From Thermomicrobium sp. 4228-Ro (GTDB lineage Bacteria; Chloroflexota; Chloroflexia; Thermomicrobiales; Thermomicrobiaceae): a DNA stretch of 64,000 bases. Below are positions 1 to 64,000 of the stretch, piece by piece (position 1 is the first letter of the stretch; each line of letters opens with the position of its first letter). The stretch covers positions 372,001-436,000 of the forward strand of contig NZ_JAPFQM010000001.1 in assembly GCF_026241205.1 (NCBI RefSeq), read 5' to 3'. Below the pieces are notes generated by a model. It was not told where the DNA came from. It ran no database searches and was given only the letters and a program-made list of their open reading frames with translations. The translations under genes and the position numbers were made by a program.

Positions 1-1
1 C

Positions 2-823
2 GAGTTCGCGCCGAACGCTCGGATCATCCACATCGACATCGATCCAGCGGAAATCGGCAAGGTGCTGAAGACGGAAGTTCCGGTGGTGGGCGACGCACGG
101 GAGGCACTGCGTCTTCTGCTCGAGGAAATCGAGCCACTGGAACACGAGGATTGGCTCAGCCAGATCCGGAGCTGGTATCGACCGATCCGCACCGAGCCGT
201 CCGGACCGGATGGCGTGCTGCAACCACAGTACGTGATCGCACGCCTGCACGCCCTCACCGAAGGCAAGGCTATCGTCACCACCGATGTCGGCCAGCACCA
301 GATGTGGACAGCCCAGCTCTATCGTTGTGACATACCCAAGCAGTGGATCAGCTCCGGCGGCCTCGGCGCCATGGGCTTCGGTGTGCCATCGGCGATGGGC
401 GCGGCGATCGGTCGTCCTGAGGCTGAAGTATGGGCGGTCGTCGGGGACGGTGGCGTCCAGATGACACTCAACGAGTTCGCAACCATCGTCGATGAGCAGT
501 TGAACGTAAAGGTGGCCATCATCAACAACGGCTATCTCGGAATGGTGCGGCAGTGGCAGCAGCTCTTCCACAACCGGAACTATTCCGAGACACCGATCTC
601 GAGCCCCGACTACGTGCTGCTCGGCCAGGCCTACCGCATGCCGGCCCGCCGCGTGACGCGGCCCGGCGAGGTCGATGAGGCCATCCAGTGGGCACGGTCG
701 TTCCGGGGACCGGCACTGATCGAGTTCGTGGTCAACCAGGAAGAGAACGTCTATCCGATGATCCCGTCCGGTGGTTCCTTCCGCGATATGATCGACGATA
801 CTCAGATCGAGGGGGAATGGTGA
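2..823 (+). CDS. ilvB: Acetolactate synthase large subunit, 3' part
   Basis: The frame is open from the left window edge, so this is the C-terminal part (about 273 residues) of the large catalytic subunit. The enzyme condenses two pyruvates to acetolactate, or pyruvate with 2-oxobutyrate, as the first common step of valine, leucine and isoleucine synthesis. The ThDP-binding motif is visible as GDGGVQM followed by IINNGYLGMVRQWQ, the usual GDG to NN spacing. The segment PISSPDYVLLGQAY and the ending match the ALS C-terminus. Its stop overlaps the start of ilvN, and ilvC follows, a classic ilvBNC operon. The FAD and N-terminal ThDP domains lie outside the window. Confidence 0.95.
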   Translation, partial: EFAPNARIIHIDIDPAEIGKVLKTEVPVVGDAREALRLLLEEIEPLEHEDWLSQIRSWYRPIRTEPSGPDGVLQPQYVIARLHALTEGKAIVTTDVGQHQMWTAQLYRCDIPKQWISSGGLGAMGFGVPSAMGAAIGRPEAEVWAVVGDGGVQMTLNEFATIVDEQLNVKVAIINNGYLGMVRQWQQLFHNRNYSETPISSPDYVLLGQAYRMPARRVTRPGEVDEAIQWARSFRGPALIEFVVNQEENVYPMIPSGGSFRDMIDDTQIEGEW

Positions 824-1344
824 CGGTGCGCAGCCATACACTCGTGGTGCTGGTCGAAGATAAGCCGGGTGTGATGAACCGGATCGTCAGCTTGTTCCGG
901 CAGCGTGGTTTCAACATCGATTCGATCGCTGTCGGTCACTCGGAGACGCCGGGGCTGTCGCGGATCACGCTGGTAGCGCAGGGGGATGACCGCAAGATCG
1001 AGCAGCTCGTCAAACAGCTGTACAAGATTCTCGAAGTGATCAAGATCACCGACGTCACCGACGACAACCCGATCCAGCGGGAACTGGCCTTGATCAAGGT
1101 GACCGCAACGGAACGCAACCGGAGCGACATCATCCGCCTGGTGACCGATGTCTACCAGGCACGCATCGTCGACGCGACGCCTGATTCGCTCGTGATCGAA
1201 GTCACCGGATCGCCGGAGAAGGTCGACTCGCTCATCACGATGGTGCGCTCCTACGGTATCAAGGAGATCGCACGCTCTGGCGTGATCGCCATGGCCCGCG
1301 GCGCTCGCGTCGTTGCGCCGGCCGCACAACCCGTAGTAGCATGA
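817..1344 (+). CDS. ilvN: Acetolactate synthase small regulatory subunit
   Basis: This is a 175-residue ACT-domain regulatory subunit that binds the large subunit and gives feedback control by branched-chain amino acids. The N-terminal ACT domain reads HTLVVLVEDKPGVMNRIVSLF then RGFNIDS, the family signature; a second ACT-like half follows (ELALIKVTATERNRSDI). The ATG at 817 overlaps the end of ilvB by 7 nt and lies just behind a GAGGGGG tract; the GTG at 820 is an equally good start. The usual family length is about 160-175. The longer open frame back to 688 runs through ilvB and is not used. Confidence 0.95.
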   Translation: MVTVRSHTLVVLVEDKPGVMNRIVSLFRQRGFNIDSIAVGHSETPGLSRITLVAQGDDRKIEQLVKQLYKILEVIKITDVTDDNPIQRELALIKVTATERNRSDIIRLVTDVYQARIVDATPDSLVIEVTGSPEKVDSLITMVRSYGIKEIARSGVIAMARGARVVAPAAQPVVA

Positions 1345-1391
1345 CGACGATGCTGACATGATCGCTTGTCGGATGGAGGGCAAGAGAACCG

Positions 1392-2399
1392 ATGGCAACC
1401 ATTTACTACGATAAGGATGCTGATCTCAAGTACCTCGAAGGGAAAACGGTCGCGATTCTCGGCTATGGAAGCCAGGGGCATGCCCATGCGCAGAACCTGC
1501 GCGACAGCGGTGTCCAGGTCATCGTCGGTCTGCACGAGGGCAGCCGCAGCCGGGAGCGTGCCCAGAACGATGGCTTCGAGGTCGTGACACCACGCGAAGC
1601 CGCGGCACGTGCTGACATCATCTCGATGCTCATGCCCGATCATGTGCAGAAGGGGGTCTACGAGGAAAGCGTTGCTCCCGAGCTGAAACCGGGCAAACTC
1701 CTCATGTTCGCGCACGGCTTCAATATCCATTACGGACGGATCGTTCCCCCGGCTGACGTCGATGTCGCGATGGTCGCACCGAAGAGTCCGGGACACATCC
1801 TGCGTGACCTCTATGTTCAGGGTATCGGCGTCCCGGCTCTGCTCGCTGTCCACCAGGACGCCAGTGGTCAAGCCAAGCAGATCGCCCTAGCCTACGCCAA
1901 AGGACTGGGCTGCACCAAAGCGGGCGTCATCGAGACGACGTTCAAGGAAGAAACAGAAACCGATCTCTTCGGTGAGCAGGCCGTGCTCTGCGGAGGCGTC
2001 AGCCATCTCATTCAGGCCGGGTTCGAGACGCTGGTCGAAGCAGGCTATCAACCGGAGATCGCCTATTTCGAGGTCCTCAACGAACTCAAGCTGATCGTCG
2101 ATCTCATCTACGAGGGTGGCTTGAAGTTCATGCGGTACTCGGTGAGCGATACGGCCGAGTACGGTGACTACGTGAGCGGCCCGAAGATCATCGACGACCA
2201 CGTGCGCGAGACGATGCACCAGATTCTCCAGGACATTCAGACCGGGCGCTTCGCACAGCAGTGGATCCAGGAGAACGAGGCTGGGCGCCCCAACTTCTAC
2301 CGCCTGCGCGAGGAGCACCTCAAGCACCCGATCGAGGAGGTCGGCGAGCGGCTCCGCGCGATGATGCCCTGGCTCAAGCAGCGGCAAATTCCATCGTAA
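1392..2399 (+). CDS. ilvC: Ketol-acid reductoisomerase (NADP+)
   Basis: 335 residues, the length of class I enzymes. It isomerises and reduces acetolactate to dihydroxyisovalerate with Mg2+ and NADPH. The Rossmann motif [17 protein letters not shown] (residues 24-40) is present, as is the KARI core ([12 protein letters not shown], then [18 protein letters not shown]) with the acidic metal ligands. The N-terminus [15 protein letters not shown] is typical. It begins 47 nt after ilvN and is third in the operon. Confidence 0.97.
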
Positions 2400-2413
2400 G
2401 CGACGGAGCGGCC

Positions 2414-2453
2414 GAGCGGAACGCTCCGCTGGTGGCCGCGGAGCGCTCCGCTC
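2414..2453 (+). terminator. Strong hairpin after ilvC, no T tract
   Basis: Arms 2414-2429 and 2438-2453 pair over 15 of 16 positions (GAGCGGA, one A-C mismatch, CGCTCCGC) around an 8-nt loop. No T run follows, so it may end the ilv transcript inefficiently, protect the 3' end or be processed. It lies 15 nt behind the ilvC stop and in front of the rpsO promoter. Confidence 0.5.
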
Positions 2454-2467
2454 GCGCTTCGCATGCC

Positions 2468-2495
2468 TTCCGACAGGAAACGTTTCTGCTATACT
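2468..2495 (+). promoter_or_regulatory. Probable sigma-70-type promoter for rpsO
   Basis: A good -10 (TATACT, 2490-2495) lies 16 nt behind a weak -35 (TTCCGA, 2468-2473), 60 nt upstream of the rpsO start. It lies after the hairpin that follows ilvC, so rpsO-pnp can be transcribed independently. Confidence 0.5.
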
Positions 2496-2555
2496 GCAAC
2501 TGTTGTGAGTGGAGAAGCGCTGATTGCGCAGAGCGATCGGGGGATTCGCACAGCG

Positions 2556-2825
2556 ATGGCGTTGTACAAGGCGCAAAAGGCTGCGATCATCGAGCAATTC
2601 CGCCAGCACGAGAACGATACAGGCTCTCCCGAGGTGCAGATCGCGCTTTTGACCGAGCGTATCAATATCCTGACCGAGCACCTGCGTGAACACAAGCACG
2701 ACTACCATTCACGCCGCGGCCTCATGAAGCTCGTCGGCCAACGACGCAGACTGCTGCGCTACCTGAAGCGGACCGATGCCGACCGGTACAAGGCACTCAT
2801 CGAGCGACTTGGCCTCCGCGGATAA
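2556..2825 (+). CDS. rpsO: 30S ribosomal protein S15
   Basis: Exactly 89 residues, the normal S15 length when the ATG at 2556 ([12 protein letters not shown]) is used; the open frame extends back to 2463, but that extension has no S15 similarity. S15 binds the 16S rRNA central domain early in small-subunit assembly. Signature stretches are [32 protein letters not shown] and LLRYL. pnp follows, the conserved rpsO-pnp order of most bacteria. S15 often represses its own mRNA, and the 60-nt leader could carry such a site, but none is recognised with certainty. Confidence 0.97.
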
Positions 2826-2860
2826 TCGCGGCGGCGGTCACAATACGGCTGATCACGTAG

Positions 2861-2952
2861 GGTGCAACGCGATCCGCCGCACCCACAACGGTCGAAAGCG
2901 TTCCCGCGCAGACCGGCCCAGGGTTCGACTCCCTGGGCCAATTCGTTGCACC
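2861..2952 (+). promoter_or_regulatory. Structured RNA element between rpsO and pnp
   Basis: Nested inverted repeats predict a branched RNA. A 9-bp closing helix pairs GGTGCAACG (2861-2869) with CGTTGCACC (2944-2952). Inside are a small hairpin with a GAAA tetraloop (2887-2902) and a perfect 9-bp hairpin (2915-2923 with 2931-2939) whose loop TTCGACT copies a tRNA T-loop. It lies in the pnp leader, where other bacteria carry RNase III-cleaved autoregulatory stems. That it works the same way here is inference. Confidence 0.55.
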
Positions 2953-2997
2953 GCATCCGAAATGGGCGAATCCTGACAGCCGGAGGAGTGTGAGAAC

Positions 2998-5367
2998 ATG
3001 CCACCAGTCATCCATGAGCGTTCGATCGAAGTCGCAGGCAGAACCTTGACGATCGAAACCGGACGAGTCGCCGAACAAGCGGACGGCGCGGTCCTCGTGC
3101 GGTACGGTGAAACCGTCGTGCTCACGACTGTCGTCGGAGCCAAACAACCGGTTGAGGGTATCGACTTCTTCCCCCTCACGGTGGAATACGAAGAGAAAAT
3201 GTACGCGGCAGGGAAAATCCCTGGTGGGTTTTTCCGTCGTGAAGGTCGCCCGTCCGAGCAAGCCATCCTGGCCGCACGGCTGACCGACCGACCGATCCGG
3301 CCACTCTTTCCGAAAGGCTATCGTAACGAAGTTCAGGTCATTTCCACCGTGCTCTCGGCCGACCAGGAGAACGAGCCCGACGTCCTTTCGATGATCGGTG
3401 CGTCGGCAGCGCTCACGCTTTCGGATATCCCCTGGTACGGGCCGGTCGGAGCGGTACGCATCGGCGAACTCAACGGCGAACTCGTCGTGAATCCGACGAG
3501 TCACCAGCTCCTCGAGAGCACGATGGACATCGTCGTCGCCGGCACAGCCGATGCGATCTTGATGGTCGAAGGCCAGGCAGACGAGATCAGCGAGGACCGT
3601 TTCATCGAAGCTGTTGTCCTCGCCCACGAAGAGATCAAGCGCATCGTCGCGATGCAACTCGAGCTGCAAGCCGTCGCGGGGAAGCCCAAGCGGGAGTTCG
3701 TGCCACCGCAGGAGAATCTCGCACTCAAACAGCAGATCGCCGAGTATCTCGGTGATCGTCTCCGCCAGGCTGTTTTCAACCCTGACAAGACGCTCCGCGT
3801 CGAGGCAACCGCAGCACTCCGCGAGGAGGTCATCGCTCATTTCGTACCGGCCGAAGCACAGCCCTCACCCGTTCCCATCGCGGGTGTCCCGACTACGAAA
3901 GAAGTCGGTGACCTCTTCGATTCGCTCGTGAAGGAGCTGGTCCGTCGCACTATTCTCGACCAGGGTGAACGTCCCGATGGGCGTCGCCCAGACGAGATCC
4001 GAGAAATCTGGATCCAGGTCGGTGTTTTACCGCGACCGCACGGATCGGCGCTCTTCACGCGCGGGCAGACGCAGGTGCTCACTGTCTGCACGCTGGGCAC
4101 GAAGGAAGAGGAGCAGTTCCTCGATACGCTCGGCATCGAGGAGACCAAGCGATACATGCATCACTACAACTTCCCACCGTTCAGTACCGGCGAGATCCGT
4201 CGCCTGCGCGGGCCGAGCCGCCGAGATATCGGTCACGGCGCGCTGGCTGAACGAGCGCTCCTCGCTGTCCTGCCGAGCGAGGAGGAGTTTCCCTACACGA
4301 TGCGCCTCGTCTCGGAAGTCCTCAGCTCCAATGGCTCGACTTCGATGGCCAGCGTCTGCGGATCGAGTCTCGCGCTGATGGACGCGGGTGTGCCGATCCG
4401 CAAGCCGGTCGCAGGCGTAGCCATGGGCCTGGTGACCGATCCGGAGACCGGACGCTATACGATCTTGACCGACATTCAGGGAATCGAAGATGCGCTGGGC
4501 GACATGGACTTCAAGGTCGCCGGGACACGCGACGGCATCACGGCCATTCAGATGGATATCAAGGTCATGGGCATCACGCCACAGATCATGCGCGATGCCC
4601 TCGAACAGGCACGTCGCGGGCGACTGTACATCCTCGACAAGATGTGCGAGGTGATCGACGCACCGCGGCCAGAGATGTCACCGTACGCGCCGCGCGTCAT
4701 CCGCATCAAGATCAAGCCGGAACAGATCGGGGAGGTGATCGGTCCGGGCGGCCGCGTCATCCGTGCCATTCAGGAGCAGACCGGCAGCAAGATTTCGATC
4801 GAAGAGGACGGCACCGTCTTCATCACCGCAGCCAACGAGGACAGCGCACGCCGTGCGGTCCGCGAAATCGAACGCCTCACTCGCGTGCCGGAGGTGGGCG
4901 AGATCTTCTACGGTCGTGTCGTGACGATCATCCCGTCCGGTGCCTTCGTCGAAATCCTCCCTGGCAAAGACGGCTTCCTGCATATTTCCGAAATCGCACC
5001 TGGTCGTGTCCGTTCCGTCGAGGATGTCCTCAAGGTCGGCCAGGAAATCAACGTCATGGTCATCGGCGTTCGCCCCGACGGGAAAATCAACCTCTCGCGT
5101 AAGGCGCTCCTCGAGAAGGAAGCGGCCGAACAAGCTGCCGCTACCGCAACCCCGGCCGATGGACGGAGTGCCCAGTCGCGGACACCACAGCGACCAGGAG
5201 CGTCCGGTAGTCGTCCCGACCGCCAGGGACCACCGCCAGGCAAACCGGAACCTCGGGGCCCGAACCGGCCAGCGCGGCCACAGGCCAAGCGCCCCGGACC
5301 ACCTCCCGGTCAGTACCGGATCGGGGACCGACTCAAGGAACTCCTCGGTGACGAGGACGCCAGCTGA
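2998..5367 (+). CDS. pnp: Polyribonucleotide nucleotidyltransferase (PNPase)
   Basis: 789 residues. This phosphorolytic 3'-5' exoribonuclease is a homotrimer and degradosome component. Two RNase PH-like cores flank an alpha-helical domain. The first core has FFRREGRPSE and LTDRPIRPLFPKGY; the second has FSTGEIRRLRGPSRRDIGHG and the catalytic region SSNGSTSMASVCG. A KH domain follows (GEVIGPGGRVIRAIQEQTG, about residue 575), then an S1 domain (VGEIFYGRVVTIIPSGAFVE). The last 80 residues form a Pro/Arg/Gly-rich disordered tail, longer than in E. coli and probably RNA- or partner-binding. The ATG at 2998 has a strong GGAGGAG site 8-14 nt upstream. Confidence 0.97.
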   Translation: MPPVIHERSIEVAGRTLTIETGRVAEQADGAVLVRYGETVVLTTVVGAKQPVEGIDFFPLTVEYEEKMYAAGKIPGGFFRREGRPSEQAILAARLTDRPIRPLFPKGYRNEVQVISTVLSADQENEPDVLSMIGASAALTLSDIPWYGPVGAVRIGELNGELVVNPTSHQLLESTMDIVVAGTADAILMVEGQADEISEDRFIEAVVLAHEEIKRIVAMQLELQAVAGKPKREFVPPQENLALKQQIAEYLGDRLRQAVFNPDKTLRVEATAALREEVIAHFVPAEAQPSPVPIAGVPTTKEVGDLFDSLVKELVRRTILDQGERPDGRRPDEIREIWIQVGVLPRPHGSALFTRGQTQVLTVCTLGTKEEEQFLDTLGIEETKRYMHHYNFPPFSTGEIRRLRGPSRRDIGHGALAERALLAVLPSEEEFPYTMRLVSEVLSSNGSTSMASVCGSSLALMDAGVPIRKPVAGVAMGLVTDPETGRYTILTDIQGIEDALGDMDFKVAGTRDGITAIQMDIKVMGITPQIMRDALEQARRGRLYILDKMCEVIDAPRPEMSPYAPRVIRIKIKPEQIGEVIGPGGRVIRAIQEQTGSKISIEEDGTVFITAANEDSARRAVREIERLTRVPEVGEIFYGRVVTIIPSGAFVEILPGKDGFLHISEIAPGRVRSVEDVLKVGQEINVMVIGVRPDGKINLSRKALLEKEAAEQAAATATPADGRSAQSRTPQRPGASGSRPDRQGPPPGKPEPRGPNRPARPQAKRPGPPPGQYRIGDRLKELLGDEDAS

Positions 5368-5403
5368 GTTCGCGTCAGAAAACCCCTGAAAAGGAACTCG
5401 CTT

Positions 5404-5432
5404 GCGGTCGAGCCGGGTTTTGGATCGACCGC
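5404..5432. terminator. Inverted repeat between convergent pnp and flippase-like gene
   Basis: GCGGTCGA (5404-5411) pairs with TCGACCGC (5425-5432) around a 13-nt loop, in the 75-bp gap between two convergent stop codons. A short T-rich stretch follows on the + strand. It is a probable bidirectional terminator. Confidence 0.45.
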
Positions 5433-5442
5433 TCTTGTGTCT

Positions 5443-6525
5443 TCATCGCTCGCTCGAGTCGAGAAGCTGTGCGACCACCGCTCCCTGGCGCGGTTGCAGT
5501 GGAAGGAACCGTAGAACCTTTCTCTGCAGCCACAGGAGCGCAGCACAGCCGCTCAGGACACCGAACCAGAGGGTACCGAAGCGGATCAGCACGGTCGCCG
5601 TCGCTGCCTCAGCGGGCGTCATCCCAGGGCGAAGGAGCAACAGCAATCCAGTGATTCCCGCCTCCGCCGCCCCAAGACCGCCAGGAAGCAGGGACAACGC
5701 TCCTGCGATCGACGAGACAGAGAGAACGAACGTCGCCACTGCCAAGAGTTCGACGCTCGGTTCAGCTCCGACACCGATCAGGATGACGAACAAGCCGAGA
5801 CATTCCAGCGACCACGAGAAGATGCTCAAGCCGCTCGTGGCCACCAGCCGACGCCAGCGAAGAATCGCCCGCGTTGCATCGTAGAGCCCATTCAGTGCCT
5901 CCGCCCGGCTCCGCAAGAGCGGTGCGCGCGCAGCGAGTCGCAAGAACGGGCGCGCGACGCGTTCCTCCTGGACCAACCACAATCCAGCCAGCACCATCCC
6001 AGCGAGCACCACGAGCGGCTGCCAACCACCGAGCCCACCGAAGCCAGCGACGAGCGCGAGGATCAGCATCGCGATACCGTCCGTCAAGCGTTCGACCGCG
6101 ACGACCGGCACCACCGGTGCGACCGGCCCGCCCCCCAGTCGTGCGACGAGGAACGCCTTGATCCATTCACCGACTTTCCCCGGTGTGATCGACATCGCGA
6201 AGCCACTCAAGAACACGGCGAGACTCTGCGAGCGCCGAAGGCGCGGCGCACCGACCCACCGCAGGTACAACTCCCACTTCACGAACCGGCAGGCGTAATT
6301 TCCCGCAGTCAGAAGGAGGACGAGTGGGAAGAGCGACCAGTCGAAGTGCCGCAAGGCCGGGAGCACCCGGCGGAGGTCACTGAGCACCATCAGCCCCGCG
6401 ACGATGACGATACCGAAGACGATACCGAGTACGATACGTCCCCACAGACGCTCGACTCCGACCGTCGCGTGCGACGTGGTTGGGCTGTTCGTTTCCTGCT
6501 GCACCACCTGTGCTACCCTTGTCAT
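5443..6525 (-). CDS. Lysylphosphatidylglycerol synthase-type membrane protein (flippase-like)
   Basis: 360 residues with about eight hydrophobic helices, matching the LPG_synthase_TM / UPF0104 family (membrane half of MprF, and stand-alone lipid or glycolipid flippase-like proteins). Family features are FVKWELYLRW, FLSGFAMSITPGKVGEWIKAFL and SLLPGGLGAAEAGITGLLLLL. There is no C-terminal aminoacyl-transferase domain, so lysyl transfer to lipid is unlikely. Export or flipping of a lipid-linked molecule is the usual guess for stand-alone members. It is divergent from the LarE-like gene with only 32 bp between starts, so the two promoters must overlap or lie in coding sequence. Confidence 0.8.
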   Translation of the reverse strand: MTRVAQVVQQETNSPTTSHATVGVERLWGRIVLGIVFGIVIVAGLMVLSDLRRVLPALRHFDWSLFPLVLLLTAGNYACRFVKWELYLRWVGAPRLRRSQSLAVFLSGFAMSITPGKVGEWIKAFLVARLGGGPVAPVVPVVAVERLTDGIAMLILALVAGFGGLGGWQPLVVLAGMVLAGLWLVQEERVARPFLRLAARAPLLRSRAEALNGLYDATRAILRWRRLVATSGLSIFSWSLECLGLFVILIGVGAEPSVELLAVATFVLSVSSIAGALSLLPGGLGAAEAGITGLLLLLRPGMTPAEAATATVLIRFGTLWFGVLSGCAALLWLQRKVLRFLPLQPRQGAVVAQLLDSSER

Positions 6526-6557
6526 CCGGTGCCGAAAAGGTACGATCGGAGCACCGT

Positions 6558-7406
6558 ATGCGAGACGAGCTCCGCGCCAAGTATGAACGATTGCTGGAAC
6601 GACTCCGAGCCCTCGGCTCGGTCGTTGTTGCCTTCAGTGCTGGCGTCGATTCGACACTCTTGCTCTACGCTGCTCGCCAGGCGCTGGGCGAACGGGTGCT
6701 GGCGGCCACCGGTCTTTCCGAGACATACCCCGAGGAGGAAATCGCCGAGGCGCGCCAGCTCGCCGAAGAACTCGGCGTCCGCCACGTGCTCATCCGGACC
6801 GAGGAGCTGACCGACCCACGTTACACGATGAATTCCCACCAGCGCTGCTATTTTTGCAAGAACGAGCTGTACGGGAAGCTACGCGCACTCGCGGCCGCCG
6901 AGGGATTCGCGGCAGTCGTCGACGGGACGAATGCTGACGACTTGCACGACTACCGCCCGGGCCTCCGCGCTGCTCGCGATCTCGGTGTCGCTCATCCACT
7001 GGCTGAGGTGGGACTGACCAAGCAGGAAATCCGCGAACTGAGCCGGGAATTCGGCCTCCGGACCTGGGACAAGCCCGCCTATGCCTGCCTCTCCTCGCGC
7101 TTTCCTTACGGTACGCCGATCACAGTCGAGAAGCTCAGACAGGTGGCGGCGGCGGAGCGAGCATTGCGCGAACTCGGCTTCCGCGGCTTTCGCGTTCGAC
7201 ACCATGACACACTCGCACGCCTGGAACTGCAGCCTGGGGACCTTCCGCGAGCCCTCGAGTTGCGGGAAGAGATCGTCGAGCGGCTGCGCTCGGTCGGATA
7301 CGAGTTCGTCACCCTCGACCTCGAGGGTTATCGAAGCGGCAGCTTCAACCGCGCTCTGCCCGAACGACTCGTCACGCATGGACGGGAGAAAGCTGGTAGT
7401 CGATGA
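6558..7406 (+). CDS. larE: ATP-dependent sacrificial sulfur transferase, LarE family
   Basis: 282 residues. It is a PP-loop ATPase with the motif FSAGVDSTLLLYAA near residue 24. LarE activates the carboxyls of a pyridinium dinucleotide with ATP/CoA and inserts sulfur for the nickel-pincer cofactor of lactate racemase. Cysteines occur in HQRCYFCKNELYGKL and in YACLSSRFPYGTPIT; the latter is the position of the sacrificial cysteine, so use of a Cys-derived sulfur or a cluster is plausible. larB, larC and larA are not in the window, so another sulfur-insertion role cannot be excluded. The ATG at 6558 gives the usual family length. The stop overlaps the next gene (ATGA). Confidence 0.8.
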   Translation: MRDELRAKYERLLERLRALGSVVVAFSAGVDSTLLLYAARQALGERVLAATGLSETYPEEEIAEARQLAEELGVRHVLIRTEELTDPRYTMNSHQRCYFCKNELYGKLRALAAAEGFAAVVDGTNADDLHDYRPGLRAARDLGVAHPLAEVGLTKQEIRELSREFGLRTWDKPAYACLSSRFPYGTPITVEKLRQVAAAERALRELGFRGFRVRHHDTLARLELQPGDLPRALELREEIVERLRSVGYEFVTLDLEGYRSGSFNRALPERLVTHGREKAGSR

Positions 7407-7711
7407 GCCTGCGCCTCAGTGAGCAGCCCGACGGTAGTCTGGAATTCTGGGTACACGTGCAACCACGAGCAGCGCAGACAACACTCGTCGGAATCCGCGA
7501 CGGAGCCCTGGTCGTCCGAATATCGTCACCGCCAGTCGACGACGCAGCGAACGAAGCACTCCGCCGTTTCCTCGCCGGGTTGCTCGACGTCCCGTATCGC
7601 TCCGTCACGATCACGGCGGGTGCCCGAAGCCGACGTAAGCGCGTGCGCGTCATGGGTATACGTGCATCGGTCCTCCGCTCGCGGCTCGGCGCATTCGACG
7701 CGAATGGCTAA
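7403..7711 (+). CDS. DUF167 family protein (YggU-like)
   Basis: 102 residues. It matches the YggU/DUF167 fold: WVHVQPRAAQTTLVGIRDGALVVRISSPPVDDAANEALRRF is nearly the whole signature region, with the typical ending VTITAGARSRRKRVRV. The function is unknown across the family. Its ATG overlaps the LarE stop by 4 nt, so the two are translationally coupled. The 3' end overlaps the convergent glycosyltransferase by a few bases. Confidence 0.88.
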   Translation: MSLRLSEQPDGSLEFWVHVQPRAAQTTLVGIRDGALVVRISSPPVDDAANEALRRFLAGLLDVPYRSVTITAGARSRRKRVRVMGIRASVLRSRLGAFDANG

Positions 7712-8583
7712 CGCTCGTCTTTCCGGATGAATCGCCGCAGCATCCACCATGCGGCGGAAAGACCGAGCAACGCCAAAGCACCAGCCCGGACCACCTGTGC
7801 GGATCGGGGTTGCGGACGACCACGCCCGAGCCCCTGTGGAGGTCGGTACCAGAGTAGCAGCCACCAGAGCTGGAGCACCTCCCGCATCGCCCGCAGGATG
7901 ACGCGCACACTGCCGCCTGAAGGCTCGCCGCTCAACCGTGGATAGTGGTGTACTCCCACTTCGACGATGGTGGCACCAGCACGCTGAGCTTTCGCGAGGA
8001 GTTCCGTATTGACCAGTGCCCCGTTCATGCGGAGATCGAGCGCACGGACGAGGTCGCCGCGCAAGACCTTGAACGCACAGTCGATATCACGCACGGTGAT
8101 TCCGAAGAGCAAACGCATCGCCGCATTGAACAGCGCAGCATAGACTAACCGGATCCAGGGATCGCGACGCCGGACACGGTACCCGGCTACGATATCGGCA
8201 TGCGGCAAGAATGGTGCGAGGTGCGCGAAATCCGCCGGATCGAACTGCTGATCGGCGTCCATGAACATGACGAGCTCACCGTGACTCGCCGCGAACCCCG
8301 AGCGCAACGCCGCACCATAGCCGCGATTGACCGGATGGTGAACCACCCGGATGCGTTGGTCTTCGCGAGCGAGCCGCTCGGCGATCTCATCGGTTCCGTC
8401 TCGACTGCCGTCATCGACGATAATGATTTCGAAGCGCTCGACCAATTCCGGGAGCACAGCCAGTGCACGTCGAACGACTGCTTCGAGATTCGCTGCCTCG
8501 TTGTACGCTGGCAGAACGAGCGAGAGGCTGCCACGCACTGGCAGCACTCCCGCCCGCTCACCGTCCACGCGCTGTTCCCTCAT
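7708..8583 (-). CDS. Glycosyltransferase family 2, polyprenyl-phosphate sugar type
   Basis: 291 residues. The GT-A fold begins LSLVLPAYNEAANLEAVVRRAL, followed by IIVDDGSRDGTDEIAERLA, the nucleotide-binding region, and MDADQQFDPADFAHL, the DxD metal site. The GYGAALRSGF segment and length resemble dolichyl/undecaprenyl-phosphate mannosyl- or glucosyltransferases. One C-terminal hydrophobic helix (ALALLGLSAAWWML) probably anchors it in the membrane. Its start overlaps the stop of the secreted FGYP/glycosidase gene (ATGA), so both are one transcript. The sugar and acceptor are not predictable. Confidence 0.88.
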   Translation of the reverse strand: MREQRVDGERAGVLPVRGSLSLVLPAYNEAANLEAVVRRALAVLPELVERFEIIIVDDGSRDGTDEIAERLAREDQRIRVVHHPVNRGYGAALRSGFAASHGELVMFMDADQQFDPADFAHLAPFLPHADIVAGYRVRRRDPWIRLVYAALFNAAMRLLFGITVRDIDCAFKVLRGDLVRALDLRMNGALVNTELLAKAQRAGATIVEVGVHHYPRLSGEPSGGSVRVILRAMREVLQLWWLLLWYRPPQGLGRGRPQPRSAQVVRAGALALLGLSAAWWMLRRFIRKDER

Positions 8584-10331
8584 TTCGGCATCTCCTGCAG
8601 AGCCCGATAGGCCGGTCGCGGACTCCAGTCGGTGTACACGACTGACCAGGGAAACTTCTCGTCACTGGGATCGGTGATGGTGCTGAAATTGAGGTTCCAC
8701 ACGAGCATCACACCGACCCATGGCCATTCGGTCCGCGCGATTTCGAACGCCCGCACCAGGTACTGGGCCTGCTGTTGCTCGCTGATGTAGTTCCCATACT
8801 CGTACCCGGGCGCCTGGTTGGCCGTCGACCACCCGAATTCGGTCAGCCAAACCTGCTTCGCGGCGTCCCCGTTCTCCACCATGACCTGCCGCAACTGCTC
8901 CGCGCGCCGGAAATAGAAGCTCGGGTGGTCCAGCCAACCTGGGCCGGGACCGGGCCGATCTGGCCACAGCGTATCAGGTGGGTTGAGCGTTCCGCCCGGA
9001 TGCGTCGCGAGATGATCGAAGTACTGCTTCACTTCACCGTTGTTATAGGCGTACACCATACGGAGGTATTCGACATCGTCGATCGCGATCGATGGATCCA
9101 TGACTCCCGTGGGCGTCAAGCCGCCGAACAGCACGATCGCGCGCGGATCGGACTTCTTGATTCCCTGGTACGCCACCTTCAGGAGGTTCACGTATCGCCC
9201 CACGTCGACATGTCCACCAGTCTCGTAGGCGAGGTTCTGCTCGTTCCAGATTTCCCACGCATGGACCTTTCCAGCATAGCGCTTGGCGAGGAACTCCATG
9301 AGTTTTCCATAGGAGGACGGGTCAGCCGGCATCATCCCGTTCGGATCCACCCACGTCGGAGGCGGTCCCACCACGCTGACGACGATCTTGACACCGTTCG
9401 CAGCTGCCGTGCCGATGATACGATCGAGAGCGTGCGTATCGTAGCGCCCTGGGCGCGTCTCGATGTCCCGCCAGATTGCCTGGAAGCGGATCCAGGAAAA
9501 GCCGGCTCCCTTTACCAGATCCATGGTTCGTTGGTTGAAGCCATCTCCGTCATGGTCGCCCCGCCAGGCGATGTTGAATCCATAGCCGACATGTGGGCCG
9601 TATTGCCGGTTGCGGATCGGATCGTACGGCGGCAGAGCTGGATCCTGCCGGGCGAGCGCCTCCTGAGGCGCTCCTCGCACTGCCAGATACTCTCGTCCGA
9701 GCAGGCCGAGCAGCACTTCATACGGCGTACCGGCATATTCGGGGTGATACTCGAAACGCGCCCGCTCGAAATACTGAACCGTGTGCACCGCCCCGTCACC
9801 AGCCGGCGGGGGCGGGTTCTGTTCGGAAAATTCCTCAGACAAGGGCAGGCCGAAGACCCGCCAGCCGCCGTAGCGATCCCAGTACGCCTTGAAACCGAAC
9901 GCCAGGGAGTGTCGAGTTTCTGGGAAATAGCGGCGGTCTCTCGTGTCGGGGAACCACTCGATCGGGCGGAAGGGTTCCTCGTCCTCGCGTCCGCTCACTC
10001 GCCAGGCTCCCACCCGGACGAGTTGCACTTCATCCTCGGTTCCGGCGGACTCGGGGTGATACTCGAAGACCGCCCGTTCGAAGTATTGTCGCCAGTAGCC
10101 GTCCTGCTTGAAAACACCGGTGATCGGGTAACCGAAGATGAAGAGACCGCCGTGCGTCTCCCAGAAACGGCGGAAGGGTCCTTGTACCCAGAAGCCTGTC
10201 TCGGAAAAGTAACGCGGCATTTCCAAATCTTCGGGAACGCTCGGTGCAGCTGCTCGAACGGGTAGCGGAGACGCAGGGGCGACCGAGCCGAGCAGCAGCC
10301 ATACCAGCGCGAGGCAACGCAGGATTTTCAC
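8580..10331 (-). CDS. Secreted protein with two FGYP modules and a clan GH-A glycosidase domain
   Basis: 583 residues from the GTG at 10331, chosen because it has a GAAGGGGG site and is followed at once by a signal peptide (MKILRCLALVWLLLGSVAP). Two repeats follow (about residues 38-115 and 125-230) with the pattern RYF.ET, W...GG, FGYP or FGLP and QYFERA.FEYHPE. The C-terminal 340 residues form a TIM-barrel of clan GH-A type. WEIWNEQNLAYE supplies the acid/base Glu and VWLTEFGWST the nucleophile Glu. The domain is closely related to the lipoprotein at 18857-20062. The substrate is unknown; GH39- or GH5-like families are the nearest in appearance. Modules may anchor the enzyme to wall or glycan (inference). 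Confidence 0.8.
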   Translation of the reverse strand: MKILRCLALVWLLLGSVAPASPLPVRAAAPSVPEDLEMPRYFSETGFWVQGPFRRFWETHGGLFIFGYPITGVFKQDGYWRQYFERAVFEYHPESAGTEDEVQLVRVGAWRVSGREDEEPFRPIEWFPDTRDRRYFPETRHSLAFGFKAYWDRYGGWRVFGLPLSEEFSEQNPPPPAGDGAVHTVQYFERARFEYHPEYAGTPYEVLLGLLGREYLAVRGAPQEALARQDPALPPYDPIRNRQYGPHVGYGFNIAWRGDHDGDGFNQRTMDLVKGAGFSWIRFQAIWRDIETRPGRYDTHALDRIIGTAAANGVKIVVSVVGPPPTWVDPNGMMPADPSSYGKLMEFLAKRYAGKVHAWEIWNEQNLAYETGGHVDVGRYVNLLKVAYQGIKKSDPRAIVLFGGLTPTGVMDPSIAIDDVEYLRMVYAYNNGEVKQYFDHLATHPGGTLNPPDTLWPDRPGPGPGWLDHPSFYFRRAEQLRQVMVENGDAAKQVWLTEFGWSTANQAPGYEYGNYISEQQQAQYLVRAFEIARTEWPWVGVMLVWNLNFSTITDPSDEKFPWSVVYTDWSPRPAYRALQEMPK

Positions 10332-10399
10332 CAATCCCCCCTTCCCCTGAAGGTCGACCCCTGTACGGCTACCGAAACATGCTGCCGGACAAGACACAA

Positions 10400-10425
10400 G
10401 AGAAGCGGCCAGCTACCCGCTTCTC
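10400..10425 (-). terminator. Intrinsic-terminator-like hairpin after the FHA operon
   Basis: Read on the minus strand, GAGAAGCGG pairs perfectly with CCGCTTCTC around an 8-nt loop and is followed by TTGTGTCTTG. It lies 66 nt behind the stop of the FhaB-like gene and before the GTG of the secreted glycosidase gene, so it separates two transcripts. Confidence 0.6.
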
Positions 10426-10491
10426 CTGCTCCCCGTTTTCCCTCATCCTAGCATCGGGAGTACACTCCTGCACGCACTCGCAAGCTGCCGT

Positions 10492-10944
10492 TCAGGGTGC
10501 CAGCACCAAACGGACATCACCGAGTTCGATCACATCCCCGTACCGCAGACCAGTCGGCGCCGTGACCGGTCGGCCGTTCACGCGCGTACCGTTCGTGCTC
10601 TTCAAATCGGTGATCCACCAGCGACCATGCTCCCAGGTGAGCTGCGCGTGTTCCGTCGAAACGAACGCATCATCGAGTCGGATCGTGCACGAAGGGTGAC
10701 GCCCGATCACGGTCACTGGATCGAGCGGTAACCGCGTACCGGGACGGAGCCCAGTCGTACCCGGCGACTGGACGATGAGATGGCCAGGCGGGCCACCACC
10801 CTCGCTGCTGCTGCTCGCCACAGCGGCCAGTTCACGAATCGTGATCCGCGCGATGAGGAAAATGAAAAAGTACAGCAGGAACGCGAAGACCAAACGGAGG
10901 AGCAGGACGAACCACTCGAACGGCAGCTGAACGAACCCGTCCAT
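10492..10944 (-). CDS. Membrane-anchored FHA-domain protein (FhaB-like)
   Basis: 150 residues. One N-terminal transmembrane helix (FVLLLRLVFAFLLYFFIFLIA) precedes a cytoplasmic FHA domain (VIGRHPSCTIRLDD, STEHAQLTW, DLKSTNGTRVNG). FHA domains bind phosphothreonine. The architecture and the FhaA-like neighbour match the actinobacterial FhaA-FhaB pair, which sits beside Ser/Thr kinase and cell-wall division genes. Here no PknA/PknB-type kinase is in the window, so the partner kinase must be elsewhere. The gap to the upstream gene is 9 nt. Confidence 0.85.
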   Translation of the reverse strand: MDGFVQLPFEWFVLLLRLVFAFLLYFFIFLIARITIRELAAVASSSSEGGGPPGHLIVQSPGTTGLRPGTRLPLDPVTVIGRHPSCTIRLDDAFVSTEHAQLTWEHGRWWITDLKSTNGTRVNGRPVTAPTGLRYGDVIELGDVRLVLAP

Positions 10945-10953
10945 CCGGCTGAC

Positions 10954-11700
10954 TCACGCCCCTGGAAGCGAGAACTCGAGTACGACGGTACCGAACACAA
11001 CTCGATCACCGTTGCGGAGTGGAGCACGCTCCACACGCATGCCGTTCACGAGCGTGCCGTTGGTCGAGCCTCGATCGATCACCTCGAATCGACCGTCCAC
11101 GTACTCGATCCGCGCATGGTGCCGGGATACATCGAGCGCTTCGAGGACAATGTCGTTGTCCAACGCGCGACCGATCGTCGTCACGCGCTTTCGGATCAGA
11201 TACGTCTGTCCGGTCAGCGGCCCCTCGACCACGCGGAGGAAGGCTCGCGGAACGTTGCCGGTATCTTGGAGGACGCGATAGACCTCCGTCCGCTGCCACG
11301 TTTGCCGCCCAGCGAAGTCGTCCGGAGGAAGCTCAGCCATTCTCGCCTCGACAACGACTTGCCGCCGCGGCACCGCCGGATCACCGACGAGTCGCACACG
11401 CACCTGGTCCACGAACCCGTAGTCACGCTCCTCAGCGATATCCAGCAACCATTCCTCGAGCTGGAGTGATAACGAGTCAGCGAAGTCCGCGAACTGCACG
11501 AAATCGTCAGGATGCAGCCGAACGAGGAAATCGTTCGGTACGATCGGTCCTTCCGGTGTGGCCAGCTGCTGGGCATCCATCGCGCGCTCGAGCCGGCGCG
11601 CGATCTCAGCCGGTTGGACCGTCGTCCGAAAGATTCGCCCGACGGTACCTTCCATCAAACGCTCGACGAAGTCTTCGAACTGCTGCAGCCGGTTCAGCAT
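10954..11700 (-). CDS. DUF3662/FHA-domain protein (FhaA-like)
   Basis: 248 residues. The N-terminal DUF3662 domain begins MLNRLQQFEDFVERLMEG and contains QPAEIARRLERAMD, the FhaA signature. The C-terminal FHA domain contains TTIGRALDNDIVLEALDVSRHH and RGSTNGTLVNGMRVER. In Actinobacteria FhaA binds phosphorylated MviN and controls peptidoglycan precursor export; whether that holds here is inference. It is first gene of a two-gene FHA operon, followed by the FhaB-like gene. Confidence 0.85.
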   Translation of the reverse strand: MLNRLQQFEDFVERLMEGTVGRIFRTTVQPAEIARRLERAMDAQQLATPEGPIVPNDFLVRLHPDDFVQFADFADSLSLQLEEWLLDIAEERDYGFVDQVRVRLVGDPAVPRRQVVVEARMAELPPDDFAGRQTWQRTEVYRVLQDTGNVPRAFLRVVEGPLTGQTYLIRKRVTTIGRALDNDIVLEALDVSRHHARIEYVDGRFEVIDRGSTNGTLVNGMRVERAPLRNGDRVVFGTVVLEFSLPGA

Positions 11701-11743
11701 CCCTCATCCCGTCACCCGTGGCGAGTATACGCTGCACCACCGG

Positions 11744-12775
11744 TCACGACCCCATGCTCCGACCGGAGCGCCAATCCCGCGGGAGTCGTGCCTGATAGGT
11801 ATCTTCGAGTAGCCCGCCATGTGCGAGCCGGGCAAAGAGCGACCGGCCTACCGGCTCCCCGGCCAGCACGTACGGTACGACGAGGTCGAACACTGAGACT
11901 CGACCGTACAGCTCGCAGCTCGCGAGCCCGAGGATGGGCACCTCGCTCCGGTAGGCAACCCAGAACATGGTTCCAGGATCGACCGGTGCACCACGCACCG
12001 CGAGTCGTGCACCGATCGGCCGAAGAGCCCGCAGGAATGCATCGTCCGGGTCGAGCATGATCGATCCAGCCGTCAAGACCAGCTCGATCCCCTGATCGAT
12101 CCACTCGGCGAGACGCTCGGCGATACGCTGCGCCTCGTCCCGGTCGAGTCGTGTCGTTTCGACGAGCTCAGCACCGAACCGGGCGAGTTTCTCGTGCAAG
12201 GCTCGTGCAGCGACATCGACGGCCGCTGGCCGCACTCGCTCGCCGGCTAGCAAAGCAACCCGGCGCAGTCGGAACGGTACAACCCGCACGACCGGTCGCC
12301 CACCGAGCTTGCCGAGCGCTCGCGCCAGTCGATCCTCAGGGACGAAGTAGGCCGGTGCCTTGACGATCGCGATCGTCTCACCCGGCTGTGCGACTCGCCC
12401 GTCGAGGACAGTCGCAACAAGCGCCAGCCCGCTTCGGACCAGCCGCTCGAGTCGCGTACTGTCGACGCGCACGACACCGGAGATCGACGCCCGCACATTG
12501 ACCTGTCCCTGATGCGGTGGGTCGAGTTCGGTACCATCCCCTGTCACAGCTTCGGCGATACGCGCGGAAGCAGCGTGCTGCTCGATTTCACCCGGGTCCG
12601 GAACTGCGATCGGCACACGAATGCCCGAATACCTCCCGATCTTTTCGAGAAACTGCTCGAGCGGAAGACCACGCCGAAATTGTTGCCGTCCGTCCGCTTC
12701 GAGAACGACATCGCGCCGCAAGATCGCACCAGCTGGGACGGGATCGCTTCCGACGACATACCAGGTTCGCCTCAT
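11744..12775 (-). CDS. Molybdopterin-binding-domain protein (MoeA/CinA-like fold)
   Basis: 343 residues from the ATG at 12775, which has an AAGGAG site; the frame stays open to 12865. The C-terminal half resembles the MoCF_biosynth domain of MoeA, MogA and CinA (RRVALLAGERVRP near the start, ELVLTAGSIMLDPDDAFLRAL, PVDPGTMFWVAY, VPILGLASCELYG). The first half (MRRTWYVVGSDPVPAGAILRRDVVLEADG) is not recognised. It is shorter than MoeA and lacks its domains I-II, so molybdate insertion is not assured. Mo-enzyme genes (37-41 kb) and a Mop protein (32.5 kb) in the same window fit a cofactor role. Confidence 0.65.
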   Translation of the reverse strand: MRRTWYVVGSDPVPAGAILRRDVVLEADGRQQFRRGLPLEQFLEKIGRYSGIRVPIAVPDPGEIEQHAASARIAEAVTGDGTELDPPHQGQVNVRASISGVVRVDSTRLERLVRSGLALVATVLDGRVAQPGETIAIVKAPAYFVPEDRLARALGKLGGRPVVRVVPFRLRRVALLAGERVRPAAVDVAARALHEKLARFGAELVETTRLDRDEAQRIAERLAEWIDQGIELVLTAGSIMLDPDDAFLRALRPIGARLAVRGAPVDPGTMFWVAYRSEVPILGLASCELYGRVSVFDLVVPYVLAGEPVGRSLFARLAHGGLLEDTYQARLPRDWRSGRSMGS

Positions 12776-12877
12776 GACCCGTTCTCCTTTCGATCCCTCG
12801 GCAAGCGTAGCGAAGGGCCGAGTACACTCAGTGAGCGGTCGGGTTGACCGCCCGGAGAAGCTCATCGAGGGATCATC

Positions 12878-13594
12878 ATGGCACTTTCATTCGGCTCCAG
12901 ACGGCCGATGCTCTCACCATCGATCTTGAACGCCGATTTCTCCCGCCTCGGAGCGATCGTCCAGGAACTCGAGCAGGCGGGCGCAGATGCTGTGCACCTC
13001 GACGTGATGGACGGCCGTTTCGTCCCGAACATCAGCTTCGGTATCCCGGTCGTTGCTGCAGTCCGGCGTTCGACACATTTGCCGCTGGACGTGCATCTCA
13101 TGGTTGTTGAGCCGGAACGCTACCTGTCCCAGTTCGCCGAGGCTGGCGCGACCCTCTTGACTATCCACGTCGAGGCGACCGTCCATCTGCATCGCACCGT
13201 CAGTGCGATCAAGGAACTCGGTCTCCTCGCTGGAGTCGCGCTGAACCCAGCAACACCCCTGGCTGCCATCGAGGAAATCCTCCCCTTCGTCGATCTGGTA
13301 CTCGTGATGACCGTCAACCCCGGCTTCGGTGGCCAGACCCTCATTCCGGCCGTACTGAAGAAAGTCGAACGGTTGCGTCGAGCGATCGACGACGCCGGAC
13401 TCTCGTGTCTCATTTCCGTCGACGGGGGAATCAAGCTGTCCAACCTGGAGTCCGTGCTGCGTGCGGGTGCCGACGTGATCGTGACTGGCTCAGCGCTCTT
13501 CGACAATCATAGCCCACCGGGTTCGCTCCTTCGGCTGTTCCGGGAGCGGCTGGACGCGGTCGTCGCGCGTGGAAGGCCGCCTTCCGGGCAATAA
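12878..13594 (+). CDS. rpe: Ribulose-phosphate 3-epimerase
   Basis: 238 residues. It interconverts ribulose 5-phosphate and xylulose 5-phosphate in the pentose phosphate pathway. Signature stretches are MLSPSILNADFSRLG, VHLDVMDGRFVPNISFG (metal-binding His and Asp), DVHLMV, VTVNPGFGGQ and SVDGGI (catalytic Asp). The ATG at 12878 adds ten residues before the conserved MLSPSILNADF; the internal ATG at 12908 is an alternative. It is divergent from the molybdopterin-domain gene with about 100 bp between them. Confidence 0.95.
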   Translation: MALSFGSRRPMLSPSILNADFSRLGAIVQELEQAGADAVHLDVMDGRFVPNISFGIPVVAAVRRSTHLPLDVHLMVVEPERYLSQFAEAGATLLTIHVEATVHLHRTVSAIKELGLLAGVALNPATPLAAIEEILPFVDLVLVMTVNPGFGGQTLIPAVLKKVERLRRAIDDAGLSCLISVDGGIKLSNLESVLRAGADVIVTGSALFDNHSPPGSLLRLFRERLDAVVARGRPPSGQ

Positions 13595-13624
13595 GGCTCG
13601 CGTGAACTAGCTGGAAGTGCAGCC

Positions 13625-13654
13625 TTGCACACCGGGTCCGGAGCGTGCTATACT
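13625..13654 (+). promoter_or_regulatory. Promoter for tRNA-Arg and tRNA-Ser
   Basis: TTGCAC (13625-13630) and TATACT (13649-13654) are 18 nt apart and end 46 nt upstream of the mature tRNA-Arg 5' end. Both elements are close to the sigma-70 consensus. Confidence 0.65.
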
Positions 13655-13700
13655 GTCGGGTGCCGGTGGCAGGGAACACCGGCAGACGAAACGAAAACGT

Positions 13701-13776
13701 GCGCCCGTAGCTCAGTGGATAGAGCGTTAGGTTGCGGACCTAAAGGTCGGGGGTTCGAGTCCCTCCGGGCGTACCA
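13701..13776 (+). tRNA. tRNA-Arg(GCG)
   Basis: A full cloverleaf is visible. The acceptor GCGCCCG pairs with CGGGCGT; the D-stem is GCTC/GAGC; the anticodon stem TTAGG/CCTAA encloses the loop TTGCGGA, giving anticodon GCG; the T-arm holds TTCGAGT. The discriminator is A and CCA is encoded (13774-13776). It reads CGC. Most bacteria read CGU/CGC/CGA with an A34 (inosine) tRNA instead, so G34 is unusual. Confidence 0.93.
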
Positions 13777-13814
13777 GGTATGCGTGCAGGGCTTCGGCCC
13801 TGCATCTGCCATGT

Positions 13815-13902
13815 GGAGGGGTGTCCGAGTGGTTTAAGGTGCCGCTCTCGAAAAGCGGTAGGCGTGACGAGCGCCTCGTGGGTTCGAATCCCACCCCCTC
13901 CG
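13815..13902 (+). tRNA. tRNA-Ser(CGA)
   Basis: The acceptor GGAGGGG pairs with CCCCTCC. The anticodon stem CCGCT/AGCGG encloses CTCGAAA, giving CGA, which reads UCG. A long class II variable arm follows, then T-arm GTGGG-TTCGAAT-CCCAC and discriminator G. CCA is not encoded. It is 38 nt after tRNA-Arg, probably in the same transcript. Confidence 0.95.
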
Positions 13903-14077
13903 CTCTCTCGCGCCGCTGCGCACTGACGAGTGTGCGGGCGCGTTTTTCGTTCTCGAAACCACGGGAGACAACTTCCCGCGTTATTCTGCATTCTGCTCCG
14001 CACCGACTGAAACGCGAGTCCATCTCAGAGCTTCCCCTTCCAGCATGCAAGAAAAGCGGTTCCCCCATAGTGTGCAA

Positions 14078-14628
14078 TCACCGGTCAAGCATTCTGCCGA
14101 GAAGCATCCGTGGCGCCCAGCTCGGGGCAACCAACACGCTGAGATATGGTCGATACCAGGCGACAAAGCCACCGAATGCGAAAGCCATTGCGGCGATGAG
14201 CCCACCGAGCCGAGAACGCCAGAGTACCTACGCCAGCGCACAGGTTCCGATAGCTGCCCAGAGGACATGGCTCGCAGCGAAGAATTCCATCCAGAAATAC
14301 GGGAGAAGCTCGGTGCTCCAGGACAGGAGATCCATCAGCAACGCCGGGGGATAGAACGACAAGGTCAGTGGATCAGCGACGATGGGATAGCCGCCGAGAA
14401 TGAAGGTGCCCAACAGGCAGACTCACCATCCACCAAAGCCCGGTGGAAGAACGCTCGGAACAGGTCGTGCTGGTCGATCAGGTCGTACGGAACGAGATAC
14501 TCTCGACGACCCAGGAGAGGCCAGAAAAAGAGCCCCCAGAACGATACAAGGAAAAGAAGATCGAGTACCAGCGACCAGGCATGCCGCATCCGCCGATGCA
14601 TCACACCGACGATGACCGGGCTCTTCAT
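14078..14628 (-). pseudogene. Decayed 5' fragment of a YfhO-like membrane protein gene
   Basis: Read leftwards from the ATG at 14628, a hydrophobic N-terminus (VLDLLFLVSFWGLFFWPLLG, then YLVPYDLIDQHDLFRAFF) leads to LVDGESACW. The family-typical continuation FILGGYPIVADPLTLSFYPP then lies in another frame, so a 1-nt indel near 14400 is implied. That frame meets an in-frame TAG (14228-14230) and resumes as VLWRSRLGGLIAAMAFAFGG and YRPYLSVLVAPSWAPRM before TGA at 14078. YfhO-type proteins have 700 or more residues; only about 180 remain. The likeness to YfhO (GESPLWNP...GGYPL.ADPQ..) is by recollection of the family. It lies between two tRNA-Ser genes. Confidence 0.7.
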
Positions 14629-14859
14629 CGTTCCGGACGAACCTGTTCCTGATCACGGCCGAGCAGGCAGAGCGCCTTCCACTGCGATGCGTTGACGGTC
14701 GGCCAGTGCGGAGCACGCCCCCTGCCGACACCAGCGTCCCAGACGCGGTCGGCGAGAGAGCTCGGCAGTGGCGCAGGCCGACGATGATCCGGTGCGTTCG
14801 CGCAGGAGGAGCACCTTCCCACACCGCAGAATGACCACGGCCTTTTGCACGCCACCCAT
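14629..14859 (-). pseudogene. Unrecognised decayed coding sequence between tRNA-Ser genes
   Basis: Two frames on the minus strand look coding but do not join. MGGVQKAVVILRCGKVLLLRE begins at 14859. A second frame ending WPTVNASQWKALCLLGRDQE stops at 14626-14628 and overlaps the ATG of the YfhO-like remnant in the ATGA manner of a real operon. The family cannot be named; a Nudix-like start is possible but weak. It is interpreted as an upstream gene that decayed together with the YfhO-like gene. Confidence 0.3.
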
Positions 14860-14925
14860 CGCTTGCTCCGGAGCGCATCGTCCAGGTAGACTTCAGTATT
14901 GGCACACGATCGATCAGCCTTGCGC

Positions 14926-15012
14926 GGAAGGGTCGCATAGTGGCCGAGTGCGCACGGCTGGAAACCGTGTGGGGGCGCAAGCCCCTCGTGGGTTCGAATC
15001 CCACCCCTTCCG
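14926..15012 (+). tRNA. tRNA-Ser(GGA)
   Basis: The acceptor GGAAGGG (14926-14932) pairs with CCCTTCC (15005-15011). The anticodon stem CACGG/CCGTG encloses CTGGAAA, giving GGA, which reads UCC and UCU. The class II variable arm GGGGGCGCAAGCCCC is clear and the T-arm reads GTGGG-TTCGAAT-CCCAC. The discriminator is G and no complete CCA is encoded. Confidence 0.95.
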
Positions 15013-15095
15013 CCGTGACGAGCCATCGGTGGGCAGAACGGGCCGGGTGCAAAGCCCGGCCCATGATGCGTCTTTCGATCCTGCCAGCCAGAAGT

Positions 15096-16550
15096 TCAAT
15101 ACGCACGCGCCCAAATGACCTGATACCGGCCAGGAGAACCACACACGAGGCACGGCTCCATTTCGGACGGTTGTTCGAACGGTATGCACCGGATCGTCGC
15201 CTTGGTTTCCGCCTTGACGCGGGCCTCACAGTCCGGGCTGCCGCACCAGAAAGCCCGATTGAATCCTGCGTGCGTCGCGACGCGCTCCTTCAACCGCTCG
15301 TAGTCTCGAACGTCCTCGGTATGCCGATCGAGCATCTCGCGAGCCGCTCGGAACAGGCTCGCCTGAATCGACGCGAGTTCCTGCTGCACGGCATCGACGA
15401 CATTCGCGATTGGTACCGTTCGACGCTGGCCCAGCACGTCACGCCGCACCAACGTGACCTGGTCGTTCGCCACGTCACGCGGCCCGATCTCCAGTCGGAT
15501 CGGTACCCCCTTGAGATCCCAGTCGTTGAACTTCCAACCGGGTGTCTTGTCGTCGCGGAGATCGGCATGGACACGAACCGTCCGTCGCAACATGGTGCGC
15601 ACGCGCTCGACCGCCTCTTCGACCTGGCGGCGCTCCTCGTCCTTGCGCCAGATCGGAACGATGACGACCTGGATCGGCGCCACGCGAGGCGGGAGTTTCA
15701 GGCCACGGTCGTCACCGTGCACCATCACCATCGCACCGATCGTCCGATGGGAGAGTCCCCAGCTGGTATTGAAGGCATACCGCCGCATTCCTTCTCGATC
15801 CAGGAACATGATCTCGAAGACCTTACCGAAATGATCCCCGAGGTTATGCGAAGTGGCGGATTGCAGGGCCCAGTGCTTGCCACCCATCATCGCCTCGATG
15901 GTGTAGGTGCGGAGCGCACCAGCGAACTTTTCCGATTCGGTCTTCTGCCCCGGAATGACCGGAATCGCGAGTTCGGACTCGACGAAGTCCCGGTAGACCT
16001 CGAGCATCAATCGAGCCCGTTCTTCCGCCTCTTCCAGCGAAGCGTGGACGGTATGGCCCTCCTGCCAGAGAAACTCCAGTGTACGGAGAAACGCGCGTGG
16101 ACGCTCCTCCCAACGGACGACGCTGCACCACTGGTTGATCAGGATGGGCAAATCGCGGTAGGACTGTACCCAGCGCGCGAACATCGGGCAGATGATCGAC
16201 TCGGAAGTCGGACGAACGGCCAACGGCTCCTCGAGTTCCTTGTCGCCGCCGCGCGTGACCCAAGCGACCTCCGGCGCGAATCCCTGGATATGCTCCGCCT
16301 CACGCTCGAGGTAACTCTTCGGGATGAAGAGCGGGAAATAGGCATTCTGCACGCCCGTCGCCTTGATCCGGCGGTCGAGTTCGGCTTGCATGTTCTCCCA
16401 GAGGGCAAAGCCATAGGGCCTGATCACCCGGGTGCCGCGTACCGGCGACTCGTCCGCCAGCTCAGCCTTTTGGATCACTTCGACGTACCAGCGGTCGAAA
16501 TCGTCTTCTTGCTCGATGAGTTCCTCGACGTACTTCCGCTCCGTCGTCAT
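15096..16550 (-). CDS. proS: Prolyl-tRNA synthetase, archaeal/eukaryote-like short type
   Basis: 484 residues, the length of the archaeal-type ProRS that lacks the bacterial editing insertion. Class II motifs are visible: IRPYGFALWENMQAELDRR (motif 1), QWCSVVRWEERPRAFLRTLEF (motif 2) and SWGLSHRTIGAMVMVHGDD (motif 3). RPTSESIICP binds substrate. An anticodon-binding domain follows, then the C-terminal zinc-binding domain with CGSPDCE and CLVCGSPG, ending in the conserved Tyr. The ATG at 16550 has a GGGGGAG site. Loss of INS editing implies that Ala-tRNA(Pro) would be cleared by a stand-alone factor, not seen here. Confidence 0.95.
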   Translation of the reverse strand: MTTERKYVEELIEQEDDFDRWYVEVIQKAELADESPVRGTRVIRPYGFALWENMQAELDRRIKATGVQNAYFPLFIPKSYLEREAEHIQGFAPEVAWVTRGGDKELEEPLAVRPTSESIICPMFARWVQSYRDLPILINQWCSVVRWEERPRAFLRTLEFLWQEGHTVHASLEEAEERARLMLEVYRDFVESELAIPVIPGQKTESEKFAGALRTYTIEAMMGGKHWALQSATSHNLGDHFGKVFEIMFLDREGMRRYAFNTSWGLSHRTIGAMVMVHGDDRGLKLPPRVAPIQVVIVPIWRKDEERRQVEEAVERVRTMLRRTVRVHADLRDDKTPGWKFNDWDLKGVPIRLEIGPRDVANDQVTLVRRDVLGQRRTVPIANVVDAVQQELASIQASLFRAAREMLDRHTEDVRDYERLKERVATHAGFNRAFWCGSPDCEARVKAETKATIRCIPFEQPSEMEPCLVCGSPGRYQVIWARAY

Positions 16551-16704
16551 CGCTCGTACTCCCCCAGGGAAACTCCAGCACCATGCTCGCCATCACCGCG
16601 CTCGCGTAGAATGCGCAGGGGCTCTGTCGGGGCGGACATCGGTTCGTTCTCGACGCTGAGTATACCTGTCTGTCCGCGGTACGGAGCCGAAACGGGGGGC
16701 CGAG

Positions 16705-17823
16705 GTGGCGAAACGACGCATCGGAGTGCTCACCGGTGGTGGCGACGCACCGGGCCTGAATGCTGCTCTCCGCGCCGTCGTCAAGACAGCGATCCTCCGT
16801 TATGGTTGGACGGTCGTCGGCTTCCTCGACGGATACGAAGGTGCCATTCTGGGCCGGGTCTGCGAACTCGGCCTGGACGACGTGCGCGGCTTACTCGTGC
16901 GCGGCGGCACGATCCTCGGTGCTTCCAACCGCGCGAATCCATTCTGGTTCCAACACCCCGATTTGGGTGATACCGAGCCGCGCGACCACAGTGCCACCCT
17001 CATCGCGACCCTGGAGCGGTTCGCCCTCGATGCGCTCGTCGTCATCGGAGGAGAAGGAAGCCTCACGATCGCGCACCGGCTGCACCAGCTCGGCGTCCCG
17101 ATCGTCGGTATCCCCAAGACGATCGATAACGACGTCCGCGGTACGGCTCAGACGATCGGCTTCGATACCGCGGTTACCACTGCGACCGACGCGATCGACC
17201 GGCTCCACACGACCGCGGAGAGTCACCATCGCGTGATGCTCGTCGAACTGATGGGTCGGGACGCTGGTTGGATCGCGCTCCATGCAGGCGTGTCGGGTGG
17301 CGCGGACGTGATTCTCATCCCGGAACTTCCCTTCACATTGGAACGCGTCGCAGCAGTCGTCCACCGGCGTCGCGAGCGCGGCCGTCACTTCACGATCGTC
17401 GCGGTCGCCGAAGGAGCGCGACCGTCCGGCGGCGAAGCGGTGTTCGAGCGCACCGGTCCGCTCCCCTATCAGCGCAAGTACGGTGGTATCGCAATCGCCT
17501 TGCAACAGCAGCTGGCCCAACTGGTTCCAACGGAAGTCCGTGCGGTAGTGCTCGGTCACTTGCAGCGTGGCGGCTCGCCGACCCCAGCAGATCGCGCACT
17601 GGCGACAGCTCTCGGCGCAGCGGCAGTCGACGCGCTCGCCCAGGACGAACAGGGGATCATGGTCGCCGTACGAGCCCATCCGACCGGTCAAGTGACCTGG
17701 GGGATCGTTCGCGTGCCGCTCGCCGAGGTCGCCCGCGGCCCACGATTGGTACCGCTCGATCATCCGCTTCTGCTCGCGGCCCGCAACATCGGCATCAGCT
17801 TCGGGCAGGCAGACGAGGGGTGA
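16705..17823 (+). CDS. pfkA: 6-phosphofructokinase
   Basis: 372 residues, starting at GTG 16705 behind a G-rich site. It phosphorylates fructose 6-phosphate at C1. Signatures are IGVLTGGGDAPGLNAALRAVV, VVIGGEGSLTIAHRL, GIPKTIDNDV, catalytic TIDND and ELMGRDAGWIALHAG. The residue after Asp/Glu103 is Gly, as in ATP-dependent enzymes, but the 124-equivalent is Lys (PKTIDND) rather than Gly (PGTIDND). This Gly/Lys combination occurs in group-III PFKs, such as those of Streptomyces, most of which use ATP. ATP is therefore the likelier donor, though PPi use cannot be excluded. The next gene follows after 5 nt. Confidence 0.93.
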   Translation: MAKRRIGVLTGGGDAPGLNAALRAVVKTAILRYGWTVVGFLDGYEGAILGRVCELGLDDVRGLLVRGGTILGASNRANPFWFQHPDLGDTEPRDHSATLIATLERFALDALVVIGGEGSLTIAHRLHQLGVPIVGIPKTIDNDVRGTAQTIGFDTAVTTATDAIDRLHTTAESHHRVMLVELMGRDAGWIALHAGVSGGADVILIPELPFTLERVAAVVHRRRERGRHFTIVAVAEGARPSGGEAVFERTGPLPYQRKYGGIAIALQQQLAQLVPTEVRAVVLGHLQRGGSPTPADRALATALGAAAVDALAQDEQGIMVAVRAHPTGQVTWGIVRVPLAEVARGPRLVPLDHPLLLAARNIGISFGQADEG

Positions 17824-17828
17824 GAGGC

Positions 17829-18860
17829 GTGCCGGAGCAGCGACTGCACATCGGCAAGTTGCCGGCCGATCTCCTGGCGAGTTTCCTCGGCAGGATCGCA
17901 CTCGACGATACGGTCGTTCTCGGCCCCGGCATCGGCCGTGACGCCGCTGTCGTCCGCGTCGGCGAGCGACTCGTGGCACTCAAGAGCGATCCCATTACGT
18001 TCGCGACGGACGCGATCGGTTGGTACGCCGTGAACGTCAATGCCAACGATATCGCCTGCCTGGGCGCTATCCCCCGCTGGTTCTTGGCTACCGTCCTGCT
18101 CCCCGAGACAGCGACGGTGGAACTCGCCCAGCGTGTGCTGGACGACCTCGCGCACGCTGCCAGTAGCCTCGGCATCGCGCTCGTGGGTGGCCACACGGAA
18201 ATCACAGCTAGCCTGGATCGTCCGATCGTCAGCGGGACGATGGTCGGCGTCTTCGAGCGAGAGCACGTCTTGCGACCCGAGCTCGCTCGCCCAGGCGACG
18301 CGATTCTCCTCGTGCGCGGCATCGCGATCGAAGGCACGGCGCTCCTCGCGAGGGAGTGCGCACGCACACTCGAGCGAGCGCTCGGCCCCGAACTCCTGGC
18401 ACGCTGCCAGGCCTTCTTGACCGATCCCGGGATCAGCGTCCTCGGTCCGGCCAAATTACTCTACGAGCAGCTCGGCCCAGCGCTGCGATACCTGCACGAC
18501 CCGACGGAAGGTGGCCTGGCGACTGGCCTGCACGAGCTCGCAACCGCGTGCGGCACAGGCATCCGGGTCCGGCAGCAGGCGATCCTGGTGTACCCTGAGA
18601 CAGAAGCGGTGTGTCGTGTGCTCGCTCTGGACCCGCTCGGACTCATCGCATCCGGTGCCCTCCTCGCGGTCGTCGCACCCAGTGTGGTCGAAGAGGCGCT
18701 TCGCGTGCTCGCCGAGTCCGGAATCCCCGCCACGCAGCTCGGCTGGCTCGACCCTGACCCTGACTGCCGCATCCTCCTGACCGAAACCGGTGCGCAACCG
18801 TTACCGACGTTCGTCGTCGATGAAGTGGCGCGGCTATTCGCCGACGGAGGCTGCACTTAG
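17829..18860 (+). CDS. AIR-synthase-like (PurM/HypE superfamily) protein
   Basis: 343 residues from the GTG at 17829, 5 nt after pfkA. It has the two-domain PurM fold: GIGRDAAVVRVGERLVALKSD, NVNANDIACLGAIPRWFLAT (metal/ATP site), ALVGGHTEITASLDRP and YLHDPTEGGLATGLHELA are typical of HypE and AIR synthase-related proteins. The C-terminal PRIC motif of true HypE is missing (the end is DGGCT), so carbamoyl dehydration for NiFe hydrogenase is unlikely. No hyp genes are nearby. The substrate is unknown. Confidence 0.75.
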   Translation: MPEQRLHIGKLPADLLASFLGRIALDDTVVLGPGIGRDAAVVRVGERLVALKSDPITFATDAIGWYAVNVNANDIACLGAIPRWFLATVLLPETATVELAQRVLDDLAHAASSLGIALVGGHTEITASLDRPIVSGTMVGVFEREHVLRPELARPGDAILLVRGIAIEGTALLARECARTLERALGPELLARCQAFLTDPGISVLGPAKLLYEQLGPALRYLHDPTEGGLATGLHELATACGTGIRVRQQAILVYPETEAVCRVLALDPLGLIASGALLAVVAPSVVEEALRVLAESGIPATQLGWLDPDPDCRILLTETGAQPLPTFVVDEVARLFADGGCT

Positions 18861-20062
18861 CGGGGCTTCGGCATCGCACTCAGCGCACGGTAGGCTGGAC
18901 GCGGCGACCAATCCGCGTTGAGCACTGACCAGGGGCCTTTCTCGTCATCCGGCCCGACGATCGTCGAGAAGTTCAAGTTCCAGACGAACATCCCGGTGAC
19001 CCACGGCCACGCGCGCCGTGCAAGATCGAAGGCTTCGACAAGGTACGCCGCCTGCTGCTCCTCGCTGACGTACTGACCGTACTCGTAGCCGGGAGCGGGA
19101 TTCTTCGTCGTCCAGCCGAACTCAGTGATCCAAACCGGTCGCTGGTCACCATGTTTTTCCATAATCGCGCGCAGCTGCTCGACGCGGCGGAAATAGAAGC
19201 TCGGATGATCCCGCCAGCCAGGGCCCGGACCGGGGCGCTCCGGCCAGAGGGTATCGGGGGGATTCAGCGTCGCGTTGGCATGAGTTCCGAGAATATCGAA
19301 GTAGCGCGTCCATTGGCCACCGTCGAGCTGGTAGAAGGCCTCCAAGTACAGTGCGTCATCGATCGCGAGGTTGGGGTCGTTCACGCCGGTCGGTGTGAGA
19401 CTCCCTGACACGACGATCGCGCTGGAGTCGCCTTCCTTGACGCCCTCGTATCCCGCCCGGAGCAACCGCGCGTAGCCGTCGACCCGGATCGGGCCGTAGA
19501 CGTTGCTCGCGATATTCTGTTCGTTCCACACCTGCCAGGCCTGTACCAGCCCTCTGTACTGCGCAGCGAAGCGGCGCATCGCCGCACGGAAGACACTGAG
19601 GTCCCGCACGATCGCACCCGACGTCTCTCGCGCCCAGGCCGGAGCCGAGACCACCGACACCAGGATCTTGAGTCCGTACTCCGCATAGATCGGGAGCACG
19701 CGATCGAGCGGACGGAGGTCCCACTGCCCCGGTTGCGGCTCGTGCGATTCCCACTGCACCTGGACGCGCACCCAGTCGAAACCAGCAGCCCGCACAGCCT
19801 CGGCCGTGCGACGATTGAACGGTTCCCCGTCCTCGTCACCGCGCCAGGCGACATTGAAGCCGTAGGCGAATCCCGATCTCGCGCTCGGCGGTGTCGCGGT
19901 TGCTTGCTCCACGCGAGTTCCCGGTGTCGTGCTGTTCGGTGTCCGGGCGGCTGACACCGAACTGGAAACCGGCGTCGCAGTCGGTGTCGGATAGACGACC
20001 GGGCTACGGCAGGCCGGGAAGAGCATCCCCCCGACCAGCACGAGGAACCGTCGACGGTCCAT
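18857..20062 (-). CDS. Lipoprotein with clan GH-A glycosidase domain
   Basis: 401 residues from the ATG at 20062. The N-terminus MDRRRFLVLVGGMLFPACRS combines a twin-arginine-like motif with a lipobox (FPAC), so it is an exported lipoprotein. A Thr/Ser/Pro linker (residues 20-65) leads to a TIM barrel nearly collinear with the C-terminal domain of 8580-10331. WQVWNEQNIASN holds the acid/base Glu and VWITEFGWTTKN the nucleophile Glu; TLNPPDTLWPERPGPGPGW is shared almost exactly. FGYP modules are absent. Its 3' end overlaps the convergent AIR-synthase-like gene. It is probably an extracellular polysaccharide-degrading or -remodelling enzyme; substrate unknown. Confidence 0.8.
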   Translation of the reverse strand: MDRRRFLVLVGGMLFPACRSPVVYPTPTATPVSSSVSAARTPNSTTPGTRVEQATATPPSARSGFAYGFNVAWRGDEDGEPFNRRTAEAVRAAGFDWVRVQVQWESHEPQPGQWDLRPLDRVLPIYAEYGLKILVSVVSAPAWARETSGAIVRDLSVFRAAMRRFAAQYRGLVQAWQVWNEQNIASNVYGPIRVDGYARLLRAGYEGVKEGDSSAIVVSGSLTPTGVNDPNLAIDDALYLEAFYQLDGGQWTRYFDILGTHANATLNPPDTLWPERPGPGPGWRDHPSFYFRRVEQLRAIMEKHGDQRPVWITEFGWTTKNPAPGYEYGQYVSEEQQAAYLVEAFDLARRAWPWVTGMFVWNLNFSTIVGPDDEKGPWSVLNADWSPRPAYRALSAMPKPR

Positions 20063-20358
20063 CGCTTCCACGTCCTTTCCGCTCGGTTCACAAGCGTACC
20101 TTCTCCGTCGTCCTCGCGCGTCTCCTTTTTGCAGCGAACCATCGCCTGCCACCGCTCGCCGCGAACGAATGCCGAGAAATTCCACAACTTCTTCCTTGAC
20201 GAAGTGTCGTAACCCCGGTATAGTGAGAACGGTTCCGCTCGTCCTCGACGGTAGGAACCGGTTTTGGTGTTGCAAACGTCCTCCCTCCCCTGCCACACCC
20301 ATCCCCCACCTCACCGTGCGGGCGTCGGCCGGAGCCGGCGCCCGCTGGTGTATCCTCA
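20063..20358 (+). promoter_or_regulatory. Divergent region; consensus promoter at 20196-20224
   Basis: TTGACG (20196-20201) and TATAGT (20219-20224) are exactly 17 nt apart and read towards the DUF3090 gene. A 7-bp inverted repeat (20230-20236 with 20254-20260) followed by GTTTTGG lies directly after the expected start, a possible weak attenuator. The leader is about 130 nt. The rest of the gap towards the lipoprotein gene shows nothing recognisable. Confidence 0.7.
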
Positions 20359-20910
20359 ATGGCGGCGATCGGCCAGAACATGGAGCGGGAGATGGTCGGA
20401 CGGCACGAATACCCGGAACTCACTGTGCTCGAGGCGGAGGCGATCGGGCAACCAGGCCAGCGACGGTTCCGGTTGATCGCTGGAGTCGGCCTCGACCTCG
20501 TCTCGCTGTGGATGGAAAAAGAACAGCTGCAAGCGCTCGGGCTGGCGATCGAGCAACTGTTCGAGCAACTCCGGCTGGCCGGACTCCTCCGCTCGCGTAT
20601 TCCGGAAGAACCTGCCACCCGGCAAACCCCGCTCCCCCCGGACATTCCCGAGTACGTCGTCGGGAAGATGGCCATAGGGTACGACGAGGAGCACCAGCGC
20701 ATCGCGATCTTCGCGCACGATATCGAACAGGACGAAGATGAAGATCCCGTCTTTGCAGGACGTGCGACGCTTCCGGCCGCGAAGGCGCTGGCCAGCCAGA
20801 TCGCACGCGTCGTCGCAGCTGGTCGACCCCGTTGCCCACGCTGCGGCGCGGTCATCGGTCCGGAGGGCCACGTCTGCCCGCACGACAACGGGCACCTTCC
20901 GCTCGAATGA
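20359..20910 (+). CDS. DUF3090 family protein
   Basis: 183 residues. It matches DUF3090 (a family of Actinobacteria and Chloroflexi): GQRRFRLIAGVGLDLVSLWMEK, ALGLAIEQLFEQL and IGYDEEHQRIAIFAHDIE are characteristic, as is the ending CPRCGAVIGPEGHVCPHDNGH, which looks like a zinc ribbon (two Cys, one Cys, His). No function is established. In Actinobacteria it often sits beside a histidine phosphatase and a ferrochelatase-like or SCO1664 gene, but not here. The first in-frame ATG (20359) is used; the next is 20380. Its stop is 3 nt from that of convergent ggt. Confidence 0.85.
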   Translation: MAAIGQNMEREMVGRHEYPELTVLEAEAIGQPGQRRFRLIAGVGLDLVSLWMEKEQLQALGLAIEQLFEQLRLAGLLRSRIPEEPATRQTPLPPDIPEYVVGKMAIGYDEEHQRIAIFAHDIEQDEDEDPVFAGRATLPAAKALASQIARVVAAGRPRCPRCGAVIGPEGHVCPHDNGHLPLE

Positions 20911-20913
20911 TGC

Positions 20914-22509
20914 TCACCAGCCCAACGCGCACCCTTCGGCCCGCGGGTCCGACGCCCCACGCAGAACACCATCGTCTCCGATCAGGATAAGATGCGCGTG
21001 CCCCATGAGCGAGGCCCATGGCTCGGTCACTTCGACACGATGCCCACGCCGGACCAGTTCCGCACGTGCGCGCTCGGCGAGCAGCGGCTCGAGATAGACC
21101 GTCTCGTGCTCCTCACCAGGCTCCCGGCGAGAAACCCATCGCGGTGCCTCGATCGCCTGCTGTGGCTCGAAACCGAAGTCGACGATGCCTGTCACCAGCT
21201 GCAGATGGATGACCGGCTGGCTGTGCCCCCCCATCGTGCCGAATACGGCCCACGGCCGACCATCCTGCAGCAACATCGCTGGTATCAGCGTGTGCAACGG
21301 TCGCTTTCCCGGTTCCAGCACGTTCGGCGACCGCTCGTCCAGGACGAAGCACGCCCCGCGGTTGTGCAAGACCATGCCAGCAGCCACGAGCCCACTACCG
21401 AACGAGTTATAAAGACTCTGGATCAGCGAGACGGCCCGGCCCTCTCGGTCGACAACGCACAGCGCGATCGTGTCGCTTTCCCAGTTCGGCGCCGGGGGAA
21501 TCGCCGCCCGGTCTGGATCGATCCGGGACCGGAGCTCGGCAGCGTACGATTTGTCGAGAAGCCGGTGGACCGGCACAGTGACGAAGGCCGGATCACCGAG
21601 GTACCGGTCGCGGTCAGCGAAAGCGAGCTTCTTCGCTTCCAGCATGAGGTGCAGGAGCTGCGGCGATCCCCAACCGAGGTCGGTGACCGGAAAACCCTCC
21701 ACGATGTTGAGCAACTCCAGCGCTGTCACACCTTGCGTGTTCGGTGGGAGCTCGACGACCTCGACAGTACGGTACGTCGTGCGCAGCGGTTCGGTCCACT
21801 CCGACCGATGCGCAGCCAAATCGTCGGTGCTCATGACCCCGCCCTGCTCACGAATGACTGTGACGATCTCCTGCGCGATCGGCCCACGGTAAAAGACATC
21901 CTGACCACCCTCGGCGATCGAGCGCAGTGTCTCGGCCAGCGCCGGCTGGCGAAGCACCGTGCCAGGGGACGGTACGCGCCCTCCGGGCAGGAACCGGGCT
22001 GCGGCGGCAGGCTGGCGACGGAACGTTTCCACCTCTTGCGCGATCGCCGCCGCGAGTTGCCGGCTCACCGGGAAGCCCTGCTCGGCATACCGGATCGCTG
22101 GCTGCAAGAGCTCGCCGAGTGACCGCGTGCCGCAGCGCTCGAGGACGGTCGCCCAGGCGTCGACCGCACCAGGTACCGTCACGCCCCAGGGGCCCTTCGG
22201 TGGGACGGTGCGATAACCACGAGATCGCAGATCCTCGGCTGTCAGGCTACGCGGTGCTCGCCCGCTACCGTTGAGCGCCAGGAGCCGTTGCTCGCGGGGC
22301 TCCCAGATCAAGAAGAAGGCATCGCCACCGATGCCGCACATGTGCGGGTAGACGACCGCCAGAACCGCATTCGCCGCGATCGCCGCATCGACGGCGTTGC
22401 CACCCTCCTGGAGGACGCGCAAACCCGCCACGGTCGCCAGGTAGTGCGGTGTCGCGACCATCCCCTCGGTCGCGAGCGTCGTCGGTCGACCCGTCACGAA
22501 GTCCACCAT
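20914..22509 (-). CDS. ggt: Gamma-glutamyltransferase family protein
   Basis: 531 residues. The start at 22509 is chosen because GGAGG lies 6 nt upstream; the longer frame (22527) would place that site inside the gene. This N-terminal nucleophile hydrolase hydrolyses or transfers gamma-glutamyl groups. MVATPHYLATVAGLRVLQEGGNAVDAAIA and HMCGIGGDAFFLIW are family landmarks. The autocleavage nucleophile is the Thr of SDTIALCVVDREG, followed by SLYNSFGSG. GTMGGHSQPVIHLQLV is the substrate/oxyanion region. There is no obvious signal peptide, so it may be cytoplasmic and act on a non-glutathione substrate. Confidence 0.88.
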   Translation of the reverse strand: MVDFVTGRPTTLATEGMVATPHYLATVAGLRVLQEGGNAVDAAIAANAVLAVVYPHMCGIGGDAFFLIWEPREQRLLALNGSGRAPRSLTAEDLRSRGYRTVPPKGPWGVTVPGAVDAWATVLERCGTRSLGELLQPAIRYAEQGFPVSRQLAAAIAQEVETFRRQPAAAARFLPGGRVPSPGTVLRQPALAETLRSIAEGGQDVFYRGPIAQEIVTVIREQGGVMSTDDLAAHRSEWTEPLRTTYRTVEVVELPPNTQGVTALELLNIVEGFPVTDLGWGSPQLLHLMLEAKKLAFADRDRYLGDPAFVTVPVHRLLDKSYAAELRSRIDPDRAAIPPAPNWESDTIALCVVDREGRAVSLIQSLYNSFGSGLVAAGMVLHNRGACFVLDERSPNVLEPGKRPLHTLIPAMLLQDGRPWAVFGTMGGHSQPVIHLQLVTGIVDFGFEPQQAIEAPRWVSRREPGEEHETVYLEPLLAERARAELVRRGHRVEVTEPWASLMGHAHLILIGDDGVLRGASDPRAEGCALGW

Positions 22510-22624
22510 CGCTCGCCTCCAACGCACGAACGTCTCGTCCCGGCCGGCATCCTAGCACGTCCGGCCGGAAGGCCCAACGTGGTACGATTCGCGACCGGTG
22601 CAGCGAAGGGACGAGTCGTTGGGC

Positions 22625-23536
22625 ATGATCGACGTCTGCTTACTCGGCACAGGCGGGATGATGCCGCTCCCGGAGCGCTGGCTCTCTGCGCTCCTGGTGC
22701 GGTGCGAGGGGCACACGATCCTGATCGACTGCGGTGAGGGAACGCAGATCTCCTGGCGATACACCGGCTGGGGGTTTCGCGAGCTCGACACGATCCTCCT
22801 GACACACCTCCACGCCGACCATGTGGCTGGCTTGCCGGGCATTCTCTTTTCGCTGGCCTTCGCGGAGCGCGAAGAACCCGTCCGCATCGTCGGCCCTCAC
22901 GGGACGACTCGTATCGTTCATGCGCTGCGCTCGATCGTCCCCGTGCTCCCGTTCGCCGTCGAAGTGACCGAACTGGAAGGGACGAGCGAGCTGGTCCTGC
23001 CCGGCGGGATGCTCGTCCGGAGCCTACCGGTCGCGCATCGCGTTCCCTGCCTAGCCTACGCGATCCATCGCCCACGTGGCCGACGCTTCTTGCCGGAGCG
23101 GGCTCGGGCACTCGGCATTCCGGTGGAGTTCTGGCGCCGACTGCAGCATGGCGAACCGATCGAGCTCGCTGGCCGCACGATTTCTCCCGACGACGTCCTC
23201 GGCCCTCCCCGGCGCGGCATTACCGTCGCATTCGTGACGGACACCCGCCCGACACCCGATCTCCCGGCGTTCGTCCGCGACGCCGATCTCCTCGTCTGCG
23301 AAGGGATGTACGGAGACCCTGCCATGTTGCCGCGTGCCGTCGAGCGAGGACATATGGTCTTTCACGAAGCCGCTGAACTGGCCCGCACGGCTGGCGTACG
23401 ACGACTCTGGCTCACGCACTTCAGTCCTTCGCTCACCGATCCCGAAGTCTGGCTCCCGCTCGCGCGTGCGATCTTTCCTGCGACCGAGATCGGCCCCGTC
23501 CACCGTACCGTCACCTTGCGTTTCCCCGACGAGTGA
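22625..23536 (+). CDS. rnz: Ribonuclease Z-like metallo-beta-lactamase hydrolase
   Basis: 303 residues from the ATG at 22625 ([19 protein letters not shown]). RNase Z removes 3' trailers of tRNA precursors that lack CCA; several tRNAs here do not encode CCA. Motifs are [32 protein letters not shown] (zinc ligands), AVEVTEL, a [14 protein letters not shown] block and [14 protein letters not shown] (late His). The length matches the bacterial short form. Some members of this branch are arylsulfatase-like, so tRNase activity is likely but not certain. Confidence 0.85.
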
Positions 23537-23823
23537 ACGGCCGATCTTCTCCAGCGGCCGCCATATGCCCCGTCTTGCGGCAACACTCTGGGAAGTCGAA
23601 CCCGAGCGCAATCGGTTCACTGCGCCGCCCCGACGATCCGGACTCGCCGCTCTGCACCGGCTGCGACTGTGATAGACTGTCCAGCAGAGTGGGTCTCTCG
23701 CTGACACAACCTGCACTCGGTCGAGCTAGCGATCCAGCGCGCCCAGCTCGCTGAACCGGTTCATCGCGACCCGAACGCACACCGTACGTGGGGTGATCGA
23801 GTTCGTGCCTCGGAGGTGAGGAG

Positions 23824-24255
23824 ATGAACAGAGCCCTGACACGCCGTGAGATCCTGATGCTAGCCGCCATCGTCCTCCTTGCTTGTCGCCGACAGCGCGG
23901 TCAATTGGTCACGACTGTCAATGTCGAACTCGATGAGTACGTCATCCGCGTTGACACGGCGCAAGTACCGGCTGGGCGAGTGCGCTTCGTCACCACGAAC
24001 GTCGGGCAGCTCGAGCATGAACTCATCGTGCTGCGCACCGATCTACCGGCAGACCAGCTTCCCTACAGCGAGGCGAAACAGACCGCTGAGGAAGAAGAAG
24101 CCGGTGAGGTCCTTGGCGAAATCGAGCCGGAGGACTTACCACCAGGCAAGACCGCTGAAATGACGCTCGAGCTTCCCGCTGGGCACTACGTTCTCCTTTG
24201 CAACATCCCCACGCACTATAGGTTGGGAATGCACCTCGACTTCCGCGTCGTCTAA
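23824..24255 (+). CDS. Cupredoxin-domain lipoprotein
   Basis: 143 residues, ATG with a GGAGGTGAGGAG site. The signal peptide ends in a lipobox (AIVLLAC), so it is an exported lipoprotein. The rest is a plastocyanin-like fold. Type I copper ligands are visible as His in LEHELIVLR and Cys, His and Met in LLCNIPTHYRLGM, typical of cupredoxins carrying electrons at low potential loads or copper for oxidases. An acidic loop (AEEEEAGEVLGEIEPED) is inserted. The preceding 287-bp gap contains a weak promoter-like TAGACT and nothing else recognised. Confidence 0.85.
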   Translation: MNRALTRREILMLAAIVLLACRRQRGQLVTTVNVELDEYVIRVDTAQVPAGRVRFVTTNVGQLEHELIVLRTDLPADQLPYSEAKQTAEEEEAGEVLGEIEPEDLPPGKTAEMTLELPAGHYVLLCNIPTHYRLGMHLDFRVV

Positions 24256-24320
24256 GGGTGGCGTATTCGTCCCCGGTAACGGAGGCTCACCCGAGTCGGA
24301 CGGGGAGGTGCTGGCGAGAA

Positions 24321-24689
24321 TCAATTCGCCTGGCTCCGGACGAGCTGGTAGAGTAACGGGTCGCTACGGAAGATCTCGGTCAATGTCTCCAACCTCGCGA
24401 TCTCCTCGCCGATATGGAGCTCACGGCCGAGAACGTCCATCACGAGGACTTCGACCGCGGTGAAGATCTCATTGGCCGTCGGTGAGACATCGGCCGGAAG
24501 AATGGCGACGATCCGCTCGAGCCGCGTCACCAGCCGATCGCGAAGGCGTGCGTGCTCTTCAGCTGGCACTGCGGTATCGAGCAGCACCTCGAGTTGATAC
24601 AAGGCACAGATGACGGGCGTCAGCCGATCGAGCACGGCAAGCGCCGCTGGCGAAAGAACCGGTTCGAGCACGGCCCGGTAGGTCGACAT
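24321..24689 (-). CDS. Hypothetical helical protein
   Basis: 122 residues from the ATG at 24689; the frame stays open to 24734. No family is recognised. It is predicted largely alpha-helical and amphipathic (AALAVLDRLTPVICALYQLEVLL, then HARLRDRLVTRLERIVAIL and EIARLETLTEIFR), with no signal, membrane segment or Cys motif. It is convergent with the cupredoxin gene. No good ribosome site is seen, so the start is uncertain. Confidence 0.5.
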   Translation of the reverse strand: MSTYRAVLEPVLSPAALAVLDRLTPVICALYQLEVLLDTAVPAEEHARLRDRLVTRLERIVAILPADVSPTANEIFTAVEVLVMDVLGRELHIGEEIARLETLTEIFRSDPLLYQLVRSQAN

Positions 24690-24863
24690 CGGCGTCGCCT
24701 TCGCTCCTCGATGCGTGACCCGGCACGCGCACACGAACGAGATGGGCTAACCATACCACGAGCACCCATCCTCTAGGAGAAACGGGCTCCTCGCGGTTTC
24801 AGCAGTACGTAGCGCGCCGTGCCGCTCCCATTCCCATGTCGACCAGCGCACCATCGGCGGCCG

Positions 24864-25115
24864 TCAGTACGAGGCCAGCACGAAGCTCGCTGCGAGCACC
24901 CCGAGGCTCGTCAGGAGATCGTAGGCGAAGAAGAAGCCCCCAATAACCACCAGGACCCACTGCCAGACACTGACCCGATAGGGCAGCGGTCGGCGCTCGA
25001 CCGCGTCCCAGTACGCGTTCAACGCCTGTTGCCCGTAGACAACGAAGCCGACGAGGCGGAAATACCCAGTGGCCTGTCTCCAACCGGAAAGACTTGACGA
25101 AGCTCCGCGATTTTG
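24864..25115 (-). CDS. Possible small two-helix membrane protein, start unresolved
   Basis: A frame of 83 codons is open between stops, read leftwards. Its content looks coding: ATGYFRLVGFVVYGQQALNA, then ERRPLPYRVSVWQWVLVVIG and a second hydrophobic helix FFFAYDLLTSLGVLAASFVL. No ATG, GTG or TTG precedes the conserved-looking part; the first TTG is inside it. Either the gene is a remnant, its 5' end was overwritten by the riboswitch region, or a rare start is used. No family is recognised. Confidence 0.3.
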   Translation of the reverse strand, partial: QNRGASSSLSGWRQATGYFRLVGFVVYGQQALNAYWDAVERRPLPYRVSVWQWVLVVIGGFFFAYDLLTSLGVLAASFVLASY

Positions 25116-25122
25116 CTACCGT
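25094..25122 (+). promoter_or_regulatory. Promoter upstream of the TPP riboswitch
   Basis: TTGACG (25094-25099) lies 17 nt before TACCGT (25117-25122), a good -35 and a weak -10. Transcription would start about 15 nt before the riboswitch aptamer. Confidence 0.45.
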
Positions 25123-25140
25123 CCTGTCTCGCCAACCGAG

Positions 25141-25243
25141 ACGGCCGCGGGAGCTCGGGGTTAACCGGGCTGAGAGGGTGGCTCGACACCCCGCCACCGA
25201 CCGTGGAACCTGAACTGGGTAATGCCAGCGGAGGGAAGGCCGT
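25141..25243 (+). promoter_or_regulatory. TPP riboswitch (THI element)
   Basis: The conserved core is intact: CTCGGGG, then GGGCTGAGAGGG, ACCC-containing P3 region, and the pyrophosphate-binding side CCTGAACTGGGTAATGCCAGCG followed at once by gAGGGAA. ACGGCC at the 5' end can pair with GGCCGT at 25238-25243 to close P1. It precedes a thiamine-precursor ABC transporter, the usual target, and should switch expression off when thiamine pyrophosphate is plentiful. About 120 nt separate it from the first start codon, room for a terminator or RBS-sequestering platform. Confidence 0.93.
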
Positions 25244-25363
25244 GCACGAGAACCCCCCACACGACGAAAATTCGTCCCGCCAGTCGAGCGGTTCGTTCGT
25301 CCCATTCTCCTACGCTGTCGTCCGCCGGTCGCGATCGCGCACTCGTCGACCCGGGGGGTGGCC

Positions 25364-26158
25364 GTGAGCACGCTCCGACGGGTCGAAATCCGGAGCGTCA
25401 CGAAAGTCTTCTACCGCGGACGCGCGCGCATCGAGGCACTCGGGCCGCTCGATCTCGTCGTCACCGATCGCGAGTTCTTGAGCATCGTCGGTCCCTCCGG
25501 TTGCGGCAAGAGTACGCTCCTCAACATCGTCGCTGGCCTGGAGGAACCATCGAGTGGCGAAGTCTGGCTCGACGGCGCACCAGCTCCGCACCGCCTCGGT
25601 CGGGTCGCCTACATGCATCAGCGCGACCTGCTTCTACCGTGGCGCCGCGTCCTCGATAACGTGATCTTGCCGCTCGAACTACGCGGTGTGCCCAAGCACG
25701 AGGCACGCCACCGCGCCCTGCCCTGGCTCGAACGCTTCGGCCTGGCCGAGTTCGCTGCGGCCTATCCAGCCCAGCTGTCCGGTGGGATGCGCCAGCGCGT
25801 CGCCTTCCTCCGAACGCTCATGGCCGAGCGACCCCTCCTCCTCCTCGACGAGCCGTTTGGTGCTCTCGACGCGCTCACCCGAGCGAGCCTCCAAGAATGG
25901 CTGCTCGCGCTCTGGGAGGAACTCGACCGCACGATCGTTCTGGTGACGCACGATGTCGAGGAAGCGATCCTCCTGAGCGACCGCGTCATCGTGCTGAGCG
26001 AACGCCCTGGACGCATCGTCGACGAAGTACCGGTCGCCCTGCCACGCCCGCGAACCTACGAGATCGTCACCGATCCACGCTTCGTTGCGCTCAAAGCGCG
26101 CGTGCTGGGTGCACTTCGGGCTCGATCGGCCCGGGAGGTCCGGACCGATGCACCGTGA
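25364..26158 (+). CDS. thiZ: ABC transporter ATPase for thiamine precursor
   Basis: 264 residues. GTG 25364 lies 5 nt behind a G-hexamer; GTG 25358 is an alternative. It is an ABC ATPase of the nitrate/taurine/HMP subgroup: Walker A GPSGCGKSTLLN, signature LSGGMRQRVAFLR, Walker B LLLLDEPFGALD, switch His in VLVTHDVEEAI. With permease and THI5-like binding protein, under a TPP riboswitch, it should power uptake of a hydroxymethyl- or formylamino-pyrimidine. The substrate assignment rests on the riboswitch and ThiY, not on this subunit. Confidence 0.9.
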   Translation: MSTLRRVEIRSVTKVFYRGRARIEALGPLDLVVTDREFLSIVGPSGCGKSTLLNIVAGLEEPSSGEVWLDGAPAPHRLGRVAYMHQRDLLLPWRRVLDNVILPLELRGVPKHEARHRALPWLERFGLAEFAAAYPAQLSGGMRQRVAFLRTLMAERPLLLLDEPFGALDALTRASLQEWLLALWEELDRTIVLVTHDVEEAILLSDRVIVLSERPGRIVDEVPVALPRPRTYEIVTDPRFVALKARVLGALRARSAREVRTDAP

Positions 26159-26906
26159 ACGTCTGCTGCCGGCACTCATCCTCGCCGTCGGTTTGGCGAC
26201 GTGGGAATGGCTGGTCAGAGTCCTCGCGGTACCACGCTGGGTTCTGCCGCCCCCGAGCGCGATCGTGCTCGCACTCCTCCGCGACCAGCGTCTCCTGCTC
26301 CAGCATCTCGCGGTCACTCTGGAGGAAGTTGCGCTCGGACTCGTCCTCTCTGTCGTCCTCGCGATCCTGCTCGCTGTCGGGATCGTCAGCTCGCGGATCG
26401 TCGAGCGGTCGCTCTATCCGCTCGTCGTCGCGTCGCAGGCCGTCCCGATCGTCGCGCTCGCGCCGCTGCTCCTGATTTGGTTCGGATACGGACTGACACC
26501 GAAAGTCATCGTCGTCGTCCTCATCTGCTTCTTCCCGATCGCTGTCAATCTGGTCGACGGGTTACGCGGTGTCGATGGCGAACTGGTCGACCTCGTCCGC
26601 AGTCTCGGTGCCTCGCGCTGGCAGACATTGCGCATCGTCCGCATACCGGCAGCGCTTCCGGCCTTTTTCTCTGGCTTGCGCGTCGCTGCCGCTGTGAGCG
26701 TCATCGGTGCGCTCATCGGGGAATGGGTCGGTTCCGCTGCCGGGCTCGGCTACCTCATGATCCGCGCAGCCTCGCAGTTCCACACCGACCGGGTTTTCGC
26801 CGCGGTGCTCGTGAGCGCTGCGGTCAGCATCGCCCTCTTCTGGAGCGTCGGCGTGGTCGAGCGCATCGCCCTACCCTGGCGCACGACATCGCGAACGGAA
26901 CGATAA
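26148..26906 (+). CDS. thiX: ABC transporter permease for thiamine precursor
   Basis: 252 residues from the ATG at 26148, with GGAGG 9 nt upstream; it overlaps the ATPase end by 11 nt. It is a BPD_transp_1 permease with about six membrane helices. The EAA loop reads LVDLVRSLGASRWQTLRIVRIPAALPAFFSGL. The family (SsuC/TauC/ThiX type) forms a dimer in the inner membrane and receives substrate from the lipoprotein encoded next. Confidence 0.9.
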   Translation: MHRERLLPALILAVGLATWEWLVRVLAVPRWVLPPPSAIVLALLRDQRLLLQHLAVTLEEVALGLVLSVVLAILLAVGIVSSRIVERSLYPLVVASQAVPIVALAPLLLIWFGYGLTPKVIVVVLICFFPIAVNLVDGLRGVDGELVDLVRSLGASRWQTLRIVRIPAALPAFFSGLRVAAAVSVIGALIGEWVGSAAGLGYLMIRAASQFHTDRVFAAVLVSAAVSIALFWSVGVVERIALPWRTTSRTER

Positions 26907-26925
26907 CAGGGAGAGGAGGAGACGC

Positions 26926-27987
26926 ATGACGCGCAAAGTCACGCGCCGAACGTTTCTGATGGGTACGGCAGCGCTGCTCGCCAGTGCCTGCGCTGGGGAA
27001 CGACCCACCGCAGGCGGATCGGCGCCACCCGCGACACCCACGACCGCCGCTGTCGCGGCTAGCCCGACCGAGGCACGCGAGTCGGTGAGTGTCGCGCTCG
27101 ACTGGTATCCCTGGTCGAATCACACCGGTCTCCTCATGGCTCGTGAGAACGGGCACGTCCAGTCCGAAGGGCTCGACGTCACGCTGGAAGTGCCGGCCAA
27201 TCCGGAGGACGTGCTCAAACTCGTCGCGACCGGTCGGAACACCTATGGCATCAGTTACCAGACCGACGTCCTTCTCGCTCGAGCCGAGGGAATCCCGGTC
27301 GTCTCGATCGCCGCACTCGTCCAGCACCCGCTGAACTCCGTCATGGCGCTCGAGCGCAGCGGAATCACCCGTCCGCGCGATCTCGCCGGGAAGAAGGTCG
27401 GCTATCCTGGCTTGCCGAGCGACGAGGCACTGCTTGCCACGATGCTGGAGGCCGATGGTGCACGACTGGAGGACGTGACACTGGTCAACGTGGGATTCGA
27501 GCTCGTTCGTGCGCTACTGAGCGGGCAGGTCGATGCCGTCATCGGTGCCTACTGGGTACACGAGTCGATCCTGATCGAGCAGCAAGGCGAAAAGCCGGTA
27601 ATTCTGCGCGTCGAGCAGTGGGGCGTGCCGGACTTCTACGAACTCGTCATGGTCACCAGCGAACAGGAACTCCGCGAGCACGCGGACCGCGTCCAGCGAT
27701 TCGTCCGCGGCATGATCCGCGGATACCAGGATGCCGCCCGTGACCTGGATGCTGCAGTGGCACTTTTGGTCCGGGAGTATCCCGAGACCAACGAAGAGCT
27801 GGAGAAGCGCGGCATCCGGCTGCTCGCACCGCTCTGGACCGAGGGCGTGCCGGTCTTCGGCTGGCAGGAAGAGCGGCGCTGGACCGAGTACGCCTCCTGG
27901 ATGCGCCAGCGGGGGCTGCTGGCCAGCGACGTCGATGCGCGTGCCGCCTTCACCAACCGGTTCGTCGAATCGGCGCGTCAGCCATAG
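26926..27987 (+). CDS. thiY: Thiamine-precursor-binding lipoprotein, NMT1/THI5-like
   Basis: 353 residues with GAGAGGAGGAG ahead of the ATG. The signal peptide ends in the lipobox LLASAC, then a Pro/Thr/Ala linker. The binding domain begins SVALDWYPWSNHTGLLMARE, the NMT1/THI5-like start, and continues with VPANPEDVLKLVATGRNTYGISYQ and GKKVGYPGLPSDEALL. DAVIGAYWVHE is a typical ligand-site segment. It binds the pyrimidine precursor outside the membrane and hands it to ThiXZ. It ends before a bidirectional terminator. Confidence 0.9.
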   Translation: MTRKVTRRTFLMGTAALLASACAGERPTAGGSAPPATPTTAAVAASPTEARESVSVALDWYPWSNHTGLLMARENGHVQSEGLDVTLEVPANPEDVLKLVATGRNTYGISYQTDVLLARAEGIPVVSIAALVQHPLNSVMALERSGITRPRDLAGKKVGYPGLPSDEALLATMLEADGARLEDVTLVNVGFELVRALLSGQVDAVIGAYWVHESILIEQQGEKPVILRVEQWGVPDFYELVMVTSEQELREHADRVQRFVRGMIRGYQDAARDLDAAVALLVREYPETNEELEKRGIRLLAPLWTEGVPVFGWQEERRWTEYASWMRQRGLLASDVDARAAFTNRFVESARQP

Positions 27988-28048
27988 CCGGTACAGCCTC
28001 GCCTGGCTTCTGCCTCTGACGTGCTGGGAGGACCGCAGCGCTCTCCGG

Positions 28049-28084
28049 ACGAGAGCCAGCCCGAATCAGCGGGCCGGCTCTCGT
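28049..28084. terminator. Bidirectional terminator between thiY and nadA
   Basis: Arms 28049-28063 and 28070-28084 pair over 14 of 15 positions around the loop AATCAG. A short TTGG follows on the + strand and no long T tract on either. It is located between convergent stops, so it serves both transcripts. Confidence 0.65.
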
Positions 28085-28123
28085 TGGAGCGTCGCATCAC
28101 GGAACTCGTGGCGTCGCTCGCTT

Positions 28124-29047
28124 CTAGCCTAGTGCGAGCATCGCTTCGAGCGCCCGACGAGCCGGGACAGCGATCTCCTCGGGAACAGTGATGACATGCT
28201 TGAGATCGCGTAGCGACTCGTAGACCTTCTCGAGCGTCGTCCGCTTCATGTACTGGCAGACGGCGTCCTCGCGCACCGGAATGAACCGCTTGCCAGGAGC
28301 CTTCTTGTTGAGCCGGTGCAGGATGCCCACCTCGGTCGCCACGACGAACTCCTGCGCCGGCGACTGCGCGGCGTACCGCACCATCCCCTCGGTCGAGAGT
28401 AGCTTCGCGTCCGGTCGTAGGAAGATGCAGGTCGAACTGCACCCACACTCCGGATGGATGAGAAACTCCGCGTCCGGGTGTGCCGCCAGTTGCACCTCCA
28501 GGTCCTCGCTTCGGATACCCGCATGGACGTGGCATTCACCGAGCCAGACATCCAGTTTGCGGCCGGTGATCCGCTCCACGTGCGCACCGAGGAACATGTC
28601 CGGAACGAAGAAGATCGGCCGATCCGGAGGCAGGCTAGCTACCACCTCGACTGCGTTCGCGCTCGTGCAGCAGATATCCGCCAGTGCTTTCACCGCCGCA
28701 CTGGTATTGACGTACGCCACGACGATCCCGTCCGGATGCTGCTCGCGCCAGGCACGGACGTCCTCTCGGGTGATCGTTTCCGCGAGCGAGCACCCCGCTT
28801 CGAGATCGGGCAGAAGGACCGTCTTCTCCGGGTTCAGGATCGCTGCCGTCTCCGCCATGAAGTGGACACCGCAGAAGACGATCACCTCGGCATCGGTCCT
28901 CGTCGCCTCGCGCGAAAGTCCGAGCGAGTCACCGACGAAGTCGGCGATATCCTGCACCTCTGGTCGCTGGTAACTGTGGGCCAGGATGACGGCACGTCGT
29001 TCCTCCTTGAGCCGGAGAATCTCCTGAACCAGTTCCTGCTGCTGCAT
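28124..29047 (-). CDS. nadA: Quinolinate synthase
   Basis: 307 residues. This [4Fe-4S] enzyme condenses iminoaspartate with dihydroxyacetone phosphate to quinolinate in de novo NAD synthesis. The three cluster cysteines are in VIVFCGVHFMAETA, ADICCTSANAVE and HPECGCSS. The substrate-binding stretches AHSYQRPEVQDIADFVGDSL and NTSAAVKA are intact. nadC lies 18 nt upstream in the same direction. L-aspartate oxidase (nadB) or aspartate dehydrogenase is not in the window. Confidence 0.96.
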   Translation of the reverse strand: MQQQELVQEILRLKEERRAVILAHSYQRPEVQDIADFVGDSLGLSREATRTDAEVIVFCGVHFMAETAAILNPEKTVLLPDLEAGCSLAETITREDVRAWREQHPDGIVVAYVNTSAAVKALADICCTSANAVEVVASLPPDRPIFFVPDMFLGAHVERITGRKLDVWLGECHVHAGIRSEDLEVQLAAHPDAEFLIHPECGCSSTCIFLRPDAKLLSTEGMVRYAAQSPAQEFVVATEVGILHRLNKKAPGKRFIPVREDAVCQYMKRTTLEKVYESLRDLKHVITVPEEIAVPARRALEAMLALG

Positions 29048-29065
29048 CGCAGTGAACGACCCCCT

Positions 29066-29950
29066 TCAGTCCGAATCGATCGCCACGATTTCCAGTGCGA
29101 TGTCCAGCGCACGCACGGAATGGGTGAGCGCACCGACCGAGATCGCGTCTACACCGGTCTCGGCGATCGCGCGGACGCGCTCGAGCGTCACCCCGCCGGA
29201 GGCTTCCAGCCGTGCGCGCCCGGCTACACGCCGGACCGCTTCACGCATCGTTTCCAGATCCATATTGTCCAGCAAGATCCAATCGGCTCCGGCTTCGAGC
29301 GCTTCTTCGAGCTCGTCGAGTGTCGTGACTTCGACCTCGATTGCCAGCGGATGGGGAGCCCGCTCGCGCGCCCGCCGGACCGCGTCGCCGACGCTGCCGA
29401 CCGCTCGGATATGGTTGTCCTTGATCAAGACGCCATCGAATAGCCCGAAACGATGGTTCCGCCCGCCGCCGACGCGTACCGCGTATTTCTCCAGCGCCCG
29501 CAACCCCGGTGTCGTCTTGCGCGTATCCAGAATCACCGCACCGGTGCCCTCGATCGCTTCGACGAATCGGCGCGTCGTCGTCGCGATGCCGGAAAGCCGC
29601 TGCAGCAGGTTGAGCGCCAGACGCTCGCCCGTGAGGATGCTCGCCAGTCGGCCGGCGATCCGCGCCACCACCGTTCCAGCGGCGACCGATGCGCCTTCCC
29701 GAACCAGCGCCGTGCAGTCGAGCTCGTCATCGACCTCGTGGAAGACCAGCTCGACGAGCGGCAGTCCGCACAGGACACCCGCCTCGCGCGCGACGATTTC
29801 AGCCTGACCGCGGACATCCGGGGAAACGATTGCCTGGGTGGTCACGTCACCGGTTCCGACATCTTCGAGCAGCCATGACCGCACCCACTCCCGGAGGACG
29901 GTCCTCGGAACTCCGAGTGCTGTGAGCGTCGTGCGCTGCTGGACAGCCAT
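29066..29950 (-). CDS. nadC: Nicotinate-nucleotide pyrophosphorylase (carboxylating)
   Basis: 294 residues from the ATG at 29950; the frame continues to a GTG at 29971, an alternative start. It converts quinolinate and PRPP to nicotinate mononucleotide and CO2. Landmarks are EDVGTGDVTTQAIV, NLLQRLSGIATTTRRFVEA, DTRKTTPGLRALEKYAV, GGGRNHRFGLFDGVLIKDNH and the C-terminal SGGVTLERVRAIAETGVDAISVGALTHS. It is transcribed before nadA in a two-gene operon. Confidence 0.96.
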   Translation of the reverse strand: MAVQQRTTLTALGVPRTVLREWVRSWLLEDVGTGDVTTQAIVSPDVRGQAEIVAREAGVLCGLPLVELVFHEVDDELDCTALVREGASVAAGTVVARIAGRLASILTGERLALNLLQRLSGIATTTRRFVEAIEGTGAVILDTRKTTPGLRALEKYAVRVGGGRNHRFGLFDGVLIKDNHIRAVGSVGDAVRRARERAPHPLAIEVEVTTLDELEEALEAGADWILLDNMDLETMREAVRRVAGRARLEASGGVTLERVRAIAETGVDAISVGALTHSVRALDIALEIVAIDSD

Positions 29951-29971
29951 CTTCTGTGTCTTCCGTTTCAC

Positions 29972-30321
29972 GTTGACCCGACACTGCGCTGCTTTATGGT
30001 TTTCCTTCCAGGATAGATCACAGATCCGTCGGTAAACCAGTCGGCGCGTCCGAGCGCTCGGACGTGTCCGAAGAGGTCCCTGAGCCGCTCGAACGGCGAG
30101 GAGCTATGGGAGTCGATTCCCTGCGAGGTGTTCTCGATGAGGGCTTGCCAGGCAGCCTGCTGCTCGCGCCCCGGTCCGCCCCGCACCACCGCTCTTGGAA
30201 GTTCCCAGCTGTCGGAAACTGAGAGAAGATGAAGACAAACAACCGCGCACTCTATCCGTGTACCACGGCAGCTGGTCGGGGACAACGGCCGGTAGCACGC
30301 ACTGATTCAGCCGACTCCCTC
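29972..30321. other. Intergenic region without a recognised gene
   Basis: About 350 bp between divergent nadC and the FGYP protein gene. A minus-strand frame (29968-30285) has mildly protein-like content (FERLRDLFGHVRALGRADWF) but no family, no start signal and a stop structure unlike neighbours. It was judged non-coding or a remnant. The nadC promoter must lie here but is not identified. Confidence 0.4.
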
Positions 30322-30350
30322 TTGACAACAGGCGCAACCGGGTATTACTT
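30322..30350 (+). promoter_or_regulatory. Likely promoter of the FGYP-repeat gene
   Basis: A perfect TTGACA (30322-30327) is followed by TATTAC at a short 15-nt spacing, or by TTACTT at 17 nt. The local sequence is AT-rich compared with its surroundings. It ends about 35 nt before the GTG start. Confidence 0.5.
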
Positions 30351-30384
30351 AATATGCACACATCGACTGAGGGGGTAAGGATCT

Positions 30385-32061
30385 GTGGCGCACGCTGGGC
30401 GGATGCTGCTTCTACTCGCAATGCTACTTGGTCTGGTTGGGGCGGTTCCCTCGCTACCTTTCACCAGCGCCCGTGCGCAGACCGAAGGGCCGTGCCGCTA
30501 CTTTCCGGAAACCGGCCACTGGCTCTGTCATGGCTTCCGCGACTACTGGGAGCGGTTCGGCGGGTTGGCAATCTTCGGCTACCCGCTCAGCGAAGAGTTC
30601 GTCGATCCGACAACTGGTCTCGTGACGCAGTGGTTCGAGCGGGCTCGCTTCGAGTGGCATCCGGGCGTCTGGCCGGAGCGCTACGATGTGCTCCTGAGCC
30701 TGATCGGGCGGGAAGTGACGCGCGGACGCGAGCACGAGCCGCCGTTCCAGCCGGCACAGCCGATTGGGAGCTGCACGTACTTTCCCGAGACCCAGCACAA
30801 CCTGTGCGGGCGCTTCCGCGAGTACTGGGAGCAGTTCGGCGGGTTGCCGATCTTCGGGTATCCGATCAGCGAGGAATTCGTGGAGGTGAACCCCGACAGT
30901 GGGCAGCTGGTGCTCGTGCAGTACTTCGAGCGTCACCGGTTCGAGTACCAGCCGGGCGTCTGGCCGGAGCGGCTGGATGTTCTGCTCGGACGTCTCGGCG
31001 CGCAGGCTTTGCATCTCCTGCCGTCCGGCTCTCCGGGGCCAGAACCGTCATCAACGCCCACACCGACGCCGACACCGGTAACCCCGACACCCACGCCAAC
31101 ACCGACACCTAAACCCACACCCCTGCCGACACCCTCCCCGACACCCACGCCGAGGCCCACACCAACACAGACTCACCCTTATACGCCGACGCCAACTTCA
31201 ACACCCACGCCCGCACCGACACCTGGTGTGACACCGACACCAGTCACCCTGACACCCACACCAACGCCCACACCCGCCCCCGGGTCCGATTTCTGCGGGT
31301 ATCCGACACTCGTGCAGGTCACCGATAGCCTCGGGCATACCAACCCGAACTCCTGGGGCAAGGGAACCGGTGGGGATTGGCCTGGCGGGCTCGACAACGC
31401 GCCGACCGTCCATGTCGGAGATACCCTCACCTTTACCGCAACAGCCCAGAGCCCTTGCAATCGCCCCTTGCTGTACCGCTTCTGGGTTGAATCAAGGCTG
31501 CTCCGTGACTGGAGTAGCGACAACCAAGCTATCTGGACTGTAACTGCAGCAGATGTCGGGCAATGGATCACGGTCATCGTCGAAGTCAAGGATGATGATA
31601 GCTATTTCCGGTTCGGAAGGAGCGATGACTACACCTACATGACCTACAACGTCGAACCCGCCCCCGGGTCCGATTTCTGCGGGTATCCGACACTCGTGCA
31701 GGTCACCGATAGCCTCGGGCATACCAACCCGAACTCCTGGGGCAAGGGAACCGGTGGGGATTGGCCTGGCGGGCTCGACAACGCGCCGACCGTCCATGTC
31801 GGAGATACCCTCACCTTTACCGCAACAGCCCAGAGCCCTTGCAATCGCCCCTTGCTGTACCGCTTCTGGGTTGAATCAAGGCTGCTCCGTGACTGGAGTA
31901 GCGACAACCAAGCTATCTGGACTGTAACTGCAGCAGATGTCGGGCAATGGATCACGGTCATCGTCGAGGTCAAGGATGATGATAGCTATTTCCGGTTCGG
32001 AAGGAGCGATGACTACACCTACATGACCTACAACGTCGAACCCGCCCCCGACTCTGGCTGA
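30385..32061 (+). CDS. Secreted FGYP-module protein with Pro/Thr linker and duplicated C-terminal domain
   Basis: 558 residues, GTG start behind GAGGGGGT. A signal peptide ([20 protein letters not shown] region) ends near ARAQ. Two FGYP modules follow (about residues 35-110 and 128-210): [33 protein letters not shown] and [20 protein letters not shown], then the parallel second copy. Residues about 215-299 are a Pro/Thr-rich spacer. Residues 300-427 and 428-555 are identical 128-residue domains starting [27 protein letters not shown] and [20 protein letters not shown] suggest an Ig-like beta sandwich. No catalytic motif is seen. It is probably a surface or matrix protein. Confidence 0.8.
31282..32049 (+). 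repeat. Two 384-bp tandem repeats within the FGYP gene
   Basis: Unit 1 is 31282-31665 and unit 2 is 31666-32049. By reading, they differ at one base only: A at 31584, G at 31968, a synonymous GAA/GAG change. The period is exactly 128 codons, so the frame is kept. Confidence 0.95.
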
Positions 32062-32488
32062 GAGGGCCGATAACCGACGTTGAGGCAGGAAAATCAAGGA
32101 GTCAGCTAGCCCTGGAAAGTGTTTCAGTTGCTCTTACCTGGTCCGCGCAGAAGGGCTCCTGGAAGTTGGGAACGTGCCCTAGCTCTGGGCCACACAGGGC
32201 AACTTCTCCTCCTGCCCAACACCAGAAATGAGACAGTTGGCTTCGACGCCGCACAGCCGCGACTCGGTGCCTATCCCGCTGTCCAGATCGCGCCGAGCCG
32301 GTGACAGTGTCAACCCTACAGCTGCACCCGCTGCGGGACGCCCGACTCGTGGTCGCGCGAACGTGCGGGCCTTCCTCCGACCCCAGGCAGGCCCACAGCA
32401 GGTCCAGACGACACCAGCCACGAACGCAGGATCGGCTGTCACCGAACCGACACGGACATGCACCGCCCGGAACTCGTCAGCCCGCAGC
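32062..32488. other. Intergenic region, nothing recognised
   Basis: About 430 bp between the FGYP gene and the convergent Mop-domain gene. On the minus strand just downstream of the Mop gene, a frame contains SVTADPAFVAGVVW, faintly like a permease segment, but it breaks off and cannot be assigned. No clear terminator hairpin with a T tract was found. Confidence 0.4.
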
Positions 32489-32701
32489 TCACTCGACTGC
32501 GACCATGACCTCGGTCGCTTTGATGATGGCCACGACCGGTGTGCCGGGAGCCAGCCCCAGTTGCTCGGCCGACTCGCGGGTAATGACGGAGACGAGCTCT
32601 TGCCCATTGCCGAGGTCGATAACGACCTCGCTGACGACTGCTCCGTGTTTCACGGACTTCACTGTGCCCCGCAACTGGTTGCGGGCGCTGATACGCTTAA
32701 G
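32489..32701 (-). CDS. Molybdenum-pterin-binding (Mop) domain protein, start unresolved
   Basis: The 69 residues KRISARNQLRGTVKSVKHGA to the end match a single Mop/TOBE domain (about 69 residues in MopI-type molbindins), which stores or senses molybdate or tungstate. SARNQLRGTVKSV, VVIDLGNGQELVSVITRESAEQLGL and VVAIIKATEVMVAVE are typical. In frame, the codon before Lys-2 is CTT; there is no ATG, GTG or near TTG. A GGAAGG site lies right before. The nearest in-frame TTG is about 30 codons upstream. A mutation, sequencing error or rare start is possible. Coordinates assume the position before KRIS. Confidence 0.7.
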   Translation of the reverse strand, partial: LKRISARNQLRGTVKSVKHGAVVSEVVIDLGNGQELVSVITRESAEQLGLAPGTPVVAIIKATEVMVAVE

Positions 32702-33145
32702 CCCTTCCTTCCGCGCCCATGACCTCTGACGAGAGTTCCAAAACAGTCTACCACGTTCCCGTCGGGTCCATTGGCAAATTCGTGCACACCCGAGCAACCC
32801 CGGGGCGATCTTTTTCGGTCTTTCCCGATCCGAGTGCGTCAAACGATACGAACCATACAGTATCACTTCGGCCCGTGAAGGAGGCGTCGTGGGGTTCACG
32901 GTACGGCTCGTCACAGGACGTGCGTGAGTCGCGCATGCCCCTTTACGGTTGACGAGACACCGGATCCTGGCCAAATCGAACGCACTCGGCCTCATTGTGA
33001 CCAAGCCCGAGCTGGTCGACCGACTGACGAAGATGGGGTGCGCTGTCCGATGTACTGGCGGCCGACACTGGTAGCGGCACAGAAGCGCTGCTGACGTGAT
33101 CCCGCTGATCCCGCGCACTACAAGTGGGAGACGGTCGAGAAGCTG
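32702..33145. other. Intergenic region with traces of decayed coding sequence
   Basis: About 440 bp. From 32950 to 33130 on the + strand, stretches such as ILAKSNALGLIVTKPELVDR and, in other frames, CPMYWRPTLVAAQKRC and HYKWETVEKLM look like pieces of a gene broken by frameshifts and stops. They run into the small ORF at 33146. The 5' part of this gap holds nothing recognised. Confidence 0.4.
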
Positions 33146-33337
33146 ATGCCGGAAGCGCTGGCGTTCCGGCAGTGGGTCGGCGACGTGGAACGCCGCAAGC
33201 TGACCACCAGCTACATCCGCAACGCCAAGCGCACGGAAGCTCGCCTGCGCTGGCTCGACCGGATGAAGGCCGGGCGTCTCACTCGGCTCGGACCATTCGC
33301 CACCGACCTCCAGTGGACGAGCGGAGTCCCCTTCTGA
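33146..33337 (+). CDS. Hypothetical protein, possible 3' remnant
   Basis: 63 residues (MPEALAFRQWVGDVERRKLT, then RNAKRTEARLRWLDRMKAG), basic and helical. Protein-like reading continues upstream of the ATG (HYKWETVEKL), so it is more likely the end of a longer decayed gene than a complete one. No family is recognised. Two tRNA-Thr genes start 345 bp further right; the gap 33338-33682 shows no gene. Confidence 0.35.
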   Translation: MPEALAFRQWVGDVERRKLTTSYIRNAKRTEARLRWLDRMKAGRLTRLGPFATDLQWTSGVPF

Positions 33338-33682
33338 AAGCAGGTACAGGCTGGTAGGTCACGGACTCACCGGCCTGTGTCGTCCGGACAGCTCGACGGC
33401 CGCCGACGAGTGTGCTGTGATAACCGTGTGAGACGGTACGTACCTTGAGAACGCGATACCTGGCCACTGCAGTGGCCAGCGGCCGGGTCAGTGGCCGAGC
33501 GAGTGGCGGCTCGCTGGACCGGCGTCGAGTATAGTCCGCTGGCGCTCGACCAGCGGGCTCTCCGCGTCTCCGGCTGACCACACCTTGACCACACGGTGAC
33601 CACACGCCGGTCAGCGCGAAGGCGGCCGAGTATCGCGCCCGGCCGCCTCGTGGGTTCTGCGTCGTCTCGCGCTTTTTCGGGG

Positions 33683-33754
33683 AGCCGGTGGTCGGATTCG
33701 AACCGACGACCTGCTGTTTACGAAACAGCTGCTCTACCGCTGAGCTACACCGGC
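33683..33754 (-). tRNA. tRNA-Thr(CGT)
   Basis: Read on the minus strand, the acceptor GCCGGTG pairs with CACCGGC; D-stem GCTC/GAGC; anticodon stem GCTGT/ACAGC with loop TTCGTAA, giving CGT, which reads ACG; T-arm GTCGG-TTCGAAT-CCGAC. CCA is not encoded. It follows tRNA-Thr(GGT) by a few bases, probably in one transcript. Confidence 0.95.
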
Positions 33755-33757
33755 CTC

Positions 33758-33833
33758 TGGAGCCCACGCCGGGACTCGAACCCGGGACCTCAATCTTACC
33801 AAGATTGTGCTCTGCCTCCTGAGCTACGTGGGC
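33758..33833 (-). tRNA. tRNA-Thr(GGT)
   Basis: Read on the minus strand, the acceptor GCCCACG pairs with CGTGGGC; anticodon stem CAATC/GATTG with loop TTGGTAA, giving GGT, which reads ACC and ACU; T-arm CCGGG-TTCGAGT-CCCGG. The discriminator is T and CCA is encoded (33758-33760). Confidence 0.95.
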
Positions 33834-34402
33834 CCACAGCCAACGCCTTCAGCAGTATACCCGAGTTCGCCGTTTCGTGCAACGCTCTCTGCTCCACACT
33901 ACGCAGCACCGGTCCTCCTCGTCGTGCACCACCGGACAAGCTCCGGTCCTCTCGGGACACTTCGCATGGTTGCGCGAGAGCGCTCGTATCATCGCTCGAT
34001 TTCCGTGAAGGAACGCCGCGACGCTCCACCATCGCCTCCGCCATCATCTCTTCTGGACAACCGAGACCAGAACGAGCAGACAAGACGACACGCTTTGCGT
34101 CCCGTTCGGGGCAGCTTTCGTGACGGTCGTCTTCCGTCAGACTCCCACCGCTCGCGCCAACCGTGCCGTCATCCTCCGGCGTGACGAGGGGACGCCTGCA
34201 CCGATCGGTTGATCGCTGCCGCCCCGTTGCACAGCCTCCGGATTTACTTCCTAAGACTGCCCGTCGGTCGGCTGGTATCGGTCGTGTCCCACCTGTACCC
34301 ACCGACTCTCGGCTGGACCGTCGCAGCACGCGCTGGAGCAGCGAAACTGGTGCCGGATGCGACTTGCACACGAGGCATGCGGTACCGCCGGATGAGGAGT
34401 CT
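33834..34402. other. Intergenic region, nothing recognised
   Basis: About 570 bp between the tRNA-Thr pair and the end of the alcohol dehydrogenase gene. Open frames on both strands are short or low in protein-like content, with no ribosome site. It should contain the tRNA promoter on the minus strand near 33850-33900, but no consensus stands out. Confidence 0.4.
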
Positions 34403-35389
34403 TTAAGCGATCTGCAGCACCGCAGCGCCGCGCACGCGCCCAGCCCGTACATCATCGAGCGCGCGGTTCGCGTCTTCGAGGCGATACACCTGCACCTCGG
34501 TGCGCACAGGCACCTGCGGAGCGAGGGACAAGAACTCCTCACCGTCTCGGCGCGTGAGGTTGGCGACCGAGCGAATCACTCGCTCCTCCCAGAGCAGTCC
34601 ATAGGGAAACGAGGGGATGTCGCTCATATGGATCCCCGCGCACACGACTGAGCCACCTTTTTCGAGCGCCCGCAGCGCCTGGGGTACCAGCGCGCCGACC
34701 GGTGCGAAGATGAGCGCCGCCTCGAGCGGTTCCGGCGGGAGCTCGTCCGATCCTCCCGCCCAGACGGCGCCGAGGCGGCGGGCGAACGCTTGCCCCTCCG
34801 TATCGCCAGGACGCGTGAAGGCATAGACCTGGCGCCCTTGCCAGACCGCGACCTGGGTGAGAATGTGGGCCGCTGCACCGAACCCATAGAACCCGATCCG
34901 CTGCGCTGGGCCAGCGAAACGCAATGCCCGGTACCCGATCAGTCCAGCGCACAGGAGCGGTGCTGCCTGAACATCCGGATAGCCTTCGGGAATTGGGAAA
35001 CAGTACCGCTCGTCGGCCACGGCGTACTCGGCGTAGCCACCATCGAGCGTGTAACCGGTGAAGCGGGCGCGATCACACAGGTTCTCGCGCCCGCTCCGAC
35101 AGTACCTACAATTACCACAGGTCCAGCCGAGCCACGGTACACCGACACGCTGCCCGGGGGCGAATCGTGTGGCACCGGCGCCGGCGCGGACGACCTCACC
35201 GACGATCTGGTGCCCGAGCACCAGCGGCAACTTCGGATCGGGAAGCTCACCGTCCACAATGTGGAGATCGGTCCGACAGACACCGCAGGCACGCACGCGT
35301 AAGAGAACCTGCCCGGCCCCTGGCTCCGGAACCGGAAGGTCACGCAGCACCAGCGGCTGCCTTGGTCGCTCGAGCACCATCGCGCGCAT
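34403..35389 (-). CDS. Zinc-dependent alcohol dehydrogenase
   Basis: 328 residues from the ATG at 35389 (MRAMVLERPRQPL). It is a medium-chain dehydrogenase of the AdhA type. Catalytic zinc ligands are in CGVCRTDLHIVDGE and LVLGHQIVGEVV; the structural zinc site is CGNCRYCRSGRENLC. GFYGFGAAAHILTQ is the nucleotide-binding turn. It oxidises an alcohol or reduces an aldehyde with NAD(P). It is last in the leftward operon, 2 nt behind a cyclase-family gene, so a role in processing the product of that pathway is likely. The real substrate is unknown. Confidence 0.88.
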   Translation of the reverse strand: MRAMVLERPRQPLVLRDLPVPEPGAGQVLLRVRACGVCRTDLHIVDGELPDPKLPLVLGHQIVGEVVRAGAGATRFAPGQRVGVPWLGWTCGNCRYCRSGRENLCDRARFTGYTLDGGYAEYAVADERYCFPIPEGYPDVQAAPLLCAGLIGYRALRFAGPAQRIGFYGFGAAAHILTQVAVWQGRQVYAFTRPGDTEGQAFARRLGAVWAGGSDELPPEPLEAALIFAPVGALVPQALRALEKGGSVVCAGIHMSDIPSFPYGLLWEERVIRSVANLTRRDGEEFLSLAPQVPVRTEVQVYRLEDANRALDDVRAGRVRGAAVLQIA

Positions 35390-35391
35390 CG

Positions 35392-36213
35392 CTACAGCTC
35401 GTCCTCGGGGACGAAAGCGACGAACCGGCAGAACGCCGCCTCCCCTCCTTTGAAGCGCCAGGGGAAGCAACCGACCATGACACGCCGATCGAGGATCCTG
35501 TCGATCTCCCCACCAGCATTCTCGATATGAATGACCCCGTGCGGAAAGAGCGCGAAGTGCATCACCTGATAGTCTGCGTCGGGCAGAAGCTCGCTGATCG
35601 GCTTCCCGTGCTTGGCCTCGAACTCCGGCACGAGATCCGCCCGGATTTTCCGGATCACGGTGTTGAACGGATGGTCAGCGGAAGCACAGTCGACCGCGAG
35701 CCAGGCGATCTTCCGCTCCAGCACCCAGTCAGCGAACGCCCGCGTCGGTCCAGGATGCTTGATGAAGTACCGCGTCTCGTCCGGTTGCCGCAATGCCGGA
35801 TCGGTCGCCCAGTCGCTCGGGTAGTAGTGGTGATAGCCGGTATGGATCACCAGGATGTCTCCGGGCTGGATCCGGATGCCGGTATCCCGTTCCCACTGCT
35901 CGAAGTGTTCGGGGCCGTAAATGTCGTAGTCGCCGATGCCATAGCGAGTGAGGTCAACGATACAGGCCCAGCCGACCAGCTTGTCGAGCGGGATCGAGGC
36001 GATATCGTCTCCACCAGTGATGAAGTGCAGCGGTGCATCCAAGTGCGTTCCGACATGAAGCGTGGACGAGATCCACTGGCCGCCTGCCCGCTCGAAGGCG
36101 ACGCGCTTGATCCACTTGACCGTCGGACCCTCGTAGAGCGCGAAACCGGGCGTATGGATGTCCCAGTCCTGGGAAAGATCCAGCACCCGGCACCGCGCCA
36201 GATCGACTACCAT
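35392..36213 (-). CDS. Cyclase-family metal hydrolase 1
   Basis: 273 residues. It belongs to the cyclase family (kynurenine formamidase, isatin hydrolase), which hydrolyses cyclic or acyl amides with Mn2+ or Zn2+. The metal motif STLHVGTHLDAPLHF is intact, with later ligands in LVIHTGYHHYY and AVDCASADHPFN. The ending HIENAGGEIDRILDRRVMVG and CFPWRFKGGEAAFCR are shared with the next upstream gene. It lies downstream of molybdenum hydroxylase genes, suggesting ring opening of a hydroxylated heterocycle. Confidence 0.85.
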   Translation of the reverse strand: MVVDLARCRVLDLSQDWDIHTPGFALYEGPTVKWIKRVAFERAGGQWISSTLHVGTHLDAPLHFITGGDDIASIPLDKLVGWACIVDLTRYGIGDYDIYGPEHFEQWERDTGIRIQPGDILVIHTGYHHYYPSDWATDPALRQPDETRYFIKHPGPTRAFADWVLERKIAWLAVDCASADHPFNTVIRKIRADLVPEFEAKHGKPISELLPDADYQVMHFALFPHGVIHIENAGGEIDRILDRRVMVGCFPWRFKGGEAAFCRFVAFVPEDEL

Positions 36214-36260
36214 CGAGCGACTCCTTCGTACTCACTCGCAACCGTAGGAAACAGCCTCTC

Positions 36261-37055
36261 TCAGGCTTCTTCGACGAAGGCGACGACCCGGCAGAACGCC
36301 GCCTCGCCCCCTTTGAACAGCCATGGGAAGACACCCAGCGTCAAGCGCCGGTTGTGCAGCTCCTTCCGCCCGATCTCCCCACCGAGGTTTTCGACATGGA
36401 TACAGTCATGCGGGAACAGCGCGTTGTGCGTCAGCTGGTAATGCTCCTCCGGAAACAGCTCGGCCAGCTTGTCACCGAACTTGCGCTCGCAGATCGTTCG
36501 AACCTTCTTCCACTGCTCGAGTCCGCCGCGCCCCAGGAACCGACCGATCGGCAGGTTCATCGGGTGGTCGGTGGAGACCATATCGACACCCCAGATCTTG
36601 ATCTTCTTGGCGATGAGCCAGTCCACGATCGACGGATGCGGACCAGGGTGCCGGAGAAGGTACTTTTCCTCGTCCGGTTCCTCACCGAACTGCGCATAGC
36701 GGTGCCAGCCGGTGTGGATGAAAAGGATATCGCCTTCGCGGACTTCGACCCGCTGCTCGATCATCTCGGGCGTGAAGATGTCGAGCTCGTCGAGCATGTC
36801 CGACAGGTCGACGATAACTCCCGGCCCGTACAGCCAGTCGAGCGGAATCTGGTCGATCGTCTTCCCACCGGTGATGAAGTGACGCGGTGCATCGAGGTGC
36901 GTGCCCATGTGATTCGAGGTCATGATGTATTGCGCGTTGACCCCATGCTCCGCCTTGCGCTTGATGTACTTGACCTCGAACGGTGGATAGAACGGCCAGA
37001 ATGAGACTTCCTGGTTGAGCGGTTGTGAGAGATCGTACAACTTGACTTTACCCAT
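36261..37055 (-). CDS. Cyclase-family metal hydrolase 2
   Basis: 264 residues from the ATG at 37055 (MGKVKLYDLSQPLNQEVSFW), which has a GGGAAGGGGAAGG site. It is a paralogue of the neighbour, with the motif NHMGTHLDAPRHFITGG and later LFIHTGWHRYA and VDMVSTDHPMN. The C-termini of the two match (GVFPWLFKGGEAAFCRVVAF). Two different members in one operon may form a hetero-oligomer or act on successive ring-opening steps. The exact amide substrate is not predictable. Confidence 0.85.
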   Translation of the reverse strand: MGKVKLYDLSQPLNQEVSFWPFYPPFEVKYIKRKAEHGVNAQYIMTSNHMGTHLDAPRHFITGGKTIDQIPLDWLYGPGVIVDLSDMLDELDIFTPEMIEQRVEVREGDILFIHTGWHRYAQFGEEPDEEKYLLRHPGPHPSIVDWLIAKKIKIWGVDMVSTDHPMNLPIGRFLGRGGLEQWKKVRTICERKFGDKLAELFPEEHYQLTHNALFPHDCIHVENLGGEIGRKELHNRRLTLGVFPWLFKGGEAAFCRVVAFVEEA

Positions 37056-37121
37056 CGCGCCTTCCCCTTCCCTCCGCACTGATCCCATACTGCTCTCCAG
37101 CTCGTTTCGTGCGTTGGCGCA

Positions 37122-39498
37122 TCAGCCCTCCGCAGGATGCGTCAGACGCCAGATCGTATCCGGATCGAGCGGCATTCGCGTGATCCGCACCCCGAAGGGT
37201 TGCAAGGCATCCTCGACTGCCGCGGCGAACACGGCCGGCATGGGGATCGCTCCGGCCTCCCCGACTCCTTTGACACCGATCGGATTGAGCGGTGAGGGCG
37301 TCTCCTGATGTGCGACCTCGATGCGCGGTATTTCCATCGCTGTCGGCATCAAGAAGTCCATGAAGCTCGCGTTCAACAATTGCCCGTTCTCGTCGTAATG
37401 GAGCTTCTCGTAGAAGGCTCCGCCGATTCCCTGGGCGATCCCACCGTGCACCTGTCCCTCGACGACCAGCGGGTTGATCAGCTTGCCGCAGTCGTGCACG
37501 ACCCAGAGCTTGCGGAAGACGACTTGACCGGTGTCGATATCCACTTCGACCAGCGCCCCCACTGCACCGCTCGCCCACGTCGCATGTGGGGGAGAGTAGT
37601 ACTCCGTCGCCTCCAGCGCCGGCTGGCGTCCGGGCGGGAGTGCTGGCCCTGTCCAGGGACGCGGTCGGACCACGAGATCGCCGGAGTAGGCGTACCGCAA
37701 CGGGTTCGCCAACTGCGCCACCTGTGCCCAGGTGAAACCGCGTTCCGGTGCGCCGCGGACGAATACCCGGCCGTCCTCGACGACCAAGTCCTCCGGCGCG
37801 ACCTCGAGCTCTTCGGCCACCAGCGCGAGGCCCTGCTCGCGCACCTTACGAGCGGCCAAGGCAACGGCGCTCCCGCACACCACCGCGCTCCGGCTCGCAT
37901 AGGTCCCCGAGCCGAACTGGAAATGCTCCGTATCGCCCTCGTAGACCTGCACGGACTCGAGCGGGACCTGCAGCTCCTCCGCCACGATCTGAGCCAGGAT
38001 CGTCTTGTGCGCCTGCCCCTGCTGCGGCATCCCAGTGGCCACGTACACCTGTCCGGTCGGCTCGATCCGAACCGTCGCCCCCTCGTACGGCCCGATACCG
38101 GTACCCTCGACGTAGCAGGCGATGCCGACCCCGACGTATCGCCCCTCCGCCCGCAGACGCGGGAGTTCCTCCTGGATCAGGCGCTGGTAGTCCATGCGCT
38201 CGAGCAGCAGGTCGAGCATACCGGGATAGTTACCGCTGTCGTAACGGGTCGGCGCCCCGTCCTGGAAGATCAGTCCCACATCGTAGGGAAACTCGTCCGG
38301 CTGGATGAAGTTGCGGCGTCGGACTTCCGCGCGGTCGAGCCCGAGCTCATCCGCTACGCGATCCAGCAGCCGTTCCATGACGAAGCAGGCATGGGGACGG
38401 CCAGCACCACGGTAGGGGCTGACCGGGACGGTATTGGAATAGACAGCGCGAAACTCGACGTGGTAGTTGGGAACTTTGTACGGTCCGGGCAATTGGCACG
38501 CCGTGATGATCGGCACGATGATGCCATAGGGCGTGTAGGCACCGGCATCGTGGAGGAAGCGGTCGCGGATCCCGAGGATGCGTCCCTCGGCATCGACGGC
38601 GATCTCGGCTTCGTGGATTTGTAGTCGCTCGTGGTTGGTCCCCACGAAGTGCTCGAGGCGATCTTCCGCCCATTTCACCGGCCGGCCGAGAATCATGGCG
38701 GCATAGGGAATCAGCACTTCTTCCGGATAGACCATGATCTTGCAGCCGAACCCACCACCGACGTCCGGCGCGATGACTCGAACCTGTGTCGGCGCGAGAC
38801 CGAACAGTGCTGCCAGCGCATTCCGGATCACGATAGGGGCCTGCGTGGTATCCCAGACCTCGAGGACCGCTTCTTCGCCCGGATTCCATGTCGGCCAGAA
38901 CCGCACGTGTCTCGATCGGCATACCGGCGCTGCGCTCGATCACGAGGCGTTCGCGAAAGACGTGTGCCGCCTCGGCGAACGCCCGTTCCGGATCCCCGAC
39001 GATTCCCACGTAGTGTGCCGCGACGTTCGTCCCCAGCTCTTCGTGCACCAGCGGTGCTCCAGGCTGTACTGCACGCTCGATATCGACGACCGGCGGCAGC
39101 TCCTCCCACTCCACGACGATCGCCTCCAGGGCGTCTTCCGCAGCATACCGGCTCTCGGCGATCACCATTGCCACCGGCTCGCCGACATGGTTGACCTCGT
39201 CCCTGGCCAGTGCATAGCGCGTATACGGGTGCGTGAGGTCCGGATGCGGAATGAGCAACGGCATCCGGCGCTGGCAGGGTCCGATGTCCTGGTAGGTCCA
39301 GACGGCGACGACACCCGGCGTCGCCCGCGCCGCTGTCACGTCAATCGAGCGGATCCGCGCATGCGCGAGTGGGCTCCGCAGGAACGCGACGTGCAGTTGC
39401 CCTGGCAGGTCGATGTCGTCGACGTAGCGACCGTGCCCCGTCAGCAAGCGCGGATCCTCAGCCCGCTTGACCGGTTCACCGAAGAAACGGGTCGGCAT
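37122..39498 (-). pseudogene. Molybdenum hydroxylase large subunit (CoxL/XdhA family), single frameshift
   Basis: Read together, the two frames encode about 791 residues, the normal length. The first frame (39498 to about 38888) covers MPTRFFGEPVKRAEDPRLLTG to PIETRAVLAD. The second resumes WNPGEEAVLEVWDTTQAPIV and runs intact to 37122. Removing one base near 38886-38890 (GACATGG to GACTGG) restores the frame. The pterin-binding region (PDVGGGFGCK), the loop SPYRGAGRPHACFVMERLLD and the catalytic Glu in GVKGVGEAGAI are present. The form-I CO dehydrogenase loop AYRCSFR is absent, so this is an aldehyde-oxidase/xanthine-dehydrogenase-like or form-II enzyme. No other stop occurs, so the lesion is recent or an assembly error. 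Confidence 0.85.
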
Positions 39499-39517
39499 GG
39501 TTCGCCTCCAACCCTCG

Positions 39518-40012
39518 TCAGCTCGATCGCAACAGCTGTGCCGCGTACCGTGCCGCTTCGACGATGTTCTGATACCCGGTGCAGCGACAGAGATTGCCGG
39601 AGATCGCCTCGCGGATCTCTTCCTCTGTCGGATCGGGGTGCTCCGCGAGAAACGCTTTCAGGACCATCAACATACCGGGCGTGCAATAGCCGCACTGGAG
39701 CCCATGCTTTTCCCAGAAGGCGCGCTGCAGGGGATGCAGTTCGCCGTCGCGCGGTGCCAGTCCCTCGACTGTCTCGATCGCGTGCCCGTCGACCTGCACC
39801 GCGAACAGTAGACAGCTCCGCACCGGCTCACCGTCGAGGAGCACGGTGCAGGCACCGCACACCCCGTGCTCGCAGCCGACGTGCGTGCCGGTCAGGCCGA
39901 GCTCGTGGCGCAAGAAATCGGACAGGAGCAGGCGCGCTTCGACATCGCGCTCGTAGACGGCCCCATTCACAGTGACCCGGATCGTCCGGCGTTCCGTACC
40001 CACCGCACTCAT
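39518..40012 (-). CDS. Molybdenum hydroxylase [2Fe-2S] subunit (CoxS-like)
   Basis: 164 residues. The N-terminal plant-ferredoxin-type cluster site reads VGCEHGVCGACTVLLDGEPVRSC. The C-terminal helical cluster site has LQCGYCTPGM and GNLCRCTGYQ. Both clusters pass electrons from the molybdenum centre to FAD. Its start overlaps the end of the FAD subunit by 4 nt, and the large subunit starts 19 nt after its stop. Confidence 0.95.
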   Translation of the reverse strand: MSAVGTERRTIRVTVNGAVYERDVEARLLLSDFLRHELGLTGTHVGCEHGVCGACTVLLDGEPVRSCLLFAVQVDGHAIETVEGLAPRDGELHPLQRAFWEKHGLQCGYCTPGMLMVLKAFLAEHPDPTEEEIREAISGNLCRCTGYQNIVEAARYAAQLLRSS

Positions 40013-40893
40013 CGGTTCATCCCTTCCAGCGCTCGCTGTGCCGCCAATGCCAGTGCCCGCTCGGCGAGGACGCCAGCGACGAAGCGTCGATACGCTGCCG
40101 AGGCGTGGATATCGCTGGTCGGATCCAGTTCTTCTCGGACAGCAGCCGCTGCGGCACGCCAGGTCTCGGGAGCCAGCGGCTGCCCGCGCAAAGCCGCCTC
40201 AGCCGAGCGCGCACGCACCGGTGTCCCGCTCACCCCGATAAAACTCAGTCGCGCATCCTCGATCGTCCGTCCATCGTCCGACAGCGTCACCACTGCGCCG
40301 ATTCCGACCAAGGCATAGTCACCGTGTCGGCGCGCGACTTCCAGCCAGGCGGTCCCGCTCCGGGTCGGAAGGACCGGAAAACGGACGGCGGTCACGAGTT
40401 CGTCCGCTGCGGCAACGGTCGTCAAGAGATCGACGAAGAACTCGCCCGCTGGTACCACCCGCTGGCCGTTTCGACTCCGCAGCTCGACCGCACCGTCGAG
40501 CGCCACCAGCACCCCTGGGAGCTCAGCCGCTGGGTCAGCATGCGCGATACTCCCTCCGACCGTGCCCCGCGTGCGGATCGGAAGATGGCCGACGTAGCGG
40601 ATCGCTTCTGCCAGCAACGGCTGGTACTGTGCTACCGACGGCGACCGTTCCACGGCTCGGTGCCGCGTCATCGCCTTGACGCGCAGGAAACCGTTCTCGA
40701 GCTCGATCCCGTCCAGTTCGGCTATCCTGTTGAGATCGACGAGGACGCTCGGTCGGGCCAGGCGCATGTTCAGCATGGGAACGAGACTCTGGCCACCGGC
40801 CAGTGGCTTCGCCTCGTCGCCGAGGTCAGCAAGAAGGGCGAGTGCTTCCTCGAGGCTCTCCGGTGCTGTGTAGCGAAAGCGCGGTGGCTTCAT
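40009..40893 (-). CDS. Molybdenum hydroxylase FAD subunit (CoxM-like)
   Basis: 294 residues from the ATG at 40893 with GAGGGGAT 6 nt upstream. FAD contacts are KPLAGGQSLVPMLNMRLA and RTRGTVGGSIAHADPAAELP. It hands electrons from the iron-sulfur subunit to an acceptor. It is first gene of the leftward operon. Its start codon overlaps that of the divergent DUF2877 frame (CATG at 40891-40894), so promoters for one or both must lie inside coding sequence or the DUF2877 start is further right. Confidence 0.93.
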   Translation of the reverse strand: MKPPRFRYTAPESLEEALALLADLGDEAKPLAGGQSLVPMLNMRLARPSVLVDLNRIAELDGIELENGFLRVKAMTRHRAVERSPSVAQYQPLLAEAIRYVGHLPIRTRGTVGGSIAHADPAAELPGVLVALDGAVELRSRNGQRVVPAGEFFVDLLTTVAAADELVTAVRFPVLPTRSGTAWLEVARRHGDYALVGIGAVVTLSDDGRTIEDARLSFIGVSGTPVRARSAEAALRGQPLAPETWRAAAAAVREELDPTSDIHASAAYRRFVAGVLAERALALAAQRALEGMNR

Positions 40894-41857
40894 GGACGAT
40901 CCCCTCACTCCTGCTCGTCCGACACGTTATTCTCCAGCGACTCCCCGTGCGCGCCCCTCGCCTCCTGAGTCCAGCGGGAGTACCGGCACCGCACTGCGAC
41001 GTCCCTCTCTCCGTCTGGTCGCGAGCCCGGTCGTGCCGCTCGTCTTCGGACCTCCGCGCGAGCTGCGGGCCGTCGCGGCCTACCCGCGCGCAGTCTACCT
41101 GACCGACGGCTCGCGGTGGGTCTCGCTGGTCACACCAGGCGCCTTGCTCCCACCCGACGGCCTCCACTTGGAGGCCCAGGACGACCTGTCGGTACGCGTA
41201 CCACCGGGTGCGATCGTGCGGATCGGCCGCGGCCGGCTCGAACTCCCCAGCGGCTCGGCACTCGTGGCGACTCCAGCGACGCGCCTGTGGCTCCCGGTAG
41301 TCCGTCCCGGCAATCGTCCAAGGCGATGCTCGATGCAGCTCGCGGCTGCGTTGCTGTGCGACCTGCCGCCGCAGCCCCCAGTCGCCGATCCCTTCGCCCT
41401 GCGCGTTACGCCCCGGCTCCACACACTGTACGGTGCGGTGCTGCGCAGCCTGTCGCAGGAACGGATGGACGAGGCGATCCAGCATGTCGTGACACTGGCC
41501 GGTCTCGGCCCCGGACTCACGCCGCTCGGCGACGACGTACTCGCTGGCATGCTCCTCGCACTCTCGCTGCTTGCACCTTACTTGCCGGAAAACTGGCTCA
41601 GCTACCGGTACGATCTGGCGGTCGCGGCTGCCGCTCGAACCACCGGCCGCAGCGCGAGTTGGCTCCAGCTGGCTGGGAACGGCGCGTTCGCTCGTCCCTT
41701 CCTGGTCTTCGGCCGCGCGCTCCAGCGGTGCGACCGGCGTCACGCTCCAGCGCTCCTCAGGCACGTCCTCGCTACCGGTTCCACCTCCGGCTGGGGCGTC
41801 GCCTACGGTCTGCTGACGACCTACCGCGAACTCGGCTCCCTGGTTGGTCTCGAATAA
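40892..41857 (+). CDS. allH: DUF2877 protein, oxamate carbamoyltransferase subunit AllH-like
   Basis: Up to 321 residues. The DUF2877 hallmark LAGLGPGLTPLGDDVLAGML is clear, as is the C-terminal HVLATGSTSGWGVAYGLL. In E. coli the homologue (YlbF) acts with FdrA and YlbE as oxamate transcarbamylase, which transfers carbamoyl from oxalurate to phosphate. The first 40 residues are Pro/Arg-rich and unlike the family, so the real start is probably downstream, for example GTG 41033. It is separated from allF by a 393-bp regulatory gap. Confidence 0.8.
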   Translation: MDDPLTPARPTRYSPATPRARPSPPESSGSTGTALRRPSLRLVASPVVPLVFGPPRELRAVAAYPRAVYLTDGSRWVSLVTPGALLPPDGLHLEAQDDLSVRVPPGAIVRIGRGRLELPSGSALVATPATRLWLPVVRPGNRPRRCSMQLAAALLCDLPPQPPVADPFALRVTPRLHTLYGAVLRSLSQERMDEAIQHVVTLAGLGPGLTPLGDDVLAGMLLALSLLAPYLPENWLSYRYDLAVAAAARTTGRSASWLQLAGNGAFARPFLVFGRALQRCDRRHAPALLRHVLATGSTSGWGVAYGLLTTYRELGSLVGLE

Positions 41858-42030
41858 CGCGAGGTTCGCCTTCGATCGCATGCAGAACCCGTCTCGATCG
41901 CTGTCGGGTGAGCGAAACACCGCACCCACTCGCTGCTCGTGCCCAGTCGGTTGAGAAAAGCAACGATCCATGCCATCGACTCCTTGCCGATGGCGCGAAC
42001 GAGACCGCTGTTCGTTGGCCGAAAAAGCCG

Positions 42031-42056
42031 AGAGGAGCTCGTCGCGGAGCTCCTCT
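42031..42056. promoter_or_regulatory. 26-nt inverted repeat at the allF promoter, candidate operator
   Basis: AGAGGAGCTC (42031-42040) and GAGCTCCTCT (42047-42056) form a perfect 10-bp inverted repeat around GTCGCG. Its last base is the first of the -35 hexamer. As DNA it looks like the site of a dimeric repressor or activator. As minus-strand RNA it would be a hairpin followed by a five-T run, but no minus-strand gene needs ending here. Confidence 0.5.
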
Positions 42057-42084
42057 TGCCCTCGGGCGACGCGAGCAGTATAGT
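42056..42084 (+). promoter_or_regulatory. Promoter of the allFGK operon
   Basis: TTGCCC (42056-42061) and TATAGT (42079-42084) are 17 nt apart. The start would be near 42091, giving a leader of about 160 nt before allF. Confidence 0.6.
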
Positions 42085-42090
42085 CTGGGC

Positions 42091-42233
42091 GAGTCGAGCG
42101 TGTCAACGAGCCGGGTCTCGTCTTCTCGCCGATCGTGTTAGGAGGGTAGTCCCGGGAACGCGGCTCACCAGAGAGATCAGCAGTCGAGTGGCCAGCCTGG
42201 AAACTGCTCCAGGTTGGCCTGGCTACTTTTTTT
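42091..42233 (+). promoter_or_regulatory. allF leader with intrinsic terminator and competing helix
   Basis: A stem of 42188-42200 pairs with 42209-42213 and 42219-42226 (outer helix GTGGCCAG with CTGGCTAC, inner CCTGG with CCAGG, TTGGC bulged) and is followed at once by seven T (42227-42233), a textbook intrinsic terminator 8 nt before the allF ribosome site. AGCAGT (42179-42184) can instead pair with ACTGCT (42203-42208) in its loop. Upstream, GAGCC (from 42109) can pair with GGCTC (to 42166) and CCGGG with CCCGG. The layout resembles a riboswitch or protein-controlled attenuator. No known class was matched. Confidence 0.6.
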
Positions 42234-42250
42234 GGAGCGAGGAGGGAGCG

Positions 42251-43795
42251 ATGATCGTTCGCCTGCACGTCGAGCCGAATGCGTATTTCGACTCCGTCGC
42301 GCTCATGGCGGTGGCAGCTGCGGCCAATCGCCGCGCTGGCGTCGACCTGGCTGCGCTGGTGATGGGTACGAGCGCGAACCTGGAACTCTTGCGTGATTCG
42401 GGTATTTGGGACGCGCGACTCGAGCAGGTGGGACCGAACGACCTCGTGATTGCTGTTCGCGCAGAGGATGAAGAGACAGCGCTCGCCGCGATCCAGTTCG
42501 CGCTGGAGGAACTGTGGCGAGCGACGCCGGTCCGGCAGGTCGCGGACACGACCATCGTCCCTCGCACTCTCCGCGGCGCGCTCCGTCTCGCCCCACAGGC
42601 GCAGGTCGTGGCTGTCTCGGTTCCTGGTCCGTATGCACCGATCGAAGCCGAGGAAGCACTCCGGGCCGGCCGTCACGTCTTTCTCTTCAGCGACAACGTT
42701 CCGATCGACGAAGAGGTGCGGCTGAAGCGGTTAGCCTCCGAACTCGGGTTACTGCTCATGGGACCCGACTGCGGCACTGCCTCCATCGCGGGACTCGGTC
42801 TCGGCTTCATGAATGCGGTCCGCCGTGGGCCGATCGGCATCGTCGCGGCGGCTGGCACCGGGCTACAACAAGTGGCTTCGCTCATCGATTGGTTCGGTTC
42901 GGGAATCAGCCATGGGATCGGTACCGGCGGACGCGACCTCGACGAGCGCGTCGGCGGCCTGACGATGGCAGCCGGACTCGCAGCGCTCGCCAGCGATCCG
43001 TCGACCGAGGTGATCGTCCTCATCTCCAAGCCTCCTGCCCCGGCTGTGGGCCAGCGCATCCTCGATCAGGCAGCTCACTGCGGAAAACCGGTCGTCGCTT
43101 GCTTCGTCGGCGGGACTGCGGAGGAGCGTACCGACGTGCAGGTGACCCGCGACCTGACGGAAGCAGCACGACTCGCCGTCCACCTCGCGACCGGCCAACC
43201 GGTCGACACCTTGGACGTACCGGGCATGGCGGAGGCACGCACTCGTCTGGCCACTGAACGGTTGCACCTGGCACCGGAACAGCGCTTCCTGCGCGGCCTC
43301 TACAGCGGCGGCACGCTCTGCGACGAGGCGATGACCATCCTGATGCCGAAGATCGGTGCCATCCATTCCAACGTTCCGTTGCGACCGGAATGGCGGCTCG
43401 CCGATCCCCACTGGAGCACAGGCCACACTTTCGTCGACCTCGGCTCGGACGAGTTCACGGTCGGTCGCCCGCATCCGATGATCGACCAGACGATCCGGAT
43501 CGAGCGTCTGTTGCGCGAGGCCGACGATCCGACTGTCGCTGGGATCGTCCTCGACGTCGTCCTCGGTTACGGCGCCGCCGCCGATCCCGCCGCTGAACTC
43601 GCGCCGGTTATCGCTGAGGCACGGGCCCGAGCCCAAGCGACCGGACGTGCCCTACCGGTCATCGTCGCACTGATCGGCACGCGCTCCGACCCGCAAGGCT
43701 TCGATCGGCAACGCGAACGACTGGAAGCCGTGGGGGCCATCGTCGTCCCCAGTAATGCCGCCGCTGCAGAACTCGCCGCCCAGTTGGCGCGGTGA
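42251..43795 (+). CDS. allF: FdrA family protein, oxamate carbamoyltransferase subunit
   Basis: 514 residues from the ATG at 42251, directly behind GGAGGGAG. FdrA resembles the alpha chain of succinyl-CoA synthetase: VSVPGPYAPIEAEEALRAGRHVFLFSDNV, LLLMGPDCGTASIAGLGLGF and GPIGIVAAAGTGLQQVASLI. FLRGLYSGGTLCDEAM begins the second half. In E. coli, FdrA, YlbE and YlbF together form oxamate transcarbamylase; FdrA is the putative phosphate/carbamoyl-handling subunit (inference from fold). allG follows after 20 nt. Confidence 0.88.
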   Translation: MIVRLHVEPNAYFDSVALMAVAAAANRRAGVDLAALVMGTSANLELLRDSGIWDARLEQVGPNDLVIAVRAEDEETALAAIQFALEELWRATPVRQVADTTIVPRTLRGALRLAPQAQVVAVSVPGPYAPIEAEEALRAGRHVFLFSDNVPIDEEVRLKRLASELGLLLMGPDCGTASIAGLGLGFMNAVRRGPIGIVAAAGTGLQQVASLIDWFGSGISHGIGTGGRDLDERVGGLTMAAGLAALASDPSTEVIVLISKPPAPAVGQRILDQAAHCGKPVVACFVGGTAEERTDVQVTRDLTEAARLAVHLATGQPVDTLDVPGMAEARTRLATERLHLAPEQRFLRGLYSGGTLCDEAMTILMPKIGAIHSNVPLRPEWRLADPHWSTGHTFVDLGSDEFTVGRPHPMIDQTIRIERLLREADDPTVAGIVLDVVLGYGAAADPAAELAPVIAEARARAQATGRALPVIVALIGTRSDPQGFDRQRERLEAVGAIVVPSNAAAAELAAQLAR

Positions 43796-43815
43796 AACGG
43801 GAGGAGGAGTGAACG

Positions 43816-45264
43816 ATGAGCGAGCAGATCCGCGCGTTGTTGCAGGACAAACCGAATGTGATCAACGTCGGGCTCGAACTGTTCGCGCAAGCGGTCCGCC
43901 AACAGGGCGGCGCTGTCCAATCGGTGGACTGGAAGCCACCGTTGGTCGAGCCAGCCCGGGGCGCACTTCCGCTCTTCAACGATCCATTAATCGCTGCGGC
44001 GAACCAGGACGCAGTGACCCGGATGATGCGCGCCCAGCCGGTGGTCGTCGGTGTCGCCCGGGCCCGCGACGTCATCCCCGGTATGACCGAGCGCACGTTC
44101 CTCCACGCCGGACCGCCGATCGACTGGCAGCACGCTTCCGGCCCCTTACGTGGAGCGCTGATCGGTGGCATGCTGTTCGAAGGTTTCGCCACCACGCCGG
44201 AAGAGGCGATCCGCAAACTCGAATCCGGCTACATCGAACTCGCTCCCAACCACGAGCACAGTGCGGTCGGTCCGATGGCCGGTGTGATCACGCCGTCCAT
44301 GCCGGTGTACATCGCGGTCAATGCCAGCGGTGAGAACCGCGCCTACACCAACTTCAACGAAGGCATCGGTAAGGTGATGCGGATGGGAGCCTACGCGCCC
44401 GAAGTCATCGACCGGTTGCGCTGGATCAGTACAGTGCTGGCGCCGCTGGTGGGCCGAGCGCTCGAGCGGAGTGGCGGCATCGACTTGCGGAACATCATCG
44501 CCCAGGCACTGCAGATGGGCGACGAGTGTCACAATCGCAACAAGGCCGCGACATCGCTCTTCTATCGCGAGATCGCACCCTACCTGGTCGAATGCGATGC
44601 GCCGACTTCCGACATCGCCGCGGTGCTGCGCTTTATCAACGCCAACGACCACTTCTTCGTCAACCTGGCGATGGTCGCTGCGAAGGTGATGGCTGATGCC
44701 GCACACGATGTGCCGGGTAGCACGCTGGTGACCACGCTGTCACGGAACGGGACGGAGTTCGGTATTCGGGTCTCCGGCCTCGGGAATCGCTGGTTCACTG
44801 GCCCGGCCAACGTGCCGCGCGGTCTCTACTTCGCCGGTTTCGGACCGGACGACGCCAACCCTGACATCGGCGACAGCGCCATAACCGAGACAGCTGGCTT
44901 CGGTGGTTTCGCGCTGGCCGGTGCCCCCGCCATCGTCCAGTTCATCGGCGGCACTCCGGTCGATGCAGTTCGTGCGACGCTCGAGATGTACGAGATCACG
45001 GTCGCCGAGCACGAGATTTTCCGCATCCCAGCGCTGGATTTCCGTGGCACCCCCGTCGGCATCGACCTCCGTGCTGTCATCCGCAGTGGCGTTCTCCCCG
45101 TCATCGATACCGGGATCGCGCACCGCGAACCGGGCATCGGGCAGGTCGGAGCCGGAATCGTTCGCCCTCCGGAGCGTTGTTTCGTCGAGGCGTATCGGGC
45201 CGTCGAACGAGCGTACCTCACCGGAACCTTTCGGAACGCCGAAGCCACCGAAAGGAGCAGGTGA
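43816..45264 (+). CDS. allG: DUF1116 protein, oxamate carbamoyltransferase subunit AllG-like
   Basis: 482 residues with GGGAGGAGG upstream. It matches DUF1116 (YlbE): NVINVGLELFAQAVRQQGG, FLHAGPPIDWQHASGP, MAGVITPSMPVYIAVN, QMGDECHNRNKAATSLFYRE and ANDHFFVNLAMVAAK. It is a subunit of oxamate transcarbamylase with AllF and AllH. Its stop overlaps the carbamate kinase start (TGATG), a sign of tight co-translation. Confidence 0.9.
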   Translation: MSEQIRALLQDKPNVINVGLELFAQAVRQQGGAVQSVDWKPPLVEPARGALPLFNDPLIAAANQDAVTRMMRAQPVVVGVARARDVIPGMTERTFLHAGPPIDWQHASGPLRGALIGGMLFEGFATTPEEAIRKLESGYIELAPNHEHSAVGPMAGVITPSMPVYIAVNASGENRAYTNFNEGIGKVMRMGAYAPEVIDRLRWISTVLAPLVGRALERSGGIDLRNIIAQALQMGDECHNRNKAATSLFYREIAPYLVECDAPTSDIAAVLRFINANDHFFVNLAMVAAKVMADAAHDVPGSTLVTTLSRNGTEFGIRVSGLGNRWFTGPANVPRGLYFAGFGPDDANPDIGDSAITETAGFGGFALAGAPAIVQFIGGTPVDAVRATLEMYEITVAEHEIFRIPALDFRGTPVGIDLRAVIRSGVLPVIDTGIAHREPGIGQVGAGIVRPPERCFVEAYRAVERAYLTGTFRNAEATERSR

Positions 45265-46205
45265 TGAAGCGCCTCGTCGTCGCGCTCGGTGGAAACGCCA
45301 TCATTCAGGCGGGACAGCGCGGTACCGCGGAGGAGCAGCAAGCGAATGTCGATCTCACCTGCCGTCAGCTCGCCGAACTGGTCGCAGCTGGTTACGAACT
45401 GATCATCACTCACGGGAACGGCCCGCAGGTGGGCAACTTGCTCGTCAAGAACGAGCTCGCCCGCGAAGTCGTCCCGCCCGTCCCTCTCCACTGGTGCGTC
45501 GCCCAAACGCAAGCGACGATCGGCTTCATGATCCAGCAGGCACTCGGGGCTGAACTGCAGCAGCGCGGTATCGAGCGCGTCGTGGCGACGCTGGTCACCC
45601 GTACCGAGGTGAGTCCGGACGACCCCGCCTGGCGTGAGCCGACCAAGCCGATCGGACTCTACTACCCGGAAGAACGCGCTCGCGCGATCATGGCTGCGAC
45701 CGGTCAGGTCTGGAAGCCTCAGGGATCGCGCGGCTGGCGGCGCGTCGTGCCGTCACCCGACCCGATCGCCATCGTCGATCGGCCAGCGATCGAGCTGCTC
45801 CTGGGGGCAGGGGCGATCGTCGTGGCCTGCGGCGGTGGCGGAATACCGGTCGTCCGTCGCACTGACGGGCGTTACGAGGGCGTCGAGGCAGTCATCGACA
45901 AGGATCTGGCCGCTGCGCTCCTCGCACACGAACTCGGCGCGGACGCACTCGTTATTCTCACGGACGTTCCCTCCGTCATGCTCTACTACGGAACTCCGGA
46001 GGCGCGTCCGCTCGAGAAGGTGACGGTCGAGGAGCTACGCCGCTATCAGGCCGATGGGCACTTCGCCTCCGGCAGTATGGGCCCGAAAGTCGAAGCAGCG
46101 ATCCGCTTCGTCAGCAGGAAGCCGGGCCGGCGCGCGGTCATCGCGGCTCTCGACCACGCGCGCGAGGCGGTCGAGGGGAGAAGCGGGACACAAGTCATCG
46201 GTTGA
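45264..46205 (+). CDS. allK: Carbamate kinase
   Basis: 313 residues from the ATG at 45264, with AAAGGAGCAGG upstream. It uses carbamoyl phosphate to phosphorylate ADP, leaving carbamate that decays to CO2 and ammonia. Motifs are RLVVALGGNAI, ITHGNGPQVGNLL, IVACGGGGIPVV, AVIDKDLAAALLA and FASGSMGPKVEAAI. The arcC-type enzyme is encoded here with AllF/AllG, not with arginine deiminase genes, so it should drain the transcarbamylase reaction and yield one ATP. A short inverted repeat (46205-46232) follows the stop and may terminate the operon. Confidence 0.93.
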   Translation: MKRLVVALGGNAIIQAGQRGTAEEQQANVDLTCRQLAELVAAGYELIITHGNGPQVGNLLVKNELAREVVPPVPLHWCVAQTQATIGFMIQQALGAELQQRGIERVVATLVTRTEVSPDDPAWREPTKPIGLYYPEERARAIMAATGQVWKPQGSRGWRRVVPSPDPIAIVDRPAIELLLGAGAIVVACGGGGIPVVRRTDGRYEGVEAVIDKDLAAALLAHELGADALVILTDVPSVMLYYGTPEARPLEKVTVEELRRYQADGHFASGSMGPKVEAAIRFVSRKPGRRAVIAALDHAREAVEGRSGTQVIG

Positions 46206-46335
46206 CCCGGTACCAGCGAGAAAGAACCGGGTACAGAACGGCCAGAATGCGATCGTCCGGCACTACTGGTTCTTCTGCACTCTTGTGCCCCATCATCGGA
46301 CGGTCGATGCTCCTCGGTAGCGAGGAGGGCGGCCG

Positions 46336-48066
46336 TTGCGGAACACGAACACGTCGATTCTCCGGCCGATTCCGAGAGCGCCAGGCGCGTACCGAACCAC
46401 CCGTGACGGTACGCGCCGTCGCGGTACCTGGAGCGGCGTGGCCGCTTTCCTCCGATACACCACGGCGTTGCTTCTGCTCGGCGGTGTGCTCCTCGTCCTC
46501 GCGCTCAGCTGGCGTGGCCAGTCAGAAGCCATCACCAGCCCGGTGTTGCTCGGTCGGTATGACGAGGCGAGGCTTCACGCGCTCGCGACGGACGGACTGA
46601 GCGTCGCTTTCGTCCGGTCTTCGGGAGAGACCGAAACGCTGACCGTGCGTCCCATCGACCAACCGGACGAGCGCATCCTGGCGGTCACGCCCGGCCACAT
46701 CGCTGTCGTCGCCGTCTCTGGTGACGTCGTGGCCTGGCAAGAACACGACTGCGAAAGCTGTCCTGGCCGCCTTCAGGTTCGCCGCTGGACGGACGGTCAG
46801 GACATCACGCGTGCCAGCACGAACGACGAGCGGTTGCCAGTGCTGTGGCAGCGTTGGCTCGCCTGGGTATCTCGGAACGGGCATGACCGCGTGTACGCTG
46901 CCGATCTCTCGAGCCCACAGCGGACGGTCGTCGTGGCAGCAGTGGGGAGTGACGACGTCACGATTCGTTCTATCCAGTTGAACGACGGCCGACTCTCTTG
47001 GCTCGAAGTCTCGACCGGAGACACCTGGCGCATTCGGACACAGCCGGTTGCCTCACCGGGCGAGACGGCGACGCTCCTGGAAGGGGACGGTGCACCGCCT
47101 GCGTTTCTCGTTGCCGGCGACACGATCGTGACCATCACTGACGCGATGACGGTTCGGAACCGTGACCGGGTACTGCAACTCGGTAGCCCACCGAGGCCTG
47201 CTCTGGTCGCCAGCGATGGCCAGTACCTGTTCTGGCTAGATTCGTCACCTCCGGGTCAGACCGCGCCGGCGATCGTCGCCTTCGATACCGAGAGCAGGAG
47301 TCGCTTCATCGCTGTACCAGAGGCAGGAGACATCGAGGCGCTCGCTGCTGGCGGTGGTTGGCTGATCTGGTCGGAACGTACGAAGGCGGGCAGCGTCCTC
47401 TGGGGTGCACCACTCGTCGACCTCCTGCCGACTGCACCTCGTTCCGCGCCGGAAGGGGAAAATCCGCACTGGCGCTACTTTCCCGAAACAGGCCACTATC
47501 TTGCCAATGGTTTCCGCCGTTTCTGGGAGCACTACGGTGGAGTCGAACTCTTCGGCTATCCGATTTCCGAAGAGTTCGACGAACTGGATCCTGAAACCGG
47601 GCAGTTCCGGACGGTCCAGTATTTCGAGCGTGCCCGCTTCGTCTGGGCCCCCGCCGACGCTGCTTCTCTCGATGGCGTCGTGCTCGACCGCCTCGGTGTC
47701 GAGCTCGCCGAGCAGCTCGGCCTGACCCAGACTCGTGCGTTCCGTGTACCGAACACCGCCACATTCTCGCCGGGCGCCTGCCGTCGATTCGAGGAGACAG
47801 GTCATACGCTATGTGGGGGGTTCTTGGCTGCCTGGCAGCGCAGCGGAGAGTTCCTCGCACCTGGCAAAACCCTCTCCAGCGAGGAAGCAGCTGTTCGCTT
47901 CACCGGACTTCCCATCAGCGAACCGATCGCCTTGCCCGACGGGTCGATAGCCCAGTACTTCGAACGAGCTCGCCTCGAGTATCGAAGCGGACGCGATGGA
48001 GGCGGGTTCGTCGAGCGCGGTCGCATCGGTGCCGAGATCTTGCGCGAGCGCGGCTGGCTACCCTAG
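46336..48066 (+). CDS. Membrane-anchored protein with C-terminal FGYP modules
   Basis: 576 residues; TTG start behind GAGGAGGGC. A basic cytoplasmic N-terminus is followed by one membrane helix (residues about 41-58, TTALLLLGGVLLVLALSW). Residues 70-360 contain repeated beta-strand units (for example VVAWQEHDCESC, LAWVSRNGHDRVYAADL, LSWLEVSTGDTWRI), possibly a beta propeller. Residues 376-575 hold two FGYP modules: [32 protein letters not shown] and QYFERARFVW, then a divergent copy with FTGLPISEP and QYFERARLEY. It is exposed outside the cell. No catalytic residues are recognised. Confidence 0.75.
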   Translation: MRNTNTSILRPIPRAPGAYRTTRDGTRRRGTWSGVAAFLRYTTALLLLGGVLLVLALSWRGQSEAITSPVLLGRYDEARLHALATDGLSVAFVRSSGETETLTVRPIDQPDERILAVTPGHIAVVAVSGDVVAWQEHDCESCPGRLQVRRWTDGQDITRASTNDERLPVLWQRWLAWVSRNGHDRVYAADLSSPQRTVVVAAVGSDDVTIRSIQLNDGRLSWLEVSTGDTWRIRTQPVASPGETATLLEGDGAPPAFLVAGDTIVTITDAMTVRNRDRVLQLGSPPRPALVASDGQYLFWLDSSPPGQTAPAIVAFDTESRSRFIAVPEAGDIEALAAGGGWLIWSERTKAGSVLWGAPLVDLLPTAPRSAPEGENPHWRYFPETGHYLANGFRRFWEHYGGVELFGYPISEEFDELDPETGQFRTVQYFERARFVWAPADAASLDGVVLDRLGVELAEQLGLTQTRAFRVPNTATFSPGACRRFEETGHTLCGGFLAAWQRSGEFLAPGKTLSSEEAAVRFTGLPISEPIALPDGSIAQYFERARLEYRSGRDGGGFVERGRIGAEILRERGWLP

Positions 48067-48273
48067 ATCAGCACTCGGCGTGCCGACGCCCCACTGGATC
48101 GTCTGGCCCAGACAATGCTGGGCTCCACTCGATCAGCCCCGAGCCGTTCGCCTACTGAATACCGCATACGCTGCTCACCTGGCTACACTTCGCTCCGTGC
48201 GCCCCCACGTGACAGCGACGTGCACACTCGGTATGCTCGACACTGTCGAGTACCGGCGGGGGAGGGAACCGAG

Positions 48274-49044
48274 ATGGTGTTCCAAGATCCGTATTTCCAC
48301 GCGTTCCGTCGCAAACTCGCCGCCACGCCATACGAGGAGGCCCGACGGCGCCTCACGACGCAACTCCAAGCGGCTGCACGCACGATAGCGCGGCCGCCGC
48401 ACCTCTCAGCGGACGAGATCGAGCAGCGTGAGCGCTGGCTCTATCGCGAGGGACTCGATCTCTACCTCCCTATCTTGCGCACGGTCTACCGAGCCATCGC
48501 GCGCGAGGTCGCCGCCGGGCTCGTCGAGCCGGAGGACCTCGATGCTGAAGAGCTCGCCTTCGCTACCTATCAGCGTGCACTCGACGAGATCCGGCGCCTG
48601 CCGCACCTCCCGCGTGACCGTTTCGCCTGGCTGCGCCACTTGGCACGGGACACCGTGCACCGTGTCGCACTGGAGCGACACAGCCAGCGCCACCGTCCAT
48701 CCGAGACGCGCACGCCCCCGGCTCCGCAAGAGCATCGGCCACCCAGCCAGCCGGTCCTGGCACGACTCGAAGCAGTGTTCGGGGATCCCGATCTCCCGCT
48801 CCCGGACGATCTGCTGCAGGACGAGGCAGCACGGCGAATACTCGATTCCTTGCTCGAGCGACTTCCCGACCAGTGGCGCGAACTCTACTTGCTCTCGGTG
48901 CTCGATCGCTGGGACGACGAACGGATCGCTGCCGTGACCGGACTCCTCCCGGACGAAGTCCGGGCCATCGTTCGGGCGACCGCTCGCTTTCTCCATGCGT
49001 GGCTGCACGAGCTGGCCAGCGAGCAGGCGCCGAGAGAGGGGTGA
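48274..49044 (+). CDS. Sigma-70-family-like protein
   Basis: 256 residues from the ATG at 48274, with GGGGGAGGGA upstream. The order resembles an ECF sigma factor: a helical region-2-like part (VEPEDLDAEELAFATYQRALDEI, RFAWLRHLARDTVHR), a Pro-rich linker, and a region-4-like end (LLERLPDQWRELYLLSVLDRWDDERIAAVTG, then an HTH-like helix pair). The conservation is low, so promoter recognition is inference. The stop is 4 nt from the polX start, implying one transcript. No anti-sigma factor is adjacent. Confidence 0.55.
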   Translation: MVFQDPYFHAFRRKLAATPYEEARRRLTTQLQAAARTIARPPHLSADEIEQRERWLYREGLDLYLPILRTVYRAIAREVAAGLVEPEDLDAEELAFATYQRALDEIRRLPHLPRDRFAWLRHLARDTVHRVALERHSQRHRPSETRTPPAPQEHRPPSQPVLARLEAVFGDPDLPLPDDLLQDEAARRILDSLLERLPDQWRELYLLSVLDRWDDERIAAVTGLLPDEVRAIVRATARFLHAWLHELASEQAPREG

Positions 49045-49048
49045 CACC

Positions 49049-50794
49049 ATGCGGAGAAACGAGGAAGTCGCAGTCCTACTCGAACATATCGCAGAACTCT
49101 TGATGCTGAAGAACGAAAATCCGTACAAGATCCGCGCTTACACGATTGCCGCTCAGAATATCCGCGACCTGGACGCCGACATCGAAGAGTTCGCCCGCCA
49201 GGGTAGGCTGGACGAGATTCCCGGTGTCGGTAAGGCGATCGCGGCGAAGATCGAGGAGTACCTGCGTACCGGAAAACTCGAATATTACGAGGAGCTGAAG
49301 CGAGAAGTGCCGGTTCAAGCCGTCAACCTCCTCGAAGTCCCTGGCATCGGCCCCGCTCGCGCGCACGTCTTGTACGAAAAGCTCGGCATTACGACCATCC
49401 AGCAGTTGTTGGAGGCAGCCCAGAATCATAAATTGTGCAAGTTACCCGGTTTCGGCGAAAAACTCGAGGAGCGGATCGCGCGCGAGGCAGCCCGCTTGAT
49501 GCAGCGGACCAAGCGTCTCCTCCTCGGTGTCGCCCTGCCAGTCGCGGAAACCGTCGTCTCCTTGTTGCGTGACGAGCCAGCAGTGCGGGCGATCGCTCCT
49601 GCCGGCAGCCTGCGACGGATGAAGGAGACGATCGGCGATATCGATATTCTCGTCGCGTCCGATCGCCCCGAGGAGGTCGTTCAAGCATTCACGCATTTGC
49701 CGATCGTGAAGGAAGTCCTCGCCGTCGGCCCGACCCGGCCATCGATTCTCACCCGCGAAGACCTGCAAGTCGACCTGCGGGTCGTTCATCCCGACGAGTA
49801 CGGATCGGCGCTCCTCTACTTCACTGGATCGAAGGAACACAACATCGCACTCCGTTCCATGGTCCAGGAGCGTGGTTGGAAGCTTTCCGAGTACGGGCTC
49901 TTCGACGAGACCGGTAAGCGACTGGCTAGCCGCACGGAAGAGGAGATTTACACGACTCTCGGCATGGACTGGATCCCTCCTGAACTCCGCGAGAACCGCG
50001 GTGAGATCCAGGCCGCGCTCGAGCACCGGCTGCCCAAACTGGTGGAACTGTCGGAGATACGGGGCGATCTCCACGCCCATACCGACTGGAGCGACGGGCA
50101 CGATTCCCTCGAGCGCATGGTCCAGGCAGCGATCACCCGCGGGTACGAGTACATCGTCATCTCCGACCATTCGCCCTCGCTCACCGTCGCCAGAGGGCTG
50201 ACGCCCGAGCGCCTGCGCGAGCAACGGCAACGTATCGACGAGCTCAACGAGCGCTACGCGCCGTTCCGGATTCTTCAGGGAGCCGAAGTCAACATCCACC
50301 CTGACGGCTCGCTCGACTATCCTGACGAGGTGCTCGCCGAGCTCGACGTGGTGATCGTCTCGGTCCACAGCGCCTTCGACTTACCCGAGGAACGCATGAC
50401 CGAGCGAGTCATCCGTGCTCTGGCGAACCCGCACGTCGATCTGCTCGGCCATCCGACCGGGCGACTCCTCAACTCTCGCCTGCCGTATGCCCTCGACCTC
50501 GATGCTGTGCTCGAGGCAGCTGCTGAATTCGGGGTCGCGATCGAAGTCAACGGGCAGCCCGATCGCCTGGATCTGCCCGATATTTGGGTGCAACGCGCCA
50601 TCCAGCGCGGTGTGCTCATCGCCTGCACCAGTGACGCCCACTCGGCACGACAGTTGGAGAATATGCGCTGGTCGGTCGCGACCGCGCGTCGCGGCTGGGC
50701 GGAGACACGGCACGTGCTCAATACGCGCTCGCTGTCCGATTTGCTCGAGTGGCTCGGGCGACATCGCGCCGCACGACGAAGGAACCAGGACTAG
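49049..50794 (+). CDS. polX: PolX-type DNA polymerase/3'-5' exonuclease
   Basis: 581 residues from the ATG at 49049. It is a family X polymerase for gap filling in repair. The N-terminal helix-hairpin-helix units (EIPGVGKAIAAKIEEYL, VPGIGPARAHVLYEKL) bind DNA. The nucleotidyltransferase palm shows GSLRRMKETIGDIDILV with two catalytic Asp. The C-terminal PHP exonuclease retains its metal ligands: GDLHAHTDWSDG, VISDHSPS, GAEVNIHPDGS, VSVHSAF, LLGHPTGRL and CTSDAHS. Length and order match bacterial PolX. Confidence 0.95.
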   Translation: MRRNEEVAVLLEHIAELLMLKNENPYKIRAYTIAAQNIRDLDADIEEFARQGRLDEIPGVGKAIAAKIEEYLRTGKLEYYEELKREVPVQAVNLLEVPGIGPARAHVLYEKLGITTIQQLLEAAQNHKLCKLPGFGEKLEERIAREAARLMQRTKRLLLGVALPVAETVVSLLRDEPAVRAIAPAGSLRRMKETIGDIDILVASDRPEEVVQAFTHLPIVKEVLAVGPTRPSILTREDLQVDLRVVHPDEYGSALLYFTGSKEHNIALRSMVQERGWKLSEYGLFDETGKRLASRTEEEIYTTLGMDWIPPELRENRGEIQAALEHRLPKLVELSEIRGDLHAHTDWSDGHDSLERMVQAAITRGYEYIVISDHSPSLTVARGLTPERLREQRQRIDELNERYAPFRILQGAEVNIHPDGSLDYPDEVLAELDVVIVSVHSAFDLPEERMTERVIRALANPHVDLLGHPTGRLLNSRLPYALDLDAVLEAAAEFGVAIEVNGQPDRLDLPDIWVQRAIQRGVLIACTSDAHSARQLENMRWSVATARRGWAETRHVLNTRSLSDLLEWLGRHRAARRRNQD

Positions 50795-50853
50795 CGGCGC
50801 GACCAAACGACTACCGACTCGTTCACTGTCAAAGCGCTCGCACGGTGCTCGAC

Positions 50854-52074
50854 TTAGACAGTCGTCCAGCTCCGGTACGTCCGATGTGCTCGCACCACTC
50901 CGAGACCGAAAAAGAACAGCAGGGAGGCCGCCTGGATGGCGACGATCGCGAGTGCTGTCTCGCTCGGCCCGACGCGCTCGTACAGGATCCCCAGCAGCAC
51001 GCCCCCGGCGAGCCAGGCTGCACCGAAGATGGTGTTGAAGATACCGTAGGCGAATCCCCGGACGTCGCGTGGAGAAAGATCGCCGACTGCCGCACGCATC
51101 GTCGTCTCGATCAATCCCATCGCAATACCCCAGGCGATGAGACCGAGGACCACCAGCGACACATGTGTCTGCAACGCAGCAACACCAGCGAGCGCTGTGA
51201 ACACCGGCACCGCCGCAAGCGTGACCAATCCGAAGCGGTCGTAGCCCCACCCGGCGAACAGCGCAACGACGCCGTCGATACCCATCGCCAGCGCGTAGAG
51301 CAACGGAATGGTCGCAGCGGGAACCAGATGCTGCGTCTCGAAGTGGTACGAGAGCAACGCGAACGGGGCGAAGCCGAGCGTCGTCACAGCCGTAAAGGCT
51401 GCATAGCGCCAAAACGCAGCTGACAACCGGCTGCTCCCTCCGACGGGCACAGGTACTGGATGGTGCGTTTCCAGGGTCTCCGGTTCGGGTTCACCACGCC
51501 AGGCGACGAGCAGCACGAGCACGGTCGCCAAGGTCGGCAGGCTCAACAAGGCGAATCCGACGCGATATCCAGTAGTGCCATCCCAGGCGAGTGCCAGGGC
51601 GAAGAGCGCCGGACCGATCAGTGCGCCGAGCTGGTCGAGCGCCTCGTGAAGACCGAACCCTTTGCCTCGCCCGACCTGACTCGCCGCATGCGAGAGGATG
51701 GCATCGCGTGATGGTGTGCGCAGCGCCTTCCCGAGTCGCTCCAGGACGATCAAGAACGCTGCAAGTTCCCAGCGATGCACGAGAGCCAATAACGGCAAGG
51801 CACCGATCGCCGCATACCCGACGAAGGTCAAAAGCCAGTACGAGCGAAGACGATCGGCGACGTAGCCGGCCACCGTCCGGAGTGCGTATCCAACGAACTC
51901 ACCGAGCCCAGCGACGAGCCCCACAGCCGTGGCACTCGCACCAAGGAGAGCCAGATACGGGCCGGTGACGCCCCGCACGCCTTCGTAGGTGACATCACCG
52001 AGCAGGCTGACCATACCGAGAAGGACGATCAGACGATAGGCCCGTTGGCGAAGTGCCTGCTCGACCATCCTCAT
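50854..52074 (-). CDS. Major facilitator superfamily transporter
   Basis: 406 residues with about 12 membrane helices. GYVADRLRSYWLLTFVGYAA is the typical MFS loop 2-3 motif and LERLGKALRTPSRDAIL matches a subgroup seen beside metal or drug transport genes. RGFAYGIFNTIFGAAWLAG in the second half is characteristic of the same subgroup. The substrate is unknown. It is last of a leftward group (mgtE, MBL hydrolase, this gene) with gaps of 40 and 9 nt. Confidence 0.85.
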   Translation of the reverse strand: MRMVEQALRQRAYRLIVLLGMVSLLGDVTYEGVRGVTGPYLALLGASATAVGLVAGLGEFVGYALRTVAGYVADRLRSYWLLTFVGYAAIGALPLLALVHRWELAAFLIVLERLGKALRTPSRDAILSHAASQVGRGKGFGLHEALDQLGALIGPALFALALAWDGTTGYRVGFALLSLPTLATVLVLLVAWRGEPEPETLETHHPVPVPVGGSSRLSAAFWRYAAFTAVTTLGFAPFALLSYHFETQHLVPAATIPLLYALAMGIDGVVALFAGWGYDRFGLVTLAAVPVFTALAGVAALQTHVSLVVLGLIAWGIAMGLIETTMRAAVGDLSPRDVRGFAYGIFNTIFGAAWLAGGVLLGILYERVGPSETALAIVAIQAASLLFFFGLGVVRAHRTYRSWTTV

Positions 52075-52083
52075 CCCCCGATG

Positions 52084-53031
52084 CTATATGCCGCTCGCGA
52101 ACGGGCGGTGCGAGCGGAAGTATCGGGCGTATCCATCGACCGTCATGCGGTAACTGCCCGATGCCCACTGGTACGCTGGGAGCGATGCTGCACCGCCAGC
52201 GAGCTGACCCAGTTCGGCCTCGGTCAGCTCCCGCAACCGTTCGGCGATCGCCTCCGGTTCTTGCCCCAGTTCGAGCTGTGCGCTGATCCAACCTCCCCAG
52301 AGGAACAAGCGTGCCAGCAGATCGTCGAAGTGCCATTCAGGATCGTCGACGGCCCCGAAATGGCCGAGATACAGTCGCGTTGGCCGAAGCTGGCGCAACC
52401 GCTCGATACTCCGCCGCCACTGACCGAGATCGATATCAGGCGGTGGCGTCGGCGGGAAGACGAAGCGCTGGCCGCCGATGCGGATGCCCGCGACGTCACC
52501 AGCGAAGAGCGAACCGCTCGCCGTATCGAGGTAGGCATGATGATGCGAGGCGTGGCCGGGAGTCGCCAAGGCCCGAAGACAGCGACCACCGCCGAGCTCG
52601 ATCGTCTCGTTGTCCTCCACGATGACGACCCGGTCGCTGGGACACGGACGAACTTCCCCCCACAACTGCTCCATGCGGTCGCCGTAGATCCGGGCAGCGC
52701 TCGCCCACAGCCGACTGGGATCGACCAGATGAGGTGCCCCGACCGGATGCACGAAGACACGGGCGTTCGAACACCGCTCGAGCACGTGTCCAGCAGCGCC
52801 CGCGTGATCGAGATGGATATGCGTCAGCACGAGATTCCGCACCTCCGCCTCGCCGATGCCGAGCTCGCTCAGCGCAGCGAGCAAGGTCGGCAGCGTCGTC
52901 TGCGGCCCCGTATCCACCACTGTCGCACCCTCGCGCCCGACGAACACATAGGACGCGATGACGTGGGGAACGTGCTGAAACGCCAAATCGATCGCATACC
53001 AACCTGGCTCAACCTCATGCACCTGCACCAT
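52084..53031 (-). CDS. Metallo-beta-lactamase-fold hydrolase
   Basis: 315 residues from the ATG at 53031, which follows AGGAGGGTGACG. The zinc motif reads VLTHIHLDHAGAAGHVLE, with later ligands in TPGHASHHHAYLD and LFAGDVAGI and the final LYLGHFGAV. Long insertions after the core suggest a glyoxalase II-like or quorum-lactonase-like hydrolase, but the substrate is unknown. It lies between mgtE and an MFS gene on one probable transcript. Confidence 0.85.
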   Translation of the reverse strand: MVQVHEVEPGWYAIDLAFQHVPHVIASYVFVGREGATVVDTGPQTTLPTLLAALSELGIGEAEVRNLVLTHIHLDHAGAAGHVLERCSNARVFVHPVGAPHLVDPSRLWASAARIYGDRMEQLWGEVRPCPSDRVVIVEDNETIELGGGRCLRALATPGHASHHHAYLDTASGSLFAGDVAGIRIGGQRFVFPPTPPPDIDLGQWRRSIERLRQLRPTRLYLGHFGAVDDPEWHFDDLLARLFLWGGWISAQLELGQEPEAIAERLRELTEAELGQLAGGAASLPAYQWASGSYRMTVDGYARYFRSHRPFASGI

Positions 53032-53071
53032 CGTCACCCTCCTGCCTGAGCGCCAGCATGCGACGGCTCGC

Positions 53072-54622
53072 TCAACTGTGCAAGCCGAGAATGAAGCGTG
53101 CGACATTGAAGTAGATGACCAAGCCCGTGCCGTCGACGAGCGTCGCGATAAATGGGGAGGAGACTACGGCGGGATCGATGCCCAGCCTCTTGAGCGCGAG
53201 CGGCAAGAGCGTCGCGACCGTCACCGCCCAGAGCACGATACAGAAGAGTGCCGTGCCGACTGTCAGGGAAATAGCCGGATCGACACCCAGAATCTCAGCG
53301 CGGAGGAACCCCGCGATACCCATGGTGAGGCCAGCCAGAAGCCCAGCGATGAACTCCTTCGGAAAGATACGGAAGAAATCACGCAGCGAAATCCCCTCCA
53401 CCGCCATGGCTCGTACCAGCGTGGTGACGACTTGCGAACCGGCGTTCCCACCGGTACCGATCAGGAGCGGGACGAAGAAAGCCAACGCGATCGCTTCTTC
53501 CAGCTCTTGCTCGAAGTGGCGGAGCACCGTTCCAGTGTACATCTCAGCGACGAAGAGCAGGAGAAGCCAACCGGCCCGGCGGCGCCAGAGATACGTCGGC
53601 GTCGCCCGTGTGTATGGCACTTCCAACGGCTGCGAACCACCGAGTCGCTCGATATCCTCGGTGACTTCCCGCTCGAGGATGTCCGCGACATCGTCGACGG
53701 TGATGATGCCGAGAAGCCGGTCCTGCTCGTCGACGACCGGAATCGCAAGGAGCCCTTCCTCGACGAGGAGCCGCGCAGCTTCCTCCTGGTCCGCGGTCGC
53801 CCGCACTTTGACGATATCGCGCTCCATGATCTCGCCGATGGTGCGATACGGAGGGCTCAAGACCAGATCTCGCATCGAGACCACGCCGAGCAGGTGATTG
53901 TCCTCGTCGACGACGTACGCGTAGTAGATCGTTTCCACCTCCTCAGCGACCTTGCGCAGCGCCGCGATCGCCTGATCGACCCGCACGTCAGGCAGCAACG
54001 CAACGTAGGCTGGTGTCATCCGTCCGCCGGCCGTATCCGGCGGATAGCTGAGAAGCTCCTGAAGCTCCTTCGCTTCGAGTGGCTCCATCTCTACGAGTAT
54101 TTGCCGTGCCTCAGTGGGATCCAGCTGGGCGAACACGTCCGCTGCATCGTCGGGAGCCATCGCCTCGAGGACATCAGCGGCTTCCGCCGAGCTCAGTCGC
54201 TCCAGTATGTCGGCAGCATCCTGCGGATCGAGTTCAGCTAGAAATTCGCCGAAGGTCTCGTCACCCAGTAGCTCGGCGAACGCAGCCAGTTCCGCAGGCT
54301 GCAGAGCTCGGAGCAAGCCGACGAGCCGACGGTGCTCGAACAACCGCCAGAGCACTTCTTCAAGCACGTCTCGCGCGGCATGGCCGAGCCGGAGCAATAC
54401 CGCTGCTGCAGGTGGAGGCCCGAGTTTCGTGAGAAGATCCGTGAACTCTTCCACGCCGAGAACCTCGACGAGTGCGACGAGCTTGGCAGGATCGAGTTCC
54501 TCGAGGATCGCTGGGAGCCACCCCTGATCGAACAGGTCCCAGAGCACTGCACGGAGCGCTTCCCGATCCTTGCGCTGGAGGGCTTCCTCGAGCATGCTCC
54601 GTACGTTCATTTCCGTCGTCAT
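53072..54622 (-). CDS. mgtE: Magnesium transporter MgtE
   Basis: 516 residues from the ATG at 54622. The cytoplasmic N domain has repeated EFLAELDPQDAADILERL-type helices. Two CBS domains follow (about residues 205-325: VVDEDNHLLGVVSMRDLVLS, VVDEQDRLLGIITVDDVADI), which sense Mg2+. The membrane part has five helices with the pore signature PLLIGTGGNAGSQVVTTLVRA. It imports Mg2+ as a homodimer. No M-box riboswitch could be recognised in the upstream gap. Confidence 0.95.
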   Translation of the reverse strand: MTTEMNVRSMLEEALQRKDREALRAVLWDLFDQGWLPAILEELDPAKLVALVEVLGVEEFTDLLTKLGPPPAAAVLLRLGHAARDVLEEVLWRLFEHRRLVGLLRALQPAELAAFAELLGDETFGEFLAELDPQDAADILERLSSAEAADVLEAMAPDDAADVFAQLDPTEARQILVEMEPLEAKELQELLSYPPDTAGGRMTPAYVALLPDVRVDQAIAALRKVAEEVETIYYAYVVDEDNHLLGVVSMRDLVLSPPYRTIGEIMERDIVKVRATADQEEAARLLVEEGLLAIPVVDEQDRLLGIITVDDVADILEREVTEDIERLGGSQPLEVPYTRATPTYLWRRRAGWLLLLFVAEMYTGTVLRHFEQELEEAIALAFFVPLLIGTGGNAGSQVVTTLVRAMAVEGISLRDFFRIFPKEFIAGLLAGLTMGIAGFLRAEILGVDPAISLTVGTALFCIVLWAVTVATLLPLALKRLGIDPAVVSSPFIATLVDGTGLVIYFNVARFILGLHS

Positions 54623-55067
54623 GCGGCCCCCTTCCCAGCCTCGAGCCGAGGCAGTGCTCCCGATTGCGACGCGTCCACGGCTCGCCAGCGATCTGCCCAG
54701 CGACGCATTCAGCGACCGGAGCACGATCAGGTATCCGGACCCGGTCAAGCGGGATATCCCGACGCACCAGCGCCCCCGGTACTACGGTTGGCCGCTCCCG
54801 ACCGCCCCGGAGGGCCGCTGGCGGGACCTACGGGGTCAGGCGGGGGGCACGCGAGCCATCCACACTCGGATCTGAGGCGTCCACCGCTTCGTCAGTCCTT
54901 TCATCGATGCGGCACGACGGCTCCTGGGCAGTCGCCATCGCCTCGCCCAGTCTACGCCGCTCCGCCAGCGAAGGGCAATCGATGAAAGGCGGTTGGAGAA
55001 CCGAGGCGCTGTTGCGATCGCAGCCCTTGTGTGCGCAAGCGTGCCCCTGAGCCCCGGAGGGTCGGTG
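54623..55067. other. Divergent intergenic region mgtE/FAD oxidoreductase
   Basis: About 445 bp. GC-rich inverted repeats occur on the minus strand (for example around 54780-54840), giving the mgtE leader potential structure. The conserved M-box core was looked for and not found. No gene is supported; open frames here are short. Confidence 0.4.
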
Positions 55068-56429
55068 ATGCCACAATCAGACTGTCCGCCAGGGATCACC
55101 CTGGTGAGTGACGCTCCAGCGAGTGTTGGTCCGGGAAGGACGCGAACGGTGCCTGCTGAACTCGGATCCTTCGACGCCATCATCGTTGGATCGCGTATCG
55201 CCGGTTGCATCACTGCCGCCGGCTTGGCCAAGCACGGCTGGCGAGTGTTGGTCGTCGACCGTGTGGCGTTCCCTCGCTCGACGCTTTCCACGCATCTCTT
55301 CTTCTCCGACACGCTTCTTGCTCTGCATGCGTTCGGCCTCCATGTTCCCGTTCTGGCGATCCCGGCACCGCGGATCCGCTGGCTCCGCTTTCCCTACGCC
55401 GAAGCACCGTTCCCGAATCACGGCGGATACGATTTCGCACTGTGCATCAGGCGGGAGATTCTCGACACCGTTCTAGTCGAGCAACTGGGTACCAGAACGG
55501 AAATAACGTTTTTGACCCGCGCTCGCGCTCGCGATCTTCTCTGGGCCGACGGGCGAGTGCGCGGCGTCGTCGTCGAGTACGCTGGCCGGGAGTGGCGCGC
55601 ACAGGCACCGTTGGTGGTGGGCGCTGATGGGCGGGATTCCACGATCGCGCGCCTCGTCGGTGCGCGTTCCTACGATCGCGTTCCGCCGCTTTTCGCCTGG
55701 TATTACACGTACTACGAAGGACTGGCCGTCGACCCCGAACCGGCAGCGCTTGCGTTCCGCGGCACGTATCCAGAGATCGGTGCCGAGTATGCCGCGGCCT
55801 TCCTCTTCCCTGCTGACCACGGATTGACGCTCGTCGGGTACGGTGTCGAACACCGCGCCTTCCGAGCGTTCCGCACGGAGGTCTACCGACATTTTGAGCA
55901 AGGTCTCGCGAAGATTCCAGCAGCATGGGAGCGTGTCTGTAGCGGGCGCCGTGTCGCGCCGATTCGTGGGACAGGTCAGCTGCCCAATTTCTTCCGAACT
56001 GCGCATGGACCAGGCTGGGTACTGGTCGGTGATGCGGGATGCCACAAGGATCCCCACACCGTTCAGGGAATGGGCGACGCCGCGCGCAGCGCCAGGATGC
56101 TCGTCGAAGAACTAGCGACGACCGACCCAGCGACGAGTGCGCTGGATCAGGCACTCGCGCGCTACGCGACACGCCGCGATCACGATCTGCAGCCGATGTA
56201 CGACTTTACCACGTTTCGCCTGCGCCAGCGCATTCCAGAGGCAATCTGGGAACGCTTCGAGGCACGATCACGTGAGGACCCGGAACTCGCCGCGCTCCGC
56301 ATCGCCGCGATGGTTCACGCCATCGATCCGCGTGCAGTGTATTCGGAGGAGCAGCTTACCCAACTCGCTACAGGGAAACCGATCGACCCTCCGGGGCGCT
56401 CGACCTCAGCCCAGAACGAACGCTTATAG
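55068..56429 (+). CDS. FAD-dependent oxidoreductase, geranylgeranyl-reductase-like
   Basis: 453 residues from the ATG at 55068, with GGAGG 7 nt upstream; the frame is open to 54993. The FAD Rossmann motif is slightly unusual (DAIIVGSRIAGCITAAGLAKHGWRVLVVDR, Ser in place of the second Gly). VVGADGRDSTIARLVGAR and GWVLVGDAGCHKDPHTVQGMGDA are the second and third FAD contacts of the para-hydroxybenzoate hydroxylase fold. Relatives are monooxygenases, halogenases and prenyl reductases. The substrate is unknown. Confidence 0.85.
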   Translation: MPQSDCPPGITLVSDAPASVGPGRTRTVPAELGSFDAIIVGSRIAGCITAAGLAKHGWRVLVVDRVAFPRSTLSTHLFFSDTLLALHAFGLHVPVLAIPAPRIRWLRFPYAEAPFPNHGGYDFALCIRREILDTVLVEQLGTRTEITFLTRARARDLLWADGRVRGVVVEYAGREWRAQAPLVVGADGRDSTIARLVGARSYDRVPPLFAWYYTYYEGLAVDPEPAALAFRGTYPEIGAEYAAAFLFPADHGLTLVGYGVEHRAFRAFRTEVYRHFEQGLAKIPAAWERVCSGRRVAPIRGTGQLPNFFRTAHGPGWVLVGDAGCHKDPHTVQGMGDAARSARMLVEELATTDPATSALDQALARYATRRDHDLQPMYDFTTFRLRQRIPEAIWERFEARSREDPELAALRIAAMVHAIDPRAVYSEEQLTQLATGKPIDPPGRSTSAQNERL

Positions 56430-56588
56430 TTCGTCCAAGAAAACCGAACACCGTGCTGTCTCCACGCCACGATTAGGGGTATCATTGGTATGCGACATCC
56501 GCCGGCAGGTGGTGTGTGCTGTTCGGAATCTAGGCGCAGGCACCACCCCGCAGAGTCGGTGTCAGCACGCACGAGGTGGGTTGGTGTG

Positions 56589-59390
56589 ATGCAGGATGTG
56601 CGAGACGCGTTGGAGCGCCTGACCGGGCTCAATGTCGGCTATGTCATCGCATTGTATGAGGAGTTCCGGCGAGACCCTTCGGCCGTCGATCCGAGTTGGC
56701 GAGCGTTCTTCGAGCAGTGGGGACCTCGCCTCGCCGAACTCGAAGCGCCGACGCCGGCCGCCGTCGTAACCGGGCCGGCGTTCGATTTTTCGAAGGTGGC
56801 GGCGACCGTGCAGCTGGCGCAACGGATTCGCCACCGCGGGCACCGTGCCGCCCGGCTCGATCCGCTCGGCAGCTCTCCGCCCGGGGATCCGGCGCTCGAT
56901 CCCGCCTATCACGGGTTGACCGAAGACGACCTTGCCCAACTGCCCGCGGCTCTGGTCGGAGGGCCAGTGGCGCAGGACGCTCCGAATGCACTCGTCGCTA
57001 TCGACCGTCTCCGCCAAATCTATTGCGGCACCATCGGGTTCGATTACGGGCATATTCAGGAGCGTGCCGAACGGGAGTGGCTCGAGGACGCGATCGAGTC
57101 CGGGCGCTATCGCGTCCAGCTCGACGCTGAGGGGAAGCGCGCCCTTTTGGAGCGTCTGACTGCGGTCGAGGTCTTCGAGCGCTACCTCCATCGTGCCTTC
57201 GTCGGGCAAAAGCGCTTCTCGATCGAAGGTACCGACATGCTGGTGCCGATCCTCGACGAGGTGCTTCGCCAGGTGGCCGCCGCTGGCATCCCGAAGGTCG
57301 CCATGGGTATGGCCCATCGCGGCCGGTTGAACGTCCTGGCACACGTTCTGGGGAAGCCGTACGAACAGATCCTCGCGGAGTTCATGGGACTCGACCACCG
57401 GGAGTCGGTCGCGCAGACGGAAGGTGGCACGCTCGGCTACACCGGCGACGTCAAGTACCATATGGGCGGCGTCCGTGCCACGGGCGAACTCCAAGTCATC
57501 CTCGCCAACAATCCCAGCCATCTCGAGTTCGTCGACCCGGTCGTTGAGGGAATGGCCCGCGCCCTGCAGGAACGCCGCGATCAGCCTGGCTTCCCGACGC
57601 AGGACGTCGATGCCTGCCTTCCGATTCTGATCCACGGGGATGCGGCCTTCACCGGCGAGGGGATTGTTGCTGAGACGCTCAACATGAGCGGCATTCCCGG
57701 ATACTCGACCGGTGGAACGATCCACATCATCGTCAACAATCAGCTCGGCTACACGACCGAACCACAAGAAGGCCGTTCGACGCTGTACGCGTCGGATCCA
57801 GCGCGCGGCTTCGAAATTCCTGTCTTCCACGTCAACGCTGACGATCCCGAGGCTTGCTTGACGGCAGCTCGTCTCGCGTTCGCGTATCGGCAACGCTTCC
57901 ACAAGGACGTTCTGATCGATCTCATCGGTTATCGCCGGTGGGGGCACAACGAGGCGGACGAACCGACCTTCACGCAGCCGGTTCTGTACCGGGTTATCAG
58001 CCAGCATCCCACCGTGCGCGAGCTCTGGGCCAAGCGCCTCCTCGCTGAGGGGATCGTGACCGAGGAAGAAGCGAACGCGCTCGAACGACGCTACTTCTCG
58101 TTACTCCAAGAGATCCGGCAGAAGCTACAGAGCGAAGCGAAGCCCACGCTCCTCACCAATGGTTCCTCGAACGGGGATCGACGCACGCCGAGTGTCACGA
58201 CGAGCGTCCCCCTCGATCGACTCAAGGAGCTCAATCGGCAGGCACATTCCCTACCCGAAGGCTTCCACCTCAACCCGAAGATGCATCGCCAGCTGCAGCG
58301 GCGCCTCGAGGCCGTGGAGCGCGAGGAACAGGTCGACTGGGCACACGCCGAACTCCTCGCCTTCGCCTCCCTGCTCGCCGAGGGGGTACCGATCCGGCTG
58401 GCGGGTCAGGATACGATTCGTGGCACCTTCAGTCAGCGCCACGTCGCGTTCTACGACTTCGAGACCGGAGAACGCGTCATTCCCTTGCAACGGATGCCAG
58501 CTGCACGAGCGAGCTTCGCGGCGTACAACAGCCCGCTTTCCGAGGCAGCACCACTCGGCTTCGAGTACGGGTACAGCGTTCAGGCTCCCGAAGCGCTGGT
58601 GCTGTGGGAAGCGCAATTCGGTGACTTCGCGAACGTCGCCCAGGTGATCATCGACCAGTTCATCGTGAGCGGCTGGGCCAAGTGGCGCCAGCGCTCCGCT
58701 CTCGTGCTTCTCCTGCCGCACGGTTACGAGGGGCAGGGACCCGAGCATTCCAGTGCACGCCTCGAACGCTTCCTCCAGCTCGCGGCAGAAGACAACGTGC
58801 GGATCGCCAACTGCACCACGGCTGCCCAGTACTTCCACTTGCTCCGTCGGCAAGCTGCCCTCCGAGCGGTCGATCCACGTCCGCTCGTCGTGATGACACC
58901 GAAGAGTTTGTTGCGCCACCCACGGGCGATGTCAGCGGTGCGGGAACTCGCCGAAGGCACCTTCCAGCCAGTCCTCGATGACCCGCACGCGGCCGATCGG
59001 CGTGAGGAAGTGACACGGCTTATCTTCTGCAGCGGAAAGGTCTACGTCGACCTCGTGACGAGCCCGCAGTTCTCAGAAGCACGCACCGTGGCGATTCTCC
59101 GTCTGGAGGAGCTGTATCCGTTCCCGGAACTCGAAATCGCCGCTCTCTTGTCGCGCTACCCCAATGCGCGGGATGTGGTCTGGCTGCAGGAAGAGCCTAA
59201 GAACATGGGTGCCTGGACGTTCGTCCAACCGCGTCTCCAGGCGCTGCTCGGCGACCGCACGTTGCGCTACATCGGTCGACCCGAACGAGCGAGTCCGGCC
59301 GAAGGTCACGCCGATGCGCACGAACGCGAACAAGCGCGCATCATCGCGGAAGCCTTCGCTGGCGTACCGGAACCGGCTGTGCCGGCCTGA
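56589..59390 (+). CDS. sucA: 2-oxoglutarate dehydrogenase E1 component
   Basis: 933 residues from the ATG at 56589, the same length as the E. coli enzyme. It decarboxylates 2-oxoglutarate with ThDP in the TCA cycle. The N-terminal helix region (YVIALYEEFRRDPSAVDPSWRAFF) is the E2/E3-interacting part. MGMAHRGRLNVLAHVLGKPY, HGDAAFTGEGIVAETLNMS and the ThDP Asn in VNNQLGYTT are present. The C-terminal half carries FSQRHVAFYDFETGE and EYGYSV-type elements. It lies 21 nt before sucB. No E3 (lpd) gene is in view. Confidence 0.96.
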   Translation: MQDVRDALERLTGLNVGYVIALYEEFRRDPSAVDPSWRAFFEQWGPRLAELEAPTPAAVVTGPAFDFSKVAATVQLAQRIRHRGHRAARLDPLGSSPPGDPALDPAYHGLTEDDLAQLPAALVGGPVAQDAPNALVAIDRLRQIYCGTIGFDYGHIQERAEREWLEDAIESGRYRVQLDAEGKRALLERLTAVEVFERYLHRAFVGQKRFSIEGTDMLVPILDEVLRQVAAAGIPKVAMGMAHRGRLNVLAHVLGKPYEQILAEFMGLDHRESVAQTEGGTLGYTGDVKYHMGGVRATGELQVILANNPSHLEFVDPVVEGMARALQERRDQPGFPTQDVDACLPILIHGDAAFTGEGIVAETLNMSGIPGYSTGGTIHIIVNNQLGYTTEPQEGRSTLYASDPARGFEIPVFHVNADDPEACLTAARLAFAYRQRFHKDVLIDLIGYRRWGHNEADEPTFTQPVLYRVISQHPTVRELWAKRLLAEGIVTEEEANALERRYFSLLQEIRQKLQSEAKPTLLTNGSSNGDRRTPSVTTSVPLDRLKELNRQAHSLPEGFHLNPKMHRQLQRRLEAVEREEQVDWAHAELLAFASLLAEGVPIRLAGQDTIRGTFSQRHVAFYDFETGERVIPLQRMPAARASFAAYNSPLSEAAPLGFEYGYSVQAPEALVLWEAQFGDFANVAQVIIDQFIVSGWAKWRQRSALVLLLPHGYEGQGPEHSSARLERFLQLAAEDNVRIANCTTAAQYFHLLRRQAALRAVDPRPLVVMTPKSLLRHPRAMSAVRELAEGTFQPVLDDPHAADRREEVTRLIFCSGKVYVDLVTSPQFSEARTVAILRLEELYPFPELEIAALLSRYPNARDVVWLQEEPKNMGAWTFVQPRLQALLGDRTLRYIGRPERASPAEGHADAHEREQARIIAEAFAGVPEPAVPA

Positions 59391-59411
59391 TGCGGAAGCA
59401 GAGGGAGTAGG

Positions 59412-60722
59412 ATGGCAGTCGAAGTCCGTGTCCCGCAGATGGGGGAATCGATCGTCGAAGCCGTGATCGGTGCCTGGCGCAAGCGCGAGGGCGAGCCAGT
59501 CGCGGTCGGTGACGTCCTGGTCGAGCTCGAGACCGAGAAAGTCAATGTCGAAATCACTGCGGAACACGCCGGTGTGCTCGAGCGCATCCTGAAGCGCGAG
59601 GGCGAGACGGTCACGGTCGGCGAAGTGATCGCGCTCATCGCGGAGTCAGCCGAAGTACCCGCTCCACCCGCTGAAGCCGCTGTCGGGGCAGGAGCACCAG
59701 CAGCACCATCGTCGCAAGCAGCCGCGCCACCGCCTGCGCCCGGAGCTGCAGCTGTGCGCGCGACTCCTGCCGTGCGCCGGTTGGCCGAAGAATATGGGGT
59801 CGACCTGAGTCAAGTTCCCGCGAGCGGCGAAGGTGGACGCGTAACCCGCGAAGATGTCCTGCGCTACGTGGCACAGCATCGCGCAGCACCGCAACCGGCT
59901 GATGGCGCAGCGACGGCAGTCGCCCCCACACCGCCGTCCGTCGCTCCGTCTCCACCCGTGTCGGCACCGATCGAGACCGCTGCTCCTGTTGCACCGCCGC
60001 CGATCGTCACCCCGGTCGCTGGCCGACGCGAGGAACGCATCCGGATGAGCCAGCGTCGGAAAACCATCGCGCGTCGCCTGGTGGAGGCGCAGCACACCGC
60101 TGCGATGCTCACCACGTTCAACGAGATCGACATGAGTGCCGTGATCGCGCTGCGCAACCGCTGGCGACAGCAGTTCCGCGAGCGCTATGGTGTCAACCTC
60201 GGATTCATGTCGTTCTTCACCAAAGCCGTGGTCGGTGCGCTGAAAGCGTTCCCCTTGCTCAACGCGGAGATTCAGGGCGACGAGATCGTCGTCAAGTACT
60301 ACTACGATATCGGTATCGCTGTCGCGACTGACGAAGGATTGGTCGTCCCGGTCGTGCGGGACGCCGACCGGAAGTCGTTCGCGGAAATCGAGCGAGAAAT
60401 CGAAGAGTTGGCCCGCAAAGCTCGCGAGCGACGACTGACGCTCGAAGACTTGAGTGGCGGGACGTTCACCATTACGAACGGGGGCGTTTTCGGTTCGCTC
60501 CTCTCCACACCGATCTTGAACCCGCCGCAAGTCGGTATCCTCGGTATGCACAAGATCGAGGACAGGCCGGTCGTCGTCAATGGGGAAATCGTTATCCGGC
60601 CGATGATGTATGTTGCGCTGACGTACGACCACCGCATCATCGACGGGCGCGAAGCGGTGCTCTTCCTCGTCCGTGTCAAGGAGTTGATCGAAGATCCCGA
60701 GCGATTGTTGCTCGAAGGGTGA
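59412..60722 (+). CDS. sucB: 2-oxoglutarate dehydrogenase E2 component (dihydrolipoyl succinyltransferase)
   Basis: 436 residues. The lipoyl domain carries the lipoyl-lysine in [14 protein letters not shown] (about residue 43). An Ala/Pro linker follows, then the E1/E3-binding domain ([20 protein letters not shown], about 117-155), a second Pro/Ala linker, and the acyltransferase core with [32 protein letters not shown] and the active-site [12 protein letters not shown]. Its place directly after sucA supports succinyl specificity. Confidence 0.95.
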
Positions 60723-60726
60723 GGGT

Positions 60727-61575
60727 GTGAGCGTCACCGAGCTCTGTTGGGCAACGACACCCAATGGAACGAAACTGGCCTATGAGCGGCGGGTCAGCGC
60801 AGAAGGCCCGCCGCTCCTGGCGCTCCACGGAATTCTGGTCGGCACGTCCAACTGGATCCACCAGGTCCTCCGCCTGCCACGATTCCGCTGGCTTCTCCCG
60901 CACCTGCGCGGACACGGCATGAGTCCGCCCCCGATGCCGCGACAGACCATTGAGGAAGCAGCGCTCGACGCCGTGAGCGTGCTCGATGCGGAACATGTGC
61001 AGACTGCAGTCGTCTTGGGAAACTCGCTCGGAGCGACGATCGCGCTGGCACTGGCACTGATGCGACCGGAGCGCGTGCAGGGACTGGTTCTCGTGGAACC
61101 CTCGCTCCCTGCGCTCGCTGGCGAGGACGAGCGGGAGCGCCTGCGTGCATCGGCAGATCTCGTTCGTGCGCTGCTCGCCGCTGACCGGATCGACGAGGCG
61201 TTAGCCCATTTCCTGGAACCGCGCCTCGGTCCTGACTGGCGCCAGAAGGCTGGACAGCGCCGCCTGGAGGAGTGGCGCCGCAACGTGTTCAGTACACCAG
61301 CCTGGATCGAGGCTGTCCTGGCCTTCGATCCCGGACCAGTACCGCTGGCGGCACTCGACCGACCGACCTTGCTCGTCTACGGAGCCGAGACACAAGCCGC
61401 CTACCGGCGCACGATTTTCGCCCTCGCTGAACTCCTGCCGAACGCTGAGGTCGTCGAAATTCCCGAGGCCGGACACGGTGCTCCGGTCGATAATCCGGAT
61501 GCATTCAATGACATCTTGCTCGCCTTTCTGCGTCGCATCGACATCCTCACGGACAGCGCGAACACTTTCCGCTAG
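60727..61575 (+). CDS. Alpha/beta-fold hydrolase
   Basis: 282 residues, GTG start 4 nt after sucB. The fold shows LLALHGILVGTSN (oxyanion loop), the nucleophile elbow VVLGNSLGATIAL and a late His in EAGHGAPVDNPD. The family includes esterases, C-C bond hydrolases and thioesterases. The position behind sucAB suggests a shared transcript but gives no substrate. Confidence 0.85.
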   Translation: MSVTELCWATTPNGTKLAYERRVSAEGPPLLALHGILVGTSNWIHQVLRLPRFRWLLPHLRGHGMSPPPMPRQTIEEAALDAVSVLDAEHVQTAVVLGNSLGATIALALALMRPERVQGLVLVEPSLPALAGEDERERLRASADLVRALLAADRIDEALAHFLEPRLGPDWRQKAGQRRLEEWRRNVFSTPAWIEAVLAFDPGPVPLAALDRPTLLVYGAETQAAYRRTIFALAELLPNAEVVEIPEAGHGAPVDNPDAFNDILLAFLRRIDILTDSANTFR

Positions 61576-61689
61576 AATGGCGCTGAGGCAACGCTGCCTA
61601 GACGGTTCCGACCGTTCCCTGCACCGTCCGGCCGGGTTTCCTGCGCAACGGAGCGCTCTCTTGCAGCGAAACGTACAGGGGACGCTCCG
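61573..61689 (+). promoter_or_regulatory. Leader with possible promoter and hairpin before the ThDP enzyme gene
   Basis: TAGAAT (61573-61578) is preceded at 17 nt by CGGACA, a weak -35. A 7-bp hairpin pairs CGGAGCG (61649-61655) with CGCTCCG (61683-61689) just before the GGAAAGGAG ribosome site. It may be a regulatory leader or simply local structure. Confidence 0.35.
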
Positions 61690-61716
61690 CTCGCTTTCGG
61701 CGGAAAGGAGACAGAG

Positions 61717-63342
61717 ATGCCGGTTCTGACTGGCGGCCAAGCGCTGGTGGCGCAACTCTTGCAGGAGGGGATCGAAATCGTTTTCGGTCTTCCCGGTGTG
61801 CAACTCGATTGGGCGTTCGACGCACTCTACGAGGCTCGCGACCACATCCGCGTGATCCACACACGCCACGAACAGGCAACGAGCTACATGGCTGACGGGT
61901 ACGCTCGAACCACCGGCAAAATCGGGATGTGTCTGGTCGTCCCCGGTCCTGGTGTACTGAATGCCATGGCAGGTCTCGCGACCGCCTACGCGTGTAACTC
62001 GCGCGTCCTCTGTGTCACCGGCCAAATCCCATCCGATCAGATCGGCAAAGGGCGAGGATTCTTGCATGAAATCCCGTACCAGCTCGAAACGCTCCGTTCG
62101 GTGACCAAGTGGGTCGCACGGGTGACGACACCGGAAGACGTTCCAGGGCGCGTACACGAGGCGTTCGAACAACTCTTCAGCGGACGGCCACGTCCCGTCG
62201 CGCTGGAAATCCCCCCAGACGTGCTCCAGAAGGCTGCCGAGGTCGAACTCGTCGCACCGATACGCCCGGAGCCACCCGAACCGGATCCGGAACTCATCGA
62301 ACAAGCGGCTCAGCTCTTGGGGAAAGCCGAGCGTCCACTCATCTTCGCCGGGGGCGGTGTACTCGTCGCCGAAGCGTGGAACGAGCTGCGGGAGCTCGCT
62401 GAACAACTCGAGGCACCGGTCGTCCTCACGATGGACGGCAAAGGTGCACTCGACGACCGACACGATCTCGCGCAGAACATCATCGCCGCTCGAGAACTCA
62501 CTCCGCAATCGGATGTCATTTTGGTCGTCGGGACGCGCTTCCTCCAGCCAGCGATGTCCGACTGGGGACCGCACGATCAGGCCGTCATTCAGATGGACAT
62601 CGACCCGGAGGAGATCGGCCGGAACTACCCTCCGACGATCGGGATCGTTGCCGACGCCAAACGAGGACTCACCGCCTTGCTGGAGCGACTCCCCCTCTAT
62701 AACCAGCAGCGAGCGTCACGGCGCAGCGAACTCCGAGCCTTGAAGGAGCGGGTCGCCGATCTCCTCTGGGAAGTCCAGCCGCAAGCGTCGTTCGCAATGG
62801 CGCTCCGCCAAGCGCTTCCCGAGGACAGCATCGTGGTCAGCGAGAGCACGCAGGTCGGCTACTGGACGTGGAACGCTTTCCCCGTCTACCAGCCCCGCAC
62901 GTTTCTGACGTCCGGCTACCAGGGGACGCTGGGTTTCGGTTTCGCGACAGCGCTCGGAGCCAAGGCCGGGAATCCCGGTCGTGCCGTGCTTTCGATCAAT
63001 GGAGACGGCGGTTTTCTCTACAATCTTCCGGAACTGGCGACGATGGTGCAGCACCGCCTCGATGTCATCACTGTCGTCTTCAACGACAACGCCTATGGGA
63101 ACGTCCGCCGCATTCAGAAGGAACGGTTCGGTGGCCGGTTCATCGCATCGGACCTCTATAACCCAGACTTCGTCGCGCTCGCGCGGAGTTTCGGAATCGA
63201 GGGCGCTCGCGTCCATACGCCCGAGCAACTCCGCGATATTGTGGCCGATGCGGTCGCGGATCCGCGACCGATTCTCATCGAAGTGCCGGTCGGGGAAATG
63301 CCGAGCATCTGGGGAATCGTGAACGCCGGTCGCCGCTACTGA
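61717..63342 (+). CDS. Thiamine pyrophosphate enzyme of the acetolactate synthase family
   Basis: 541 residues, ATG behind GGAAAGGAG. Three domains: N-terminal pyrimidine-binding part with the ThDP Glu in HTRHEQATSYMADGYAR, a central domain (AERPLIFAGGGVL), and the C-terminal pyrophosphate-binding part GDGGFLYNLPELATMVQHRL ending in FNDNAYGN. It is similar to IlvB but differs from the ilvB fragment at the window start and has no small subunit beside it. It could be a catabolic acetolactate synthase, a glyoxylate carboligase-like enzyme or a 2-keto acid decarboxylase. Confidence 0.85.
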   Translation: MPVLTGGQALVAQLLQEGIEIVFGLPGVQLDWAFDALYEARDHIRVIHTRHEQATSYMADGYARTTGKIGMCLVVPGPGVLNAMAGLATAYACNSRVLCVTGQIPSDQIGKGRGFLHEIPYQLETLRSVTKWVARVTTPEDVPGRVHEAFEQLFSGRPRPVALEIPPDVLQKAAEVELVAPIRPEPPEPDPELIEQAAQLLGKAERPLIFAGGGVLVAEAWNELRELAEQLEAPVVLTMDGKGALDDRHDLAQNIIAARELTPQSDVILVVGTRFLQPAMSDWGPHDQAVIQMDIDPEEIGRNYPPTIGIVADAKRGLTALLERLPLYNQQRASRRSELRALKERVADLLWEVQPQASFAMALRQALPEDSIVVSESTQVGYWTWNAFPVYQPRTFLTSGYQGTLGFGFATALGAKAGNPGRAVLSINGDGGFLYNLPELATMVQHRLDVITVVFNDNAYGNVRRIQKERFGGRFIASDLYNPDFVALARSFGIEGARVHTPEQLRDIVADAVADPRPILIEVPVGEMPSIWGIVNAGRRY

Positions 63343-63370
63343 CCGCTCGCCTGGAGCAGAGAGCGAAGGT

Positions 63371-63398
63371 CGGGGTGGCGGAACTCATCGCCACCCCG
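63371..63398. terminator. Bidirectional terminator hairpin
   Basis: A perfect 10-bp stem pairs CGGGGTGGCG (63371-63380) with CGCCACCCCG (63389-63398) around an 8-nt loop, in the 73-bp gap between convergent stops of the ThDP enzyme and the oxidase subunit gene. No T tract follows. Confidence 0.65.
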
Positions 63399-63415
63399 CT
63401 CCTACCTTGCAGAGC

Positions 63416-64000
63416 TCAATAGACCTTGATCGGTGGGGACACACTGTTGAGCGGCAAGTAGAGTACGAACAACGGAATGTACGCGATCGCGACCAGAATG
63501 ACACCGACGAGGAACCAGAAACCGAGACGGTCCCAGAGAGGCGCCGTTTCACGGGCACCGAACCGCATCTCGGCCACCGGGATCTCCATCGGCTGGGCGA
63601 GCCGGCGGCCAGCTAACAGTGTCCAGAGGATAACGATGAAGTAGAGCGCCCCGCTGATCACCATCAGGGTACCACCGATGGCGGTCAACCAGTTGTCGAG
63701 ACCGGCGCTGATGAGGTCGCGGTACGGTGCCTCTCCGATCGACGAGCGACGCGGCTCGCCGAGGAGTCCAGCCGCGATCTGCCCACGCGCGAAGAGGAGG
63801 ACACCGACGAACCACAACCACGCCTGAGCGAGCGCCAGGCGACGCCCCATGAGCTCACGGCCGCTCAGGTACGGGATCAGCCAGTAGGTGATCCCGATGA
63901 AGGAGAGAGCCACCGCTGTCCCCACCGTCATGTGGAAATGGCCAGGGATGAAGGACGTATTGTGTACGACATTGTTGAGGTTATAACTCGCATTGACGAT
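63416..64000 (-). CDS. Haem-copper terminal oxidase subunit I, C-terminal part
   Basis: The frame is open to the right window edge (about 194 residues, 3' part of the gene). VVHNTSFIPGHFHMTVGTAV carries the haem-binding His pair of subunit I. The following helices (ALSFIGITYWLIPYLSG, AQAWLWFVGVLLFARGQIAA, NWLTAIGGTLMVISGALYFI, FWFLVGVILVAIAYIPLFV) fit the C-terminal membrane part of a B-type (ba3-like) oxidase, though the type cannot be proved from this fragment. It reduces O2 and pumps protons. Its upstream part and subunit II lie beyond 64000. Confidence 0.9.
   Translation of the reverse strand: MVNASYNLNNVVHNTSFIPGHFHMTVGTAVALSFIGITYWLIPYLSGRELMGRRLALAQAWLWFVGVLLFARGQIAAGLLGEPRRSSIGEAPYRDLISAGLDNWLTAIGGTLMVISGALYFIVILWTLLAGRRLAQPMEIPVAEMRFGARETAPLWDRLGFWFLVGVILVAIAYIPLFVLYLPLNSVSPPIKVY

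Follow-up and report, generated by a model that had tools for sequence, protein, structure and literature searches.

Putative overlapping divergent promoters and terminator-like hairpins in a lineage-specific control region upstream of allF in Thermomicrobium

Introduction

What does a stable hairpin followed by a run of T do directly in front of allF, where a transcript begun at the promoter-like site upstream would have to pass it before the first codon is reached? The initial annotation had regarded this leader as a candidate undescribed riboswitch or attenuator. Here, the locus was analyzed in the window, i.e., the whole stretch of 64 kb of DNA, and compared with its relatives. The reading that we favor, with a probability of roughly 45%, is that the region may be a lineage-specific bidirectional promoter from which both transcripts are attenuated early, this attenuation being relieved by a trans-acting factor. 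The genes concerned and the ribosome site of allF are as follows.

37122-40908, minus strand: CoxMSL-type molybdenum hydroxylase operon (Pfam and NCBIfam; synteny in relatives)
40892-41857, plus strand: allH (Pfam AllH), upstream of the control region in Thermomicrobium
42240-42245, plus strand: allF ribosome site AGGAGG, from the sequence
42251-43795, plus strand: allF (FdrA), oxamate carbamoyltransferase subunit (NCBIfam PRK06091 FdrA, E 2.9e-138; ATG at 42251)
43816-45264, plus strand: allG (Pfam AllG, E 1.3e-97)
45264-46205, plus strand: carbamate kinase gene, allK-like (Pfam AA_kinase)

The molybdenum hydroxylase operon and cyclases lie on one side of the control region and allF, allG and the carbamate kinase gene on the other. 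The true start of allH is probably near 41003, and the allK-like name was transferred, by inference, from the allFGH-K operon.

Results

Distribution of the control region

Nine further genomes from the family contained FdrA/AllF orthologues of at least 60% identity. The control region was present in seven genomes, namely that of the window and G007, G011, G015 and G049 from the same genus, and G023 and G075 from a sister genus, in which the allF and molybdenum hydroxylase operons are directly divergent across the element. Alignment of the seven intergenic regions revealed three conserved islands: A (41972-41994), B together with the promoters (42022-42106) and C (42190-42233). G031, G105 and G035 possess allF and lack the element. 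The control region is best read as lineage-specific, belonging to Thermomicrobium and one sister genus as judged by these alignments.

The sister genus occurs in two states: G023 and G075 carry the element without allH at this position (in G023, allH is located on another contig), and in G031 and G105 allH directly precedes allF and the element is missing. AllF of the latter two is less similar to that of the window, at the level of 61%, as compared to 68% for G023 and G075. In the more distant relative G035, the gap between allH and allF (L034 ~9605-9720) is without B and C and contains TTGCGC-17-TATAGT as well as TGTCAAC in triplicate; this heptamer forms the minus-strand -35 in Thermomicrobium, and its copies in G035 are perhaps an operator.

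Promoter-like sites on both strands

Two promoter-like sites overlap in the control region.

42056-42084, plus strand: P+, promoter-like site for allF, TTGCCC-17-TATAGT, inferred start ~42091
42077-42106, minus strand: P-, promoter-like site, TTGACA-18-TATACT, its -10 overlapping that of P+, inferred start ~42070

The well-spaced allF promoter described in the initial annotation (TTGCCC at 42056-42061, 17 bp, TATAGT at 42079-42084) was recovered with 9 of 12 consensus matches. Its -10 is preserved in all seven orthologues, and its -35 differs between the genera (TTGCYC in Thermomicrobium, TTCCTC in the sister genus). P+ is weak: three to four of six -35 positions agree with the consensus in the genus, and among the six genomes scanned only G000 and G011 had a P+ score above the cutoff. 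The annotation had overlooked the minus strand, on which this stretch bears a better-matching promoter-like site and another hairpin with a T-run. P- shows 11 of 12 consensus matches, with a spacer of 17 or 18 across genomes, and was the top promoter-like site in six of six genomes scanned (6-12 kb each); the alignment displayed the same hexamers in the seventh genome, G007. Its -35 TTGACA is invariant across the two genera. The -10 elements, TATAGT at 42079-42084 on the plus strand and TATACT at 42082-42077 on the minus strand, share four bases, an overlap that is kept in relatives, and overlapping -10 elements on both strands are one mark of a bidirectional promoter. The starts, placed at 42091 and 42070 from the -10 positions only, are 21 bp apart, a separation which would fall inside the range of 7-25 bp between starts on opposite strands by which bidirectional promoters have been defined (PMC10268837).

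The terminator-like hairpin in the allF leader

42182-42233, plus strand: element C, intrinsic terminator-like; 12-bp stem 42190-42201/42208-42219, basal stem 42182-42186/42220-42224, T7 42227-42233

The stem and seven T directly before the allF ribosome site, likewise part of the initial annotation, stood up to scrutiny. The hairpin at 42182-42224, consisting of 12 bp (GGCCAGCCTGGA/TCCAGGTTGGCC) and a 5-bp basal stem, folds at -28.3 kcal/mol (z -4.0 as compared to dinucleotide shuffles, 0 of which were equally stable) and precedes the T-run at 42227-42233; the gap of 7 nt between main stem and T-run is bridged by the weak basal stem. No other run of at least six T in the 64 kb is accompanied by a hairpin of -20 kcal/mol or lower, and shuffled windows yielded 0.3 such sites. 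The pattern of GGCCAGCC, a 5-17 nt spacer, GGTTGGCC, 7 nt and T6 was found in one copy per genome in 7/7 genomes, and both the stem GGCCAGCC/GGTTGGCC and the T-run are invariant in the seven orthologous leaders (five from Thermomicrobium, two from the sister genus), for which the stem gave z values of -1.8 to -4.3. One compensatory C-G/U-A change was observed among the seven genomes. Viral sequences were scanned for C as well, and none was found there.

C is a stable G+C-rich hairpin followed by a T-run, as is B (described below), and it lies between the promoter and the start codon. Across the seven genomes, 18-33 nt lie between the end of the T-run and the start codon of allF; hence no separate promoter fits behind the T-run, and the possibility that C is the terminator of allH with an allF promoter of its own downstream was rejected on this distance. 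Since C is situated between the upstream starts and allF, allF mRNA begun upstream must read through it. The terminator-like element in front of allF is real and ordinary in kind; by its position, C as a predicted terminator would be an attenuator. Conditional read-through, which the initial annotation had deduced, may be restated more cautiously: conditional or partial read-through follows provided that C terminates.

The leader upstream of element C

42091-42181, plus strand: leader between P+ and the terminator, near-constant in length in the genus, variable in sequence, with no common structure

An undescribed riboswitch in the allF leader would accord with the position of a terminator-like hairpin ahead of the first gene of a catabolic operon, and the HMP-PP riboswitch (PMC6478431) provides a precedent for an aptamer embedded in a terminator, so that a compact sensor inside C is conceivable. 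As in that riboswitch, regulatory information could sit inside the terminator stem. Unlike it, C has no aptamer consensus, belongs to another gene class and displays a variable loop; the shortening of this loop to 3-5 nt in the sister genus speaks against a terminator-embedded aptamer. The leader before C argues in the same direction. Despite a distance from the -10 to C of 104-109 nt within the genus, 42109-42185 is the least conserved segment of the control region, and in the sliding identity table the cross-genus identity of the B-to-C interval, ~0.25-0.4, equals that of unconstrained flanks. The longer upstream pairing noted at 42109-42166 was not above chance: 42091-42187 folds worse than its own shuffles (z +1.1), 174 of 200 of which equaled or exceeded its stability. 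The seven orthologous leaders gave fold z values between -1.6 and +1.3, none showing above-chance structure, and alifold detected no consensus structure before C. The aptamer which the initial annotation had placed upstream of the terminator thus found no counterpart in the comparison of the seven leaders, as neither covarying nor conserved aptamer structure was seen in them.

Rfam scans, run at the gathering and at the E 10 thresholds, returned no family match at the locus or in its six relatives, and even at E 10 only spurious ones. Elsewhere in the window, the TPP riboswitch RF00059 was recognized at 25137-25254 on the plus strand with 57.8 bits, which makes it a suitable positive control for these scans. 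Taking fold, conservation and Rfam results into account, a riboswitch is very unlikely, being the least probable of the readings considered here.

Other means of sensing within the leader were sought as well. The AGCAGT at 42179-42184 is, as annotated, complementary to the ACTGCT at 42203-42208; however, ACTGCT lies mainly in the loop of C, so that its pairing would not compete with the stem as that of an antiterminator does, and the pair, which is not conserved, was rejected. Duplexes of the leader with the loop or with the 5' arm were no better than those of shuffled leaders in all seven cases (0/7), that is, no mutually exclusive antiterminator was found. An ORF common to the seven leaders in position and sequence, as expected of a leader peptide, was not detected. 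The allF frame itself is open through the entire leader, back to 41939 (41939-43795, plus strand), which looks like chance in G+C-rich DNA; similarity to the AllF proteins of relatives starts only at 42251. PyrR-like, T-box and ANTAR leaders were considered in a check of the alignments by eye, in which no fitting conserved loops were seen. Taken together, the attenuator half of the initial proposal was retained, with C conserved in 7/7 orthologues, and its riboswitch half was abandoned: the presence of a terminator in a leader does not by itself argue for an aptamer.

Hairpins on the minus strand

42022-42056, minus strand: hairpin B, intrinsic-terminator-like, AGAGGAGCTC/GAGCTCCTCT and T5 (42026-42022)
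41972-41994, minus strand: element A, hairpin GCCATCG/CGATGGC, downstream of B, with a T-rich tail in some species

Hairpin B, of -25.6 kcal/mol, precedes its T-run and starts ~14 nt past the inferred P- start, so that there is no room for an aptamer here either. Element A shows an identity of 0.88-0.93 within the genus. In both A and B several variable pairs change to G-U on the minus strand, where the plus strand would have A-C mismatches, and conversely C contains in 7/7 genomes a G-U pair which is valid on the plus strand only. On account of these strand-specific G-U pairs, the RNA of C is assigned to the plus strand and that of A and B to the minus strand, an assignment that is suggested by few independent events and small numbers.

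Alternatively, B might mainly be a DNA operator for a repressor or activator of both operons, its minus-strand hairpin being incidental. The arms AGGAGCTC-N5/6-GAGCTCCT, present at the control region in 7/7 genomes, are invariant around a variable loop of 5-6 nt, and AGGAGCTC...GAGCTCCT has at most one other match per genome; moreover, two GAGCTC palindromes 11-12 bp apart lie just below P- and reach the -35 of P+, B thereby abutting P+ just downstream of P-. An operator is less readily reconciled with a spacer that varies between 5 and 6 bp, with outer arms that in the sister genus are asymmetric as DNA and G-U paired as minus-strand RNA, and with the terminator-like T-run behind B (T5 in Thermomicrobium, T4 in the sister genus). 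We therefore regard an operator as quite unlikely.

Restriction to a single locus

Covariance models R1 (built on C) and R2 (on A and B) gave strong matches at this locus only among 158 genomes of the class; weak extra matches (E 0.003-0.05) were taken as chance. The composite P-/B pattern was detected in 7 places in 84,980 species genomes, a set which may omit the window's own genome; six of these are this locus and one, on an Omnitrophica contig, is probably due to chance. A dispersed element family was accordingly rejected. Strong matches at one locus only indicate a cis element of a single locus and no dispersed regulon.

The same observation bears on the possibility that B and/or C are the 3' ends of two back-to-back genes for trans-acting small RNAs, one of ~45 nt (minus strand) and one of ~140 nt (plus strand). 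A near-consensus promoter followed immediately by a terminator is indeed the anatomy of a small-RNA gene, and the RNA 5' of C is of near-constant length within the genus. Contrarily, the body of the plus-strand RNA is conserved neither in sequence nor in structure, the minus-strand RNA would be almost a hairpin alone, and the occurrence of the element at one locus, with no strong match elsewhere, points to action in cis. Small RNAs are thus a very unlikely explanation.

Discussion

The main rival to control by a trans-acting factor is that both C and B act as partial terminators of fixed, unregulated strength and that any regulation takes place at the promoter. C would then dampen allF or shield it from transcription running through from allH and P+, and B would stop back-transcription from the near-symmetric -10. 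Bidirectional promoters are common in bacteria and their backward RNA is often non-coding (PMC10268837), the E. coli allF operon is governed at the promoter by AllS and ArcA (PMC12535856), and the leader before C is unconstrained, all of which would be in line with fixed terminators. By contrast, the invariance of the P- -35 TTGACA in two genera goes beyond what would be required for by-product firing, the stems of B and C retain their sequence and not their pairing alone, and a strong terminator that is never relieved would presumably be costly in front of a catabolic operon. Weighing both sides, we consider fixed terminators somewhat unlikely.

For the favored reading, early attenuation of both transcripts with relief in trans, we propose the following course. 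RNA polymerase would load on the overlapping -10 sequences in either direction. Toward allF, it would synthesize a leader of ~140 nt normally ending at C, and toward the molybdenum hydroxylase side a short RNA of ~45 nt normally ending at B, so that the full-length allF-allG-kinase mRNA would require read-through of C. This read-through might be set by a trans-acting protein recognizing the stem or promoter-proximal DNA or RNA, or alternatively by a modified polymerase. Promoter firing, termination at B and C, conditional read-through and control by a protein are all steps that we infer from the sequence. As the sequence of the B and C stems is kept beyond the need for pairing and the leader is without a conserved sensor, a trans-acting protein and not a metabolite aptamer is the most likely agent. 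The Pfam analysis recognized no regulator gene in the cluster, and the factor is for that reason hypothetical. Furthermore, stem conservation could partly reflect short divergence, since two genera were sampled. The weakness of P+, the 7-nt gap in C and the possible role of B as an operator likewise weigh against this reading.

In its overall layout, the allF leader resembles intrinsic-terminator attenuators such as those of trp and pyr and the expression platforms of riboswitches: a promoter and a non-coding leader are followed by a strong hairpin and a T-run before the ribosome site of the first gene, and the terminator is conserved in orthologues. It differs from them in having no conserved aptamer, antiterminator, leader peptide or known protein-binding motif. 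With bacterial bidirectional promoters (PMC10268837, PMC12825309) the region shares overlapping, near-symmetric -10 elements and the 21-bp distance between inferred starts; unlike in those, both directions here meet a conserved hairpin and T-run, and the -35 of P- is a conserved perfect TTGACA. In E. coli allD/allF (PMC12535856), too, the allF operon and a divergent operon share a control region, an arrangement that is met directly only in the sister genus; here, however, the partner operon is that of a CoxMSL-type molybdenum hydroxylase, and the leaders carry terminator-like hairpins. The E. coli allF paper mentions no leader, terminator or attenuation (PMC12535856).

A further step would be that the region acts as a double-faced attenuator, at which a single RNA- or polymerase-binding factor could release both divergent catabolic operons together, that for oxamate carbamoyltransferase and that for the molybdenum hydroxylase; we deem this unlikely. 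If it were true, early termination and not promoter direction would decide the output of two operons, and the locus would be a compact example thereof in Chloroflexota, where RNA-level control is little known. The interest of the locus lies in the conserved two-sided arrangement, the best conserved part of which is the promoter/terminator pair on the strand opposite to allF.

Two further observations concern the molybdenum hydroxylase genes. A protein with a Mop-type molybdopterin-binding (TOBE) domain is encoded near the operon, at 32489-33118 on the minus strand of the window; its ORF is probably noncoding in the upstream part. The CoxMSL-type large subunit is split between two frames near 38892 on the minus strand. 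In the relatives examined (G007, G011, G015 and G049) it is unsplit and in one frame, and the split would appear to be either a sequencing error or a recent frameshift.
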